Below, one piece after another: positions 1 to 64,000 of a DNA stretch of 64,000 nucleotides. How positions within the stretch are numbered: position 1 is the first letter of the stretch; the number at the start of each line of letters is the position of its first letter. The notes beneath the pieces are model-generated. The model saw nothing but the letters and a program-made list of their open reading frames with translations, had not been told where the DNA came from and searched no databases. Location of the stretch: NCBI RefSeq assembly GCF_000012385.1, contig NC_007940.1:1-64000 (forward strand), written 5' to 3'. Origin of the DNA: Rickettsia bellii RML369-C. Lineage in GTDB: Bacteria; Pseudomonadota; Alphaproteobacteria; Rickettsiales; Rickettsiaceae. The position numbers and the translations under genes are program-made.

Positions 1-822
1 ATGACAAAGCTGATTATTCACCTAGTTTCAGACTCTTCTGTTCAAACTGCAAAGAGTGCAGCTCATTCTGCTCTTGCTCAATTTACTTCTTTGAAACCAA
101 AATTATATCATTGGCCAATGATTAGAAATTCAGAATTATTAAAAGAAGTATTGAGTAAGATAGAATCAAAGCATGGTATTGTATTATACACAATTGCGGA
201 TCAAGAACTAAGGAAGACTCTGACAAAATTTTGTTATGAATTAAAAATTCCTTGTATTTCGGTAATAAGTAAAATTATTAAAGAAATGTCAGTTTTTTCA
301 GGAATTGAGATAGAAAAAGAGCAAAATTATAATTATAAATTCGATAAAACTTATTTTGATACTCTTAATGCTATTGATTATGCTATAAGACATGATGATG
401 GACAGCTGCTTAATGAGTTACAGTTTGCAGATATTATATTAATAGGTCCATCTAGAACTTCTAAGACCCCTACTTCCGTATTTTTAGCATATAATGGGCT
501 AAAAACGGCAAATATTCCTTACGTTTATAATTGCCCGTTCCCTGATTTTATAGAAAAAGATATAGATCAATTAGTAGTAGGGCTTGTAATTAATCCAAAT
601 AGATTAATAGAAATAAGAGAAACTAGGCTGAATTTGCTACAAATTAATGAAAATAGAAATTATACAGATTTTAATATAGTACAAAAAGAATGTTTAGAAG
701 TTAAGAAAATTTGTGAATTAAGAAATTGGCCAGTAATAGATGTATCGACAAAATCAATAGAAGAAACAGCTGCTTTAATAATGCGGATATATTATAATAA
801 AAAAAATAAGTATAAAAAATAA
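1..822 (+). CDS. Pyruvate, phosphate dikinase regulatory protein (DUF299 kinase/pyrophosphorylase)
   Basis: Members of this family are bifunctional enzymes that phosphorylate PPDK or PEP synthase with ADP and dephosphorylate it with Pi, switching the enzyme off and on. The 273-residue length is normal for the family. The nucleotide-binding loop reads [11 protein letters not shown] at about residues 149-159, and HDDG lies at 131-134. The ATG is the first base of the window, so no upstream ribosome site can be seen; the alignment-like N-terminus (hydrophobic strand, then SDSSVQTA) suggests that this is the true start. In Rickettsia this gene normally precedes trxA, as it does here. The call rests on the family motif. 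Whether the target is PPDK rather than PEP synthase is inferred from Rickettsia biology. Confidence 0.9.
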
Positions 823-890
823 AAATTTTCATTATTTACAAGTATAGTTTGGTAATTTATAATTTTACTTGTAAAAAATATAGAGGACAT

Positions 891-1208
891 ATGGCAAGTA
901 ATGTAACAGATAAATCTTTTGAAGAGGAAGTACTAAAATCAGATTTACCTGTATTAGTAGATTTTTGGGCTGAGTGGTGCAGTCCATGCAGAATGTTAAC
1001 ACCAATAATAGAAGAAATAAGTAAAGATTTAGAAAGTAAAGTGAAAGTACTTAAAATGAATATTGATGAAAATCCAGAAATTCCTTCAAAATATGGCATT
1101 CGTAGTATCCCAACAGTAATGTTATTTAAAAATGGTGAACAGAAAGATACTAAAGTAGGATTGCATCAGAAAAATTCGCTTATAGAATGGATTAACAATA
1201 ATATATAA
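891..1208 (+). CDS. trxA: Thioredoxin
   Basis: A 105-residue cytoplasmic disulfide reductase that passes electrons from thioredoxin reductase to ribonucleotide reductase and other targets. The active site reads WAEWCSPCR, with serine in place of the usual glycine between the two cysteines, and the cis-proline region SIPTVMLF is present. An upstream TTG at 849 would add 14 residues, but I chose the ATG at 891. It has a GAGGA ribosome site at 883-887 and gives the standard family length. The ABC-transporter gene follows after 11 bases, so the genes may be co-transcribed. Confidence 0.95.
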   Translation: MASNVTDKSFEEEVLKSDLPVLVDFWAEWCSPCRMLTPIIEEISKDLESKVKVLKMNIDENPEIPSKYGIRSIPTVMLFKNGEQKDTKVGLHQKNSLIEWINNNI

Positions 1209-1219
1209 GTATTAATTTT

Positions 1220-1966
1220 ATGTCTTTTAATCATTCTAAAGTATTTATAGAGATAAAAAACGCTTACGTTGAAGGTATAGATACCCACAAAAGAGCACAA
1301 GGATTAAAGCATTTCTTTCTTAACAGAGGGACTTCTTTTTCGCCAAATATACCTATATTAAAAAAAATTAACTTTTCTTGTTATGAAGGGGAAAAAGTAG
1401 CTTTTGTAGGTAGTAATGGTTCAGGAAAAAGTTCACTTTTAAAAATGATAGCAGGAATTTATCCGCCAATAAAAGGGACAATAAACGTTTGTGGCGAGAT
1501 TGCACCAATAATAGATATGGGTGTTGGTTTTGAACAAGAACAAACAGGTCGCGATAACATCAAAATGTTGATGCTTTATAACAATATGTTAGACAAGTAT
1601 AATAAAGAAACAGAACAGGAAATTATAGATTTTTCGGAATTAGGTAAAAAAATTGATTTGCCTATAAAAAATTATAGTTCAGGAATGCTAGCACGACTTG
1701 CCTTTTCTACATCAATATTTCAAAACCCTCAGATACTTTTACTTGATGAAGTTTTTGCTACAGGAGATAATTATTTTGTAGAAAAATCTTTAAATTTAAT
1801 GAAAAATAAGTTTAGAAACACACCTATTTCAATAATAGTAACTCATCAAGAAAATATAGTAAAAGAAAATTGTACTAGATGTATTTTATTGAGAGATGGT
1901 AATATTGTTGGAGATGGTAAACCTTCAGAAATATTCAAAATTTATACGAGAAGAAAAAGAAAATGA
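1220..1966 (+). CDS. ABC transporter ATP-binding protein, polysaccharide/O-antigen export type (Wzt-like)
   Basis: ATPase subunit of an ABC-2 type exporter. Visible motifs are Walker A GSNGSGKSS (about residues 64-72), signature YSSGMLARLAF, Walker B ILLLDEVFATGD and the H-loop THQ. The insert after Walker A, with a GVGFEQEQTGRDN stretch, is typical of Wzt/TagH-type ATPases that move cell-surface polysaccharides. At 248 residues it lacks the C-terminal carbohydrate-binding domain of long Wzt proteins. It overlaps the following permease gene by 4 bases (ATGA), so the two are translationally coupled and probably form one transporter at the inner membrane. The exported substrate cannot be told from sequence; O-antigen or another surface glycan is likely. 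Confidence 0.88.
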   Translation: MSFNHSKVFIEIKNAYVEGIDTHKRAQGLKHFFLNRGTSFSPNIPILKKINFSCYEGEKVAFVGSNGSGKSSLLKMIAGIYPPIKGTINVCGEIAPIIDMGVGFEQEQTGRDNIKMLMLYNNMLDKYNKETEQEIIDFSELGKKIDLPIKNYSSGMLARLAFSTSIFQNPQILLLDEVFATGDNYFVEKSLNLMKNKFRNTPISIIVTHQENIVKENCTRCILLRDGNIVGDGKPSEIFKIYTRRKRK

Positions 1967-2739
1967 TAAAGTATTTTTTGTCTAAAAAATATTGGGAATC
2001 AGTAATATTATTAGTCAAAGCATCTATAATAAGACAAAATAAAGATTCTTTTTTAGGTTCTTTATGGAGTCTAATTCAGCCATTTGTTAATATATTAGTA
2101 ATTTCATATTTTTTTGGTTTTTTACTACATCAACCAAGAGAATTTTTGATAATGAATCTAGTTGGAGGAATGCCTTTATGGACTTTTATAGTAAGTAGTT
2201 TAACAATTTCTTCAAATTCTTTAGTGACACGCGACCAAGTAATAAAAAAAGTTAGAATTTCTAAGACTTTTTTCCCAGTTGCAGATAGCTTAGCACAGCT
2301 ATATAACTTGTTTTGTTCATTTTTGGCAATGTATTGTGCTTTTATTTTGTTATTTCCAGAAAAGTTTACATGGCAAATAATATTTATGCCAATATTAATT
2401 TTACCGCTAATAGTTTGTATAATTAGTGGATCTATTGTGATGGCTTTTCTAACACCTTATATTCGTGATATTCCACAAATATTAAATGTTGTTTTAGGAG
2501 TCATTTATTGGAGCATACCGATAATTTATCCATATTCTTTAATTCCTGAGTCTAAAAGAAAATTCTTTGAGCTTAACCCGTTCTTTATAATTATAAGACC
2601 TGCACAATCATTGGTAATTAATGGGGCATTACCGGACTTAATATCAATAGGTAAATCTGTATTAGTAGCGTTTATCACTGTTTGTATAAGCTACTTAGTA
2701 TATAAACGCTTTTCAAAAAGAGTTATTTATTACCTATGA
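1963..2739 (+). CDS. ABC-2 type polysaccharide export permease (Wzm-like)
   Basis: Integral inner-membrane partner of the preceding ATPase. It has 258 residues, with about six hydrophobic segments and the ABC2_membrane pattern: an early cytoplasmic coupling segment containing SFLGSLWSLIQPF, and a conserved FFELNPFFIIIRPAQ stretch before the last helices. The start overlaps the ATPase stop by 4 bases, and its own stop overlaps the next start by 4 bases. The three genes from 1220 to 5990 therefore look like one transcription unit. No glycosyltransferase lies nearby, so the transported glycan is unknown. Confidence 0.88.
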   Translation: MIKYFLSKKYWESVILLVKASIIRQNKDSFLGSLWSLIQPFVNILVISYFFGFLLHQPREFLIMNLVGGMPLWTFIVSSLTISSNSLVTRDQVIKKVRISKTFFPVADSLAQLYNLFCSFLAMYCAFILLFPEKFTWQIIFMPILILPLIVCIISGSIVMAFLTPYIRDIPQILNVVLGVIYWSIPIIYPYSLIPESKRKFFELNPFFIIIRPAQSLVINGALPDLISIGKSVLVAFITVCISYLVYKRFSKRVIYYL

Positions 2740-5700
2740 AGCTTGGTTTTAATCTAGATTTTAAAAAATTAGATTTAACCGGTCTTAAAAAATTAGATCA
2801 AATATTTTTAGATTATCTCTTTAAAGCCAACAAATCGCTTTATGATAGTATATTATTATTTAGATCTAATCCTTATTCTATTCTCTCTCAAGATTATTCC
2901 GAATTTTTATTAAATATATCTCCTTACTTGGATGATTTTCTAGCAGAATTATTTTGTATTTCAAACGAAATTACAAGTTTGAGATTACAGCATAAAGATT
3001 TTGATATTATTTATGAGTGCAAAAGAAAATTTGTCCAGCGTTATGCCATCAAGAAATATTCACAAGAAAAAATAAAAGATATAGATTTTGAGGATATATA
3101 CTTAAAATTAGTTGATTTAATAGGTAAAAATTTTACTTCTAGAGATTTCGCTAAACAAGTAATTATATGGCAACAAGCAGAAGAGAGTTTTGTAAAAGAA
3201 TTAGATATAGCCGCACAATATGCTGCTTATAGGGTGTCATCTCGTGGCTTTATTGATGGTGTCATCCCGTGGTCCCGCCACGGGATCCAGAAAAAACAAA
3301 TAGATTCCGCAATCAAGTTGCGGAATGACATCTTGTTTGACCTCCCACAAAAGCTAGACAAAGAAAACCTAATAGATGATAAAAAAATATCTAAATATCA
3401 AAAAAATGAAAGGTTAAATTTTGATTATACAGATTCCTTTTTAAATCTGGATGAAGCTTTAAACCACTCTCATTATTGTATTTATTGCCATAAGCAAGAT
3501 AAAGATAGTTGTTCTAAGGGTCAAAATGTCATTCCTACAGAAGCTTTTTCATACAGCTCAAATCTGTCATCCCGTGGCTTGGGAACTAGATCCAGTAATA
3601 AAAAATACAACTGTAAAAAGCTCGATTTCTCTCGCTTTATACTGGATCTAGTTCCCAAGCCACGGGATGACACCGAACGCATTTTTCGATCCATACAACA
3701 ACTCCAATCAAGCCAGGGGATGAAAGGTTGCCCCCTAAAACAAAAAATTTCCGAGATGAATTACGTTAAAGCTCAAGGCTTTAATTTAAGTGCTCTTGCG
3801 ATTATTGTTATAGATAACCCAATGGTTGCGGCTACCGGTCATAGGATTTGTAATGATTGCTCAAAAGCCTGTATTTATCAAAAGCAAGATCCGGTAAATA
3901 TACCGCTAATAGAGTCAAATATTTTAGAAGAAACGCTTAAGTTACCTTATGGTTTAGAGATATATCTACTTTTAACTCGTTGGAATCCGCTTAATATTTA
4001 TAACCCGCTGCCAAAAGAATCTACTAACTATAATATTCTGGTTACAGGGCTTGGTCCGGGAGGTTTCAGTCTTAGTTATTATTTATTACGATCTGGTCAT
4101 AACGTCACGGCTATTGATGGTTTGAAAATTACACCTTTGCCTTTTGATATTCATAAGCCAATAAAATTTTGGCATGAATATAAAAATAAATTATCTGAAA
4201 GAGTACCGAAAGGATTTGGTGGAGTAGCGGAATATGGTATTACTGTTCGCTGGGATAAAAACAACCTTGATATATTACGGCTAATACTCGAGAGAAATAG
4301 CCAGTTTAAATATTATGATGGGGTGGCTTTAGATTTTAACATAACGAAAGAGCAAGCCTTTGATTTAGGTTTTGATCATATAGCTTTCTGCATTGGAGCT
4401 GGTAAGCCAAAAATTTTGGATATAGAGAATTTTGATGTTAAAGGTGTTAAAACAGCTTCAGACTTTTTAATGACTTTGCAAAGCGGTGGAGCGTTTTTAG
4501 AAAACTCTAATACTAATATGCTTATTAGGATGCCGATTGCGGTAATTGGTGGCGGTCTTACCTCTCTAGATGCAGCAACGGAAAGCTTATATTATTATAA
4601 AAAGCAGGTAAAGAGTTTTGTTAAAGATTACGAGTTTGTTGTTGCCAAATACGGCAAAGATTATACTGAAGAAGATAAGGAAATAGCCGAGGAATTTATT
4701 GCTCATGCAAAATTATTTGAGAAAGCTAAGAATAATGAAGAGCTAAAAGAGGTTTTTAAGAAACTGGGCGGAGCTACTATTTATTATCGTGGGAAGCTGC
4801 AAGATTCGCCGGCATATAAATTAAATCATGAGGAGCTAATATATGCATTAGCATTAGGAGTTAATTTTGAAGAAAATATGCAGCCTTTGAGAATTAATAA
4901 TGATAAATATGGGCATGTAGAGTCCGTGGAGTTCAGGAATCAAACCTATTTGATGTCATCCCGTGGCTTGACCACGGGATCCAGTAAATCAACAAACTGT
5001 AATGCTGTAGCAGACTTTCTGGATCCCGTGGTCAAGCCACGGATTGACATCATTGTTAAAGCCAAAACCGTGATCATGGCAATTGGTATAGAAAACAATA
5101 CCGAATTTGATGAAGATAAATATAGCTACTTTGGAGACTGCAACCCTAAATATTCAGGTAGTGTAGTTAAGGCTCTTGCTAATAGTAAAGATGGCTATGA
5201 GGCTATTAATAAGAAGTTAGCAAATAATAACCCGAATTTTAAAGGTGATTATAAAAACTTTGTAAAACAGCTAGATGATTTGTTAATTAGCAAGGTTCAC
5301 AAAATAAACATCTTAGGCGATAAAATTTTTGAGTTAGTAATTCACTCACCGCTTGCTGCTAGGAATTTTAAGCCAGGGCAGTTTTTCCGTTTACAAAATT
5401 ATTCTAATGATATAACTAAATTAATAGAACCTATAGCCCTAAGCGTTGCGGATATTGATATAGAAAGCGGCTTGATTAGTTTTATAATATATGATATCGG
5501 CAAATCAACTAGTTTATGTAAATTATTTTCTGAAGATGAAAAAGTAGTTTTAATGGGACCAAGCGGGATGCCCTTAGAGATACCAAGTAATAAAAGAATA
5601 GTAGTTATTGACACTGAACCGAATAATATTTTAATTAAAGCTCTAAAAGATAACAATAACGAAGTTATGTTTTTTACCTATCCTGAAATAAAAACACAAA

Positions 5701-5990
5701 AGCTAACTTCAGTAGATAGAGTAATAATTAATGCATCACCTGAAATAGCAGAAGAGTTACAAAGCTTAAAAATATTCGGTGAAAGTGCAGAGATAATTGT
5801 TAGCGTTAATTCATCTATGCAATGCATGATGAAAGGAATTTGTGGGCAGTGTATACAAAAAGTTGAAGATGAAAGAAAATATATTTTTGCTTGTAGCTGC
5901 CAAAATCAAAAAGCAGAAATAGTTGATTTTGAAAGCTTAAAAACCCGCTTGCGTCAGAATTCTTTACAAGAGAAGATGAAGAAATTATAA
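2736..5990 (+). CDS. Multidomain flavin/iron-sulfur pyridine-nucleotide oxidoreductase (GltD-like plus ferredoxin-reductase-like) with three in-frame palindromic elements
   Basis: The N-terminal part has Fe-S-type cysteine groups (HYCIYCHKQ..C, GCPLKQK, CNDCSKACIYQ). It is followed by an FAD/NAD(P)-binding domain with the dinucleotide motif VTGLGPGGFSLSYYLL at about residue 436 and a second motif IAVIGGGLTS. The last 240 residues resemble a ferredoxin-NADP reductase/PyrK-type module (FKPGQFFRLQNYS) ending in a cysteine cluster (CMMKGICGQC..CSCQ, about 1029-1055). The order recalls glutamate synthase small subunits fused to an electron-transfer subunit. The physiological substrate is unknown. 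Three RPEs add roughly 100 residues, and the reading frame survives all three. The start overlaps the permease gene by 4 bases. Confidence 0.8.
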   Translation: MKLGFNLDFKKLDLTGLKKLDQIFLDYLFKANKSLYDSILLFRSNPYSILSQDYSEFLLNISPYLDDFLAELFCISNEITSLRLQHKDFDIIYECKRKFVQRYAIKKYSQEKIKDIDFEDIYLKLVDLIGKNFTSRDFAKQVIIWQQAEESFVKELDIAAQYAAYRVSSRGFIDGVIPWSRHGIQKKQIDSAIKLRNDILFDLPQKLDKENLIDDKKISKYQKNERLNFDYTDSFLNLDEALNHSHYCIYCHKQDKDSCSKGQNVIPTEAFSYSSNLSSRGLGTRSSNKKYNCKKLDFSRFILDLVPKPRDDTERIFRSIQQLQSSQGMKGCPLKQKISEMNYVKAQGFNLSALAIIVIDNPMVAATGHRICNDCSKACIYQKQDPVNIPLIESNILEETLKLPYGLEIYLLLTRWNPLNIYNPLPKESTNYNILVTGLGPGGFSLSYYLLRSGHNVTAIDGLKITPLPFDIHKPIKFWHEYKNKLSERVPKGFGGVAEYGITVRWDKNNLDILRLILERNSQFKYYDGVALDFNITKEQAFDLGFDHIAFCIGAGKPKILDIENFDVKGVKTASDFLMTLQSGGAFLENSNTNMLIRMPIAVIGGGLTSLDAATESLYYYKKQVKSFVKDYEFVVAKYGKDYTEEDKEIAEEFIAHAKLFEKAKNNEELKEVFKKLGGATIYYRGKLQDSPAYKLNHEELIYALALGVNFEENMQPLRINNDKYGHVESVEFRNQTYLMSSRGLTTGSSKSTNCNAVADFLDPVVKPRIDIIVKAKTVIMAIGIENNTEFDEDKYSYFGDCNPKYSGSVVKALANSKDGYEAINKKLANNNPNFKGDYKNFVKQLDDLLISKVHKINILGDKIFELVIHSPLAARNFKPGQFFRLQNYSNDITKLIEPIALSVADIDIESGLISFIIYDIGKSTSLCKLFSEDEKVVLMGPSGMPLEIPSNKRIVVIDTEPNNILIKALKDNNNEVMFFTYPEIKTQKLTSVDRVIINASPEIAEELQSLKIFGESAEIIVSVNSSMQCMMKGICGQCIQKVEDERKYIFACSCQNQKAEIVDFESLKTRLRQNSLQEKMKKL
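3234..3332 (+). repeat. Rickettsia palindromic element inside a coding region (copy 1)
   Basis: About 99 bases inside the oxidoreductase gene. A GTGTCAT...CGTGG start and a nested short palindrome (CCCGTGGTCCCGCCACGGG) are followed by ATTCCGCAATCAAGTTGCGGAAT, another perfect hairpin. The insert is read through in frame and adds about 33 residues of low-complexity, basic sequence that does not match the flanking domains. RPEs inserted into Rickettsia genes are established. Confidence 0.8.
3565..3672 (+). repeat. Rickettsia palindromic element inside a coding region (copy 2)
   Basis: A near-perfect long palindrome of about 108 bases. The left arm runs TGTCATCCCGTGGCTTGGGA onward. The right arm is its reverse complement, ending CCCAAGCCACGGGATGACA. 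The middle AAAAGCTCGATTTCTCTCGC segment recurs in other copies in this window (for example 21557 and 44520). It is translated in frame inside the oxidoreductase. Confidence 0.88.
4953..5050 (+). repeat. Rickettsia palindromic element inside a coding region (copy 3)
   Basis: A 98-base palindrome whose left arm ATGTCATCCCGTGGCTTGAC and onward is complementary to the right arm GGTCAAGCCACGGATTGACAT. The inner part is CCACGGGATCCAG...CTGGATCCCGTGG. It is read in frame within the oxidoreductase gene, between strands of the central flavin-binding domain. Confidence 0.88.
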
Positions 5991-6012
5991 CTTGAATCTT
6001 CCTTTAGAAAAA

Positions 6013-6432
6013 TTAAAACTGTTGGATTACGCTTGTGACGACTCCCCAGATATACGTACCATTTTCAATTTTGGTAGGTGGGAAATCTTTATTTTCAGGC
6101 ATTAAGTAAGCTTCGTCGTTGATAAATTTTAAGCGTTTTACAGTAAATTCATTATTAATAACTGCAATTACTATTTTATTATTGGTAGGGGGTAGAGATT
6201 TATCAACTATCAATAAATCATTTTCTCTAATACCGGCATCTATCATAGAATCACCGGTTACTTGAACAAAAAAAGTTGATTTAGGATGCTTAATTAAATG
6301 GCTATTCAAATCAAGGCTATTACTCATATATCCGTCAGCAGGCGACGGGTAACCTGCCTGTACTTTCGTGTCAAATAACGGTAACTCACAAGCTTTTTCT
6401 ACAGAACAAGAAAAAATTTCTTTAATTTGCAT
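6013..6432 (-). CDS. umuD: UmuD-like S24 self-cleaving peptidase
   Basis: 139 residues, the length of E. coli UmuD. The cleavage dipeptide is Ala26-Gly27 (VQAGYPSPADGY). The catalytic dyad is Ser62 in TGDSMIDAG and Lys99 in FTVKRL, the same spacing as UmuD Ser60/Lys97. There is no N-terminal helix-turn-helix, so it is UmuD rather than LexA. In the SOS response RecA filaments trigger self-cleavage, and the product joins UmuC as DNA polymerase V. No umuC gene lies next to it, so its partner must be elsewhere or absent. It is transcribed convergently with the oxidoreductase gene. Confidence 0.85.
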   Translation of the reverse strand: MQIKEIFSCSVEKACELPLFDTKVQAGYPSPADGYMSNSLDLNSHLIKHPKSTFFVQVTGDSMIDAGIRENDLLIVDKSLPPTNNKIVIAVINNEFTVKRLKFINDEAYLMPENKDFPPTKIENGTYIWGVVTSVIQQF

Positions 6433-6498
6433 GTTAGAATATTCTATATAAATAAACTGAATTTTAACTTTTCTTTATAAGCAAGGCAAGCAAAAACT

Positions 6499-7605
6499 TT
6501 AGTAGTTATATTTTGCCATTAAACATCGTCTAAAAAATCTATTAATTGGTTCAGAATAAAATCTTGAAATCAAATATGAAATTAGCACAGAACAGAATAA
6601 AAACATGCTCAGCAATCCGATAGCAGGTAATCCAGAAAGATTTTTTGGCACAATAATGCCTCGTATTAATCCAAGTATGATGATATGAAAAAGGTATAGT
6701 TCATAACTAATTTTACCTAAAAAAGAAAGAAGCTTAGAAACAACATTTGACTTAAAAGTTTGGCTGTAAGATGAAATAATAATTAGCCCTGTGCCAAGAG
6801 ATACTAAAGAAAAGCCAATTGCTTCAAAGCCGTGAATTCCTAGTATAAAATAAACAAATCCTATCAACGAAAATCCAAAGACCCTAATTAGATTCTTTTG
6901 AGGAAAATATTTTATATTGCTTTTTAGTAGAGCTGATAATATACCAATGGATATTGCATCAGAACAGGCAAGATAACTATACATAAAAATTATTTCATCA
7001 TTCCTATTCATGTATCTATATATAGGGGATATAGCAATTATAGAGATTAGTATAAAAATTATAAGTTTCCTATTTCTAAGTATTACACAAGCTAAAGGAA
7101 ATATTAAATAAAAGAACTCCTCTACAGATAAAGACCAGTAGATATTTATTGCATAATTAAAATATCCATAATAATCCATCATAACATTATGCCAAAAAGT
7201 TAGCACTGAAAATATTGTTAAGCCTAATGAAGGATTATTTACACCATCTTTATATACTAAATTTATAAATGATTTCAAATCTAAAGCATAAAACAAACTA
7301 ATAATTATTAATGCAAAAAATAGTGGTGGTAATATTCTTGCACATCGTAGCAAATAAAAATGCTTGATATCAATAGAGGCTAAATCACCATATCTTTTTA
7401 ACGCATTTGTACTAATTAAATATCCAGATATTACAAAGAATATTGTAACTCCATAATTTCCATGCATTAAGAAATTAAAATTCCAACTCTCTATTGTATA
7501 ACTAAGGTGAAAATGTAGTATCAAAACTAAAATAATTGCTATACCACGTAGTACGTCAATTAGTTCATCTCGTTTTTGAACGTGTAATAGAACCAATTTT
7601 TGCAT
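6499..7605 (-). CDS. Acyltransferase family 3 (OafA/YrhL-like) membrane protein
   Basis: 368 residues, about ten hydrophobic segments. The first carries the family motif (DVLRGIAIILVLILHFH) with the conserved Arg and His. A downstream NIYWSLSVEEFFYLIFP segment is the classic second motif (WSLxVEEqFY). Family members transfer acyl groups to sugars of LPS, peptidoglycan or exported glycans. The gene stands alone on the minus strand, with umuD downstream. The acceptor is unknown; a surface polysaccharide is the likely one. Confidence 0.87.
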   Translation of the reverse strand: MQKLVLLHVQKRDELIDVLRGIAIILVLILHFHLSYTIESWNFNFLMHGNYGVTIFFVISGYLISTNALKRYGDLASIDIKHFYLLRCARILPPLFFALIIISLFYALDLKSFINLVYKDGVNNPSLGLTIFSVLTFWHNVMMDYYGYFNYAINIYWSLSVEEFFYLIFPLACVILRNRKLIIFILISIIAISPIYRYMNRNDEIIFMYSYLACSDAISIGILSALLKSNIKYFPQKNLIRVFGFSLIGFVYFILGIHGFEAIGFSLVSLGTGLIIISSYSQTFKSNVVSKLLSFLGKISYELYLFHIIILGLIRGIIVPKNLSGLPAIGLLSMFLFCSVLISYLISRFYSEPINRFFRRCLMAKYNY

Positions 7606-7635
7606 GATTTACCTGATTAAAAATGGTATATAACA

Positions 7636-8670
7636 TTAGAAATCTTTAGCAAGCTCTGCTTCTAATTCTTCAATAGTTGGAAGTTCTCCCTTTATCTCTT
7701 TAGGTAAATTTTCAGTTATTTTATACTCAGCAAGTCCGATTGGTTTACTCATATCACGCAATGCATACTCTGCTAATACATTATTTTTAGACTTGCATAG
7801 AATTAATCCGATAGAAAGGTTGTCATTCGGATGTTTTAAAAGATCATCTATAACTGATAAATAAAAGTTCATTTTACCGGCATATTCTGGCTTAAAATCT
7901 TTATCCTTAAGCTCAATTACTACAAAACAACGAAGCTTTAAATGATAAAATAATAAATCAATGTAAAAATCTTGTTCACCTATTTCTAAGTGATATTGTC
8001 TGCCAACAAAAGCAAAGCCTGCCCCAAGCTCAAGTAAAAATTTCTCTATGTGCTTAGTTAATTCTTTTTCTACTTCCCTTTCATGTGCTTCTTTACCTAC
8101 ACTTAAAAAATCAAAAATATACGGATCTTTAAGTGTATAATGTGCTAGATCAGATTGGGAAGAAGTTAGTTTATTTTGAAAGTTTGTTATTGCTTGCCCT
8201 TGTCTTTTATGTAATTCAAGTTCGATTTGTCTAATTAGTGTGCTACGTGACCAACCATTTTCAATTGTTTTCTTTATGTAAAAAATTCTATGTTGATTGT
8301 CTTTTACTTTGTCTAATAGAACTACTATATGAAACCAAGGTAATTGTGCAGCAACCTGCTGCACAAATTCTGTATCCCTATATTCTTCAGCAAAACGCTT
8401 CATATATTTAAGGTTTCTGCTACCAAATCCTTTCATTTCAGGGAATGCAGAATGTAGATCACGGCTTAAATTATCTATTACTTTAGCACCCCAACCATAC
8501 CTTTCTTGTCTATTAAGAATTTCACTGCATATATAATGATAGAGTCTTATTAGTTCACTATTTACTGACCTTGCAGCTTGATAGCGACTTTGAGATACAC
8601 GAATTTTTAGTTGTTCTAAAAATTCTAAATATTCTGAATTAACAATATTAGTACTCATAAAAATTTTCAT
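7636..8670 (-). CDS. PDDEXK nuclease domain protein of the DUF1016/YhcG family
   Basis: 344 residues. The N-terminal half is the DUF1016 helical domain (RQERYGWGAKVIDNLSRDL and similar). The C-terminal half has a PD-(D/E)XK-like nuclease core, with FYIDLLFYHLKLRCFVVIELK at about residues 233-253 supplying the Asp and Glu-x-Lys. Family members are often horizontally transferred and linked to restriction or toxin-antitoxin loci; the function is not established. The start ATG at 8670 follows an alternative ATG-rich stretch, and MSTN at residue 5 could also be the start. No partner gene is adjacent. Confidence 0.82.
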   Translation of the reverse strand: MKIFMSTNIVNSEYLEFLEQLKIRVSQSRYQAARSVNSELIRLYHYICSEILNRQERYGWGAKVIDNLSRDLHSAFPEMKGFGSRNLKYMKRFAEEYRDTEFVQQVAAQLPWFHIVVLLDKVKDNQHRIFYIKKTIENGWSRSTLIRQIELELHKRQGQAITNFQNKLTSSQSDLAHYTLKDPYIFDFLSVGKEAHEREVEKELTKHIEKFLLELGAGFAFVGRQYHLEIGEQDFYIDLLFYHLKLRCFVVIELKDKDFKPEYAGKMNFYLSVIDDLLKHPNDNLSIGLILCKSKNNVLAEYALRDMSKPIGLAEYKITENLPKEIKGELPTIEELEAELAKDF

Positions 8671-8763
8671 TGATTATATTATAAATTAAGTTAGTGCTAT
8701 ACTCTAGCTTGATTATAATACACAGAAAAACAACTTTTGATACTAATAATTTTAATATTTTGG

Positions 8764-9258
8764 CTAGCAATCCGCAGGATGACGCTCATAAATCTGTTCT
8801 ATCACGCCGTCAAGACCCATTAAGAAAGTATAAACTTTTAGTTGTGGAAATTTTTCTTTGATTATCTTACGGGCTTTATTTAAAATTTCCGTATGTGCTT
8901 CGGTTTCTTTTTCTTTAGTGCTTAAACGTTCTTCGGCTATGAGCTTTTTATATGCCCCACATTCACGATGATCAAGGAAAATGATTTGTTTGATGTTATG
9001 TAAGTCTTGTAAAATTTCTATAGTATCTTCTATAGTCTTTCCCCAATGGGTGTATTTCTCATTAACAAGAGCAAGAGAAGCACCAGGAAGTGATACCTTA
9101 TCGAAATCATCTTCTAAACCTAGTTGTTTCATTAACTTATCTGTTTCATCTATCAATCTAAAATCTACGCAACTTATTAAAAGAGTTGAAGCTTCATTTA
9201 GAGTTTTTAAATGTTCTTTACTTACTTCTACTTTTACAATCTTTTTGTCGGCAAGCAT
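8764..9258 (-). CDS. Beta-carbonic anhydrase-like protein
   Basis: 164 residues. Both zinc-site motifs of beta-carbonic anhydrases are visible: CVDFR (Cys30, Asp32, Arg34) and HREC (His97, Cys100), with the supporting LPGAS and GYxG-like ECGAY segments. It is shorter than classical enzymes (about 200 residues) and close to the small carbonic-anhydrase-like subgroup, so activity is not certain. If active, it interconverts CO2 and bicarbonate in the cytoplasm. It lies 18 bases after pgsA on the same strand and may share its transcript. Confidence 0.78.
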
Positions 9259-9276
9259 ATTTAATGAACCTAAAAA

Positions 9277-9825
9277 TTAAAAATATTTCTTACATGCTTT
9301 AAAGTAAGAATAACCAGTTATGATTGTTAAAAAAGCTGCAATCCATAAAATTATTTCTCCAACTAAATCAAGATAGATAATATTAGAACCTTTTGAGCCT
9401 AATACTAATATTGATAAAGCAAACATCTGTAAAAAGGTTTTAGTTTTTGCAAGTGTTGAGACAGGAACACTAACTTTAACTAATGCTAAAAATTCTCGAA
9501 GACCGCTAACTAAAAACTCTCTTGCCAATATCAATAAACAAGGAATTTCATCTACATCACTTTTCTTCAATAACATTATAATAACACAGCCGACTAATAA
9601 TTTATCCGCAATTGGGTCGAGCATTTTACCAAAACTTGTAACCAAGTTATATTTTCTTGCAATATAACCATCAAAAAAATCCGTAATGCTGGCTAGTACA
9701 AATAGTAACGCTCCAAGCATGCGGGCAAGAGGGCTATTAATATAAAATGTTAGTATAATAACTGGAATTGCAGCTATTCGGGCAATGGTCAAATAGTTAG
9801 GTAAATTTTCATCAATTTTCATCAA
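9277..9825 (-). CDS. pgsA: CDP-diacylglycerol-glycerol-3-phosphate 3-phosphatidyltransferase
   Basis: Inner-membrane enzyme that makes phosphatidylglycerophosphate, the first committed step to phosphatidylglycerol and cardiolipin. The CDP-alcohol phosphotransferase motif is complete: Asp49, Asp52-Gly53, Ala56-Arg57, Gly66, Asp70 and Asp74. The length of 182 residues and about five membrane segments are normal. yidC lies upstream on the same strand 20 bases away, and the carbonic-anhydrase-like gene lies downstream, so a yidC-pgsA transcript is plausible. Confidence 0.95.
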
Positions 9826-9845
9826 TTATATTATAAACACTCCAT

Positions 9846-11525
9846 TTATTTATCTAGCTTATTAATATAATATTGTTGGATTATGGATAAAATGTTGTTC
9901 CAAGACCAATATATTAAAAGACCTGCTGGAAAACTACTAAACATTACCAGGAAAACTAAAGGCATAAATTTCATTACTTGAGCTTGTACTGGATCAGCAG
10001 GCTCAGGACTCATTCTTTGTTGCAAGAACATAGTAATAGCCATTAAGATAGGCCATGCACCAATCATTAAGAATGAAGGTAGAGAAAAATGCAACAACCC
10101 AAATAAGTTAAAGATACTAGTAGGATCAGGAGCGGATAAGTCTTTAATCCAGCCGTAAAATGGTGCTTGACGCATTTCAATAGTAACATAAAGCACTTTA
10201 TAGATAGAGAAAAATACCGGTATTTGAACAAGTATAGGCAGACAACCAGCTACGGGATTGACCTTTTCCTTTTTATATAAAGCCATAATTTCTTGATTTA
10301 GACGAGCTTTATCATCACCATATAGATTTTTTATCCTATTGATTTCAGGCTGTAAATTCTTCATTCTTTTCATTGAACGATAGGATTTATTAGCCAAAGT
10401 AAACATCAGTAATTTAATAATAACAGTAACTATTAAGATACTAATACCGAAATTACCGACATATTTATAAAAGAAGTTCATCGCATAGAAAACCGGCTTA
10501 GTAATTATATAAAACCAACCGAAATCTATAGCTCTATCAAATAATTTAATGTCATATTGCTTTTCGTATTTGTCTAGCAAATCTACTTTCTTTGCTCCCG
10601 CAAAAAGTCTTCCTTTAATAGAAAAATTCTCACCTGGCTTTACTATTTGTACAGGTGAAATAAAATCTACTTGATATCGCTCTACTTCTTGTTTAACTGC
10701 ATAATTAAAGTTTGAACTATAATTACTTGATTTATCAGGAATTAAAGAAGTAAGCCAATATTTATCAGTAATTCCTATCCAATCAACTTTACTTGCGGAA
10801 AATTTCTCACTTTTTTTGTCCTTAATATCATCATATGAATACTCTTTTAGGTTTTCATCTATACATCCAATAGGACCTTGATGTAGTATATTTACGGCTT
10901 TTTCTACAGCAGTATATTTACGATTAATCAAGCCGTAAGATTGCACAGGAAGTTCTTGATTGCTATTATTGACGATGGTTTGTTCTATAGTAAATAAATA
11001 ATTTTCATCTACTGTAATAGCTACTAAAAATTTAACCCCATCCTCATTAACCCAAAATAAATTAACTGGTTTTTCAGGAGTTAATATTTCACTATCACTA
11101 TTCCATATAGTTTCGTTATTAGGTAGCTTTACACTAGATAAGTTACTCACCCAACCTATTTCTGCAAAATACGCATCTTTAGTATCAGATGGTGAAAATA
11201 ATACCACTTCAGGGCTATTTTCAGATAAATCTTGCTTATATTTTTTCAAAATTAAATCATCAAATCTAAGTCCTTTTAACGAAATAGAACCAGAAAGTGC
11301 ATTTGAGTCTATTTTAATACGTGGTGCTTGACTTGCTTCTTGAACAATAACAGGTGTAGCCTCTAATTGTGCAGATTCTTTTTTCTTTAAATCCTTTGCT
11401 TTTTGCAACGCTATTTGTTGTTGTTGCTTTTGCTGTTGCGGCTTTACAATAAAATATTGCCAACCAAAAATTATACCTAAAGATAGTACAATGGCTGCTA
11501 CAAGATTAACTATATTATTATTCAT
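9846..11525 (-). CDS. yidC: Membrane protein insertase YidC
   Basis: 559 residues. An N-terminal membrane anchor (residues 7-25) is followed by a basic, Gln-rich stretch ([10 protein letters not shown]). A periplasmic beta domain extends to about residue 340. The conserved five-helix Oxa1/YidC core comes last, with the hydrophilic coiled segment [16 protein letters not shown] and [18 protein letters not shown]. It inserts membrane proteins alone or with SecYEG. Length and domain order are typical of Gram-negative YidC. An RPE1-type repeat lies directly upstream. Confidence 0.97.
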
Positions 11526-11594
11526 TAGTAAGTACTTAATTTTTTATATTTTAGAGCTTTAAATTTTATAGGATTTAAATAAAATAATCAAGGA

Positions 11595-11725
11595 TATACT
11601 CGTTTAATTTGAAAAATTGGCTACGTCGTCCTACAAGTACTGCGGTACTCACGTATTAAGTAACTGCTTCCGTTCCTCGTCTTGTGGACCGATTACTCTT
11701 TTCCAAATTAAACTTCGTCTATCTA
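11595..11725 (+). repeat. RPE1-family dispersed repeat, intergenic copy
   Basis: The segment starts TATACTCGTTTAATTTGAAA and continues through GGCTACGTCGTCC, CTCACGTA and CTTTTCCAAAT. It matches, with divergence, the reverse complement of 47480-47616 and the in-frame insert in the Rpn gene near 52505-52615 (shared CACGTACTAAAGTGTA core, mutated here). The 240-base reading frame across it is an accident of the repeat. At 11755-11800 a second RPE remnant (GTGGTCAAGTCATGGGATGACATC) follows. No gene is seen in the 293-base gap. Confidence 0.65.
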
Positions 11726-11818
11726 CACTTACTATTAGATTATTTTTTTGGGTATTGTGGTCAAGTCATGGGATGACATCGAGGACGTTTTTCAATCCAT
11801 GCAACAACCTAACATGCC

Positions 11819-12982
11819 CTACACTATACCGACATTTTGGAAGATTTTTAATTTAAATTCAGGCAACACAGAAATTATATGTTCAAAAATATCAGCTTGA
11901 ACTTTTTCGTATCCTATTAAACTTGTTTCTTTAACGAAAATATATATTTCGATAGGTAAGCCATTAACAGTTGGCTGAAGTTGTCTAACTAAAAAAGTAA
12001 ACCCTTCAGTATAAATAGCAGGATTATTTTTTAGATATTCTTGAACATATAATTTAAATATTTTGATATTTGTTAGATCTTTTTCATCTTTATCAAGAGT
12101 GATTTTATTGATTACATCTTTTGATAGATAAGGAGATTTTTTGAGATTTGTTAAAATAGTAGAATCACAAAAATTAATAGTTGCCATATTTATATTAAAT
12201 TCTCTTTTTACTCTTCTTGCTCCTGTTTCATCAACTCCTTTATAATTTATGACATTAGAACTTAAAACACTAGAAGTAGGAATAGTTGAAATAGATTGAT
12301 CAAAATTTCTAATTGTCACTACAGAGATAGTAATTTTTTCGACTGTTCCTTCGACTTCACCAATACGCACCCAGTCACCTATTATTGATAATATCTTGAC
12401 TAGTCAGTTGAAGACTTGCAATTAACCCAAGCATAGTGTCTTTAAAGATGAATGTTAAAAGAGCAGCGGCAGCACCTAAACTTGTTAAAAAGGCACTAAG
12501 AGAAATATTTAGCAAATAAGAAATAGTTATCATAGCCGAAATGATCATGACAAATATTTTTAATATTTGAAAATATAAGCTTAGAGGAGCTTTTTTAGCA
12601 AAAGTTTTAATTCTATTATGATAAAGGTCAGCACCAGCATCTATAAGGGTTAGCAATAGCATAGTGAAAGATAAACTGACATATAATATGACTATAGTAT
12701 CTTTAATCCCAAGTAATATATGTGCTTTAAAAGAACTTGGATGAAAGATATTTCCCCAGGATATGAAATAAATCCCTAATAGAGAGTGTAGTAAATAACG
12801 AAATATCGGATATTTCTTCAACACTCTTTCATAATCTTCATAATGATGTCTTGTTAAGTAATTTTTTACTGAAAAATTAGTTTTTTAATTAAAAATACTA
12901 AAGGTATAATAGATACCAGCATAACAAATAACATTATTATTTCAGTACTTGATGTACGATATAAATCCATTAAATATTGCAT
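11819..12982 (-). pseudogene. Small-conductance mechanosensitive channel (MscS/YbdG family), broken by two frameshifts
   Basis: Three consecutive reading frames together give about 388 residues of a YbdG-type MscS channel. The first piece starts at the ATG at 12982 (MQYLMDLYRTSSTEII...) and stops near 12885. The second contains YLTRHHYEDYERVLKKYP and membrane helices, ending after LTSQDIINN near 12380. The third starts IGDWVRIGEVEGTVEKI and runs through the soluble beta domain to 11819. The first break fits loss of one base in an A-run at about 12872-12876 (plus strand). The second fits one extra base in AATAATA near 12390. Intact, it would be an inner-membrane osmotic relief valve. Sequencing error is possible, but two events make decay more likely. 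Confidence 0.85.
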
Positions 12983-13054
12983 ATTTTACTTACCATATTA
13001 TTATGTATAATTATAAATAAATTTAACTAAAAAGAACAAAATAACTTTTTAACT

Positions 13055-13846
13055 ATGACATTCCCGAATATTAATCCTATTATTTTCTCTGTAGGACCAC
13101 TAGCCGTATCTTGGTACTCTCTTTCATATGTAGTTGGAATTTTGTTTGGCTGGTTTTATGCAAGTAAAATTATAGAAAAATTTCCTACACAAATCACTAA
13201 GAAAAATTTAGAAGAGTTTGTTACATACGCTATTATTGGGATAATAGTTGGAGGCAGACTTGGCTATATTTTATTATATAATCCTTATAAATATTTTTCA
13301 AATCCAATAGAGATTTTAAAAACATATGAGGGCGGAATGTCCTTTCACGGCGGTGCTATAGGAGTTATTATTGCTGCTTATATATTTTGCAAACGACATA
13401 AACTTAATTTCTTAAGTCTTACCGATATTATTGCTCCAGTAGTCCCAATTGGCTTATTTTTCGGCAGAATTGCCAATTTTATTAATGGTGAGTTATATGG
13501 GCGTGTTACAAATTCATCTATCGGTGTAATTTTTCCAGATAGCGATTTAAACTTGCGTCATCCTAGTCAATTATATGAAGCTTTCTTTGAAGGATTAGTG
13601 TTATTTTGTATTTTGGCTTATGCTGTATTTAAACGTAATACAATTAAAAAGCAAGGTTTAAACTCAGGTCTGTTTTTAATGTTTTATTCTCTTTTTAGAA
13701 TAATTATTGAGATATTTAGAGAGCCGGATGTGCAAATTGGCTTTATTTTTGATAGTTTAACTATGGGGCAAATTTTATCGATGCCGCTGTTACTTTTAGG
13801 TATTTATTTAATAATAAAAACAGAATGTCGATCGATCACAAAATAA
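13055..13846 (+). CDS. lgt: Phosphatidylglycerol-prolipoprotein diacylglyceryl transferase
   Basis: First enzyme of lipoprotein maturation; it moves diacylglycerol from phosphatidylglycerol to the lipobox cysteine at the inner membrane. 263 residues with seven hydrophobic segments. The Lgt signature [14 protein letters not shown] is at residues 137-150, and the essential His is in MSFHGG (His98). The last bases overlap the next gene by 22 nucleotides, so the two are co-transcribed. Confidence 0.97.
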
Positions 13847-14925
13847 GGGAAATAATTGAGCAAAGTGGCTATATCACTTGTGATCGTCTTATGCAGGAAG
13901 TTTTACATGTAAGCCCGACTTCTTATTATAGGCAAACGAAATCCTTAGCAGAAGAAGGGGATTTTACTACTGCTCCTGAAGTTTCGCAGCTATTTGGTGA
14001 AATTATAGGCTTATGGTGTATAAAAGAATGGCAAAGAATTGGTAGTCCTAAAAATCTTAGCATAGTCGAGCTTGGTCCTGGCAGAGGGTTATTAATGCGG
14101 GACTTATTACGCACAGCAAAATTAGTTCCAGAATTTTATAACGCTTTATCAATCAACTTAATTGATATCAATGAAAATTTTATTGTTCAGCAAAAATCTA
14201 ATCTACAAAACTTTGATTTACCAATTAATTGGTACGCATCTATAGAAGATATCCCCAAAAAACCCGCTCTAATAATAGCTAATGAGTTCTTTGATGCTAT
14301 GCCGATAAAGCAATATATCAAAGTAAAAGAATCATGGTATGAAAGAATATTTGTAGTGCAGCCGGTAGATGGGAAAATCAAGTATGATAAAATAGCTGTT
14401 AGTAAACAATTACAAGAATATTTACAGAAGACACATTTAGATGCGAAAGACGGAGCAGTGCTTGAAGAGTCCTATAAATCTATAGAGATTATGAAATTTA
14501 TATCCGAGCATATAAAAGAATTGGGCGGAAGCGGTCTTATAATAGATTACGGTTATGATATAAACCCGAATATTAGGACTAGATATCAATATAACTCAAC
14601 CTTGCAAGCTATAAAAAATCATAAATACTGCCCGATAATTGAGAATTTAGGGGAGGAAGATTTATCAGCCCATGTAGATTTTTATGTGCTCAAAACAGTA
14701 GCTCAAAATAGCAAAATAAATGTAATAGATACAATCTCACAACGTGATTTCTTAATAGAAAATGGGATTTTACTACGCAAGCAAACGCTGCAAAACAAAC
14801 TTAATCCCGAGCAAGCAGAGCTAATAGAGAGACAAGTAAATAGGCTGATATCTCTCAAAGAAATGGGCGGGTTATTTAAGGTATTGCAGGTGATGAAAAC
14901 ACCACCTACTGTGTCACCCCCGTGA
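13825..14925 (+). CDS. MidA/NDUFAF7-family class I SAM-dependent methyltransferase
   Basis: 366 residues of the DUF185 family. Its mitochondrial member methylates an arginine of the complex I subunit NDUFS2, so a role in NADH dehydrogenase assembly is the natural inference. Motifs are [14 protein letters not shown] (46-59), the SAM-binding loop [12 protein letters not shown] (79-90) and [12 protein letters not shown]. It overlaps lgt by 22 bases. The final residues (TVSPP) are encoded by sequence that looks like the edge of an RPE (TGTCACCCCCGTG), so the original C-terminus was probably replaced. Confidence 0.87.
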
Positions 14926-14963
14926 TCAGCAGGCATTATTGCGTAAATCGAAAATTACTCTCA

Positions 14964-15109
14964 ATGTCATCCCGTGGCTTGTCCACGGGATCCAGAAAAT
15001 AATAAAAAATACTAATTTTATTAGTATTTTTAACTGGCTCTAGTTCCCAAGCCACGGGGTGGCAGGGGGAAATGATCCACGCTGGCAATGCCGCCACGGG
15101 ATGACATCG
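14964..15109 (+). repeat. Composite intergenic RPE
   Basis: It begins TGTCATCCCGTGGCTTGTCC. It contains the internal hairpin AATACTAATTTTATTAGTATT and a CTAGTTCCCAAGCCACGG right arm, and ends at CCGCCACGGGATGACA after the common GATCCACG motif. It separates midA from the convergent SH3 gene and could act as a bidirectional terminator. No gene is seen in this gap. Confidence 0.8.
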
Positions 15110-15170
15110 ATTTTATAAAATCAAGCCTACCTCTAATATGCAAAGAGCGTTCGGGTAATTCGGTCTTCAT

Positions 15171-15650
15171 TTAATACCTATCTTTATCATCATACACCCC
15201 CCAGAGGTCTTTTTTAAGTACCCAGCCAGTGTAATTTTTGCAGGTAATTTGGCAAAACTGTTCTTTGCATTTTTTTAAGCCACAGCGAACTTTAGGCATT
15301 AATTTTGCTATTACTCTACTCTCTATATTTGCATATTTAAGTAATTCGATCTCTTGATCAGCAATAATAATTACTGATCTTCTACCTGATAAGACGCTTG
15401 AATGTATCCAACCACTTTCGCCATGAATATCACGTACTTGCCGCCACTGTTCATATTCGGCAATTATTTCTACTGGTTCACCTTTTTTAACAAAAACCCA
15501 CTCTATTGCTGCTTTCGTAGTCGGACCGCTTCGTGCATTAACTTCATTAGATTTTATTGAAACAAATCTCGGAATAGGTAACTTTTTATTATCGGCATTA
15601 ATTGTTGTTGATAGTATTATTGCAATTAAAGCAAAGAGAATCTTAATCAT
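15171..15650 (-). CDS. Secreted SH3-domain protein
   Basis: 159 residues with an N-terminal signal peptide (MIKILFALIAIILSTTINA). A bacterial SH3 domain follows at about 30-95 (VNARSGPTTKAAIEWVFVKKGEPVEI, then WRQVRDIHGESGWIHSSVL), and a second, weaker SH3-like repeat carries four cysteines (CGLKKCKEQFCQITC). Such domains bind peptidoglycan or other periplasmic targets; the precise role is unknown. The start overlaps the antiporter gene stop by 8 bases, so it is translated from the same transcript. Confidence 0.82.
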   Translation of the reverse strand: MIKILFALIAIILSTTINADNKKLPIPRFVSIKSNEVNARSGPTTKAAIEWVFVKKGEPVEIIAEYEQWRQVRDIHGESGWIHSSVLSGRRSVIIIADQEIELLKYANIESRVIAKLMPKVRCGLKKCKEQFCQITCKNYTGWVLKKDLWGVYDDKDRY

Positions 15651-17370
15651 TATACTCTACTTCCGATAAACTATCCTCTTTCTTTGCTACTATATAATTA
15701 CCAAGCCTAAATTGTACTTTTATTCTATTGATTTCTTGCTCGCTAATGCCTATGAATTTTAAAACAGTACCGCCAATTTGAAGACCTGTTTCATAACTTT
15801 CAGGGATAATAGTTGTTGCTCCTAAATCATAGAACTCTCTGGAATTTTTAAGGCTTTTTAACTTCACGATAACTTGCATATCAGGATAGTTAGCGGTAAC
15901 TGTTTTAAGCGATTTCTTTATAGTTACTTGATTATTCATAGTAAGTATGATAGCAAGAGCCCTATCTGTACCAAGGGCTTTTAGAGTATCTGCCTGTGAT
16001 ACATCACCTTTAAAAACTGGAAAACCGTCTGTTAAACCTTCCTTAACTCTATCTTCGTCTAAATCTAATATTACATAGCTTGTCCCTTCAGCTTCTAGAA
16101 CTCTTGCGACCATTTTACCGATATTACCAAGCCCCGCAATAATAATATGATTTGTCAAATCTCTTGCACCAAGCTCTATAATTTGGGTTGGGGTTTTGCC
16201 GAGACCTTTATCGACTTTTTCAGCAATTTTTCGTCCTAATGCTGCAAGTAGCGGGGTAAGTGCCATAGTAAAGGTAACAACAAGCAATAATATGTTAGCA
16301 CTACTTTCTTCTAAAACACCACTTTCTTTACCTAAGCTAAATAATATGAAAGCAAATTCTCCGCCCTGCGATAATAAAAGCCCTGAATAAAAAGCAACAC
16401 CTTTATTAAACCCAAATAAAATACAAAAAGCTGTTATTATCAAGGTTTTGATACCTATTAAAGCAATAGATAAAGTAAGGATATGAGATAGTTTTTCATA
16501 CATTTCAAGTGCGTCGATATTCATACCGACAGTCATGAAGAATAGCCCTAAGAACAGACTCTTGAAAGGGTAAATACTCTCTTCTGCTTGTAGTCTAAAT
16601 TCAGTTTCAGCAACTAATACTCCAGCAACAAAAGCTCCAAGTGCTAGCGATAAGCCGAAAGTTTCAGTAGCCCAAGCAGCAGAAAGCACTATTAACAAAG
16701 TCATTGAAATAGGTAGCTCATTAGCACTATTACTTTCGGAAGATATAAATGAAAATATTGGACGAAGCAAAACACGACCAGCAACAAATATAGTAAGTAA
16801 AGCAACAATGGCTTTTAAAAATGCAATACCAAGTGCTGTCGCAAGAGAAGCCTGACTATTACCGCTAAGCAGTGGTACTATTACAAGTAAAGGTACTACA
16901 GCCAAATCTTGGAGCAGAAGAATTGCTAAAGAAATTCTACCGATTTGTGTTGATTGGCTACGGTTTTCCTCAATGACCTGCATAACAAGGGCTGTAGATG
17001 AAAGTGCAAGTCCGCCTCCGGTAATAATAGCAGCACTACTATTGCCGTCTATAAGCACCATCACACCGGCAATTATTATGGCGGTTGTTAGAACTTGTAA
17101 AGTACCAAGCCCGAAAACATACCGCCTCATAGCTTTTAATCGTTCGAAAGATAGCTCAAGTCCTATCGCAAATAATAGAAATACTACACCAAGTTCGCCG
17201 AGTAACTTAGTCTGGTCATATGTTACAATTTTTAGACCATGATCACCAATTGCAGCTCCAGCAATTAGATAGCCAAGTACCGGACTTAACTTAAATCGCT
17301 TAAGTATAGCCACGATAAAGACTGCAGTGCCAAGTAAAACTATAACATTAATAAGTATGTGATCGTTCAT
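15643..17370 (-). CDS. Monovalent cation:proton antiporter, CPA2/Kef family
   Basis: 575 residues. Residues 1-385 contain about twelve membrane segments of the Na+/H+ exchanger fold, with GELGVVFLLFAIGLELSFERL and ALGAFVAGVLVAE as family landmarks. The soluble part begins with a TrkA-N nucleotide-binding domain (IIAGLGNIGKMVARVLEAEG, about residue 409), like KefB/KefC/YbaL. It probably exchanges K+ or Na+ for H+ at the inner membrane under control of bound nucleotide. It heads a two-gene unit with the SH3 gene. Assignment to KefB rather than YbaL is not decided. Confidence 0.88.
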   Translation of the reverse strand: MNDHILINVIVLLGTAVFIVAILKRFKLSPVLGYLIAGAAIGDHGLKIVTYDQTKLLGELGVVFLLFAIGLELSFERLKAMRRYVFGLGTLQVLTTAIIIAGVMVLIDGNSSAAIITGGGLALSSTALVMQVIEENRSQSTQIGRISLAILLLQDLAVVPLLVIVPLLSGNSQASLATALGIAFLKAIVALLTIFVAGRVLLRPIFSFISSESNSANELPISMTLLIVLSAAWATETFGLSLALGAFVAGVLVAETEFRLQAEESIYPFKSLFLGLFFMTVGMNIDALEMYEKLSHILTLSIALIGIKTLIITAFCILFGFNKGVAFYSGLLLSQGGEFAFILFSLGKESGVLEESSANILLLVVTFTMALTPLLAALGRKIAEKVDKGLGKTPTQIIELGARDLTNHIIIAGLGNIGKMVARVLEAEGTSYVILDLDEDRVKEGLTDGFPVFKGDVSQADTLKALGTDRALAIILTMNNQVTIKKSLKTVTANYPDMQVIVKLKSLKNSREFYDLGATTIIPESYETGLQIGGTVLKFIGISEQEINRIKVQFRLGNYIVAKKEDSLSEVEYND

Positions 17371-17380
17371 TTAAAAATAT

Positions 17381-17707
17381 TTATTTTTTCCAAATTTCTT
17401 CAAGTTTAAAATGTGTTCTTGCTTCAGGATAAAAAATATTAACCAAAATAGTACCTGCGTCTATTAGTACCCATTCTGATTTACCAAGCCCCTCTATATT
17501 AGTGCTTATACCGGCTTTATTTTTTAGCTCTAATGCCACATATTCAGCTATTGCTCCAACGTTCTTAGTTGACCTACCATTAGCAAATATAATATAATCA
17601 GCTATCTTATTTTTACCACTCAAGTCAATTACATCTATATCTTCTGCTTTCTTTTCATTTAGACATTCTAAAATAAATAATTTTAGTTCTTCACTTTCTT
17701 TTTTCAT
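17381..17707 (-). CDS. rsfS: Ribosomal silencing factor RsfS (Iojap family)
   Basis: 108 residues from the ATG at 17707. The longer frame starting at 17764 adds 19 hydrophobic residues absent from the family, so I reject it. Motifs include DVIDLSGKNKIADYIIFANGRS and the C-terminal WVLIDAGTILVNIFYPEAR. RsfS binds ribosomal protein L14 and keeps subunits apart under starvation. It lies immediately upstream (minus strand) of the antiporter gene and diverges from bolA. Confidence 0.92.
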   Translation of the reverse strand: MKKESEELKLFILECLNEKKAEDIDVIDLSGKNKIADYIIFANGRSTKNVGAIAEYVALELKNKAGISTNIEGLGKSEWVLIDAGTILVNIFYPEARTHFKLEEIWKK

Positions 17708-17826
17708 ATTACTGTAATATATTATTTTAATATTAATTATATTCGCAAGAATCATTATTATCAATAGAACTCTATAGATAATGATATAATTAATAACGTA
17801 TACATTATATAGGAATTAATAAAATA

Positions 17827-18057
17827 ATGGCAATATCTGTAGAAGAATTAGAAAAAATACTTAAAAAATCTTTTCCAAACGGCGTAATTAAAATTACCGA
17901 TTTAGTAGGTGATCAAGACCATTATGCACTAGAATTATCAGATATACAGTTTAGAGGACTTACTTTAATTAATCAACATAAACTAGTAAAAAATGCTCTA
18001 TCTGAGGTATTAAATAAAAAACTTCATGCAATTACGATAAAAACCATTGTGATTTAA
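17827..18057 (+). CDS. BolA/IbaG-family protein
   Basis: 76 residues, the size of the short BolA-like (IbaG/YrbA) branch. The family core DHYALELSDIQFRGLTLINQHKLV is visible, with the His used to bind a shared [2Fe-2S] cluster with monothiol glutaredoxins. The likely role is Fe-S trafficking. An AGGAA ribosome site lies at 17812-17816, about ten bases before the ATG. No glutaredoxin gene is in the window. Confidence 0.9.
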   Translation: MAISVEELEKILKKSFPNGVIKITDLVGDQDHYALELSDIQFRGLTLINQHKLVKNALSEVLNKKLHAITIKTIVI

Positions 18058-18080
18058 TAATCAGTACCAAGAGGATTTTG

Positions 18081-18155
18081 TGGTGCTACTAGGGGGAATT
18101 GAACCCCCGACCTCTTCATTACCAATGAAGTGCTCTACCCCTGAGCTATAGTAGC
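18081..18155 (-). tRNA. tRNA-Thr (anticodon GGU)
   Basis: Read on the minus strand, the acceptor arm GCTACTA pairs with TAGTAGC. The anticodon stem CTTCA/TGAAG closes the loop TTGGTAA, giving anticodon GGT, and the T-arm is GGGGG-TTCAATT-CCCCC. The 3' CCA is encoded (TGG at 18081-18083 on the plus strand). All arms are paired, so it should be functional. Confidence 0.97.
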
Positions 18156-18277
18156 TTAAGCTTTATAAATCTTTTTAAAAATGTTTATAGAGCTTAGAAT
18201 TTTATTCCAAACTCTTTTTGCCACATATTTATTATTAAATCAAGAAAAATTTTGGAATTTGTTATATTATTCCTCTA

Positions 18278-18421
18278 CTATCCAAAGGCTTTACCACACA
18301 TATCAACCTCTTTAAAAATATAGAATTCTTCAAAGTGAATAGCAGCATCTTCTGAATTTTTACTGTCAAGATAGGTTTGTAAAAGATTATTTAGCCAATT
18401 TTTCAAATAAAACGAGTATAT
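18278..18421 (-). other. Short coding remnant and repeat tail
   Basis: A minus-strand frame ending in TAG at 18278-18280 encodes a sensible-looking peptide (NWLNNLLQTYLDSKNSEDAA, then HFEEFYIFKEVDMCGKAFG) without a start codon. It may be the 3' scrap of a lost gene. At 18391-18420 the sequence GCCAATTTTTCAAATAAAAC and GAGTATA repeats the tail of the RPE1-type copies at 11595 and 47616. Nothing else is seen between the tRNA and the transporter gene. Confidence 0.3.
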
Positions 18422-19666
18422 TTATGTACGGTTTTTGTAAAAGAATAATGCTATCAATGCAAGAATACAGCTTAAAATAATATAATAAACTGCAGAGGTA
18501 ACTTGACCTGTTTTTTGTACTAGATACTCGAAAACAAGTGGAGTAGTGCCGCCAAATATAGTTGTAGCAGTGTTATATGAAAGCGAGAGTGCAGTGTTAC
18601 GTATTTCAGTAGGATAAAATTCTGCCTGCAAAGCTGGCTCAGGACCAATATAGCTAGCAGCAAGCACTGCGAGTATAAATTGTGAAATAATTACGCCGGT
18701 GAAATTACCTGTTTCAAAATTATTAAGTAAAAACGGAGTTGCTATAATAATTACTACAAGATTAATTACAAAAATTTTCCTGCGACCTATAACATCGGAT
18801 AAATAACCGCTAAGTAATGTTACAGCTATCATAATCACATAACATATGCTGGCTAGGCTGTTTACTTCATTTTCGGTAAAGTTACGACTGATTTTTAAAA
18901 ATGACACTAAATAAATTGCATGCAAATAGAATATTATCGAACCTGGAGCATTAATAAAAATCGAAATTAATATATCAAACCAATGCTTAGTAATAACTTT
19001 TTTTAGCGGCGAATTCTGTATCTTTTTCTGTTCTTTTAAATTTTTAAAATTTGGTGTTTCATGTGTATGGTTCTTAATGTAAAACGCTGCAAAAAGAATA
19101 AAGAAACCGAGTAAAAAAGGTATCCTCCAGCCGAAACTATCAAACTGTTCAGCGTTTAAGATATTCTTGACGATATAAGAAACAAAAGAGCCAAGCAATA
19201 AACCAGCACATATACTAGACATTGAAATACTGCCAGTAAAGCCTCGATGCTTTGGATGAGTATGCTCAATAACAAATGAGATAGAACCGGTTAAAGCTCC
19301 GCCCATTGACAGCCCTTGTAAGATTCTAACAACAATCATTGATATAGTGGCAGTAATACCGATAGTATGGTAGGTCGGTAATATTCCGATTAATACAGTT
19401 GGGGCAGACATACAGAATAGAGCACCAGTTAAGGCTGCTTTTCTACCGAATTTATCACCGATAACACCGAAAAATATGCCTCCTAGTGGTCTTGCCAAAT
19501 ACCCTATAGCAAAGACTAAAAAAGCCTGCAATAAAGAAGTATTAGCATCGTCATTCGGGAAAAACTTAGTTCCGATTATCGGTGCAAAGTAACCGAATAG
19601 TACATAATCATACCATTCAAAAGTGTTGGCTATGCCGCTTGAAAATACTATTTTTTTTCGATTCAT
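18422..19666 (-). CDS. MFS transporter, proline/betaine (ProP-like) metabolite:H+ symporter family
   Basis: 414 residues, twelve predicted membrane segments. The family hallmark [17 protein letters not shown] is near the N-terminus, with [18 protein letters not shown] (MFS motif A) and [19 protein letters not shown] following. Rickettsia carry many ProP-like symporters for host osmolytes or metabolites; the substrate here is unknown. The start overlaps the stop of the upstream SAM-transporter gene by 4 bases, so they form one unit. Confidence 0.88.
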
Positions 19667-20538
19667 ATTTTTTTGCTCATGGCTTTTTTTTCGGAATATA
19701 TTATAAATAAAGTTGCCGGAATTATTATTACTGCCCCGTGCAATGTACTTTTGTCTGGAAACTCGTTAAATATGAAATATGCTGCTATTGCCGAAATCAC
19801 AAGCTCTAAATATCTATAAGGAGCGGTGGCGGTAGCATCTACCATAGAAAAAGCTTTAAGTAGCAAGAATAATATTAAACTCCCGCTACTGCCTAAGATA
19901 AATAACAACGCTAATTCAAAAAGAGTTGGAGTAAGCCAGTAGTTAGCTGCAGCAGGTATCGATACCACAGCAGTTACTATTGCTGAATAAAATAGCATAC
20001 TAATCATTGACTCTTTTACCACAAATTTTTTGTTTATAATATCAAGCATGGCAAATGAAATAGCTGCTAAAACAAAATAAAGCATTTCGGGGTTAAAATC
20101 CTCAGCATGAGGTTTAAGCGTAATTACTAACCCAACGAATCCTACTATTGTCACTACCCATCTTTGCCAAATGATATTTTCATTAAGAAAAAATACGGCA
20201 AGTATTAAAGTAAATAGAGGGATAGAAAAACTTATAACAGTCGCAGTAGTAACAGGTGCAATACTTAAGCCGTAAGTCCATGAAGTCATACCGAAAAACA
20301 ATAATAATCCTCTTAAAATATGAACAAAAGGACGACTTGTTTTTAAGGTATTTTTACCATAATAAACAACGAAAGGTAATAAAACTATACTACTGAAGAA
20401 AAAACGGAAAAAAGCTACTTCAAAGCTATGCAACCTAGTTCCTAAATATTTAGACATTACATCGTTAGCACTACTACTTACTAAACTAAGTAAGAACCAA
20501 CCTATACCTATTGAATATGTTTTTAATGCATCATTCAT
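19663..20538 (-). CDS. sam: S-adenosylmethionine uptake transporter (EamA/DMT family)
   Basis: 291 residues, ten membrane segments, two EamA repeats. The sequence is nearly the same as I recall for the experimentally studied R. prowazekii Sam transporter (for example [20 protein letters not shown], and [13 protein letters not shown] at the C-terminal repeat). It imports SAM from the host cytosol. This matters because Rickettsia often have a degraded SAM synthetase gene. It is translationally coupled (4-base overlap) to the MFS gene downstream. Confidence 0.9.
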
Positions 20539-20578
20539 TAATATACTCCAGTAATTTCTATAATTTTATTTAAATTTC

Positions 20579-20608
20579 TTGACTTTTGATATGAAAGAAT
20601 CTTATCTT
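20579..20608 (+). promoter_or_regulatory. Possible sigma-70 promoter for the OmpW-like gene
   Basis: TTGACT at 20579-20584 is followed after 18 bases by TATCTT at 20603-20608, about 80 bases before the porin ATG. The -35 is good and the -10 is moderate. In AT-rich DNA such matches arise easily. Confidence 0.35.
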
Positions 20609-20689
20609 CTAAAAAATATAAATACATAACGATGAAAAGCTTATATTATAATATAATAATGAATTTTAAGCAAGTAAAGGATTGTAACT

Positions 20690-21427
20690 ATGATAAGAAT
20701 GTCTAAAAGGTTAGGAGTAATTTTGTTTGTATCATGCATAAGCATTAATAGCTTTGCTAAAAGCATGGAAGCTGATGTAAATGCTGTACCGGAATATAAT
20801 TATGATAATATTCCATATTATGAAAATGAAGGAAGTTTACTCGTTAAAATGCGTCTAAACGGAGTTTTTGCACATGCTAAGCAAAAAAACTTACCTGCTC
20901 CTACAGTTCCTCAACCTCTTCCAGTAGGTGAGTTTGTAAAAAATGGTTATGGTGGTGATATATCTACTACTATATTCTTCAACAATTATTTTGCTACTGA
21001 ATTATCTTTAGGTTTTAATGTTTTACGTACTAAAAATTCAGTGCTTAGTAATGTATCTTATAACTATGGCGTTGGAGCAACACCTGGTAAAAGTAAGCCT
21101 CTTTATATGATTCCGGCAACAATTACAGGACAATTTCATGTAGCACCTTTCGGTGGTATTAGACCTTATGTAGGGTTAGGTTATCATGGTTCATATATGA
21201 TCACTCAATCTAGCGGTATTAAGATAAGAAACGGAAATGGTTTTGTAGGACAAATAGGTCTGGATTTCTATGCTAAAGATGATACAGTAATAAATTTAGA
21301 CATAAAACAATATTATTTAAATCCTAAAATTGTATATAAGCCAAGTTTAGTAGGAAATCAAAATATTACCTCTAGAACTAAGCTTAATCCTTTAGTAGTT
21401 TCTATAGGTATAGGATTTAGTTTTTAA
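20690..21427 (+). CDS. OmpW-like outer-membrane beta-barrel protein
   Basis: 245 residues. A signal peptide is visible after [23 protein letters not shown]. The mature part alternates hydrophobic residues like a small beta-barrel, with [17 protein letters not shown] and [14 protein letters not shown] typical of the OmpW/OprG group. It ends in a C-terminal aromatic residue (IGIGFSF), as needed for BAM-dependent insertion. The start may be ATG 20690 or ATG 20699 (MSKRLG). The likely role is a small channel or surface-exposed protein. Confidence 0.85.
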
Positions 21428-21478
21428 TTTTAAGTGTCATACTGCGACGATTTTGTTATGTGAGCTGGGAAACATCCT

Positions 21479-21602
21479 AGGTGTCATCCCGTGGCTTGCT
21501 AACTAGATAAAGAAAATAATAAAAAATACAAATACGATAAGTTTTTAAAAATAAAAGCTCGATTTATCTCGCTTTATGCTGGATCTAGTTAGCAAGCCAC
21601 GG
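21479..21602 (+). repeat. RPE interrupted by the IS110 element
   Basis: The left arm GTGTCATCCCGTGGCTTGCT (21481 on) pairs with ATCTAGTTAGCAAGCCACGG, which ends at 21602. The rest of the expected right arm, GATGAC, is found at 22810-22815 after the insertion sequence. The common downstream RPE tail (GGGCGTTTTCTGATCCATGC, then GCCGCCACGGGATGAC-like sequence) follows to about 22865. Removing 21603-22809 restores an uninterrupted palindrome. Confidence 0.85.
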
Positions 21603-22809
21603 TATTGTAAGAAAAGAAAGTGATATAATATAAGTTATAAATGTAATATAAACATTTATAAGAGAGTGTTAATACCCTATATAATGATATAGGGTATTAA
21701 GCGGGCATAAGCGACCGTCACGGTATAGTAGGTTTTATACGACCGGAGTCATCAAGGTACTATAGCCCGACTCTCGAGAAGTTTGAATAGTTGGAAGGGA
21801 TGCGATAAGCACGCCCGATTACAATCCTAAACAATATAAAATCTCGAGGTACATATGATAAAATATCACAAACATATAGGAATTGATATAGGAAAATATA
21901 ATTTTGTAGTAGGAATAGAGGGCATAAAAGATACAAAAGAATATGAGAATACAAGTTTCGGTATATTTGAATTTATTAATGATAATAAGGATATTTTAGC
22001 AAACTCTCTAACTGTAGTTGAAACAACAGGCGGATATGAACTAGAGTTATTGTATAGCTTATGTGAAAGAGGTTATGTAGTACATAGAGCAGATGCAAGA
22101 AAGGTAAAGAATTTTATCAGATCATATGGTAATAGTGCAAAAACAGATAAGTTAGATGCTAAAGCATTAGGATTATATGGTAAGGAGCGAGCAGATAAGC
22201 TTGAAGTATTTAAGCCTGAATCAAAACAAAATATACAATTATTTCGGTTAGTACAAAGACGGAATGATTTAAAGCAAATGTTAGTTGCCGAAAAGAATAG
22301 ATTACAACAAGCAAATACAGATAAGTTTGTTAAAAATAGCTGTATAAATATGATAGATGTTTTAAGTAATCAAATTACAGAGATTACTAATCAGGTAGAA
22401 GTGATTATATCATCAGATCAGCTGTTAAAAGCAAAGCATGAGATATTGAAAGAGATAAATGGCATTGGTAATATAGTTGCTTTTGAGTTATTAATATTAT
22501 TACCGGAGTTAGGGAAGTTAACAAGACGGCAGATTGCTTCTCTTGCAGGGCTTGCTCCAAAAGCTAATGATAGTGGTAAATATCAAGGATATAGAAAGGT
22601 AGGACATGGTAGAGCAGGAGTCAAGCCTATACTATTCCTTGCTGCTATGTCAGCCCGTAATAGCAAGACTTCTGGTTTAAGACTCTTTTATGAGCGACTC
22701 ATTAACAATGGTAAAAAGAAAATGGTCGCTCTTACCGCTTTAATGCGTAAAATTATTGTCATCGCTAATGCTAAATTAAAATCTCTTCTTTTTAATTTAA
22801 AACATAGTT
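21603..22809 (+). mobile_element. IS110-family insertion sequence inserted in an RPE
   Basis: About 1.2 kb, containing a non-coding left region of about 250 bases and one DEDD transposase gene. The boundaries come from the disrupted RPE: CCACGG just left of 21603 and GATGAC from 22810. Removing the element rejoins them as CCACGGGATGAC, the RPE consensus. No inverted repeats and no target duplication are seen, as is usual for IS110. The exact ends are uncertain by one or two bases because the shared core dinucleotide cannot be resolved. An extended -10 box TGATATAAT at 21621-21629 may start the non-coding RNA. Confidence 0.87.
21671..21848 (+). ncRNA. Candidate bridge RNA (seekRNA) of the IS110 element
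   Basis: A perfect 12-bp hairpin comes first (21671-21682 with 21687-21698, loop AATG). The second part has an outer stem CGGGC 21702-21706/GCCCG 21765-21769 and an inner hairpin GTATA 21723-21727/TATAC 21736-21740. Its internal loop holds GTCACGG (21717-21723; left target GCCACGG with one G-U pair) and AGTCATC (21747-21753; complement of the right target GATGACT). The third part has an outer stem CTCGAG 21773-21778/21843-21848 and an inner stem GGG..TGC/GCA..CCC. Its loop holds ATAGTTG (21787-21793; equals the right end 22804-22810) and TTACAAT (21819-21825; complement of the left end ATTGTAA 21604-21610). This is the IS621 bridge-RNA plan. Transcript ends are guesses. Confidence 0.85.
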
Positions 22810-22811
22810 GA
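21855..22811 (+). CDS. IS110-family transposase (bridge-RNA-guided recombinase)
   Basis: 318 residues. The N-terminal RuvC-like DEDD domain shows Asp in GIDIGKYNFVVG, Glu in VVETTGGYE, and two Asp in SAKTDKLDAKALG. A coiled linker follows. The C-terminal Transposase_20 domain has INGIGNIVAFELLILLPELG and RRQIASLAGLAPKANDSGKY, with the conserved serine region. The frame looks intact, so the element may be active. The TGA stop (22809-22811) spans the right boundary: T belongs to the element and GA to the target RPE. The DEDD sites and Ser nucleophile act together with the upstream RNA in known relatives. Confidence 0.93.
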   Translation: MIKYHKHIGIDIGKYNFVVGIEGIKDTKEYENTSFGIFEFINDNKDILANSLTVVETTGGYELELLYSLCERGYVVHRADARKVKNFIRSYGNSAKTDKLDAKALGLYGKERADKLEVFKPESKQNIQLFRLVQRRNDLKQMLVAEKNRLQQANTDKFVKNSCINMIDVLSNQITEITNQVEVIISSDQLLKAKHEILKEINGIGNIVAFELLILLPELGKLTRRQIASLAGLAPKANDSGKYQGYRKVGHGRAGVKPILFLAAMSARNSKTSGLRLFYERLINNGKKKMVALTALMRKIIVIANAKLKSLLFNLKHS

Positions 22812-22909
22812 TGACTACCTTAGGGCGTTTTCTGATCCATGCAACAATGCTGCCACGGGATGACAGAAGATATAATTCACGCAAACATATAAATAAAACA
22901 TATTAACTT

Positions 22910-24307
22910 ATGTCCTTACAGATTATCCAATTATTATATCTCGTAGATGCTATTTGCTTTATTCTATCGCTCAAGTTTTTGTCATCACAGAAGCAAGCAC
23001 GTTTAGGCAATACTATAGGTATTTTAGGGATGACAATAGCAGTCGGTGTTACTTTCTTTCTGCCTGATTTTGCCCATAAATTACCCATTATAGCTACTAT
23101 ATTAGTTGGGGGCATAATAGGCGGGGTAATTGCTCTTAAAATTTCTATGACGGCAATGCCGCAATTAGTTGCAGGCTTTCACTCTTTTGTTGGTCTTGCT
23201 GCGGTATTTGTATCTTATGCTACTGTACTTACACCTGAAAATTTTGCTATAGGTATTGCAGGAAGCTTGCCTATCAGTTCTTTGATAGAGATATCACTAG
23301 GTGTATCTATAGGTGCTTTAACTTTTAGCGGTTCAATTATTGCTTTTTTAAAGCTACAAGGCTTAATGAAAAGCAGCCCATTAAAATTTTATGGTCAGCA
23401 ATATGTATGTTTACTGACAACAATATTATTAGTCGCATTAATAGTGTTATTTATTCGCTCAGAAAATATATTTCTATTTAATCTAATAATATTACTATCC
23501 TTACTAATTGGGGTATTGTTAATAATACCGGTAGGTGGTGCTGATATGCCAGTTATAGTATCGATGCTAAATTCTTATTCAGGTTTTGCAGCAGCAGGTA
23601 TAGGTTTTACCCTTAGTAATAGCTTGTTGATTATTACCGGAGCTTTAGTTGGTAGTAGCGGTGCTATACTTAGCTATATAATGTGTAAGGCAATGAATCG
23701 CTCCTTAATCAAAGTTATTTTTGGTGCATTTTTACCAGCTCCTAGCGGTGCTAGTAAAAATATAGATGATGATAAGATAGCAAAAGCAAGCTGCCCTGAA
23801 GATGCAGCAAATTTATTGCGTAATGCATCATCTGTTATAATTGTTCCTGGTTATGGTATGGCAGTAGCTCAGTCTCAGCATATTATAAAAGAAATGGTTG
23901 ATATATTAGAAGGGTTAGATGTTAACGTACGTTTTGCTGTACATCCTGTAGCAGGTAGAATGCCTGGACATATGAATGTGCTACTTGCCGAAGCTAATAT
24001 TGACTATGAGAAAGTTTTAGAGCTTGAAGAGATTAACAGAGATTTCGCTACTACCGATATAGTTTTAGTTATTGGAGCAAATGATGTAACTAATCCAGCT
24101 GCCAAAAATGATCCAGATAGCCCGATTTATGGTATGCCCGTTTTAGATGTCGAAAAAGCTCGTAGCGTTTTGTTTATTAAACGTTCTATGGCTTCAGGAT
24201 ATGCTGGTATAGAAAATGAGTTATTTTATCACGACAATACCTTTATGTTATTTGGTGATGCTAAGAAAGTAGTTGAAGAGATTGTCAAGTTTCTAAATGA
24301 AGATTGA
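22910..24307 (+). CDS. pntB: NAD(P) transhydrogenase subunit beta
   Basis: 465 residues. The first half is the membrane domain (about nine segments). The C-terminal third is the NADP-binding domain III, with VPGYGMAVAQSQ, HPVAGRMPGHMNVLLAEA and IGANDVTNPAA. The enzyme uses the proton gradient to reduce NADP+ with NADH. Its partner subunits pntAA and pntAB lie 23 kb away (47044-48728) on the other strand, so the complex is encoded at two loci. The ATG at 22910 has no strong ribosome site, and an RPE remnant lies just upstream. Confidence 0.96.
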   Translation: MSLQIIQLLYLVDAICFILSLKFLSSQKQARLGNTIGILGMTIAVGVTFFLPDFAHKLPIIATILVGGIIGGVIALKISMTAMPQLVAGFHSFVGLAAVFVSYATVLTPENFAIGIAGSLPISSLIEISLGVSIGALTFSGSIIAFLKLQGLMKSSPLKFYGQQYVCLLTTILLVALIVLFIRSENIFLFNLIILLSLLIGVLLIIPVGGADMPVIVSMLNSYSGFAAAGIGFTLSNSLLIITGALVGSSGAILSYIMCKAMNRSLIKVIFGAFLPAPSGASKNIDDDKIAKASCPEDAANLLRNASSVIIVPGYGMAVAQSQHIIKEMVDILEGLDVNVRFAVHPVAGRMPGHMNVLLAEANIDYEKVLELEEINRDFATTDIVLVIGANDVTNPAAKNDPDSPIYGMPVLDVEKARSVLFIKRSMASGYAGIENELFYHDNTFMLFGDAKKVVEEIVKFLNED

Positions 24308-24361
24308 CTTAAATAACACCATTTGTTATAATCTTTCTTATTAAGCTAAAAAACAAATACC

Positions 24362-24931
24362 ATGAATTCCCAAAAAATATTACCGCTACTTCCAAAAGCT
24401 ACGGCTATGTGGTTAATTGAAAACACCTCATTAACTTTTAAGCAGATTGCTGATTTTTGTGGTATTCATGAACTTGAAATAAAAGGTATGGCAGATGGTG
24501 AAGTAGCACAATCTATTAAAGGTCTTGATCCGATTGCAAATGGTCAGCTAACTCTGGAGGAAATTGATCGTTGTAGCAAAGACCCTAAAAATGTCCTACA
24601 AATTTCTCATAGCCCTGCCTATGAATTAATGAAGAATCAGAAAAAACAGCGTGCTAAATATACACCAATTGCAAGACGTCAAGATAAACCTGATGCTATA
24701 TACTGGTTACTACGTAATTATCCAGATATTCAAGATAATCAAGTAGTTAAGCTTATTGGTACTACTAAAACTACCATCGATGCTATTAGAACCCGCAGCC
24801 ATTGGAATATGAAATCTATTCACCCACGTGACCCTGTATTGCTTGGACTTTGTAGCCAAGTCGAACTAAATAAGGTAGTAGCAGTGCTAGAATCCGCATC
24901 AAGCCACAACAAAGAAACTAAAGAGTCTTAA
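24362..24931 (+). CDS. TrcR-like DUF1013 protein
   Basis: 189 residues of the alphaproteobacterial DUF1013 family. Recognisable features are KATAMWLIENTSLTFKQIAD, a helix-turn-helix-like start, a conserved central PIARRQDKPDAIYWLLRNYP, and IGTTKTTIDAIRTRSHWNM near the end. In Caulobacter the member TrcR travels with RNA polymerase and affects cell-cycle transcription, so a transcription role is inferred here. The gene is intact and alone. Confidence 0.88.
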   Translation: MNSQKILPLLPKATAMWLIENTSLTFKQIADFCGIHELEIKGMADGEVAQSIKGLDPIANGQLTLEEIDRCSKDPKNVLQISHSPAYELMKNQKKQRAKYTPIARRQDKPDAIYWLLRNYPDIQDNQVVKLIGTTKTTIDAIRTRSHWNMKSIHPRDPVLLGLCSQVELNKVVAVLESASSHNKETKES

Positions 24932-24939
24932 GACAAAAA

Positions 24940-25080
24940 ACATCATTGTGAGAAGAAACTGAAAGTTCGACTAATTAATCTCAGGAATTCTACTTTATGA
25001 GATTGCCATGTCGATTCTACGAATCTCCTCTGACGACTCTCGATCCACACGAGAAATGCCATCACACGACATCGAGCGTT
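24940..25080 (+). repeat. Degenerate dispersed repeat (CATTGYGAG type)
   Basis: CATTGTGAGAAGAAACTGAA, TCTCAGGAATTC, TGAGATTGCCATG and GACGACTCTCGATCCAC match, with mutations, the better-kept copy at 49553-49656 and RPE flanks elsewhere. It fills the convergent gap between trcR and cvpA. No gene is seen in it. Confidence 0.5.
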
Positions 25081-25084
25081 TTTT

Positions 25085-25744
25085 CTAATCATCCACATCG
25101 GAAAATGCATCATTATCATTAAGCTCATCATCTAATTCTTGAGAAGATTGGTTATTTTCATCATTAGATTTGAAGTTACCTAAGTCTTTACTGTTTAAGG
25201 TTTTAACTGATTTTAAAGTTTCAACAGGGATAATAACTATTATGTTTTTATTTAATTCGTCAAAATATTCTGTAGTTAAAGAATCTTTAAGCACTCCCGA
25301 ATATTTATTGCTTTTGCTGCTTGCTATGAAATCCTCTAAAGATTTACTTTTATAATAATTTTCAGATGTAAAAATCATTGTTATAAAAAATATCACGGCT
25401 GAAATAGCAGCTCCTACTGCAAAACCGGCTAATAATCCCAAAAATCGATCAATAAAACCATTCCTCATAAATGAAATTATTGCTAGGAATTTATAGACGA
25501 TAAAAATGCATAAGATTAAAGAAATAATATAGGATATAACCCCGCTACTTATTACTCTTACAACCTCATTATGTACGTATTTGCTTATTATTTGCGAAAT
25601 ATGTGGATATAAGAAATATGTTAACATTATCGAGGTAATAAAACCAAGTATTCTTGTCGAAAAACCTATTATCCCTTGATATAGTCCAAAAAACGAAAAA
25701 AGTGTGATGATAGAAAAAATAGTAATATCAAAAAATGTGATCAT
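25085..25744 (-). CDS. CvpA family membrane protein
   Basis: 219 residues with four hydrophobic segments in the first 130 residues (ITFFDITIFSIITLFSFFGL, then LGLLAGFAVGAAISAVIFF), the CvpA/colicin V production pattern. The C-terminal tail is very acidic and Asn-rich (DDELNDNDAFSDVDD). CvpA proteins sit in the inner membrane and support envelope stress tolerance; the molecular role is not settled. The gene is divergent from algH. Confidence 0.82.
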   Translation of the reverse strand: MITFFDITIFSIITLFSFFGLYQGIIGFSTRILGFITSIMLTYFLYPHISQIISKYVHNEVVRVISSGVISYIISLILCIFIVYKFLAIISFMRNGFIDRFLGLLAGFAVGAAISAVIFFITMIFTSENYYKSKSLEDFIASSKSNKYSGVLKDSLTTEYFDELNKNIIVIIPVETLKSVKTLNSKDLGNFKSNDENNQSSQELDDELNDNDAFSDVDD

Positions 25745-25821
25745 TATTGTTAACTTCTATTGAATAATTGAATTTAAATCTTATATACTTAATAAATAAC
25801 TATTATAATACTAGTTTTATT

Positions 25822-26391
25822 ATGAATGATAAGATCTTTTATAACCTATCCGGTAAAACACTAGTTTCAACACCTTATGTAATTACAAAAGGTATCTACC
25901 ATAAATCCTTGATTTATATGTTATCACATACAGAAGAAGGTGCAATAGGATTAATGTTTAATCGTTTAGTAAATCATATAGATTTAAAATCATTTTTTAA
26001 AATAAAAAATGATGAAATAGTAAATCCTGTTATGGTGCCTATATATCTTGGCGGACCTGTAGAGCATGAAAAGGGATTCTTTTTGCATTCCACAGATTAT
26101 AATAAAAACTTATTATTAGATTTTCATAATGATTTAGCAGTAAGCTCTAATTTAGAAATTTCAGAAGATATAGCTTTCGGTAAAGGACCTAAAAACAGCT
26201 TATTAATTGTAGGATATACTGGGTGGAAAGCAGGGCAGCTTGAAAAAGAGCTAGAAGAAAATCTATGGCTGGTTATGGATTGTGATAAAGAATTTATTTT
26301 TGCTGATAACCCTGAAAATAAATGGCATAATGCGTTGAAGCATTTAGGCATTGATGAAGCACATTTCTCTTCTCAAGTAGGGAGTGCTTAA
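25822..26391 (+). CDS. YqgE/AlgH family protein (UPF0301)
   Basis: 189 residues from the ATG at 25822. An earlier start at 25768 would add 18 residues not found in the family. Landmarks are [28 protein letters not shown] and [21 protein letters not shown]. The biochemical function is unknown. The reading frame is intact, and an RPE follows the stop directly. Confidence 0.9.
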
Positions 26392-26395
26392 GTCG

Positions 26396-26605
26396 GCGTT
26401 ATTGCGTGGATCGAAAAGCATTCTCGGTGTCATCTAGTTGCTTGTCTACGGGATCTAGAAAAATAATAAAAAATACAAATACAGTAAGTTTTTAAAACTA
26501 AAAGCGTAGGTTATCTCGCTTTAGCTTGGATTCCCGCCGTTGCTGGGAATGACATCGATGGTGCTTTTCGATCTACCTAGGCAATGCCGTTATGGGATAA
26601 TAACA
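26396..26605 (+). repeat. Composite RPE cluster between algH and ftsY
   Basis: It contains the common GCGTGGATCGAAAAGCATTC motif, a GGTGTCATC...GGGATCTAG arm, the TATCTCGCTTTAGCTTGGAT core, GATTCCCGCCGTTGCTGGGAATGACATCGA, and another TTTTCGATC repeat up to the GGGATAATAACACC end. The arms are mutated, so it is an old composite. The 304-base gap holds nothing else that I can see. Confidence 0.7.
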
Positions 26606-26695
26606 CCGACAATACTTTTCGATCCATATAAAAAAAGTTAAAGGATCACAAATCATAATTATAACAACGCATTTTAGAATAAACATAAACAAAAA

Positions 26696-27607
26696 ATGAT
26701 TTCGATATTTAGCAAATTAAAGCAAGGTTTATCTAAGACCTCAGGTAAAATATCAGCAGGTATTGATAAGATATTTTATAAGAAAAAACTAGATGCAGAA
26801 ACATTAGAGGAATTGGAAGAGCTATTAATTTCGACTGATATGGGAAGTTTGGTAGCAGCTAAAATTATCGAAGATTTTAAATCGCTCAAATTCGATAAAG
26901 AAGTTGAAACTACCGAAATAAAAGAAACTCTTGCAAATCTTATTGAACAGCAATTATTAGAATCAGAAATTCCTTTTACTTTAAATGAAAATAAACTAAA
27001 CGTGGTTTTAGTATGCGGTGTTAATGGTGCAGGTAAAACAACCACTATCGGTAAGCTTGCTGCAATGTATGGAATGCAGGGTAAAAAAGTAGCAGTTGCC
27101 GCATGTGATACGTTCAGAGCCGCCGCCGTAAATCAGTTAGATAGTTGGGTAACCAGAGCAAAAGCTTTGCTTATTACCGGCGAAGAGGCAGCAGATCCTG
27201 CAAGCGTTGCTTATAGAGCGGTGGAGGAATCGATTAAGCAAGACATCGATATACTTTTTATTGACACGGCAGGCAGACTTCACAATAAAAAGAACTTGAT
27301 GGATGAGCTTACTAAGATTGTGAAAGTCATCAAAAAAGTAGATGAAAACCTCCCTACTCATAGCGTTTTAGTGATAGATGCTATTACCGGACAAAATACC
27401 TATAACCAAGTGGAGCATTTTAACGATGCTACTAATTTAACTGGTCTTATTGTAACCAAGCTTGACGGAAGTGCTAAAGCCGGTGTGATTGTCGGGGTGG
27501 TACAGAGATTTAATTTACCGATATATTTTATTGGTATAGGCGAACAGATAGAAGATTTGAAAATATTTAACCGACACGATTTTGCAAAAAGCTTAGTGGG
27601 GTTATAG
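26696..27607 (+). CDS. ftsY: Signal recognition particle receptor FtsY
   Basis: 303 residues, the short form lacking the long acidic N-terminal A domain. The NG domain is complete: GVNGAGKTTTIGKLA (P-loop), DTFRAAAVNQL, DTAGRLHNK and TKLDGSAKAG. It docks SRP-ribosome complexes at the inner membrane for co-translational insertion. Its SRP RNA partner is at 49459-49543. A large palindrome beginning directly at the stop may terminate it. Confidence 0.97.
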   Translation: MISIFSKLKQGLSKTSGKISAGIDKIFYKKKLDAETLEELEELLISTDMGSLVAAKIIEDFKSLKFDKEVETTEIKETLANLIEQQLLESEIPFTLNENKLNVVLVCGVNGAGKTTTIGKLAAMYGMQGKKVAVAACDTFRAAAVNQLDSWVTRAKALLITGEEAADPASVAYRAVEESIKQDIDILFIDTAGRLHNKKNLMDELTKIVKVIKKVDENLPTHSVLVIDAITGQNTYNQVEHFNDATNLTGLIVTKLDGSAKAGVIVGVVQRFNLPIYFIGIGEQIEDLKIFNRHDFAKSLVGL

Positions 27608-27704
27608 TAAACTGATTTGAACTTTGTGCTTCGTTGTTCGTCGTCTCGCCTATTATTATAGGCGTCGCTCCTCACGCCTGTCACAAAATTCAACTGAGTT
27701 TACT
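27606..27704 (+). repeat. Long imperfect palindrome after ftsY
   Basis: AGTAAACTGATTTGAACTTT at 27606 pairs imperfectly with AAAATTCAACTGAGTTTACT ending at 27704. Inside, TCGCCTATTATTATAGGCG forms a hairpin. It begins one base inside the ftsY stop codon region and may act as a terminator. A short RPE remnant (GGTATCATCCCGTGGGCAAG) follows. Confidence 0.65.
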
Positions 27705-27785
27705 CTCGGTATCATCCCGTGGGCAAGCTACGGGACGAAAAAACTGATCCATGCGGGGCAAGCCTCCTCGCAATGACGAAAACCT

Positions 27786-28385
27786 TTACCTATCATTTTT
27801 AGGTAAGCCTAAGCAATAATGTTTAAGAAACTTTCCATCGCTACTAATTAAATATACAAAATTAGAGTGTTTTAGTTCATATTTACCGGTTTCTGTATCA
27901 AATGTTTTTGGCTCATAAAATACTTTGAATTCATTAGCAACCTGTGTAATATCATCTATTGTACCGGTTAAACCTATGAAATTATTATCTATATTTTCAA
28001 GATATTTTTTGAGTACTTCACTTGTATCATTTATTGGGTCCAGAGTAATAAATACTGTCTGCACTACGATATTTTCTTTTTGTAAAATCTTTATAATATC
28101 CTCTATTTTTTTTAATGCATTCTCATCATCTAACGAGTAAGTAACGCCAAAGTAAATTAGGCTTAGATGTCCTTTTAAATCTTTATCATTAAAAACTTTC
28201 CCTTTTTGATCCTTAAGAGCGAATTTGATGGCTTGAGAATTATTTTTATCACTAACTTTCGTATTAATATAAATTTGAGATGGTTCAAACGAAGAGTAAA
28301 ATAAATATAGATATATTATGCCAGTGATTACAGCTAAGGCTATGAAGATTTTTATTAGGTACATTTGGTTTTTGTGTTTTTTCAT
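27786..28385 (-). CDS. SCO1/SenC-family protein lacking the copper-binding cysteines
   Basis: 199 residues. An N-terminal membrane anchor (residues 9-28) is followed by a thioredoxin-like domain (FALKDQKGKVFNDKDLKGHL, then VQTVFITLDPINDTSEVLKKYL, then KHSNFVYLIS). Active Sco proteins carry CxxxC after the first strand for Cu delivery to cytochrome oxidase. Here that site reads YFGVTYSLDDE, with no cysteine, although the distal His (in LKHSNF) remains. It is therefore probably not a normal copper chaperone. I would call it Sco2-like of unknown function. Confidence 0.85.
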   Translation of the reverse strand: MKKHKNQMYLIKIFIALAVITGIIYLYLFYSSFEPSQIYINTKVSDKNNSQAIKFALKDQKGKVFNDKDLKGHLSLIYFGVTYSLDDENALKKIEDIIKILQKENIVVQTVFITLDPINDTSEVLKKYLENIDNNFIGLTGTIDDITQVANEFKVFYEPKTFDTETGKYELKHSNFVYLISSDGKFLKHYCLGLPKNDR

Positions 28386-28638
28386 ACCCTGCCGAAATTA
28401 GTTAACAAAAATATATTATTAAAATAATTAGAAATAACTACAATTATAAAGCTTGTTAGTCTAGTAAATAAAGTAAAAATAATCATACATGCGTATAAAT
28501 ATTACAATATTTACTTAGTGTTATTTTTATCACATCAAATCTTTTTAGTTAAGATTTATTAATTAATTTATCTAAATTATTAAGCTAATCTAAAAGTTTA
28601 GATTTAATTAGAAAAAACAACTAAGTAATAGGTTGATT

Positions 28639-31071
28639 ATGATCAATCATCCTAAACACCCTAAACATCCTAGATATATTAGAGAGAAACAAATAAGCTC
28701 TACAAATAGCTCATCCCAAGAGTCAATTACCAGTAATAAAAATGAAACTCAAACAAAACAAGTAGAAGAAAGTACCAAAACTGTAGCGAAACTAGGCATA
28801 GAAAAAGAAATAGAAAATATATTCGAGAGTGAAAATTTTATTAACTTAGTTAATAAATATAGTGATGAATCTATTTTTAGTAAAAATAAGAAAGTCCTAA
28901 TTATACTAGGGCAAGAACAAGAAGATCTAAATATTATAGTTAATTTTTTTAAAGATAATAAATTAAGTTTGGAACGTAATACACACAAAGATTGGTATTT
29001 TTCAAAAAAAAATCCTGTAGATAATCCAGAAATTTTAGACAGTTTTAGAGGCTATGTAACATATAAAAGTCCTTATTTAAATAGCAAAGCCTCAACACAA
29101 GAACTTACCTTAGATAAATTCTTGTTGCCAAAAATTTTGAGTACTGCTCCTACTAAATTTATATTGGCAGTAAAAAATATTGATACAACAAAAAATGCAG
29201 AAGAGGGTATAAAAAACATCGCTCAGATATTTAAAAAATTTACTCAATTACTTGGCAATGTTGATATAAATGAAGGGAATGTAGCTATAGTGGTAACTGA
29301 CAGTAAGCCAGACGATGATAAAGAACGTATTTCTAATATTTTCCATGATGCTATTGAGCTTTGTAATTTTAATGATAAACAAAAATCTTTTATTAACAAG
29401 ATACAAGACTCTATCTATTTATTGCCCCAAGTTAGTGAACAAGCAAAGGATTATAAAGCTTTACCAAGTTTTAAATCTGGCAATTATATAACTCAAAATG
29501 AAAATAATAAAATAACCATTGATGAAAAACTCATTCCATATTTTATAATACAGACCGTTAAGAACAATATAACAAATGAGGTCAGCAAATTTAAAGAATT
29601 AGTATATGCAAAATGGGAGAAAGAAAAGAGTTTAGTCTTTAAATTTAAAGTTTCTAATAATACTGATAAGTTGCAAAAATTAGTAGAAACCATAAAAAAT
29701 TATAAAGCTACAGATAATAGTAATAAAACTATAGGAAGTTTTTTAGAAGTTGTTAAGGAGTTAAATCAGATTTTAGAAACTCCAAACTCTAAATTGGAAA
29801 GCTTCTTAAATTATTTAAAACATTTTTCTGATACTAAATTAAGTGATCAACATGATTTAGACATAATTGATGTTAAAGATTGGTTTAGCACTTTATTTGC
29901 TCCTTTTAATAAAATAAATTTAGAAGCGGAATTAATAGAGTCTTTTAAAACTGTATTAAAAAGTGATGAGTTTTCATTTGTTGGTAAGCTAAATGATGCT
30001 ATTAAAGACTTTTATCAAGATATAAAAAATAGTAAGATTTTAGATATAAATCAAATAAATAACATAGAAAATCTAAAAGCTTTTTTAAAATCTATTAAAG
30101 ATGCTAAGATTCAAAATTTAAAGGATATTACAGATACATTAACAAACAATATTCATTGTATATCTTTTAAATCTTTAGATATGTCTAAGATCATACTTGA
30201 TAGTATAAGTAACTTTAAAAAATTAGTAAGTTCGATTAGTGAGCAAGAAGCTAAATCTCTTTGGAGTTGTATTACAGCATTTAAATCTATTGATGAAAAA
30301 AGTTTTACTGAAGTAATATATAGTAAGCTACTACATAGCCAAATAGCACCTATGCAAGGACAGAGTGCTTATAATTCGTTAGGGGAGTTATTAATAGCAA
30401 CGCATGGATCTATCGCTTTTCATAATAAACAAGATGAATTGTACAAAAATCAATTAGCTGAAATTTATTGTCAGCATGCACAAGTTGTAAATACACCTTC
30501 TGCAATAGATTTATATAAAAAAGCTGCTGCTCTAGATTCTGTTAAAGCAAATATAAAACTAGGTAACATATATTTACAGCAAAGAGAATATGCAAAAGCA
30601 TTAGAATATTTAAGAAAAACTAAATGTATTGATGACGAAAAGAAAGCATTTAAAGGATTAATCGATGAGATGAAGCATAATCCTGAGATAAATGATAGGA
30701 ATTTAGCAGACGAGTATTTATTGCAGGCAGGATATTATGAAAAACACAGTAGAATAGATGATGCAACAAAAGCTTATCTTATTGCTATAGGTAAAATGGA
30801 AGGAATAGTTGAGCCTAAGGATTATTTAAAATTATCTAAGATATATACAAATCTAGCAAAAATAGTTTTACCGAGTAATAATAATAAAACAGAATATTTT
30901 ATGCAAGCTACAGGATATAAGGTATTAGCAGAAAAATTTGATATTCCTCAAAAAATAGAACAAGATACATCTGTAGATTTATCACGCCCTATTTACGATC
31001 CTAAGGATGTTTTATTAAGTGGTGACAATAGTTCTAATGATTCTGATTATTACTCAGACTCAGGTAATTAA
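28639..31071 (+). CDS. Large Rickettsia protein with C-terminal TPR/Sel1-like repeats
   Basis: 810 residues from ATG 28639 (TTG 28633 would add two), with AATAGG as a possible ribosome site. The N-terminus has a His-Pro-Lys repeat (HPKHPKHPRY) and a Ser/Asn/Gln-rich linker. Residues 50-560 have no recognised family and are rich in Lys, Asn and Ile. From about 590 to 770, TPR-like units appear (AEIYCQHAQVVNTPSAIDLY, then IKLGNIYLQQREYAKALEYL, then AGYYEKHSRIDDATKAYLIA). It ends in SGDNSSNDSDYYSDSGN, Ser/Asp-rich. There is no signal peptide. A protein-interaction role, perhaps a secreted effector, is speculation. Confidence 0.75.
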   Translation: MINHPKHPKHPRYIREKQISSTNSSSQESITSNKNETQTKQVEESTKTVAKLGIEKEIENIFESENFINLVNKYSDESIFSKNKKVLIILGQEQEDLNIIVNFFKDNKLSLERNTHKDWYFSKKNPVDNPEILDSFRGYVTYKSPYLNSKASTQELTLDKFLLPKILSTAPTKFILAVKNIDTTKNAEEGIKNIAQIFKKFTQLLGNVDINEGNVAIVVTDSKPDDDKERISNIFHDAIELCNFNDKQKSFINKIQDSIYLLPQVSEQAKDYKALPSFKSGNYITQNENNKITIDEKLIPYFIIQTVKNNITNEVSKFKELVYAKWEKEKSLVFKFKVSNNTDKLQKLVETIKNYKATDNSNKTIGSFLEVVKELNQILETPNSKLESFLNYLKHFSDTKLSDQHDLDIIDVKDWFSTLFAPFNKINLEAELIESFKTVLKSDEFSFVGKLNDAIKDFYQDIKNSKILDINQINNIENLKAFLKSIKDAKIQNLKDITDTLTNNIHCISFKSLDMSKIILDSISNFKKLVSSISEQEAKSLWSCITAFKSIDEKSFTEVIYSKLLHSQIAPMQGQSAYNSLGELLIATHGSIAFHNKQDELYKNQLAEIYCQHAQVVNTPSAIDLYKKAAALDSVKANIKLGNIYLQQREYAKALEYLRKTKCIDDEKKAFKGLIDEMKHNPEINDRNLADEYLLQAGYYEKHSRIDDATKAYLIAIGKMEGIVEPKDYLKLSKIYTNLAKIVLPSNNNKTEYFMQATGYKVLAEKFDIPQKIEQDTSVDLSRPIYDPKDVLLSGDNSSNDSDYYSDSGN

Positions 31072-31150
31072 AATATCTTAATATAATTTTTATAGACAAG
31101 TAAAAATGAGGTGATAGTATAAAATAAATATATTTAATTACAAATTAGAT

Positions 31151-31819
31151 ATGACTCAAGATTATCCAGCTGATGATACAAAAAAAATTGCTGAGCAAAT
31201 AAAAGATGCTTTAATGGGTATTAGTGACTCGCTTGTACTTGAAAGCACAGAAGTAGAAGAGCTTTTTGAGGAGTTGAGCCAAAGTGAAGATTTTGAATAT
31301 GAGATAGAGCAGATACTTGCTATCTTAAATGAACAAACTATGGATTTAACTCAACTCCAATCGCAAATTATTTTATTGATCCGTAAATATTTAGGTAAAA
31401 CTAAAAATCTAAAGCTTAAAATGCTGAAGATGGATGAAAAACTTATCAGTAAAAATATTTCCGAAGTCAGTAACTATTTAATGCATCAACATTCCAAAAT
31501 TGTTAGAGATGCTAATAAAAACCTTGCAAACCAGAAAGATAAATTACAAGGCTTAACTAAGCAGGCAAGAATAGACCTAAAGCGTTTGATAAAAAGTTTT
31601 GCTGTTTATCAGATTTATATGTTTATGAATCCAAAAAGGATAGCCGGTGAGACAAAATTAATGAATTTTGCCTATAATTTTATTAGAGGTGGAATGAAAT
31701 TAGCCCAAAAATATGAGGGTGGAAAGCCAAGAGATATCAAATCATATTCCCCTAAACTTATTAAAAAGCTTGAAAGAGCTCGTGCTGGTTTTAAAAAAAG
31801 CGGCGGCATTTCAATTTAA
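31151..31819 (+). CDS. Conserved hypothetical protein
   Basis: 222 residues that I do not recognise as a functional family. It starts with an acidic helical part (LESTEVEELFEELSQSEDFE), continues with amphipathic helices (LTQLQSQIILLIRKYLGKTK), and ends strongly basic (KLIKKLERARAGFKKSGGIS). No signal peptide or membrane segment is visible. It follows the TPR gene on the same strand by 80 bases and may belong to the same unit. Confidence 0.7.
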   Translation: MTQDYPADDTKKIAEQIKDALMGISDSLVLESTEVEELFEELSQSEDFEYEIEQILAILNEQTMDLTQLQSQIILLIRKYLGKTKNLKLKMLKMDEKLISKNISEVSNYLMHQHSKIVRDANKNLANQKDKLQGLTKQARIDLKRLIKSFAVYQIYMFMNPKRIAGETKLMNFAYNFIRGGMKLAQKYEGGKPRDIKSYSPKLIKKLERARAGFKKSGGISI

Positions 31820-31863
31820 ATATTGTCTTCTTCTACAAAAGCCTTATAGTTTAATAAAATTAA

Positions 31864-32283
31864 TTCAATTATTATGGAGAAAGCACTTTCAACTTAAATC
31901 ATTCATGCGAACTTAATATTGAAAAATTAATAACTTGGATACATCTTGGTTGCAGCTCCGAAGAAAAACACCATGCTCAAGCTGTAGAAATTAATATAAA
32001 TTTAATTTTCCCAACTCCTCCACTAGCTACTCAAACTGATAATATCGATGATACCATTTGCTATGCAGAAACTGTAAGACTGATACAAAAGATTTGTCAG
32101 GAGAATCGCTTTAATCTTATCGAATATTTAGCAGCCCGAATATATGATATTATTTATCATGATCTTATCAAAACTAAATCAGAAAAAGTTTTTTTAAAGG
32201 TAACTGTTACTAAATTAAAATCACCAGTTTCAGGAGTACATGGCGGAATTTCTTTTTCTTACTCAGGGAAAGATAGTATATGA
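31864..32283 (+). pseudogene. folB: Dihydroneopterin aldolase (FolB), without a standard start codon
   Basis: An open frame of 139 codons that ends in TGA overlapping the folKP start (ATGA). It carries FolB features: TWIHLGCSSEEKHHAQAVEI at the N-terminal strand, FNLIEYLAARIYDII around the catalytic Glu, and VTKLKSPVSGVHGGISFSYS with the conserved Lys near the end. No ATG, GTG or TTG occurs in frame before the conserved region. Either the 5' end has decayed or a rare start (ATT/ATA) is used. The product would convert dihydroneopterin to hydroxymethyl-dihydropterin, feeding folKP directly. Confidence 0.72.
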
Positions 32284-33596
32284 TTTATATTTCTATAGGC
32301 AGTAATTTAGGCAACAGGTTTTTAAATATTAGAAGAGCTCTAAATTTACTCAAAAGCCATGGTTTTGTACTACTTAGGCAATCTATTATTTTTGAGACGC
32401 AAGCTATTCTACCACCTAACGCAGATAGTAGTTGGGATAGACCATATTATAACATGGTGGTACAAGGTACTACTGCTTTATTGCCCAATGCACTGCTAAC
32501 TGTGCTTAAAAAGATTGAACAGCAAATAGGCAGAAAAGAGAATTATGATAAATGGTGTCCACGAGTTATTGATCTAGATATTTTACTTTGGGATAGTTAT
32601 CATATAGATTTACCAGATTTAAAAATACCTCATTCCCAATTATTAAATAGACCGTTTCTTATTCATCTTATTGCAAGCTTGAGCATAGAATGCCGTTATA
32701 TTTGCCCTGATAATAACCTCTATAACGATAAAGCTTTTGCAGAAATAGCCCATTTAATTGAAAATCAAGGGGTTATACGCTCACTTGTTTTAAATCCTCA
32801 ATTTGTTGGTATTTTAAATATTACTCCTGATTCTTTTTCTGATGGAGGTTTGAGTTTTCATAAGGAAGATGCCGTTAAGAATTTTGTACATTTAATGGAT
32901 GCAGGATCTAGTATGATCGATCTTGGTGCTCAGTCAACACGTCCCTCTGCTTTTATGATTAGTGAGGATGAAGAATATACTGGGCTTGATAGTGTTCTTG
33001 AAGAGCTAAAAGGAGTTATAGAAAAAACAGAAGCCCTTATTAGTATCGATAGTTTTTCGCCTGAAGTGATTAAACGAATTCTAAAAAAATATCCCGTTCA
33101 TTGTATTAACTTAGTTAAAACTAATTTAGATAATGATACATTACGATTAATTGCAGATTATAATTGTAAAATTGTTATTATGCATTCGCTAACCGTTCCG
33201 CCACAAAAACAGCAATGTCTTGATTTTGATAAATCTCTGATTATTAGCTTAAATATATGGGCAGAGCAAGAAATAGCAAAATTAGAAAAATGTGGATTTG
33301 ATAGAAAAGATATAATTTTTGATCCGGGTATAGGTTTTGGAAAGTCTGTTTATCAAAATTTACATATATTACAAAATATTCAAGAATTTAAAAAATTAGG
33401 ATGTGAGATATTAGTTGGTCACTCAAGAAAATCTTATATTTCTACTTTCTATAATTCTATCGCAAAAGAAAGAGATTTAGAAACAATAGCAATATCAAAA
33501 TATTTAGCTGAAAATGGGGTCAACTATTTACGAGTGCATAATGTTGAAGATCATCAAAGATTCTTTGTAACACAGGCATATACTCTTAATAAATAA
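32280..33596 (+). CDS. folKP: Fused HPPK-dihydropteroate synthase (FolK-FolP)
   Basis: 438 residues. HPPK, residues 1-160: IGSNLGNR and CPRVIDLDILLWD. DHPS, residues 170-435: VGILNITPDSFSDGG, DLGAQSTRPSA, DPGIGFGKS and LVGHSRKSY. The two steps pyrophosphorylate hydroxymethyl-dihydropterin and condense it with p-aminobenzoate. Rickettsia often have this fusion. It is the second gene of the folB-folKP-folA cluster, coupled to folB by a 4-base overlap; folA starts nine bases after its stop. Confidence 0.94.
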   Translation: MIYISIGSNLGNRFLNIRRALNLLKSHGFVLLRQSIIFETQAILPPNADSSWDRPYYNMVVQGTTALLPNALLTVLKKIEQQIGRKENYDKWCPRVIDLDILLWDSYHIDLPDLKIPHSQLLNRPFLIHLIASLSIECRYICPDNNLYNDKAFAEIAHLIENQGVIRSLVLNPQFVGILNITPDSFSDGGLSFHKEDAVKNFVHLMDAGSSMIDLGAQSTRPSAFMISEDEEYTGLDSVLEELKGVIEKTEALISIDSFSPEVIKRILKKYPVHCINLVKTNLDNDTLRLIADYNCKIVIMHSLTVPPQKQQCLDFDKSLIISLNIWAEQEIAKLEKCGFDRKDIIFDPGIGFGKSVYQNLHILQNIQEFKKLGCEILVGHSRKSYISTFYNSIAKERDLETIAISKYLAENGVNYLRVHNVEDHQRFFVTQAYTLNK

Positions 33597-33604
33597 AATA
33601 TATT

Positions 33605-34108
33605 ATGAAAAATAGAAAAATTACCGGCATAATGGCATGCGATCCTAAAGGAGTGATAGGGCTTAAAGGGCGGATGCCTTGGTCTTACCCTGAGGAGTTT
33701 GAGTATTTTTATCAAATAGTGAAAAATAATATTATAGTCATGGGGCATAAAACCTTTGACTCACTACCTCCTAAAATCTTACAAAACTGCATTTGCATTG
33801 TCTTTTCAAGAAATACGCCCACTTCCGATAATGATGTATTTTTTGTAGAGTCTTTAGATGAATTTTGGCAGGTAATAGAAATCTTTGCTGATAAGAAAAT
33901 TTTTATGGTCGGAGGTGCAGAAATAGCTACTTTTTTTCTAAAGCAAAATCTTCTCGATGAATTTTTGCTTACAAGGATAAATAACGACTATGAAGGGGAT
34001 GCTTTTTTCCCTCTTGATCTTTTAAAAGGTTGGGATTCAATGATGATTTATAAAACAAATAATTATCAAATTTACAAATTCACCAAAAATGCGATAATGA
34101 ACATTTAA
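33605..34108 (+). CDS. folA: Dihydrofolate reductase
   Basis: 167 residues. Signature features: IMACDPKGVIGLKGRMPWSY at the substrate and NADPH site, IIVMGHKTFDSLP, and the central MVGGAEIATFFL glycine motif. It reduces dihydrofolate with NADPH to recycle the cofactor for thymidylate synthesis. It completes a folate operon, and recF follows 17 bases later. Confidence 0.93.
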   Translation: MKNRKITGIMACDPKGVIGLKGRMPWSYPEEFEYFYQIVKNNIIVMGHKTFDSLPPKILQNCICIVFSRNTPTSDNDVFFVESLDEFWQVIEIFADKKIFMVGGAEIATFFLKQNLLDEFLLTRINNDYEGDAFFPLDLLKGWDSMMIYKTNNYQIYKFTKNAIMNI

Positions 34109-34125
34109 TCATTATCTTTCGTTAA

Positions 34126-35208
34126 ATGAAAAATATTTTCTTACATTCCTTAATAGTTGAGAATTACCGTAATTTCAAAAATCTCGAGCTAAAAACCGAT
34201 AACATTCCAATAACTATTATTGGTGAAAATGGCAGTGGTAAAACTAATATCTTAGAAGCAATATCGCTTTTTTATCCAGGTAGAGGTTTAAGATCAGCAA
34301 GACTTGCTGATATATGTAGAGAGTCAGAAGATCATTGCTCTGTTAGAGCTTTATTGCAAAGTAAGCTTGGGCTTGCAGAGTTTAGCACACAAATCAAACG
34401 CATATCCAATAGAAGAACAACCGAATATAATAATTCCAAAATCGCCAATAATGAATTAAGTAAATTTACCAGTATGGTATGGCTTACCCCTCAAATGGAA
34501 GGGATTTTTACGAGCGGTACTAGTGATAGAAGAAAATTTTTTGACCGAATAGTTTATAATTTTGATCCAAAACATGCAGAATTAGTTAGTAAATATGAAC
34601 ATTATATGCAGGAGCGGAATAAAATTCTAGCTGAAGATATGTGGGATAATAATTGGCTTAAAACTATTGAAGAAAAAATGGCTGACACTTCAATCTACAT
34701 TGCTAATAATCGCCTCAAAACTTTAGAGTTTATGCAGCAAGCAATTGATGATCTTGAAAACGAATTCCCAAAAGCTGAGCTATCAATTGATGGCATGGTA
34801 GAGCAGAAAATATTAAACGGCGAAGAAGATGTTGTTGGTTTTATTGCGGCAGAGCTTCATAAAACAAGAGATAAAGACAAGTTACTTGGTCGCACCAGCT
34901 TTGGAGTCCATAAAAGCGACTTTTTAGTTAAACATAAACACAAGAATATCTTAGCAAAATTTTGTTCTACCGGTGAGCAGAAAGCTATTTTAATTGCAAT
35001 AATACTTGCCGAGATGAATTATGCTATAAAGTTAACTAAAACAGCTCCTATTTTGCTTTTAGATGAAGTATTTGTTCATTTAGATGATAGAAGACGAAAC
35101 TATTTAACCGAATTTTTTATAAGTATCAATCTACAATTATGGGTCACAGCCACCGATTTAAAAGGAATAGAAGAGTTTGGAAATAAATCTCAGTTGATTA
35201 AATTATAG
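34126..35208 (+). CDS. recF: DNA replication/repair protein RecF
   Basis: 360 residues. The SMC-like ATPase shows Walker A (GENGSGKTN, residues 33-41), the signature FCSTGEQKA and Walker B LLLDEVFVHLDDRRR. VENYRNFKNLEL at the start is typical RecF. It loads RecA at gapped DNA with RecOR. In many bacteria recF lies by dnaN; here it closes the folate cluster. Confidence 0.95.
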   Translation: MKNIFLHSLIVENYRNFKNLELKTDNIPITIIGENGSGKTNILEAISLFYPGRGLRSARLADICRESEDHCSVRALLQSKLGLAEFSTQIKRISNRRTTEYNNSKIANNELSKFTSMVWLTPQMEGIFTSGTSDRRKFFDRIVYNFDPKHAELVSKYEHYMQERNKILAEDMWDNNWLKTIEEKMADTSIYIANNRLKTLEFMQQAIDDLENEFPKAELSIDGMVEQKILNGEEDVVGFIAAELHKTRDKDKLLGRTSFGVHKSDFLVKHKHKNILAKFCSTGEQKAILIAIILAEMNYAIKLTKTAPILLLDEVFVHLDDRRRNYLTEFFISINLQLWVTATDLKGIEEFGNKSQLIKL

Positions 35209-35259
35209 GCGTTGCTTGCGTGGATCGAAAAGCACTTGCAGTGTCATCCCGTGGTCAAG

Positions 35260-35466
35260 CCTATAGTACCGGACAGTTTTAAAAAAGTGTTATATTTTAT
35301 TCAGGTGTAGGTGACCTTATATGTCATTCCCGCGTAGGCGGGAATCCAGTATAAAGCGAGAGAAATCGAGCTTTTAGCTTTAAAAATTTACTGTATTTAG
35401 GCTTTTTTTCCTGGATTCCCGCCTATGCGGGAATGACATAGAATAAAAATTGTCCGGTACTATAGG
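35260..35466 (+). mobile_element. 207-bp miniature inverted-repeat element holding an RPE
   Basis: Perfect 16-bp terminal inverted repeats (CCTATAGTACCGGACA at 35260-35275 and its complement at 35451-35466), flanked by the 5-bp direct repeat TCAAG (35255-35259 and 35467-35471). It sits in the loop of a small palindrome (CCCGTGG...CCACGAG). Inside, 35321-35440 is an RPE with arms TGTCATTCCCGCGTAGGCGG and complement, one mismatch in 29 bases. It has no coding capacity and would depend on a transposase elsewhere. The rest of the 317-base gap between recF and the TPR gene is RPE flank sequence. Confidence 0.78.
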
Positions 35467-35525
35467 TCAAGCCACGAGATAACACCGAGTAGAGTAAATT
35501 ATATAGCAACTTCAGCAAAACGTTG

Positions 35526-36218
35526 TTAATTAATATCATGATGATCTTGCATATTAGTGTCTTCACCCATAGGTGGTACAAATTCAGTAAGATCTGAAGT
35601 AGTAGTTTGATTAGTTTCGTTTATTTCTGAACTTAGTGAGCTATTAAGTTCTCCTAATTGTTTAGTCATAAATTCTAATTCTTTGTCAATATAATTATCC
35701 GAAGCTGGTTTATTTAGTTTTAATAATACTCGCCGAGTAAAGTCTTGTATGAAACTTTCTCTTTTTGTTAATAAGTCGTCTATATTTATTTCACTAAACT
35801 GCCGTTCAATAATTTGACTATTAAACTGTGTAAATGCTTGTAAAAATATTTGTATATTTTGATGTTTAGCATTAGCCTCAGCATTATTAAAACATTCATT
35901 TGCATCAAATTCTTGCTGTAATTTAACTAAAGAACAACCTTTATGAAAATTATATAAGGCGATATTGTCAGCTTCATTAGCATCTTTTAAAGCTTCATCA
36001 AAAAAAGCTATAGCTTTCTCATGATCATTTGTCTCTTCTGAATGATATAAGGCAAGAGCTTTACAGTAATTAGCCTCGCCTATTTTATTTAAATTAATTA
36101 AAGCTTCTGCTTTTTCCCAATAGGCGTCTTTTAAACTAATTTTCTTTGGAGTTAAATATCCCTTGTCAGAAGTAATAAATTTATCAAAATTTACAATAGC
36201 TTCTTCGTTTTTACTCAT
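35526..36218 (-). CDS. TPR-repeat protein, C-terminal fragment of a frameshifted gene
   Basis: 230 residues as an independent frame. It has TPR-like units (DAYWEKAEALINLNKIGEAN, then EKAIAFFDEALKDANEADN), then an unrecognised helical part and an acidic tail ending NMQDHHDIN. Upstream of its ATG the same frame stays open and encodes YKAQLLKIMSKNEEAIVNF, a natural TPR continuation. This shows that it was once joined to the frame at 36224-36985. Function unknown. Confidence 0.6.
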   Translation of the reverse strand: MSKNEEAIVNFDKFITSDKGYLTPKKISLKDAYWEKAEALINLNKIGEANYCKALALYHSEETNDHEKAIAFFDEALKDANEADNIALYNFHKGCSLVKLQQEFDANECFNNAEANAKHQNIQIFLQAFTQFNSQIIERQFSEINIDDLLTKRESFIQDFTRRVLLKLNKPASDNYIDKELEFMTKQLGELNSSLSSEINETNQTTTSDLTEFVPPMGEDTNMQDHHDIN

Positions 36219-36223
36219 TATTT

Positions 36224-36985
36224 TTAAAAGTTGTGCCTTATATAATGATAAGTTTCAGTGACAACTCTATCGTTATCGCTCATATTTCCTTTGTGGGTCA
36301 TCAATTCATCATAAACTGCTATTGCTTTATCAAACTGTCCTGCTTCTTTTAAAATGTTTGCTTTTTCCCAATAAGCTATACATGAAAACTTATTATATTT
36401 TATGGCTTCATCAAGATTTTGCAAAGCTTCATCAATTGCTTTCAATTTTTCTAATAATAGAGCTTTATAACAATAAGCTTTTGCAAGAGATTTATTATAA
36501 TAATCAAGTTGATTTTCAAACATCACTGTTGTACTTTCTGAAATTTGAAAATTATCTTTTTGTTTTATGGCTTTATTATAGAATGCCATTGCTTTATCAT
36601 ATTGCTCTTCAATTTCAAAAACACTTCCTATAGCTAAAAATGGCTCAACATCAAAATTAAGCTCAAAATGTGTTTTTCCACTCTCATACTTTACGTTTCC
36701 ACATTCGAAAGCTTTCTTATAGGCAAACATTGCTGTTTGATAATCACCCTGATTAAATAGTTTATGACCTGCATCAAGATAGTACCGCCCCTTAATTGCA
36801 TTTTCTTTAAATTCCCGAGCATAAGGTTGCATATATTCATTTATTATGCTCAACATAGTTGCTACTACTTCACTATCATATGTATTTTCTAAACTTACTG
36901 ATTCTTCCTTAATAATAGTTGCTTCTTGTGCTTCCATGATATTTTTTAATCTATCAACTTCTTCGTTAGTTAATTTCTTTTTCAT
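36224..36985 (-). CDS. TPR-repeat protein, N-terminal fragment of a frameshifted gene
   Basis: 253 residues. It has at least four TPR units (GDYQTAMFAYKKAFECGNVK, EEQYDKAMAFYNKAIKQ, AIDEALQNLDEAIKYNKFSC, AGQFDKAIAVYDELM). The frame ends early (TETYHYIRHNF) after a one-base shift around 36233-36250. No signal peptide. The start is well placed after an AATTAT-rich leader. It resembles the other TPR protein in this window in composition. Rickettsia TPR proteins of this kind have no known role. Confidence 0.65.
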   Translation of the reverse strand: MKKKLTNEEVDRLKNIMEAQEATIIKEESVSLENTYDSEVVATMLSIINEYMQPYAREFKENAIKGRYYLDAGHKLFNQGDYQTAMFAYKKAFECGNVKYESGKTHFELNFDVEPFLAIGSVFEIEEQYDKAMAFYNKAIKQKDNFQISESTTVMFENQLDYYNKSLAKAYCYKALLLEKLKAIDEALQNLDEAIKYNKFSCIAYWEKANILKEAGQFDKAIAVYDELMTHKGNMSDNDRVVTETYHYIRHNF

Positions 36986-37073
36986 AATTTTATCTAATTT
37001 TAATATATTGTGAGTGATAAAAATCTATTACTAACTATCGCAAGAAAAAGCAAGAAATTTTTCTAATAATTCC

Positions 37074-38411
37074 TCACTTCCCTATACAGAAATTCTTAAA
37101 TATCTCGCCGAGGATTTCTTCAACATCAATAATGCCTGTAATAGCACCTATTCTACGCATAGTCATTCTGATATCTTCAGTTGCTAGAACTAAATCATTA
37201 TCGAGGTTAAAATCTTTTAGATAGACGAGAGCTTGTTTAAGGTGATGGCGGTGGCGTTCATTTGTTATATAAGGCGTTTCAGTAAAACCTGCCATATTTT
37301 CAGCAATTTCTTCAATATTTTTTAATATACTCGGTAAAGCTATATTGTTTTTAATTGAAACCTTTAAGCATCTATATTTATTTTCTATATTAAATATTCT
37401 ATTTTCGGGAATAAGGTCAATTTTATTAATTATTACAATAGTATTCTCATCAATCAAACCTGTTATATCTTCATTGACTGCGGAGTCTAAAGTCTCAGCA
37501 TCGAACATCACAATTTTAATATCAGCTTTTTTTGCTGAATCTATTGCCCTCTTTATCCCCTCTTGTTCTATAACATCATTGCTTTCGCCTCTTATACCTG
37601 CTGTATCTTGCAAAATAATAGGGTATCCGCCTATATCCAAATGTCCCTCTATTATATCTCTAGTAGTACCTGCTATATTTGAGACAATTGCAATATCTCT
37701 TCGCATCAGGAAATTAAGTAGGCTAGACTTGCCAGCATTCGGTGGTCCTATAATTGCAAGCTTTAACCCACTTCTAAGCAATTCCCCTTTTCTGTTATCA
37801 TTAAGATATTCGGATATTGTGTTTATAAGTGTTTTATGAGTATTTGTAACGTCTTTTAATACACTTTCCGGTATATCTTCGTCAGGAAAATCTATATAAG
37901 CCTCAAGTAAAGATATAATCCGCAGCAACTGACTTCGCCAGCTATTATATAGCTCTTCAAGTGCTCCCCCTGCTTGCCTAATTGCCTGTTTATGTTGCAT
38001 AATTGTTTCAGCATTAATTAAATCGGCAATGCCCTCTGCTGCCGTTAAATCGAATTTATTATTTAGAAAAGCTCTTTTGGTGAATTCCCCTGCTTCTGCT
38101 AAACGAACGCCTGGTATATTTAGTAAAGCATTCGTAAGCATTATAGAGATGGCTTTACTACCGTGCGTATGAATTTCCACCACATCTTCGCCGGTAAAGC
38201 TATTAGGTGCTTTGAAATAAACAACCATAGCATTATCGATTAAGTCATTGCTTTCTGGGGAAGTAAGTTTTTGGTAATACATAAAGCGTGGTTTAAAATT
38301 AGATTTACCAGTTAGTAACTTTAAAACCTCTAAACTTTTAGTCCCAGAAACTCTAAAAACTGCTACCCCTGCCTTACCAAAGCTAGAGCTTTGTGCAAAT
38401 ATCGTTTCCAT
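37074..38411 (-). CDS. mnmE: tRNA uridine-5-carboxymethylaminomethyl modification GTPase MnmE
   Basis: 445 residues from ATG 38411 ([15 protein letters not shown]), the standard N-terminus. A longer frame to 38672 only reads through the RPE at 38437-38561 and is rejected. The G domain carries [16 protein letters not shown] and NKID. The conserved C-terminus is FCIGK, with the catalytic Cys. With MnmG it modifies the wobble uridine of tRNAs, using a folate one-carbon unit. It diverges from the glutamate dehydrogenase gene. Confidence 0.96.
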
Positions 38412-38436
38412 TTTTTTGATACTCCTAATATAAAAC

Positions 38437-38561
38437 GATGTCATCCTGCGGCGGCTTTGTTTGCGTGGATCGAAAAGCACCCTGGGTGTCATACCGTGGC
38501 TTGTCCACGGTATGACAGGAGGAAATGATCCACGCAAACAAAGCCGCCACGGGGTGACATC
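38437..38561 (+). repeat. Nested double palindrome (RPE within RPE-type arms)
   Basis: The outer arms GATGTCATCCTGCGGCGGCT onward and their complement ending CCGCCACGGGGTGACATC enclose GCGTGGATC...GATCCACGC. A second hairpin in the middle is TGTCATACCGTGGCTTGTCC and ACGGTATGACA. The whole 125 bases can form a single long hairpin between the divergent mnmE and glutamate dehydrogenase genes. Confidence 0.8.
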
Positions 38562-38670
38562 GAATATACTAATAACTCTTCTACAAAGCTTTAAAGCAGA
38601 AGAGTATTGTTTATTAAATAATATATAATATAATAACAAATTAAATAAGCTATATTTACTTGAGAAAATC

Positions 38671-41600
38671 ATGACGCCAAAAACACCTCTTTTAGATTCC
38701 GGTCGGTTAAACTGTCAAATACCAAACCATAAAGCTAAAATTTTAGAACTTAGCAAAAAACAGGAGTCAAATTCTTTATATGTCGAATTTATTGAAAAAT
38801 TTTTGAGTTATATTCCTATTGATTATGATTTTGAGAATAAACAAAAACTATTTTTTGATTTTGCCGATGAAGCTTTTAACTTTTTTAAGTATAGAGAAAA
38901 AGGCGAGAGAAAAATATCAATAACAAATACTGTTATTGAAAACGATCCAGCAATAAATGTGTTAATATTGCTTGATAATAAACCTCATATTGTTGATTTT
39001 ATCGTATGTCTTCTTAAGAATAAAGCACTGCAAACTAAATTTTTGCTGCATCCGGTAATAAAATGTACTCGTGATAGTAAAGGCAACCTAGAAAAAATAT
39101 TAGAAAATTCAGCTGCAGAAGAAAAATCAGAATCTATATTACATTTAACAATCCTCGGAAATTTTGATGATAGTGCAGCTAATTTACTAATAAAAACTAT
39201 AAATGATAGGCTAGATGAGCTTGAGGAAAGCCATAATGCCTTGCCAAATATGCAGGCAAAGCTCCAAGATTTATCTAAAAATATAATCGATAATGAGAAA
39301 CTGAATTCCATAGAGGCTAAAGAATTTTTAAGTTGGTTACAAAATGATAATTTAATTTTATTAGGTATTATTGATTTTGAAGTAAATTCTACAAAATTAA
39401 GTAACAAGATTGGGACAACAAAAATATGGCAAGAAGTAAAAGATGAAATTGAAGATATTGTAAAATGTTCTGCTAGCCCATTATATCAAAACCAGCTAAT
39501 AATACTTGGTAAAATAAATAGTGCCTCGCTTATTCATACAGATAATTTAATTGATTATATTTTAGTAAAGAAATTTGACTCTTCTGGTGAATGTATTTCA
39601 GGAAGTATAATTTTTGGTATATATAACTCAAATATGTATTACCATTCAATAAGTAATATCCCAATTCTTAGGCAGAAATTTAACTTCGTAATAGGGAAAG
39701 CTGGTTTTGCATTATCTGGTTATAATGCTGATAAGTTAAAAATTTTGATGGAGTCCTTACCTCGTGAGGCTTTAATTCAAATTGATCAAGGTGATTTATA
39801 TTGCATGTGTTTGCATATGCTTTCTAGTATGATGAGTAAGAAGCTTAAATTATTCATTCAATATGATTGGTCGAGTTCTTTTCTAAATATTATAATTTTC
39901 TTACCTAGAGAGCGTCTAACTTCTGAAATACATAACATGATAGATTGTTATTTAGCTGAGAAATTCGGCAGTAAAATCCTATCTAACTATATCACTGAAG
40001 TAGTAGGCAGCTTTTCTTATCTTTTTGTCACCCTTGAAGCACAAGATAAGCATAAAATAAATTTTGAAGCGGAAAAAATTCAGCAAGATTTAGATCGTAT
40101 TTCTAGATGTTGGAGTGAAGATTTTTATCTGAAACTTTCTAAAAAATTTGGTGAATATCAAGCAGGAATTAATTTTAAATTATTTGATAATATTTTTCCT
40201 GCTGATTATAGGCAAAAATTTTCTCCTGAAATAGCTTTAACAGATATTGAATATTTAACTGAAGCAAGTAGGAATCAAAGACGCATGTTTAATTTGATTG
40301 CTACAGGTGAATCAGAATTTTATCTAAAAATATATAGCCCGGGAGTTAGTCTTGCTCTTTCTAACATATTGCCACCAATAGAAAATTTAGGATTTAGTGC
40401 AATCGACGAACAGAGCTTTGTAATTAAAGAAGTCGGTGAGATTAAAGAAAGCTGGATATATAATTTTATTTTAACTTCTGTAGTACCGGTAAAAGACAAT
40501 GTTCATGAGCTAAAAATAAATGTTGAAGAAGCCTTAGATAAAATGGTTCTTGGCATGCTTGCTAATGACTATTTAAGTAAATTAATAGTACTTGCCGGTT
40601 TTAACTGGAAGCAAGTTAAACTAGTCAAAGCTCTAACAAGATATTTACATCAAACAGGCTTTAGTTATGGCAAGGGTTATGTGCAATTGACACTTCTTAA
40701 ACATCCTGAATATACGAAAAAATTAGTAAATCTATTTGATATAAAATTTAATCCTAAACATCTCGATCACGACTTCAAAGATATCAAAAAACAATTAAAT
40801 GATTATTTATTAAAAGTTGAAGTAAGTAGTGAGGATAAAGTACTTCGTAGCATGCTTGGTGTTCTTGAGGCTGTTACTAGAACAAATTACTATCAACCTA
40901 ACAAACATTATTTTTCATTTAAGTTCGATTCCTCTAAAGTCCCCCATTTACCTCAGCCAATCCCATTTGCTGAAATATTTGTTTATTCAAGAAGTTTTGA
41001 AGGAGTGCATTTAAGAGGCGGTCCTGTATCACGTGGAGGACTTAGATGGTCAGATAGAGCAGAAGATTATAGATATGAAGTACTTGGGCTTATGAAAGCA
41101 CAAATGACTAAAAATTCTGTTATAGTACCTGTTGGTTCTAAGGGCGGTTTTTATCTTCACTTTACTGATGAGGGATTGAGTCGTGATAAATATATGGAAA
41201 AGGTCGTTGAGTGTTATAAGAATTTCCTTAGAGGCTTACTAGATATAACCGATAACATAGTTGATGGCAAAGTAGTACATCCTCAAGATATTATTATTTA
41301 CGATAAGGAAGATCCATATCTTGTAGTTGCTGCTGATAAAGGAACAGCTTCATTTTCAGATTATGCTAATAGCGTTTCCAGAGAATACAATTATTGGCTT
41401 GATGACGCTTTTGCTTCAGGTGGTTCTGCTGGTTATGACCATAAGAAAATGGCTATTACCTCTAAAGGTGCTTGGATTTCTGTAACTAATCATTTCAAGA
41501 CTTTAGGTATAGATGTACAGAAAGACCCTATCACTGTGACAGGGATAGGCGATATGTCAGGTGACGTATTCGGTAATGGAATGCTTCGCTCAAAAGCTAT

Positions 41601-43423
41601 TAAGCTAGTTGCTGCTTTTAACCATAAGCACATATTTATTGATCCTGAACCTGATCCTTTAACAAGCTTTAATGAGCGTTTACGTCTATTTAATTTAAAA
41701 GGTTCTAACTGGTCTGATTATGATAGTAAGCTGATTTCTAAAGGCGGCGGGATATTTGAGCGTAGTAGTAAATCGGTAAAATTATCGCCAGAAATTAAAA
41801 AATTACTTGATGTAAATGATAGTGAAATATCACCTGAAGAGCTAATTAAAGCTATTTTAAAAGCTGAAGTTGATTTGCTATGGAATGGCGGAATAGGCAC
41901 TTATATTAAAGCAAAAACAGAAAATCATCTAGAGATCGGCGATAAAGCGAATGATAATTTAAGATGTAATGGTGAAGAAATTAGAGCAAAGGTTATTGCG
42001 GAAGGCGGAAATGTTGGTGTATCGCAACGAGGCAGAGTTGAGTATGCCAAAAAAGGCGGACGTATCAATACCGACTTTATTGATAACTCAGCAGGTGTTG
42101 ATTGTTCTGACCATGAAGTAAATATTAAAGTTGCTTTTAGTAATTCTGTTGCTTCCGGTAAGGTTACTTTAGATGAGCGTAACAAGCTGTTAATTGATAT
42201 GACAAAGCAAGTTGAAGAATTGGTTTTAGAGGATAATTATAAGCAAACCGAAGCAATAACGATTATGCAATTATCGCCTACCTTAACAGTCAGTATATTC
42301 AGTCAGTTTATTGATATTTTAGAAGAAGAAAAAATATTAGTACGTGAGAATGAATTTTTACCAACTTCCGAAGAATTAAACAGAAGAGCCATAAACGGGG
42401 AAGTATTAACTCGTCCTGAACTTTGCTTATTACTTTCATATAGTAAAAGATCGGCTTCTCATGAATTACGTAACTCAACCTTTTCTCATGATAAATATTT
42501 TGATTCTTATCTTGTAAATTATTTTCCTAAAATAATGCAAGAGAAGTTTCGGGAGGAAATTTTATCTCATCCTCTTAAGCATGAAATTATTAAAACTGTT
42601 GTAATAAATAAAATAGTTAATCAGCTTGGTGGACCACTTATTAGCATAACAAGACGTGAAACTGGTGCTCCTCTTTGCGATATAATAAGATCATATACTA
42701 TTATTTGTGAAATTTTTGAACTTGATGATATATGGGAAAAGGTAAGTAATCTAGCTACTAATATCGATTATAACATTAAGATTGATATGTTTACTGAGAT
42801 AACAAAATTAATGCGTCGTGGTATTTCTTGGTTTATCAAAAATTTAAAACATCCAATTAATATTAGTAAAACTATAGAAGAGTTTAAAAAACCTGCACAG
42901 AATCTAAGAGAAGTAGTAGGTAATTTACTAGCCGGAGAAGCAAAAATAAAGTTTGAAGAAAAGTTAAACTATTATGTAAGTAACGGAATAGACAAATCAT
43001 TTGCTAAAGATATTCTTACCTTTTGATAGTTTGATTTCGGTATTTGATATAATACATGTAACGAAACAAGTATCAGGTAATGATGAAGAAATGGCAAAAG
43101 CTTATTTTACAATCGGTAATATGTTTAGTTTATACTGGTTACGTAAAACTTGTGATAGACAATTAAACGATTCATATTGGCGTCGTTTGGGTTTACAATC
43201 CTTAAAAGATGACTTATATGACAAACAACGTAGATTATTAATAAAAATTATTAATAAATCTCAAACAACTATTGATTTAGATTTATGGATTGATAATAAT
43301 AAAAGTTTAGTTAAGAATTTTCTTGATTTTATTAAAGAAATTAAATCTCAGGAAGTTATAGACTTAAATGTAATAATTTTAGTAAATAAAAAATTTGAAA
43401 TATTTTTACAAAAACTTGAATAA
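38671..43423 (+). pseudogene. NAD-specific glutamate dehydrogenase, large form, with a frameshift near the 3' end
   Basis: The frame from ATG 38671 gives 1451 residues, ending in DILTF-stop at 43026. The next frame continues as FDSLISVFDIIHVTKQVSG to 43423, which restores a normal length of about 1585. The break fits one extra T in the run at 43021-43024 (TTTT for TTT). Catalytic-domain landmarks are VHLRGGPVSRGGLRWSDRA, KAQMTKNSVIVPVGSKGGF and the later NAD-binding part (IGDMSGDVFGNGMLRS). The enzyme deaminates glutamate, the main carbon source of Rickettsia. Only the last 9% is lost, so activity may remain. It could also be a sequencing slip. Confidence 0.88.
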
Positions 43424-43425
43424 TT

Positions 43426-43782
43426 ATGTCATCAATGCTTAAGCGGACCAGATTAGATTTGGGTAAAACCTTAAACCAAGTATCTCTAGATTTAAAAATT
43501 AGAAAAAAATATTTAATAGCTTTAGAAGAAGGGAAATTAGATGTTTTACCAGGGGAAGTATATGTAAAAGGTTATCTAAAATTATATTTAGATTACCTTA
43601 ACATAAGATATCGTAATGCTGAGCAGTTAGAAACTAAAAAAAATAATGAACAAGAAAAATTATTAAGCAGAAATAAAAATAAAGCCTTAGTAAATTATAG
43701 ACACAAAAAACAGTTGATATTTATGTCTATTGTAATGTTATCTATTATTATAATAATTTATCCATTTATAGAGTTAGCTTAA
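43426..43782 (+). CDS. RodZ-like helix-turn-helix membrane protein, short form
   Basis: 118 residues. Residues 4-70 are the RodZ-type HTH (LKRTRLDLGKTLNQVSLDLK, then ALEEGKLDVLPGEVYVKGYL). One membrane segment follows at about 97-114 (LIFMSIVMLSIIIIIYPF). The periplasmic domain of RodZ is missing. RodZ links MreB to the elongation complex, so a cell-shape role is inferred. It begins three bases after the glutamate dehydrogenase end and is packed against the next two small genes. Confidence 0.78.
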   Translation: MSSMLKRTRLDLGKTLNQVSLDLKIRKKYLIALEEGKLDVLPGEVYVKGYLKLYLDYLNIRYRNAEQLETKKNNEQEKLLSRNKNKALVNYRHKKQLIFMSIVMLSIIIIIYPFIELA

Positions 43783-43785
43783 AAA

Positions 43786-43989
43786 ATGAATAATGAAATA
43801 TTAATGAGCTTAATGCAACAAGTAGAGTATAGGCTTGATAATCTATTAAATGTGCTTGCAAATAATCAATATGAGATCCATAGGTTACAAAATGAAAATA
43901 ATCAACTAAGAAATGATTATGTAAGAATATTAGATCAAATTAACATTTATGTTAATGAACTTGAAGAAATAAAAAAATTACAAAAATAA
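43786..43989 (+). CDS. Small coiled-coil protein next to zapA
   Basis: 67 residues, almost wholly coiled coil (QYEIHRLQNENNQLRNDYVR). It has three bases of space from the rodZ-like gene and two from zapA, so it is surely in the same operon. Size and heptads recall ZapB/DUF904 division proteins, but I see no decisive motif. Involvement in division with ZapA is inferred from position. Confidence 0.65.
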   Translation: MNNEILMSLMQQVEYRLDNLLNVLANNQYEIHRLQNENNQLRNDYVRILDQINIYVNELEEIKKLQK

Positions 43990-43991
43990 TT

Positions 43992-44309
43992 ATGGCAATT
44001 GTTACGATAACGTTAAATAATAAAAACTTTCAATTATATTGTAATAGTGGTGAAGAGGAAAAATTATTATTTTTAGCAAATAAATTAAATGAAAAAATAA
44101 GCGAAATCAAAGCAGTAAATCCGGCTGCATCATTTGATTTGTTGCTTGTTATAGCCCTACTTAATGCTCAATCCGAAATAACACATCTTGCTAATAAGAT
44201 TGAGACCAATAGTCTTCAAAAAAATTCCCAAGACGAAGAAAAATTTGCAGAAACTTTATCCACTATAGCAGGTTATCTAGAAAACCTTGCACGCAAAATG
44301 GAAAAGTGA
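43992..44309 (+). CDS. zapA: Cell division protein ZapA
   Basis: 105 residues. Typical ZapA N-terminal beta part (VTITLNNKNFQLYCNSGEEE), then LLFLANKLNEKISEIKAVNP and a long C-terminal coiled coil. ZapA cross-links FtsZ filaments. As in many proteobacteria, it is followed by what looks like 6S RNA. Confidence 0.87.
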   Translation: MAIVTITLNNKNFQLYCNSGEEEKLLFLANKLNEKISEIKAVNPAASFDLLLVIALLNAQSEITHLANKIETNSLQKNSQDEEKFAETLSTIAGYLENLARKMEK

Positions 44310-44314
44310 TATAT

Positions 44315-44470
44315 TAACGTTTGGCTGCTTGGTTCGTGAGCTTAATATTAGCCTAGGACTACCACTAACTTTAGGACATCGTCCCTGTCTAATACTCATT
44401 TAAGTTTAGATATATGAAGTCCACCTTTACATAAAGGTCTTTGAAGGATTTTAAGTAACGACTAAAGCGG
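44315..44470 (+). ncRNA. ssrS: Probable 6S RNA
   Basis: The non-coding stretch after zapA is where ssrS sits in many proteobacteria. The 5' part (CGTTTGGCTGCTTGG) can pair with the 3' part (CGACTAAAGCGG) with mismatches, CTTAA with TTAAG inside it, and GGACATCGTCC forms an apical hairpin. This gives the long irregular rod expected of 6S. The RNA mimics an open promoter and binds sigma-70 polymerase. Ends are approximate. I did not confirm the bubble sequence, so position carries most of the weight. Confidence 0.5.
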
Positions 44471-44475
44471 TCATT

Positions 44476-44582
44476 TGTCATCCCGTGGCTTGACCACGGG
44501 ATCCAGCATAAAGCGAGATAAATCGAGCTTTTAATATTCGTATTTTTTTACTAGAACCCGTGAATAAATCACGGGATGACAC
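44476..44582 (+). repeat. Intergenic RPE
   Basis: The left arm TGTCATCCCGTGGCTTGACC is followed by ACGGGATCCAGCATAAAGCG, the usual GCGAGATAAATCGAGCTTTT core, and the mutated right arm TAGAACCCGTGAATAAATCA, ending CGGGATGACA. It lies between the 6S-like RNA and the MFS gene. Confidence 0.82.
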
Positions 44583-44606
44583 TGAAAATAACATTACACC
44601 TCTAAA

Positions 44607-45860
44607 ATGAAGAAAAAAAAATCTGCTAATAAAGTGCTTGGTGCATTTTTAGGTACCATCATTGAATATTACGACTATAGCCTATACGGATTTTCTGCTG
44701 CAATTATTGCTGAAAAATTCTTTTCCCCTGCTACGGATCAATTAACAAAACTTGTAAATGTTTTTGCTGTATATGCTATTGCATATCTGTCAAAGCCTCT
44801 TGGAGCTTATATATTTGGACGTATAGGTGATAAATATGGCAGAAAAAAAGCTCTTAGTTTTACGATTATCGGTATTATAATTCCTACCTTAATAATAGGG
44901 TTATTACCTGACTACTCTACCCTTGGAGTTTGGAGTACGATAATCCTTGTTTTATGCCGTTTTATGCAAGGCATATTTATTGCAGGTGAGTATGATGGTG
45001 CTGCAATTTACGTTATTGAACATTTAGGTCCGAAATACCAATTTACCGCTTCAGCTATCACTAGATGTACGGGAGTTATTGGATTATTATCGGGAATTGG
45101 GGTAACTAACTTCTTTAATGCACATATTTTTCCTGATTGGAGTTGGCGTATTCCATTTTTATTGAGCGTACCATTAGGGCTTGTAACTCTTTATTATCGT
45201 CAGAAATTCGATGAGACTCCTGAATTTAAAAAGGCTGGTAGTAATAATTCTATTCAAAAATTTAATGTTTTGATTAGAAAGCAATGGAAGAATATTTTGC
45301 CTCTCATATTTTTAGCAGGAGGCTTTGGAGCAACATATCAAATTGCAATCATTTTCATGAAGCAATATTTACCGCTTGTGCTACCTGCAACCGGCGTTAT
45401 AATGAGTTCTTTTTCGGTATTGGTAGTATTATGCTTTGCTGTTTTTATGCCAATCGCCGGATTTATTGCCGATCGTATTCGTGTTAATATAGTATTAAAA
45501 ACTGCCCTCATATCTACCATTATAGCAAGTATAATTTTTACGATAGCGGTAGAGTATCAAATGACCAATTTAGGGCTTTTTGCTAGCTTAATGCTAGCTG
45601 CTTCAGTTGCTCCGTTTAATGCTCTTGCTCATAGCGTGGTTATTAAATCTTTTGCAGTTAGAGAGCGTTATCGCGTCATAAGTTTTGGGCATACTATAGG
45701 CTCGATGCTAATGTCTGGTACTGCTAATTATATATGTCTATTAGTAATAAAAAAATATAATTTTACCCTATTCCCTATTTTATATATTTGCATTTTCAGC
45801 GTACTAGCTTACTCTATGACGTTATTATATGATAGAGATAATCAAGTAAGTAATAATTAA
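44607..45860 (+). CDS. MFS transporter, proline/betaine (ProP-like) family, second copy
   Basis: 417 residues with twelve membrane segments. IEYYDYSLYGFSAAIIAEKF is the symporter hallmark, with GRIGDKYGRKKALSFTIIG (motif A) and RFMQGIFIAGEYDGAAIYV following. It is paralogous to the transporter at 18422-19666 but clearly divergent. The substrate is unknown: a host-derived osmolyte or organic acid. The ATG at 44607 is used; there is no clear ribosome site. Confidence 0.88.
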   Translation: MKKKKSANKVLGAFLGTIIEYYDYSLYGFSAAIIAEKFFSPATDQLTKLVNVFAVYAIAYLSKPLGAYIFGRIGDKYGRKKALSFTIIGIIIPTLIIGLLPDYSTLGVWSTIILVLCRFMQGIFIAGEYDGAAIYVIEHLGPKYQFTASAITRCTGVIGLLSGIGVTNFFNAHIFPDWSWRIPFLLSVPLGLVTLYYRQKFDETPEFKKAGSNNSIQKFNVLIRKQWKNILPLIFLAGGFGATYQIAIIFMKQYLPLVLPATGVIMSSFSVLVVLCFAVFMPIAGFIADRIRVNIVLKTALISTIIASIIFTIAVEYQMTNLGLFASLMLAASVAPFNALAHSVVIKSFAVRERYRVISFGHTIGSMLMSGTANYICLLVIKKYNFTLFPILYICIFSVLAYSMTLLYDRDNQVSNN

Positions 45861-45861
45861 A

Positions 45862-47037
45862 ATGAAAAATATTGTGTATCTGTACTTATTAATGTGTATT
45901 TTAGCTATTTCGCAATTTACATAAACCCAGGGAGGTAAAGGTGTTTATCCTATATATCAAGAAATGAAAAAAATAGGGTATAACGTTAAGGTAGTAGCTA
46001 TTCCTTTATATAACGGTTGGTATCATTTACCTATAGATAAAGAATTTATGGAAAATTTTGACAAAGAGGATGTTATATACCCTTGTGGAATAGATGAACC
46101 ATATACCAAATGTTTAGGTATAGAATCATATAAACCTGATTACATTTTTGTACAAAATCCTTATAATGCTTATAGTAATTCAATTTTAGATCCTTATTTT
46201 GTAAATACAACTCTCAAAAAGATTGCAAAAAAAATAGTATATATACCTTATGGTCCCCATATTTTTCATCAAGAATTTATAAATGATAAAGAATTACCAA
46301 ATTTTGTAGATTTAGTATTTGTTGATTCAGAAAGTACACAAAATATTTATATTGAAAAATACGGATTTAAAAAAGACAATGTCATTGTTTCAGGATATTA
46401 CACTTATAAAGAAATACGAGATATTATGAATAATAATATTAAAGTAGATCGACCTGAAACTATATTATGGTTACCGAGATGGACTTTAAATTTTAAACAT
46501 CGTGATCTATTTGAAAGTGGCTCTACTTTCTTAAATTATCATTATTTTTTCTATAATTATGCATTAAAAAATCCAAATATACATTTTATTATAAGACCAC
46601 ATCCATCGTTGTTGTTTGTAATCAGTAATCAAAACCTTTTAACTCAAGAAGAATTAGATCAAATTTTTGAAAAATTTAGAAGCTTACTAAATGTTACCGT
46701 ATCTGATAGTACCTATGTACCTTTGGTAAACGATATAATGAAATCGGATGTTATAATAAGTGATGGTACTTCTGCACTTGCAGAAGTAGTAGTAGCTGAC
46801 AAGCCTATTATATATTTAAGTGATGGCTGGAATAATGAATTTAATAGTAATAAATTATCAAAAGAATTAAAAAAATATGTTTATTTAGCTTATAGTCATA
46901 CTGAGATTATAGATTACATAGGAAAAATAAGGCAAAATAATTATACCCTTTCGGGTAATAGAGAAGAATTTAAAAAAATACTTGATCCTGTGGAAAATCC
47001 TGCAAAATTTATTGCTGAATATTTACTGAATAACTAA
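45862..47037 (+). pseudogene. CDP-glycerol glycerophosphotransferase-like protein with an in-frame stop
   Basis: ATG 45862 opens a frame that stops at codon 21 (TAA 45922-45924) and then continues in the same frame as GGKGVYPIYQEMKKIGYNVK to 47037. The downstream ATG 45964 alone would give 357 residues. Features are YIPYGPHIFHQEFINDK, ETILWLPRWTLNFKHRD, HFIIRPHPSLL and VIISDGTSALAEVVVADKPI, the pattern of TagB/TagF-like and related glycan enzymes. Such enzymes add polyol-phosphate to surface glycans. The first 34 codons are separated by the stop, so the original gene is probably inactivated, unless translation restarts at 45964. Confidence 0.72.
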
Positions 47038-47043
47038 ATATAA

Positions 47044-47445
47044 TTAAGACTTCTTTTTAAACATCTCTAGCATTCTTTTTGTGACTATGAATCCGCCAAA
47101 GATATTGATAGATGCAAGCAGTGTTGCAAAAATCCCTAGCAAGCCAGAAAAACCAAAAGCACTACTACTTGCTGCTATCATAGAGCTTAGCACTATAATA
47201 CCTGAAATAGCGTTAGTGATCGACATAAGAGGAGTATGTAATGCTGGAGTTACTTTCCATACTACATAATAGCCTACAAAAGAAGCTAGTACAAAAACTG
47301 TTATAGCAAACACTAAAGGATCAATAGTAGAAGCTGCAACTTGCGAGCTGCCATCTATCACTAAATCTTTTAATTTATCTGATAGTTCTTGGGTATTTTG
47401 AGCAATTTCACTAGCTTGCTTAGCTATTATTGGTAATTGATTCAT
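47044..47445 (-). CDS. pntAB: NAD(P) transhydrogenase subunit alpha part 2 (membrane)
   Basis: 133 residues from ATG 47445 ([16 protein letters not shown]). The longer frame to 47517 reads into an RPE1 repeat and is rejected. Three to four hydrophobic segments ([40 protein letters not shown]) match the alpha-subunit membrane piece that forms part of the proton channel. It lies downstream of pntAA; pntB is at 22910. Confidence 0.92.
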
Positions 47446-47479
47446 ATTTTTTCTTTTGGTTGTGTTATGTATTAAGTAT

Positions 47480-47616
47480 GTGGTGAGATATACGAAGATC
47501 AACTTGGAAAAGAGCAAGGAGTCTATAAGTCGAGGAGCGGAGCGTACACTTTAGTACGTGAGCACCACAGATCTTATAAGACGACGTAGCCAATTTTTCA
47601 AGTTCATCGAGTATAC
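47480..47616 (-). repeat. RPE1-family dispersed repeat between pntAA and pntAB
   Basis: Read on the minus strand it starts TATACTCGATGAACTTGAAA, continues TTGGCTACGTCGTC, CTCACGTACTAAAGTGTACG, then GACTCC and CTTTTCCAAG. It matches 11595-11725 along its length and the coding insert near 52505-52615 in the CACGTACTAAAGTGTA core. It splits the pntAA-pntAB pair and starts within a few bases of the pntAA stop. Confidence 0.7.
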
Positions 47617-48728
47617 TTCTCGTTCACAATTTTGCCATCCTTAGTAACCAACATAGACTGCACTAACTCATCATCCATATTAAGTTTGTCGTCTTGGAGT
47701 GCGTAATTTAAAAAATTATATAAATTCTTAGAATATAATTTTGAGCTATCAGTTGCAATTTTAGCAGCAAGGTTTGATAAACCTATTATAGTAACACCGT
47801 GTTTAGTAATGATTTTATCAAGTTCCGAGCCTTCAACATTTCCGCCCGTTGCGGTTGCTATATCAACAATAATCGATCCGTGTCTCATTGATTTTAGCAT
47901 TTTGTCTGTAACAAGCAAAGGTGCTTTTTTTCCAGGAATTTGTGCAGTAGTAATAACTATATCATAGTTTTTAATGATTTTTGCTAAAAATTCCTCTTGT
48001 TTAGCTTTATAGCTTTCAGAGCTTTCCCCAGCATAGCCTGATTTATCTTGTAGATCCTCTTGCAGTTCTGGCGAAACAAATTTAGCCCCTAAACTCTCTA
48101 CCTGTTCTTTTGTTGCCGATCTTACATCGTATCCTGCAACGACGCTACCAAGTCTTTTTGCTGTTGCAATTGCTTGTAGCCCTGCAACACCGATACCAAG
48201 TATTAGAGTTTTACAAGGTGAAACAGTGCCTGCTGCCGTCATCATCATTGGAAAAGCTTTGGTATAATGATAGCTCGCTTCAATTACTGCCCTATATCCT
48301 ACTAAATTACTTTGCGAAGATAGAGCATCCATATTTTGAGCTTTAGTAATTCTTGGCACTAGCTCCATTGCAAAGCTAGTTAGATTTTTTTTAGCTGCTG
48401 CTTTAATATATTCGTGATTCAAATAAGGCGATAGAAGCCCGATAATAACAGCCCCTTTTTTAGCAAATTCAAGTTCACTATATTTATCGCTAACAGGGGA
48501 TGGTTGAACCTTTAATATAATATCAGCATCAGAAATAATTTCGAGTGGTACAGCCGATATTTTAGCACCTACTGCTATATATTCTTCATCAAGAAAGCCG
48601 GCATGAACTCCTATATCTTTCTCGACAGTAACAGCAAAGCCTTTTTTAACCAAAAGGCTAGCTACTTCAGGTGTTATAGCAACTCGTGTTTCGTGCTTTA
48701 CTTTTTCTCTTAAGGCAACAATTTTCAT
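47604..48728 (-). CDS. pntAA: NAD(P) transhydrogenase subunit alpha part 1 (NAD-binding)
   Basis: 374 residues, the soluble domain I. Markers are KHETRVAITPEVASLLVKKG at the start, the nucleotide-binding glycine motif (ILGIGVAGLQAIATAKRLG), AGYDVR, and QIPGKKAPLLVT in the mobile loop. It binds NAD(H) and hands hydride to NADP in PntB. The stop codon lies within or beside an RPE1 repeat. Confidence 0.95.
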   Translation of the reverse strand: MKIVALREKVKHETRVAITPEVASLLVKKGFAVTVEKDIGVHAGFLDEEYIAVGAKISAVPLEIISDADIILKVQPSPVSDKYSELEFAKKGAVIIGLLSPYLNHEYIKAAAKKNLTSFAMELVPRITKAQNMDALSSQSNLVGYRAVIEASYHYTKAFPMMMTAAGTVSPCKTLILGIGVAGLQAIATAKRLGSVVAGYDVRSATKEQVESLGAKFVSPELQEDLQDKSGYAGESSESYKAKQEEFLAKIIKNYDIVITTAQIPGKKAPLLVTDKMLKSMRHGSIIVDIATATGGNVEGSELDKIITKHGVTIIGLSNLAAKIATDSSKLYSKNLYNFLNYALQDDKLNMDDELVQSMLVTKDGKIVNEKYTR

Positions 48729-48790
48729 AAATACTATTTGTTTTAAGTATATAACTAAGGTATTTTAAACATAATTTACAATATAAAACA

Positions 48791-49441
48791 ATGAAAATGA
48801 AAAAGATATTTTTTTTAATTATCGTTTGTATTTTTACAAATTCGATTGCGGCATTTGGATCAGATGATAAAGCAGCTATTTTAGAGCTAAAAACATATCT
48901 GCGTACGATGAAATCAATTGCAGTAGATTTTACACAAGAAGATTCTAAAGGTAATATAGTTCAAGGAAAATTGTTGATCAGCAAACCCTATAATTTCAGA
49001 TGTAATTATTACCCTCCTTTCCCTATAATTATAGTAGGTACTAAAAATTTTGTATCAATGTATGATTATGATATGGAGCAAGTAAGCCGTATTGCTAGGG
49101 ATGAAAATATATTTAATTTTTTACTTGAGGATAATGAAAATTTCGACAAAGATTTTGTGGTTGAATCAGTTGTTAATGAAAAAGAGTTCTCAAGGATTAA
49201 TATCTATCACAAAGTAACAGAACGACATAGTGAAATTACTTTAAACAAGGCTAATAAACAAATTGAGTTGCTTAAAATATTTGAGGATACTAATGTAGTA
49301 ACCATTAAATTTGATAATATAGTCAAGGTACAAAAATTTGATGAAGATTTATTTAAGTTAAAAAATCCTGAGATATATGGTGTACCCGAAAGGTTAACAA
49401 AATCAGAAATAGAAAAAAAATATGTTGTTTCTTCTAGCTAA
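48791..49441 (+). CDS. lolA: Outer-membrane lipoprotein carrier protein LolA
   Basis: 216 residues. Signal peptide MKMKKIFFLIIVCIFTNSIA (alternative start two codons later at 48797). LolA-type features: LKTYLRTMKSIAVDFTQEDS, GKLLISKPYNFRCNYYPPFP with the aromatic Arg/Tyr ligand cavity residues, and later strands. It ferries lipoproteins from LolCDE to the outer membrane in the periplasm. The length is normal. Confidence 0.88.
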   Translation: MKMKKIFFLIIVCIFTNSIAAFGSDDKAAILELKTYLRTMKSIAVDFTQEDSKGNIVQGKLLISKPYNFRCNYYPPFPIIIVGTKNFVSMYDYDMEQVSRIARDENIFNFLLEDNENFDKDFVVESVVNEKEFSRINIYHKVTERHSEITLNKANKQIELLKIFEDTNVVTIKFDNIVKVQKFDEDLFKLKNPEIYGVPERLTKSEIEKKYVVSSS

Positions 49442-49458
49442 AAAGGTTATGTTAATTA

Positions 49459-49543
49459 TGCTAGTAGTGGGCATCGTGCTTATTTAGTTGGTCAGGTCCG
49501 AGAGGAAGCAGCCAGAGTAGGATTCGCTGGGTCACTACTAGTA
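49459..49543 (+). ncRNA. ffs: Signal recognition particle 4.5S RNA
   Basis: The SRP RNA apical core is clear: GGTCAGGTCCGAGAGGAAGC followed by AGCC, with the GNRA-like loop (here GAGA) and symmetric and asymmetric loops. The closing helix is CTAGTAGTG (49461-49469) with CACTACTAG (49533-49541). It binds Ffh and FtsY. The order ffs-dnaX-ybaB is found in other proteobacteria, which supports the call. Ends are set by the helix. Confidence 0.95.
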
Positions 49544-49552
49544 ACAGTTTTC

Positions 49553-49656
49553 CGTCATTGCGAGAAAATTACGAAGTAATTGACGAAGCAATCTCGTAAA
49601 GCAGGAGTATAAAATTCCTGAGATTGCCACGCTCCTTGCAGTCGCTCGCAATGATG
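49553..49656 (+). repeat. Dispersed repeat (CATTGCGAG type) between SRP RNA and dnaX
   Basis: CGTCATTGCGAG at the left and CTCGCAATGATGA at the right are inverted. Inside, GCAATCTC and GAGATTGC are also inverted. The core ACGAAGTAATTGACGAAGCA resembles the degenerate copy at 24940-25080. No gene lies here. Confidence 0.7.
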
Positions 49657-49677
49657 ATAATTTCTAAAATTTAAATC

Positions 49678-51204
49678 GTGACCGATATAAATTCAAATAA
49701 TCAATATATCCCTTTTGCTAGGAAATATCGTCCAAGTAGTTTCGCTGAACTGCATGGGCAAGAGGTACTTGTAAAGGTCTTAAGTTACACTATCCTGAAT
49801 AATCGCCTAGCTGGTGGGTATCTTTTAACAGGTATTAGGGGAGTTGGTAAAACTACGTCCGCTCGTATTATTGCTAAAGCGGTAAACTGCTCTGCTTTAA
49901 TTACTGAAGATAATAATATTAAGACATGTGAGCAGTGTGTAAATTGCGTTAGTTTCAACAACCATAACCACTCTGACATAATTGAAATCGATGCGGCAAG
50001 TAAAACTAGCGTTGATGATATACGCAGAATTATAGAGTCAGCTGAGTATAAGCCTCTGCAAGGAAAGTATAAAATATTTATTATTGATGAAGTGCATATG
50101 CTTTCTAAAGGTGCTTTTAATGCACTTCTTAAGACTTTAGAAGAGCCGCCACCACATGTGATATTTATTTTTGCAACAACCGAAGTACAGAAAATCCCAG
50201 CAACGATTATTTCAAGATGTCAAAGATATGATTTAAAACGTCTTAGCTTTGAAGAAATTTTTAAGCTACTTGAGTATATAGTTAAAGAAGAAAATCTAAA
50301 AACAGATATAGAAGCTTTAAGAGTAATAGCTTATAAATCGGATGGTTCGGCTCGGGATGCAGTATCTATTCTAGATCAGGCAGCTAGTTTATCCGCTAAA
50401 TCTGATAGTATGATTACAAGACAAGCAATTAATCAGATGCTTGGGCTTGTCGACAATAATGTTATACTAGAATTTAGTGAGTATATAGTTAATAGAGATA
50501 TCGCAAATAGTATTTCTCTAATAAATAAGCTTTATTCTTCTTCAGTTAATCTTGAGATATTTATAGAATCAGTATCAGAATTTATAGCTTATCTTAATAA
50601 GGTGAAGATGTTGCCTAGCTATAGCATGCCGTTATACGAGTCGTTTAATGATAGAATTAAAAATATTTTGAGTAAAATTAGCTTCCCGCATTTATCAATT
50701 TTATGGCAAATATATAGTAAAGGGGTAGCGGAAATCAAAATTTCTTATAATCAACTTATTGAAACTGAAATGTTGATTATAAAATCAATATATTCAGCCT
50801 CGTTGCCATTGGATGATTCACCGAGTGATAATAGAGATTTAAAACAGCCATCTACTGAAGAAATAAAAAAAAAATTTGAAATTGTAGATTTTCTTAAGTA
50901 TCTTTATGAAAATAATGAGATAGAAATATATTATTTTTTATTGAACAGTATAGAACTTAAAAATTTTTATGATAATAAATTAGAAATTGTGAGTTCTGAG
51001 ATAACAAGCAAAATAAAGAAACAAATAGAAAATTTATTGTTTGCTTTTAGTAATGAAAAAATCGAAATTATAATATCGAAAGAGCAGCAACAAACGACTC
51101 TAAAAAGTCAATTAACAGATAAAATTGAGTCAGGTGATGGTTTTAGTTTAATAAAAAAACACTTTCCTGATGCAAAAATTATGGATATTCTACTTAAAAA
51201 TTAA
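49678..51204 (+). CDS. dnaX: DNA polymerase III subunits tau/gamma
   Basis: 508 residues from a GTG start. AAA+ ATPase: GIRGVGKTTSARIIAKAVNC (Walker A), the Zn cysteines CEQCVNC, DEVHML (Walker B) and ISRCQRYDLKR (sensor). The C-terminal part is Lys/Asn-rich and shorter than the E. coli tau tail. It loads the beta clamp. No obvious slippage signal for a gamma product was found. It is followed 12 bases later by ybaB. Confidence 0.95.
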   Translation: MTDINSNNQYIPFARKYRPSSFAELHGQEVLVKVLSYTILNNRLAGGYLLTGIRGVGKTTSARIIAKAVNCSALITEDNNIKTCEQCVNCVSFNNHNHSDIIEIDAASKTSVDDIRRIIESAEYKPLQGKYKIFIIDEVHMLSKGAFNALLKTLEEPPPHVIFIFATTEVQKIPATIISRCQRYDLKRLSFEEIFKLLEYIVKEENLKTDIEALRVIAYKSDGSARDAVSILDQAASLSAKSDSMITRQAINQMLGLVDNNVILEFSEYIVNRDIANSISLINKLYSSSVNLEIFIESVSEFIAYLNKVKMLPSYSMPLYESFNDRIKNILSKISFPHLSILWQIYSKGVAEIKISYNQLIETEMLIIKSIYSASLPLDDSPSDNRDLKQPSTEEIKKKFEIVDFLKYLYENNEIEIYYFLLNSIELKNFYDNKLEIVSSEITSKIKKQIENLLFAFSNEKIEIIISKEQQQTTLKSQLTDKIESGDGFSLIKKHFPDAKIMDILLKN

Positions 51205-51215
51205 AGGATAAAATT

Positions 51216-51539
51216 ATGGTAAACTTTAATCAATTTTTAAAACAAGCTCAAACAATGCAGAAAAAAATGCAAGAAGCACAAGAGCAAATGGCAAATACTA
51301 GATATACTGGTAAAGCAGGAGGTGGGCTTGTAGAAATTATAGCAACAGGCAAAGGTGAAGTTGAAAAGGTTTCAATAGATGCATCTCTACTAAAAGAAGA
51401 AGAAAAGGAAATGTTAGAAGATTTGATTAAAGTCGCCTTTAATGATGCAAAACAGAAATGTGATGCAGATTCACAAAATTCTATGTCAGGTGCTTTAAGC
51501 GGTATGAGTTTGCCACCAGGCTTTAAGATGCCTTTTTAA
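51216..51539 (+). CDS. YbaB/EbfC nucleoid-associated protein
   Basis: 107 residues. Family core: FLKQAQTMQKKMQEAQEQMA, then GGGLVEIIATGKGEVEKVSI and SGALSGMSLPPGFKMPF. It binds DNA as a homodimer. It has a clear AAAGGA ribosome site (51204-51209) and follows dnaX as in other proteobacteria. Confidence 0.93.
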   Translation: MVNFNQFLKQAQTMQKKMQEAQEQMANTRYTGKAGGGLVEIIATGKGEVEKVSIDASLLKEEEKEMLEDLIKVAFNDAKQKCDADSQNSMSGALSGMSLPPGFKMPF

Positions 51540-51540
51540 T

Positions 51541-51590
51541 GTAAATTACTGGACGCCGTGGTCGAGCCACGGCATAACATTTGATATCTA
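51541..51590 (+). repeat. Short RPE remnant
   Basis: CGCCGTGGTCGAGCCACGGC forms a perfect hairpin between ybaB and the convergent Rpn gene. It may be a terminator. Confidence 0.55.
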
Positions 51591-51595
51591 ATTAA

Positions 51596-52653
51596 TTATT
51601 TTAGCTTTTCAATCTCTTCTTTAGGTAACTTCGTTATTTTTATAATCGCTTCTAAAGCAATACCTTCTTTTTTCATCTTTTTAGCTAGAGTAATTTTCTC
51701 TGTTTTTCTGCCTTGTGCTATACCTTTCTCAATACCTTCTTGTAACCAGTGATGTGCTATGCTTCCCATAATTTCCTCTTCTGTTTTAGGGTTTAAGCTT
51801 GTTTTAAGCATATTTTCCAACTCTATTTTATCAGTTTGCTCTATATTTTAGTCAAAGAGTAACTTAAAGCACTCTTTATGTACTCAATGCCGCTACTAGA
51901 AGCAGCAATTGTTGCTAAACAACCAGATATCTCTTGCCATTTATCAAACACATTAGGTTTGTGTATATATTTCATCAAAATTTGTAATGGAGCAAGCCAA
52001 GGATTTTCTTTTAATTTGTCATCGGATATATCACGCAAGCTTATGAGTTGGTAGTTATTGCTCCAAGTATCTTTTACTAATTCGCTATTTTCAAATAAAT
52101 CCCACAAATTTAAAGGAGCAGTATATTTTTTATGATCATTTGAATATACTAACGGATATATAAAAGGAAACTTTTTAGAATCGGGATGTGAAATCAAGTG
52201 TTTCTCAGCAATATTTAACATATATTTAAACAAACGAAATGCCATGTGAGGGTCCGAGCTACTTTGATGTTCGCACAAAATATATATATAACAATCTCTA
52301 TTATTAATTCTAGCAGAATATAAAACATCCGTAATAGATTCTTTAAGGTTTGGGTCTATGAAGCTATCATTTTCTAGTGTTAAAGTAGTAGGCGAGAATA
52401 AAGCTTTTATTTCAGTAGGCAAATATTCCTCAAAAAATTCTCTTGCTACTATTGGATTTGATAAAGCCTTTTGAAAAAACTTATCATGCTTTAACAAACC
52501 TTTTACATAACTTGTTTCCAAAGGTAATTTGGGGGTCGATCCTAGCCCCTTATCCTCACGTACTAAAGTGTATGCTGCGGGGTGAGGCTTCGGGTCTCCT
52601 GCAAATTCCTCTTTATTAACTACGTTATGCGAAAGGTTTGTTTTATCAGACAT
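51596..52653 (-). pseudogene. Rpn-family (YhgA-like, PD-(D/E)XK) nuclease with an RPE1 insert and a late frameshift
   Basis: The main frame (52653-51841, 270 residues) shows LLKHDKFFQKALSNPIVARE, then SITDVLYSARI and YIYILCEHQSSSDPHMAFRL, the Rpn/transposase_31 nuclease pattern with Asp and Glu-x-Gln. It stops after SLTKI. The missing end continues in another frame (EQTDKIELENMLKTSLNPKT to EEIEKLK) down to 51596. The break fits a TA duplication near 51845. Residues 15-48 are an RPE1-type insert. Rpn proteins promote recombination in E. coli. Here the shortened protein may still fold. Confidence 0.75.
52505..52615 (-). repeat. RPE1 element inserted in frame in the Rpn gene
   Basis: It encodes EEFAGDPKPHPAAYTLVRED then KLPLETSY, which matches my memory of the RPE1 peptide seen in many Rickettsia proteins. 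The DNA shares CACGTACTAAAGTGTATGCT with the intergenic copy at 47480-47616. It sits near the N-terminus, before the nuclease fold, where an insert is tolerable. Confidence 0.75.
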
Positions 52654-52736
52654 AATGCTATCTTGTAACTAATAAGAAAGCATCATATAAGATTTTCTAT
52701 TATAAGTATATATCTAATAAAGAGTAGATAAGCGAT

Positions 52737-53261
52737 TTATAAACTTAATAAATAATTATTGTAGTGTTTAATTAACGTCATATAGTTTTGTTGTTTAGCA
52801 ATAACAGGATATGGAGCTATATAAATATTATTATTAGAAGATGAGATGGCTGTTGTAAGGTTGTTCACTATAGAGGGTATATCGTAATTATAAGCTACTA
52901 AACGCACAGAAGTAATATTATACTTTAAAATAAAATCTGAGGCTTTCTTAATATAATCTTCTTCCGACATTATTTGATTTGGAGCAAGTATTACTTGCTG
53001 TTCTAGAACGTTATTTTCTTTTAGTAGATTTTTTAGCTGATCGGAAGTTTCAATGCCGGTAATAAATAATATAGGTGCATATCCAGCTTTTAGTAAAGCA
53101 ATTCCGGTTTCAATTTTGTGTCCTCCGCCAGCGAATACTATTATTGCATTAGCAGTATTACTACTTGGTTTATAAGAGTTTACCAGATATAAATAATAAA
53201 CAAAACCGCTAGCCCAAATAGCAAATATTGTTAAAATTGTAAGGGCAATTTTTCGTATCAT
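52737..53261 (-). CDS. YdcF/SanA family (DUF218) protein
   Basis: 174 residues. An N-terminal membrane anchor (residues 5-26) is followed by the DUF218 core ([20 protein letters not shown], then ILFITGIE). The tail is shorter than usual. Family members include ElyC and SanA, linked to envelope polysaccharide; the function is uncertain. It overlaps the lipB stop by 4 bases, so it is co-translated with lipB. Confidence 0.8.
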
Positions 53262-53887
53262 TTGAATATTTTAATAAATTCAACTTCAAGAATTTTATCA
53301 AATTCAGTCATTTCAATATAAACTCCTAGTTGATTTAGAGATGTTACTAAAGAATTTTCAAGACCACAAGGAATAATTCCGTTGAACTTACTTAAGTCTG
53401 TTGAAATATTTATGGCTATGCCATGATATGTAACCCATTTCCGTACTCTGACTCCTATCGCAGCAATTTTCGATGGAATATCATCATTTGTTTTTACCCA
53501 AATACCTACTTTATTTTTTATAATATATGCTTTTATTCCAAAAATATCTAGACTATTTATAATCCATTCTTCAAGCATTCTTACATATAGCTTTAAGTCT
53601 TTGGTACGATTCGGTAAGGCTAAATTAAGGATAGGGTAAATAACACGCTGTCCAGCTCCGTGAAAGGTAAATTTACCGCCACGACCAGTATAAATAACAG
53701 GAATATTATTATGGTTTAATAATTCTTCCTGCTTATAATTAGTGCCGGCAGTATATACATCTAAATGCTCAACTAGATAGACTGCTTCCGGTGCTTCACC
53801 ATCAATAACTTTGTTAACATAATCTTCCATTAACATTAAGCTATCTTGATAGTCTATAGGTGTTGGTATAGTAATGAATTGCACCAT
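53258..53887 (-). CDS. lipB: Octanoyltransferase LipB
   Basis: 209 residues from ATG 53887 ([14 protein letters not shown]); the ATG at 53908 adds seven residues not in the family. Motifs: [20 protein letters not shown] (the RGG-x-THxGPGQ type) and the catalytic Lys/Cys region [20 protein letters not shown] and IIPCGLENS. It moves octanoate from acyl carrier protein to lipoyl domains of pyruvate and 2-oxoglutarate dehydrogenases. Confidence 0.94.
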
Positions 53888-53908
53888 ATATAATAAAATC
53901 TGAAACAA

Positions 53909-54397
53909 TTAAAATACTAATTCTTCATATTTTATTGTTACAACTTCATATGACTTAACGCCGCCAGGGGTCATAACTTCCACAATATCACCTACTGATT
54001 TGCCAATTAAGGCTTTCGCTATAGGAGATGCAATAGAAACTCTTTTCTTAGTTATATCAGCTTCATATTCACCAACGATATGATACATAACTTCTTCTTC
54101 GGTTTCGTCATCTATTAACACGACAGTAGCACCGAATTTTATGCTATCACCTGACAATTTAGCAACATTTATAATTTCTGCTCTTGCTGTTATATCTTCC
54201 AAATGTTTAATACGAGCTTCTACAAATGCTTGTTTTTCACGTGCAGCTTCATATTCAGCATTCTCGGATAAATCGCCATGTGCTCGTGCTTCTGCTATAT
54301 CTTCGCTAACTTTTTTACGCTCTACATGTTTTAAATGCTTAAGCTCATGTTCTAATTTTTCAAAGCCTTGGTCAGTGATAGGAAATTTTGCCATCAT
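53909..54397 (-). CDS. greA: Transcription elongation factor GreA
   Basis: 162 residues (or 161 from the second Met). The N-terminal coiled coil with acidic tip (EARAHGDLSENAEYEAAREK) stimulates transcript cleavage by RNA polymerase. The C-terminal FKBP-like domain ends VEVMTPGGVKSYEVV. It is upstream of lipB on the same strand. Confidence 0.96.
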   Translation of the reverse strand: MMAKFPITDQGFEKLEHELKHLKHVERKKVSEDIAEARAHGDLSENAEYEAAREKQAFVEARIKHLEDITARAEIINVAKLSGDSIKFGATVVLIDDETEEEVMYHIVGEYEADITKKRVSIASPIAKALIGKSVGDIVEVMTPGGVKSYEVVTIKYEELVF

Positions 54398-54485
54398 ATT
54401 GTTATTGTGTAAAATTGGTAATTTTAGTATGATATTATATCATCTTTATTATCTTTCGTATACCTAAAAATAAATTATTAACCTC

Positions 54486-55100
54486 ATGAACATTGAAGAT
54501 TTTGATTTTGAAAAAAAGCGTAAAGCTTTTCATTTATCTGCTATAATACTACCTTTAATATATATATTTATCTCAAGAACCTCTATTACTCTAATGTTAT
54601 TTATAGTAACTGCTGCAACTTTGTATTTAGATATATCACGTCATAGTAGCATTAAAATTAGTGAGTTTGTAACTAAATTTTTTACAAAAATTATGAGAGC
54701 AGACGAAAGTAACGGCTCTTTTGCCTTAAGTGGCTCTAGCTTCATGATGCTTGGTTTTTTCTTAACAGCTCTTCTTTTTCCTAAAAATTTGGCAATTTGT
54801 TCTTGGTTAATTTTAATTATTTCTGACTGTTTAGCTGCCCTTGTTGGTACAAAAATAGGGAATAGTTTAAATAATGGTAAGTCGTTTGCAGGTTCTACAG
54901 CATTCTTACTATCCGCAATTTTTATAAGTATATTAGTGTATTTTTACTTAGGATTTAATACTAGTTTTATTATTATTATTATAAGTTCTATAGCAACTAC
55001 AGCAATTGAATTTTATTCAAAGGATTTGAAAGTTAATGATAATTTATCAATTCCGCTTACTTATTGTTTTTCTACAGCTATCCTTTCTTATATTATTTAA
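54486..55100 (+). CDS. Diacylglycerol/polyprenol kinase-like (SEC59/DGK1) membrane protein
   Basis: 204 residues and about seven hydrophobic segments. KKRKAFHLSAIILPLIYIFI at the start and LILIISDCLAALVGTKIGN near residues 105-125 are features of the CTP-dependent dolichol/diacylglycerol kinase family. GKSFAGSTAFLLSAIF follows. It is too short for CdsA. It is likely to phosphorylate a lipid alcohol; the substrate is unknown. dnaG follows three bases after the stop. Confidence 0.75.
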   Translation: MNIEDFDFEKKRKAFHLSAIILPLIYIFISRTSITLMLFIVTAATLYLDISRHSSIKISEFVTKFFTKIMRADESNGSFALSGSSFMMLGFFLTALLFPKNLAICSWLILIISDCLAALVGTKIGNSLNNGKSFAGSTAFLLSAIFISILVYFYLGFNTSFIIIIISSIATTAIEFYSKDLKVNDNLSIPLTYCFSTAILSYII

Positions 55101-55103
55101 AAC

Positions 55104-56903
55104 ATGAAGCTTGCACCAGAATTTTATGAAGTTTTAAGAAATCGTATTAACATATCTGATGTAGTGCGTCAAAAGGTAGTTTTAACTAGAAAATCCGGTA
55201 ATTATGTAGGTTTATGTCCTTTCCATCAAGAGAAAACCCCATCTTTTACAGTTAGTGATAGTAAAAGATTTTTTTATTGTTTTGGCTGTAAGGCAGCAGG
55301 GGACGTTATAAAATTTACCTCCAATATTAGCGGTTTATCTTATAATGATTCTGCTATAAAACTAGCTACCGATTATGGTGTAGAGATACCAAAATTAACT
55401 CAGAAGCAAAAAGAATTTTATGAAGAATCAGACGAAATTTTAAATATTCTTGAACTTGCCAATAAGTTTTTTAAATCACAATTAACACCTGAAATATTAA
55501 ACTATCTAAATGAAAGAAATATTACTAATGAGACAATAAAAGAATTTTCAATCGGTTTTGCACCTAGAGGTAACAAATTTGAGAAATTTTTTCATGATAA
55601 AAATATAACAAATGTGCAACTTGGAAAAGCAGGTCTTATAGGAAAAAGAGAAGATGGCGAAATATATAGCTTATTTTCAAATCGTATAACTATTCCTATC
55701 AGAAATATTTACAATAAAATAGTAGGCTTTGGGGGTAGAGTAATTGGGCAAGGTCTACCTAAATATTTGAATTCGCCGGAAACTGTAGTATTCCAAAAAA
55801 GCGAAACTCTTTATGGTGAGCATAAAGCCATAAGTAGTAGCTATAAAAAAAATTACTCGATTTTAGTAGAAGGTTATTTCGATGTTATTTCCCTACATCA
55901 AGCAGGATTTAGTGAAGTAGTAGCAAGCCTTGGCACTAGTGTTACTGAAAATCATTTACATAAATTATGGCGAGCAGGAGATGAAATTATATTATGTCTT
56001 GATGGGGATAGTGCTGGAATAAAAGCAAGCGTTAGGACAATTAATTTAGCTTTGCCGCTTATTAATAGTGAAAAGAAAATTTCTTTTATTAGGCTACCTA
56101 CTGGGCTAGACCCTGATGATGCAGTAAATAAAAATGGTGTAGATTTTTTTACAAAGCTTATAGATACAAGAATAAGCTTATCGGAAATGATTTGGCAAAT
56201 AGAATATGCTGGTAAAAATTTTAAAACAGCGGAAGATAAGGCTAATTTAGAAAAGAATTTAAAAGATTATTGCAGTAAAATATCTGATAGTAATTTAAGA
56301 GCTAGCTATTATAGATTTTTTAAAGATCAAATATGGCAAAATTTAGTTACAAAACAGCAAAAGACTGTAGCTAAAAATGTAAACTTGCTTCCTCTGAGTA
56401 GCGGTTATTCAGAGCTTGAAATATTAGAGCATGCTTTTTGTGCTTTATTAATAAAATTCCCGCAAATATTACAAGAATTCGAAATTAAAGAATTTATATT
56501 AAATTTAAATTTTAGTAATAAACTACTTGAAGAATTTCGTAATTGGTACTTAAGTGAAGTTATTGATAACGCTGTAGAGGCAGGTGAAATTGCCGCAATT
56601 GTGGAAAAAACTAGCTTTTTTGATATTTTTTTATTATTATCAGAAGCAGACAACTTATTCTTAGATATAGCATTTAATAAAGATAATGTTCGCTTAGATT
56701 TATTATGGCAATGGTTATATAAAAGATATTATCTATTAAATTTACAGCAAGAATATGCACATATTACAAAAGAATATGTTATAACTAACATTGATGATTA
56801 TGAGAAAGTCTTGTTTTATAAAAAAGAAATCTTAAAGATTGCAAGTGAATTACAAGACTTAAATGAATCTTTTATTAATCATATTATTGATAATAGCAAA
56901 TAA
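55104..56903 (+). CDS. dnaG: DNA primase
   Basis: 599 residues. Zinc finger: Cys38, His41, Cys59, Cys62 (LCPFHQEK then YCFGCKAAGD). RNA polymerase domain: RITIPIRNIYNKIVGFGGRV. Toprim: SILVEGYFDVISLHQAG with LDGDSAGIKA. The C-terminal helicase-binding part is present. It makes RNA primers for replication. It is followed by rpoD, as in the macromolecular-synthesis operon, without rpsU. Confidence 0.96.
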   Translation: MKLAPEFYEVLRNRINISDVVRQKVVLTRKSGNYVGLCPFHQEKTPSFTVSDSKRFFYCFGCKAAGDVIKFTSNISGLSYNDSAIKLATDYGVEIPKLTQKQKEFYEESDEILNILELANKFFKSQLTPEILNYLNERNITNETIKEFSIGFAPRGNKFEKFFHDKNITNVQLGKAGLIGKREDGEIYSLFSNRITIPIRNIYNKIVGFGGRVIGQGLPKYLNSPETVVFQKSETLYGEHKAISSSYKKNYSILVEGYFDVISLHQAGFSEVVASLGTSVTENHLHKLWRAGDEIILCLDGDSAGIKASVRTINLALPLINSEKKISFIRLPTGLDPDDAVNKNGVDFFTKLIDTRISLSEMIWQIEYAGKNFKTAEDKANLEKNLKDYCSKISDSNLRASYYRFFKDQIWQNLVTKQQKTVAKNVNLLPLSSGYSELEILEHAFCALLIKFPQILQEFEIKEFILNLNFSNKLLEEFRNWYLSEVIDNAVEAGEIAAIVEKTSFFDIFLLLSEADNLFLDIAFNKDNVRLDLLWQWLYKRYYLLNLQQEYAHITKEYVITNIDDYEKVLFYKKEILKIASELQDLNESFINHIIDNSK

Positions 56904-56985
56904 CAAACTGTAGAAATCGTGATTTATGGCGGTTTCACAATAAAATATTATTATAACTTAATCAGCTTAATTCCATAGGTATTTA

Positions 56986-58911
56986 ATGACAAATACAGAT
57001 AATAATAATCTAAATAAAATAGATAGTTTACTAAAAAAAGCTAAATCTAAAAAAGGTTCGGTTACTTATAATGATATAAATAGAGCTCTTCCTGATGGGA
57101 CATCTGTGGAAGAGATAGATAAGGTTATGTTTAGATTTTCCGAGGCGGAAGTAGATATTTTAGATACTAACGAGGATGACGCAATTAAGATTGATGACAT
57201 GGAAATGGAGGAAGGTTTTAAAATATCCACCAATATTGATCATGAACCTGAAGATGAAACAGAGGAAGAAAATATAGGTACTACTGATGATCCGGTAAGG
57301 CTTTACCTCAAGGATATGGGAGGGGTTGATCTACTTACTCGTGAAAATGAAGTCGAAATAGCAAAAAGAATTGAAGAAGGTCGCAAAACATTGATCGCTG
57401 CATTATGTAGAAGTCCTATTGCTATGGATAAGTTTAGAAAGTGGTATGCGGATTTAGTTAATGAGAATAATATGTTACTGCGTGATCTCATAGATCTAGA
57501 ATCTAATATGATGCATGATGATGAGACTTCGGAAAGTGAAGACGATCATAATAGTGATCATGAAGAAGAAGAGCAGGATCATGACCACGACCATGAAGAA
57601 AATATCTTATCAATGTCTAAAGTGGAAACGCAGATATTGCCTAATATTATAGAGCGAATGAAAAAGATCGCTTTTATTTGTGAAGAATTATTAATTGAAA
57701 CTAAAAAATCTTTTGAAAAGTCTGCTGGTCCAAAAATATTACAAAATAGTAAAAAATATAATGATAATTTAGAACTATTAATTAGCGAAGTTTCAGAAAT
57801 ACATTTTAATTCTAAAAGAACAGAAGAAATTCTATCTGAAATGTATAGGATAAATCGTGATTTAATAAATAAAGAAACAGCTTTCTTAAAGCTTGCTGAA
57901 AAATACGGAATAACTCGTCAGAACTTCTTAGATGAATATATAGGAGCCGTAATTAATGCAGCATGGAAAGAAAAAATGCTGAAAAATAAGAAAGCTGGTT
58001 GGAAAGAATTGCTCACTAAAGAATCGGATTATATAGACCAGATGATTGCTGAATTATCAGCGATAGAGATTAATACCGGTCTTCTAGTTAATGATTTTAA
58101 AAAGTTAGTAAATGCTATCCAAAAAAGTGAGCGACAAACGTTGCAAGCGAAAAAAGATATGATAGAGGCGAATTTACGCTTAGTAATATCTATTGCTAAA
58201 AAATATGCTAATAGAGGCTTACAATTCTTAGACTTAATTCAAGAAGGTAACATAGGACTTATGAAAGCGGTTGATAAATTTGAATATCGCCGTGGTTATA
58301 AATTCTCTACTTACGCTACTTGGTGGATTAGACAAGCAATAACAAGAGCGATTGCCGATCAAGCAAGGACTATACGTATTCCTGTGCATATGATCGAAAC
58401 AATTAATAAGATAATAAGAACCTCGAGACAAATGCTTAATGAGCTTGGGTATGAACCAACTCCAGCAGAAATAGCAGCAAGACTTTCTATGCCGATTGAT
58501 AAGGTAAGAAAAGTTATGAAAATAGCTAAAGAGCCGATTAGCCTTGAAAATCCGGTAGGGGATGGTGATGATAATAGTTATTTAGGTGATTTTATTGAAG
58601 ATAAAAACGCAGTAGCACCGATTGATGCGGCAATTCAGTCAAATTTACGTGAGGTTACAACTAGAGTGCTTGCAACCCTTACGCCTCGTGAAGAAAGGGT
58701 GCTTAGAATGCGTTTTGGAATAGGTATGAATACCGATCATACGCTTGAAGAAGTAGGACAGCAATTTAAAGTAACTAGAGAACGTATAAGGCAAATTGAG
58801 TCAAAAGCCTTAAGAAAGTTACAACATCCTATTAGATCCAAAAAGCTTAATAGCTTTAGAAGCGGTGGAAAACGTGGTGATGGTAACCCTTCTGATTTGT
58901 TAGAGGCTTAA
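56986..58911 (+). CDS. rpoD: RNA polymerase sigma factor RpoD (sigma-70)
   Basis: 641 residues. Region 1.1, region 1.2 ([20 protein letters not shown]), a variable spacer, then region 2 ([20 protein letters not shown] with [20 protein letters not shown]), region 3 and region 4 ([20 protein letters not shown]). The spacer contains a very acidic Asp/Glu/His tract at about residues 183-205 ([16 protein letters not shown]). It directs general transcription and would read the promoter at 62407-62435. Confidence 0.97.
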
Positions 58912-58923
58912 ATCTAAACTGTT

Positions 58924-58993
58924 ATCTAGTTGCTTGACCATGATATCCAGAAAAATAACTAAAAATATCAGTATTGCTGATATTTTTAACAGC
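58924..58993 (+). repeat. RPE remnant before the restriction gene
   Basis: CTAGTTGCTTGACCATGATA and the hairpin AAAAATATCAG..CTGATATTTTT (58961-58971/58977-58987). It extends a reading frame upstream of the restriction gene by 29 residues, which I treat as RPE-coded and not part of the protein. Confidence 0.6.
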
Positions 58994-59020
58994 TTTTGGT
59001 GGAAGATTAAAATATGTTGT

Positions 59021-61564
59021 ATGAGTGAAGAGTTATTACAACGGGATTTAATCAAAAATCCTGAAAAAATAGGAACTTGGGATTTCCATCAGGTTGGTGC
59101 AACTACTGTAAAACAATTAACAGAAGCGAATATTATAAGAAGCATTGATTACGGCAATGTTGCAAGAAAAAAAGTTGATGCAATTATAACAAGGCAAAAA
59201 GAAGTAATTGCAATAATAGAGTATAAATCACCGAAACAGTTCAATACTAAAAATAAGAGAGATAGTGCAATTTTACAAGAAATTGAGGTTGCCAAAAAGT
59301 TAAAAACAAAACTCATAATTGCAACGGATACACACGAGACTCTTTGGATTAATGTTGCAACCGGCAATAGTGTAAAAGATGCAAAAGGCAATGATTTTAA
59401 ATATCTATTTAACCCAAAAGATACAAATTTACAAAAAGTCATAACAGAAATAATCCAATCTATTAATGATAAAAATGATACCATACTCCCAAAACAATTA
59501 ATAGATCCAACAGACCTTGCAAAACAAATATGGCAAGATGTTTGGAGTGTTAGCGGAGCAACTCCTGAAAATTGTTTATATACCTTTGTTGAATTATTTA
59601 TATTTAAATATTTAAGCGATTTAAATATTTTAAAAGGTGATTTTAGTTTTGATGAACTTTTAAAAAAATACAATAACAATGAAATAAATGATGTTTTACA
59701 ACATTACGCAAATGTTATTAGACCGAAAATAAAAGATTTATTTCCGGAAGGGAGTGATAAAACAACAATTATAAACGGTACTATTTTTGTAAGTAGAGAC
59801 CAAAAAGCAATTGATGGATATGGAACGGTATTTAAGAAAGTTTTAGAAAAATTTAGAGATTATGGAAAACTTGAACATATTGATCACGATTTTAAAAGCA
59901 AATTATTTGAAAGCTTTTTAAAAGAAAGTATAAGTAAAAAAAATTGGGGACAATTTTTTACACCTATTAAAGTCGTTCGTGCCATAAATGAAATGGCAGA
60001 AGGTGAGTTAAAAGAAAATATGTCAATTTGTGACCCTGCCTGCGGAGTTGGCAAATTTCCTCTCGAATTTGTAAAAGAAAATCTTGATAATTTTTTTGAA
60101 CTCAAAAACGGTAAGATAAATTCAAAAGTTAAAATTATCGGTTTTGATAAAGGTTTTGATAAAGATGAGCAAAAAACTATAATTCTTGCAAAAGCGAATA
60201 TGCTTATTTATTTTTGTGAGCTTATAAAAGATAATCCTGAGCATACAAAGGAATTTGCCAAACTTTTTAATGATAGCTTTATTTTAAAAACAAATTCAAT
60301 ACTTGGAACTTTATCAGAGCCTATTGAAGGCGAATATGATTTAATCCTTACAAATCCACCTTATGTGACAAGCGGAAGCAGTAATCTAAAAGAAGAAATT
60401 GCAAAAATTACTATAAAATCAGTGGAATGGGCGTTGAAGGGCTTTTTATGGAATGGATCGTAAAAGCTTTGAAACCAAACGGAAAGGTGTTTGTTGTTGT
60501 GCCTGACGGGATTTTCAATAGACAAAATGACAAAAATTTAAGACAACTCATTTTAGATAATTGTTTTATTGATGCTATTATTTCATTGCCTTTAAAAACT
60601 TTTTTTACAACTCCAAAAAAGACATACATTTTAGCAATTACAAAGAAACATAATATTTCGCAGATACAAACTGATCCAGTATTTACTTATTTATGCAGCG
60701 AAATTGGCGAGAGTCGTGATATTTATAGATTTGATATTGAGCAAGACGACTTAAAGGAAGCGGTAAATTTATTTAATGCTTTTAAAGGTAGTAAGAAATA
60801 TTTTGCAAATATTAATCACGATAAAAGGTGTAAGTTGCAAGGGATTGATAAATTTAAAGCTGATATTAATTGGTGTGTTGAAAACTTTTTTACAGAAGAA
60901 GAAAAAATTGATCTTGGTTTTATTGAAAAGACTGGTTTTTTATATATAAAAGAATTTAATGAACTTTTAAACGATACATTATTTTATTATCAGCTCTAAT
61001 GCAAATATTATAAATGAATCACAGAATTTAGAACAAATAAAATATGATACTAAGCAAGCCTCAATTTTTTTTGATTTATTACCGGTGTCAAAAAAAATAC
61101 AAAAAAAGGATTTAAAAGATAAATACACTGTACCAACATATTCTTCGCAAACCACAGAATACGGATTCGTTGGCTATGCTAAAGATATTATGTTTAACGC
61201 CTCAAGCCAAACTCCCTTGGTAACTTTTGGTGACCATACGAGAAAGTTTTTTATTAGAAATGAAAGTTTTGCATGTTTAGATAATGTAAAAGTATTAAAA
61301 CTAAAACAAGAATATATTGGAAAAATAGATATTGAATATATTTCGTTTGTTTGGGAAAATTTAATACCGAATTTAGGATATTCAAGACATTGGAAAGTTG
61401 CAAAAAATATTGAAATCAAAATCCCAATAACACAAACAGGCGAATTTGATTTACAAAAGCAAAAAGAAATAGCAGAAAAATATCGTAAAATAGAAGAAAT
61501 TAAAAAGAATATTAAGACAGAGCTTGAAAAAATTGAAAATATTAAAGTTGATATTGGATTATGA
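59021..61564 (+). pseudogene. Single-chain restriction-modification enzyme (nuclease, N6-adenine methylase, specificity domain), two frameshifts
   Basis: The start is ATG 59021 (MSEELLQRDLIKNPEK), after an RPE-coded extension. Residues 1-150 resemble the type I R-protein N-terminus with a nuclease core (KKVDAIITRQKEVIAIIEYK). The methylase has CDPACGVGKFPLEF (motif I) and LILTNPPYVTSG (motif IV). The frame breaks in the A-run 60403-60407 (one A missing), resumes as SGMGVEGLFMEWIVKALKPN, and breaks again in the T-run 60982-60985 (one T too many). The last part (VPTYSSQTTEYGFVGYAKDI to a terminal coiled coil) is a specificity/TRD half. Intact it would cut and methylate DNA alone, type IIG-like. 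Confidence 0.8.
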
Positions 61565-61640
61565 AAAAGCCACCACAAATAATTTTTCTTCATAGAACTT
61601 AGATTTCTCCTTTTGCAGAGATGACAAAATAATTCCCTTT

Positions 61641-62378
61641 ATGTACAGATATAAAATTAGCGTTGAATATCTAGGCACGAATCTTGCGGGTTGGCAAAGA
61701 CAATCGGGAGTAATGTCGGTACAGCAGATATTAGAAGAAGCGATCTATAAATTTTCTGGTGAGCAAGTAACATTATTCGGATCAGGTAGAACTGATGCTG
61801 GAGTTCATGCAATAGGTCAAATAGCACATTTTGATCTCTCAAAATATTTTGAACCTTATAAAATTATCAGAGCGATTAATTATTTTACAAGACCATATAT
61901 AGTAGGAGTGTGTAATTGTGAATTAGTAGACAATAATTTCCATGCTCGCTTTTCCGCAATAGCACGTCATTATGTATATAGAATTCTTAATAGACCCTAC
62001 CCATCAGTAATTGATTTTGATCGTGTTTGGTGGATTAGTGTGCCGTTAGATGTTTCAGCTATGCAAAAAAGTAGCTTATATCTTTTAGGTAAACATAACT
62101 TTACTTCATTTAGAGCTAGCTCTTGTCAATCAAAATCTCCCATCAAAACCTTAACAAAGCTTGATATTATAAAGGAAAATGAGGAAATAAAATTATATTT
62201 TTCTGCCCCATCCTTTTTACATCACATGGTGCGTAATATAGTCGGTAGCCTAGTATTAGTCGGTAAAAATATTTGGCAAGCTGAACAAATGCAGCAAGTT
62301 TTAGAGGTAGCAGATAGAAAAGCTGCCGGTCCTACCGCCCCTGCTTGCGGTCTTTATTTCATAAAAGCAGATTATTAA
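61641..62378 (+). CDS. truA: tRNA pseudouridine synthase A
   Basis: 245 residues. The catalytic Asp is in [30 protein letters not shown] and [19 protein letters not shown] are typical TruA motifs. It makes pseudouridine at positions 38-40 of tRNA. The start is ATG 61641 ([12 protein letters not shown]), right after a non-coding gap that holds no visible feature. Confidence 0.96.
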
Positions 62379-62406
62379 ATAGTTATTAATTTGTTAATAA
62401 TATATA

Positions 62407-62435
62407 TTGACAGGAACATTAAAGCTGTGTATAAT
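62407..62435 (+). promoter_or_regulatory. Perfect consensus sigma-70 promoter
   Basis: TTGACA at 62407-62412, a 17-base spacer, and TATAAT at 62430-62435. Both hexamers and the spacing are exact consensus. The predicted start is near 62442, giving a leader of about 40 bases to the ATG at 62482. Confidence 0.85.
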
Positions 62436-62481
62436 GTCTTTACTAATAATTAATTTATTAACTTATATTAAAGGAATTTTT

Positions 62482-62757
62482 ATGAAAAATAAAAAAGTAT
62501 TACCAGAAGATTTATTAATGAATACAAGCCTAGACACTATAGCAGAAATAATCGGAAATTTTCCAGGTATGTGTGTTAGTACAAGTATGAATTTAGAAAA
62601 CAGTATTGTAGAAGCTAATAACAGCTTTTTTACAAATTTTTATAATACAGCTGCATATTGTTTCAATTATGCATTAGAAGTAATGATACCATTGGCAGGA
62701 AATGTTTGTGAATATTTCCGTGGAAATACTGATCATTACGACGTAGAGTGCCTTTAA
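62482..62757 (+). CDS. Small Rickettsia protein, paralogue A
   Basis: 91 residues from ATG 62482, with AAAGGA at 62470-62475. An in-frame TTG at 62407 lies inside the promoter and is rejected. It has an N-terminal charged part (MKNKKVLPEDLLMNTSLD), a middle helical part, and a C-terminal motif FYNTAAYCFNYALEVMIPLA then CEYFRGN, shared with the next gene. No known family, signal peptide or clear membrane segment. The strong promoter suggests high expression. Confidence 0.72.
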   Translation: MKNKKVLPEDLLMNTSLDTIAEIIGNFPGMCVSTSMNLENSIVEANNSFFTNFYNTAAYCFNYALEVMIPLAGNVCEYFRGNTDHYDVECL

Positions 62758-62792
62758 TTTTCAACTCTATAGCTCCGTGATAGCATTTGCCA

Positions 62793-62848
62793 TGCGTGGA
62801 TCGAAAAACACCCTATTACCCCGTGATTTATTCGTCGGAGTCTAGTTA
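62793..62848 (+). repeat. RPE remnant between the two small paralogues
   Basis: GCGTGGATCGAAAAACACCC (also at 38463) and CCGTGATTTATTC (also at 63200). It separates the tandem paralogues. Confidence 0.5.
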
Positions 62849-62877
62849 AAACACTAATTTATATTAAAGGAATTTTT

Positions 62878-63183
62878 ATGAAAAATAAAGAACAAAATTT
62901 TACAAGTACAAGTATAGAGCCACTAATGATGATAGAAGATTTATTAGAAAGTATAGACATTTTTACGATGATAGAAGACACATTACCTGTAAAAAGTAGT
63001 AATAGTTTTTATAATACAGTTGTATATGGTTTTAATTATGCGTTAGAGGTAATAGCTCCTTTAGCAAAAAATATTTGCGAATATTTTGCTGGTACGAGTC
63101 AAAATATAGAAGATAATTTGCATGTCCCTAATATGGGTGATGCACCTGAATTATGGGATAGTTTCACCTCTTACTCTATATAA
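62878..63183 (+). CDS. Small Rickettsia protein, paralogue B
   Basis: 101 residues. The leader and start repeat those of paralogue A (TATATTAAAGGAATTTTTAT then GAAAAATAAA), and the core FYNTVVYGFNYALEVIAPLA then ICEYFAGT is the same. The C-terminus extends further (NMGDAPELWDSFTSYSI). It arose by tandem duplication. It has no consensus promoter of its own and may be read from the promoter at 62407. Function unknown. Confidence 0.7.
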   Translation: MKNKEQNFTSTSIEPLMMIEDLLESIDIFTMIEDTLPVKSSNSFYNTVVYGFNYALEVIAPLAKNICEYFAGTSQNIEDNLHVPNMGDAPELWDSFTSYSI

Positions 63184-63193
63184 TTATCCTACT

Positions 63194-63294
63194 TGTCATT
63201 CCGTGATTTATTCATGGGATTCAGCTAGAAATATCAATAATATTGATGTTTCTAGCTGTTTTCTGGATCTAGTTCCCAAGCCACGGCATGTGGC
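63194..63294 (+). repeat. Intergenic RPE
   Basis: TTGTCATTCCGTGATTTATT and GGGATTCAGCTAGAAATATC, with the inner hairpin CTAGAAATATCAATAATATT/GATGTTTCTAG, then CTGGATCTAGTTCCCAAGCC and ACGGCATG. It lies between convergent genes and partly overlaps the end of the HEPN gene. Confidence 0.7.
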
Positions 63295-63297
63295 ATT

Positions 63298-64000
63298 TTA
63301 TCTACCAATCTTTGTCGTACAAATTCTTTCGGTGATTTCTTTTAATTTTTCTATTCGCTCTATTAAATAAAGCAGCTGTTCTTTTGTAATCTTATAATTT
63401 TTATCATATCGTGCATCAACATAAGCTTTTTGTAATAACTCAAAACATTTTTTCTGCACAGGAGTAGCTATAGGGAAAACTTGTAATAATTCATTGTCGT
63501 AATTTTTTGCCATACCGCCTAATTCTTCTATATCATGCAATTTCGGCTTGTAATTAGAAAAAACTAATAAAATAGTATTATAAAAACTTTCAGTAGCTTG
63601 ATGTAATAAGAAAGCAGCAATTGCATAACGATCGTTTTTTAAATAATAATCTACTCCATCTAAAAAATCTTTACCTTTATTAAACCACTGTTCAAAATAA
63701 TCTTGTGCGATTTCTTTCATCTCGCTCCAAGGTAAATCTTTAGCTTCGCTTAAGGTAAATTCACCACTATCATATAAAAGTATTCCCTCTTTTGTGATAT
63801 CAGTATAAAAATAACGTCCTTTTTCTAGCTGTCTATTTACCTCTTCTATTGATTCTAAAATTATTGATATTCTCGAATCATAAGGAATAATTTGATCTTT
63901 TATTACTCCTTTTCTTTTTAATCTTGCATATATTCTATCTTTTAGGTTTAAAGTAGCATGACCTTTATACTTAGCCTTATTTAAAATTATCAGAATATCC
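63298..64000 (-). CDS. Nucleotidyltransferase-HEPN fusion protein (5' end beyond the window)
   Basis: The frame is open to the window end. The C-terminal 140 residues (from 63720) are a HEPN domain (MKEIAQDYFEQWFNKGKDFL, then YAIAAFLLHQATESFYNTIL), with the usual last helices. Upstream, 63721-64000 encodes DILIILNKAKYKGHATLN and LEKGRYFYTDITKEGILLYD, the end of a minimal nucleotidyltransferase. HEPN-MNT pairs are toxin-antitoxin-like. A single fused chain is seen in some Rickettsia and elsewhere. The role is unknown. The visible start at 63720 is internal, not the true start. Confidence 0.83.
   Translation of the reverse strand, partial: DILIILNKAKYKGHATLNLKDRIYARLKRKGVIKDQIIPYDSRISIILESIEEVNRQLEKGRYFYTDITKEGILLYDSGEFTLSEAKDLPWSEMKEIAQDYFEQWFNKGKDFLDGVDYYLKNDRYAIAAFLLHQATESFYNTILLVFSNYKPKLHDIEELGGMAKNYDNELLQVFPIATPVQKKCFELLQKAYVDARYDKNYKITKEQLLYLIERIEKLKEITERICTTKIGR

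What the first reader, a model, noticed from the sequence alone, without database searches (positions are those of the whole stretch)
21671..21848. Candidate bridge RNA with guide loops matching both IS ends and the RPE target
The leader of the IS110 transposase has three parts: a 12-bp hairpin, a loop with target-like segments, and a loop with donor-like segments. In the second loop ATAGTTG (21787-21793) equals the right end (22804-22810), and TTACAAT (21819-21825) is the complement of the left end (21604-21610). In the first loop GTCACGG (21717-21723) reads like the left target GCCACGG (one G-U), and AGTCATC (21747-21753) complements the right target GATGACT. The side and strand of each match are as in IS621. 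The two exact 7-nt donor matches, in the right loop sides, are very unlikely by chance. I know of no described Rickettsia bridge RNA, but cannot check the literature.
Basis: partly seen in the sequence, partly recalled or inferred. Interest (0 to 1): 0.93.

Follow-up and report, generated by a model that had tools for sequence, protein, structure and literature searches.

The report
RNA-guided jumping element in Rickettsia
A mobile DNA element present 27 times in this Rickettsia genome very probably encodes a guide ('bridge') RNA that pairs with the element's own ends and with a repeated palindrome of the host, which explains where it inserts; the mechanism is known from other bacteria, and the member is new.

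Summary
Confirmed and extended. The leader of the IS110 recombinase (CDS 21855-22811) carries a two-loop RNA, 21703-21848, behind a 5' hairpin. They share the fold, with compensatory changes in 9 of 31 pairs. Their target guides differ and fit their own sites: 10 distinct left guides pair at 5.73 of 6 variable positions with their own site against 2.85 with others' (0 of 200,000 permutations). In three distant relatives (42-47%) donor guides and element ends differ together. A circle would form a promoter (TTGATT, 17 bp, TATAAT), as in IS621. So this is a bridge RNA: new member of a known kind, AT core, dispersed palindromic repeat as target. Side observations: a purine just before the core is never used (0 of 25 used sites, 136 of 158 free sites); two relatives show a GT target core against an AT donor core. 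Transcription and activity are untested.

The parts
21585..21602 (+). right arm of the repeat (CTAGTTAGCAAGCCACGG) into which the element is inserted
   Evidence: 56 sites CTAGTTNNCAAGCCACGG in the genome, 21 of them directly before a copy
21596..21603 (+). left target (LT) GCCACGG-T
   Evidence: GCCACGG in 24 of 25 copies counted (one GCTACGG), then T in 17 and C in 8
21604..21605 (+). left copy of the AT core
   Evidence: shared by both junctions and by free sites; joined flanks of copy L021 are 97/100 identical to a free site, the other 23 joined sites reach 46-89
21606..21611 (+). left end of the element (right donor) TGTAAG
   Evidence: found in relatives too (the search looked for this string); pairs with the RDG
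21624..21629 (+). -10 box TATAAT; with TTGATT formed at the RE-LE junction (17-bp spacer) a sigma-70-like promoter in a circle
   Evidence: (the script prints spacers one too long) and direct reading
21669..21700 (+). 5' stem-loop
21703..21848 (+). two-loop part of the bridge RNA
   Evidence: covariance model 137.9 bits (this copy type was in the model), covariation
21717..21726 (+). left target guide GTCACGGTAT (variable part 21719-21724, core 21725-21726)
21731..21744 (+). apical stem-loop of the target-binding loop
   Evidence: compensatory pairs GC/AU and UA/GC
21745..21753 (+). right target guide GGAGTC, core AT, then C (handshake position)
21773..21848 (+). donor-binding loop with closing stem CTCGAGA/TCTCGAG
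21787..21793 (+). left donor guide ATAGTTG
   Evidence: identical to 22804-22810; the same in the 12 RNAs, which were picked by a motif that contains it; differs together with the end in L194 and L196
21819..21826 (+). right donor guide TTACAAT plus handshake C
   Evidence: complements ATTGTAA at 21604-21610; with C it complements the circle junction G|AT|TGTAA (direct reading)
21855..22811 (+). IS110 recombinase, 318 aa, DEDD (D11, E56, D98, D101) and S240
   Evidence: Pfam PF01548 and PF02371; IS621 recombinase 8wt6 E 6.2e-23 with these residues aligned to D11, E60, D102, D105, S241
22803..22810 (+). right end of the element (left donor) CATAGTTG
   Evidence: the same in the 26 copies that keep a right end and in relatives
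22811..22812 (+). right copy of the AT core; its A completes the stop codon TGA
22813..22818 (+). right target GACTAC; pairs with the RTG at 5 of 6
   Evidence: own scores, copy L003

Best explanation
The leader of this IS110 element encodes a bridge RNA. The excised element circularises (inferred), which joins a -35 box in the right end to a -10 box in the left end and switches on the RNA (inferred from sequence). The recombinase binds the RNA (inferred). The second loop pairs with the element's own junction CATAGTTG-AT-TGTAAG, the first loop with the host repeat GCCACGGY-AT-GAC; strands are exchanged at the shared AT, so the element lands between two copies of AT inside a dispersed palindromic repeat. 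Shown here: anatomy, covariation of stems, guide-target concordance across elements, junctions. Inferred: transcription, RNP formation, strand exchange.
For: 27 copies (25 near full length) in the genome; one uniform pair of junctions defining an AT core; a paralogous empty site 97/100 for L021. RNAalifold on 12 homologous leaders finds both loops unaided, 9 of 35 pairs with compensatory changes; my structure of 31 pairs: 94.2% of cells paired, 23 double-change cells against 7.3 in shuffles, at most 4 when slid. Left guides fit own sites 5.73/6 against 2.85 (0 of 200,000 permutations; 10 distinct guides), right guides 4.61/6 against 2.48 (595 of 200,000; 6 distinct guides). The model locates the RNA directly upstream of distant IS110 genes, and in three of these the donor guides differ and fit their own ends (by eye). 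Protein relation to IS621 and ISCro4.
Against: No expression or activity data. The 12 leaders were picked by a motif containing ATAGTTG (20 of 23 loci given had it), so the constancy of the left donor guide is partly by selection, and donor covariation rests on three distant elements read by eye. Type B copies (guide C before the core) sit at T sites in 6 of 8 cases, a mismatch. G199 copies fit their left sites only at 4.1 of 6 on average. The own target is the row maximum in 7 of 10 left guides and 5 of 6 right guides, not all. One covariation measure, further pair types, is not above shuffles (150 of 500). One copy (L010) has a right flank that does not fit, probably a later rearrangement. 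14 of 21 copies in CTAGTT-arm repeats share a further outer arm seen in 1 of 35 free ones, so not every copy need be an independent insertion. L194's left guide fits its flank only with a one-base shift.
Confidence: 0.96

Rival explanations
1. The leader is a structured 5' UTR that regulates the recombinase gene (attenuator or small RNA), and the matches to ends and target are by-products.
For: Structured leader directly before the CDS; small RNAs were thought to modulate recombinase expression in ISPpu9 (mentioned in PMC11208160, passage).
Against: Loop sequences change with the insertion site from element to element, which regulation does not predict.
Confidence: 0.02
2. The recombinase alone reads the repeat; target-like loop sequences are remnants copied from insertion sites.
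For: The copies in this genome share one target motif.
Against: Relatives of 53-64% identity use quite different sites, each fitting its own loop at the same register, on opposite strands for the two sides; stems covary.
Confidence: 0.01
3. Copies spread as parts of the repeat (repeat plus element moved together, or gene conversion), so the common target is not repeated targeting.
For: 14 of 21 CTAGTT-arm copies share an outer arm found in 1 of 35 free repeats.
Against: At least seven different left contexts (L006, L013/L026, L014, L020, L025, CTAGTTCCC group, CTAGTTAGC group) and varied right flanks carry the same junction; relatives show the same rule. It can be true for part of the copies without touching the bridge RNA.
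Confidence: 0.15

Closest known systems
IS621 bridge RNA of E. coli (PMC11208160 and PMC11208158; passages and section 12 of the first seen)
   Same: 5' stem-loop, target loop then donor loop in the left end; LTG and LDG pair with the bottom strand, RTG and RDG with the top strand; dinucleotide core included in the pairing; promoter split across the circle junction; dispersed palindromic repeats as targets (REP for IS621 is recalled)
   Different: core AT instead of CT; recombinase distant (8wt6, E 6.2e-23); contiguous 7-nt RDG instead of discontiguous pairing; different guide sequences and target
ISCro4 recombinase (PDB 9t56)
   Same: homologous recombinase (E 2.3e-22)
   Different: its RNA was not compared here
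ISRpe1 of Rickettsia peacockii (PMC2791219, passages)
   Same: multi-copy element in Rickettsia that goes with rearrangements; IS110 membership is recalled
   Different: the words IS110, palindromic and target site do not occur in that text; 2 of 22 same-genus genomes searched had a relative of this protein at E 1e-30 or better, 35-38% identical; ISRpe1 itself was not compared

Membership tests
IS110-family bridge RNA system (IS110 group) | DEDD RuvC-like plus Tnp domain recombinase with catalytic serine | tested here: met
   D11, E56, D98, D101, S240
IS110-family bridge RNA system (IS110 group) | long non-coding left end holding the RNA, short right end | tested here: met
   left 21604-21854 (251 nt); the stop codon lies at the right end
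IS110-family bridge RNA system (IS110 group) | conserved RNA fold with two internal loops | tested here: met
IS110-family bridge RNA system (IS110 group) | first loop complements the two sides of the target on opposite strands | tested here: met
IS110-family bridge RNA system (IS110 group) | second loop complements the element's own RE-LE junction | tested here: met
   exact 7-nt matches; guides and ends differ together in L194, L195, L196 (by eye)
IS110-family bridge RNA system (IS110 group) | core dinucleotide common to target and donor | tested here: met
   AT in 25 of 25 left junctions counted (L015, which lacks it, and L027, which has no left end, were left out). The CT of IS621 is not met, but GT, AT and TT cores are reported to support IS621 recombination (PMC11208158 passage)
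IS110-family bridge RNA system (IS110 group) | promoter rebuilt at the circle junction | tested here: inconclusive
   -35/-10 boxes with 17-bp spacing by sequence; no transcription data
IS110-family bridge RNA system (IS110 group) | RNA is transcribed and binds the recombinase; recombination depends on it | not testable with these tools
   needs RNA reads and biochemistry

The most novel reading that the evidence does not exclude
One IS110 lineage of intracellular and amoeba-associated bacteria keeps its donor side nearly fixed and repeatedly rewrites its target loop to whatever palindromic repeat is dispersed in its current host. Beyond the classical guide, target use is also limited by the base before the core (G would pair with the handshake C of the RTG and cannot pair with U or C of the LTG) and by a hairpin arm that competes with the guide. 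Two relatives show a natural GT target core against an AT donor core, kept apart on the two junctions as top-strand cleavage 3' of the core would predict.
Probability: 0.35. Interest if true: 0.6.

Novelty: new member of a known kind. Interest (0 to 1): 0.45.

Why it matters
It gives a natural series of guide and target pairs in a lineage with an AT core: two guide types within one genome, ten related elements with other guides or hosts, and 158 free against 25 used sites in one genome. That is a ready data set for what limits target choice beyond simple pairing (base before the core, handshake position, competing hairpins, core mismatch). It also explains why this element sits in the palindromic repeats of the genome.

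Tried and rejected
Single-sequence folding of the leader without its hairpin is not significant. Rfam at its gathering thresholds gives no family here. A distant blastn of the element against plasmids gave one partial hit in Candidatus Megaera polyxenophila, 25% covered, not followed. The scan of 398 genomes of the phylum with the RNA model, under stricter filters, found two other genomes with weak matches, not followed. Considered and rejected: that the T or C before the left AT is brought by the element (T and C occur with both guide types; L020 and L014 have palindromic arms that predict the C found; the RDG complements G|AT|TGTAA of the donor). Considered: that hairpin arms of the repeat block pairing. 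Among pyrimidine sites, CTAGTT arms are 20 used/2 free and hairpin arms 1 used/15 free (counts), p 1.3e-7; counted by distinct contexts I judge this weak (estimate, no call), so it is kept as an idea. My first left-end finder picked a wrong TTGTAA in G199; the corrected run is. One search printed circle junctions with one T too many, and spacers one too long; the values in this report are corrected.

Full report
What is there. Window 21604-22812 is an IS110 element of about 1.2 kb. Its recombinase (21855-22811, 318 aa) matches PF01548 and PF02371 and the IS621 and ISCro4 recombinases of the PDB (E 6.2e-23 and 2.3e-22), with the catalytic D, E, D, D and S of IS621 aligned. The genome (one contig, 1,522,076 bases; the size fits R. 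bellii RML369-C as I recall, not tested) holds 27 copies, 25 near full length.

Junctions. In 25 of 25 copies counted (L001-L014, L016-L026) the left junction reads GC[C/T]ACGG-Y-AT-TGTAAG. L015 (two bases fewer, GCCACGG-TTGTAAG) and L027 (no left end) were left out. Of 26 right junctions, 25 read CATAGTTG-AT-GAC and L010 does not. So AT is the core, shared by target (GCCACGGY-AT-GAC) and donor (CATAGTTG-AT-TGTAAG). Joining the flanks of copy L021 gives a sequence 97/100 identical to a free repeat of the same genome; the other 23 joined sites reach 46-89.

RNA. The model match is 21703-21848, behind a 14-bp 5' stem-loop. Relatives came from protein searches: matches in 5 of 38 relatives, 3 of 58 of the family, 8 of 143 of the family of L. 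nautarum, 5 of 385 of the class (each of 22 and 53 counts the own genome), and 19 loci of a public scan. Of 23 loci looked at, 20 hold the motif TTTG.ATAGTTG (L175, L181 and L191 do not). From these I took one leader per genome, ten relatives, plus the two guide types of the own genome: 12 leaders, alignment A4. RNAalifold, without being told, finds the target loop, its apical stem, the donor loop and its apical stem, with 9 of 35 pairs showing compensatory changes. My structure (31 pairs): 94.2% of cells paired, 23 double-change cells against a shuffled mean of 7.3, 0 of 500 shuffles as high on four of five measures (150 of 500 on further pair types), and at most 44.5% paired when slid.

Guides and targets. 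The left guide is GT + 6 variable + core; GT is constant in all 12. On the six variable positions, wobble allowed, own sites score 6 for seven of the ten distinct guides, 5.9 for type A, 5.2 for type B and 4.1 for the G199 guide; mean own 5.73, other 2.85, 0 of 200,000 permutations as high; own is the row maximum in 7 of 10. Right guides: 4.61 against 2.48, 595 of 200,000, own the maximum in 5 of 6. Elements with a repeated guide were left out of the test by design: on the left G218 and G074 (read from the table they fit at 6 and 5 of 6), on the right type B, G185 and LEG1. G074, G205 and G218 have no right end in the stretch.

Distant relatives. Over 27 loci besides the window the model locates leaders directly upstream of IS110 genes of 35-47% identity: L194, L195, L196, L154, L181, L153 (L157 is weak, L165 is not adjacent). 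None of these was in the model. Read by eye: L195 left guide CTCGCA-AT fits its flank CTCGCA-AT, and its donor guide GACAAT fits its end ATTGTC; L196 GACAAT fits ATTGTC and GAGTTG fits its right end; L194 GGGTTG fits its right end and AACAAT its left end, while its left target fits only with a one-base shift. I did not work out L154, L181 and L153. So donor guides change with the ends too.

Promoter. In a circle, TTG of the right end, the core AT and T of the left end make TTGATT, 17 bp before TATAAT (21624-21629). In the nine elements with both ends the best -10 box (4-6 of 6 letters) lies 17 bp away in 7, 18 in G199 and 15 in G185 (corrected by one; the script picks the best box within a range). 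IS621 rebuilds a promoter in the same way (PMC11208158 legend passage).

Which sites are used. The genome holds 158 free GCCACGGNATGAC sites; 22 have a pyrimidine at N. All 25 used sites have one (T 17, C 8; Fisher 3.5e-18). Counted by about eight distinct contexts this stays improbable by my estimate (no call); copies are not all independent. Type A guides have U there (pairs with the T site, wobbles with C); type B have C, yet sit at T in 6 of 8. The handshake base of the RTG (PMC11208158 passages) is C in all 12 RNAs and would pair with G at N before exchange. This could add to the exclusion, but five relatives whose LTG has G there do use G (G164, Lnau, G218, G205, G023). Used sites lie mostly in repeats with a CTAGTT arm (21 of 56 such sites used).

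Relatives and repeats. In three of the other genomes the target motif is also dispersed: G185 16 and G039 11 copies of GNAGCAATCYAGA against 0 of the reversed control, G199 17 copies of CCGCGGNATCYA against 1; 4 of 11 G199 copies sit in that motif. G370 has 7 of the first motif, but its own element sits in a different site nearby. So the lineage seems to re-aim at host repeats.

Core mismatch. G023 and G053 have GT at the left junction and AT at the right, and their LTG reads GU and RTG AU at the core. Top-strand cleavage after the core (PMC11208158 passage) would keep the target core on the left and the donor core on the right, as seen. IS621 tolerates GT and AT cores.

Literature. No paper in the held library has 'bridge RNA', 'IS110' and 'Rickettsia' together; 15 have 'bridge RNA', 'IS110' and 'recombinase' since 2024 (listing only, 14 shown). 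PMC11208160 predicts bridge RNAs in 85.7% of IS110s (section read), so the finding is expected in kind. Seven papers hold 'IS110' and 'Rickettsia bellii'; of these I looked at passages of PMC2635572 only, which show an IS110-type transposase on a R. felis plasmid and mention many transposases in R. bellii. Rickettsia repeats are called RPE there; I did not test which RPE family this one is.

Verdict. A bridge RNA by the sequence tests available here; new member, known kind. Interest moderate, raised by the used/free site data and the retargeting series.

Noticed in passing
own genome, 158 free sites; copies L001-L026: No used site (0 of 25) has a purine before the AT core, although 136 of 158 free sites do.
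   Followed up: partly
L018-L025: Second guide type in the same genome: C instead of U before the core and three bases fewer after it; L022 and L024 lack the T of the RTG core, L023 and L025 an A after the RTG.
   Followed up: partly
L015 left junction (own genome near 254572): Left junction GCCACGG-TTGTAAG lacks two bases (one core copy); the only one of 26 left ends like this.
   Followed up: no
L092, L173: Left junction core GT, right junction core AT, with LTG GU and RTG AU: natural core mismatch between target and donor. L092 also holds a separate right end followed by GT.
   Followed up: partly
L010: Right flank ATTAAATAAG instead of ATGAC: probable rearrangement between copies.
   Followed up: no
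copies with changes at 22626, 22608 and 22241: At least 12 of the 25 near-full copies carry recombinase frameshifts (11 lack a C at 22626, 4 of them also with an extra GT at 22608; L015 has an extra T at 22241, whose output was cut), while 26 of 27 keep the RNA region: the RNA could serve in trans.
   Followed up: no
left flanks of 14 of 21 CTAGTT-arm copies: A longer repeat unit with outer arm GTGATTTATGAACTAGA, seen in 1 of 35 free CTAGTT-arm sites.
   Followed up: partly
window 44319-44477 and 49456-49549: 6S RNA (just above its threshold) and small SRP RNA by Rfam.
   Followed up: no
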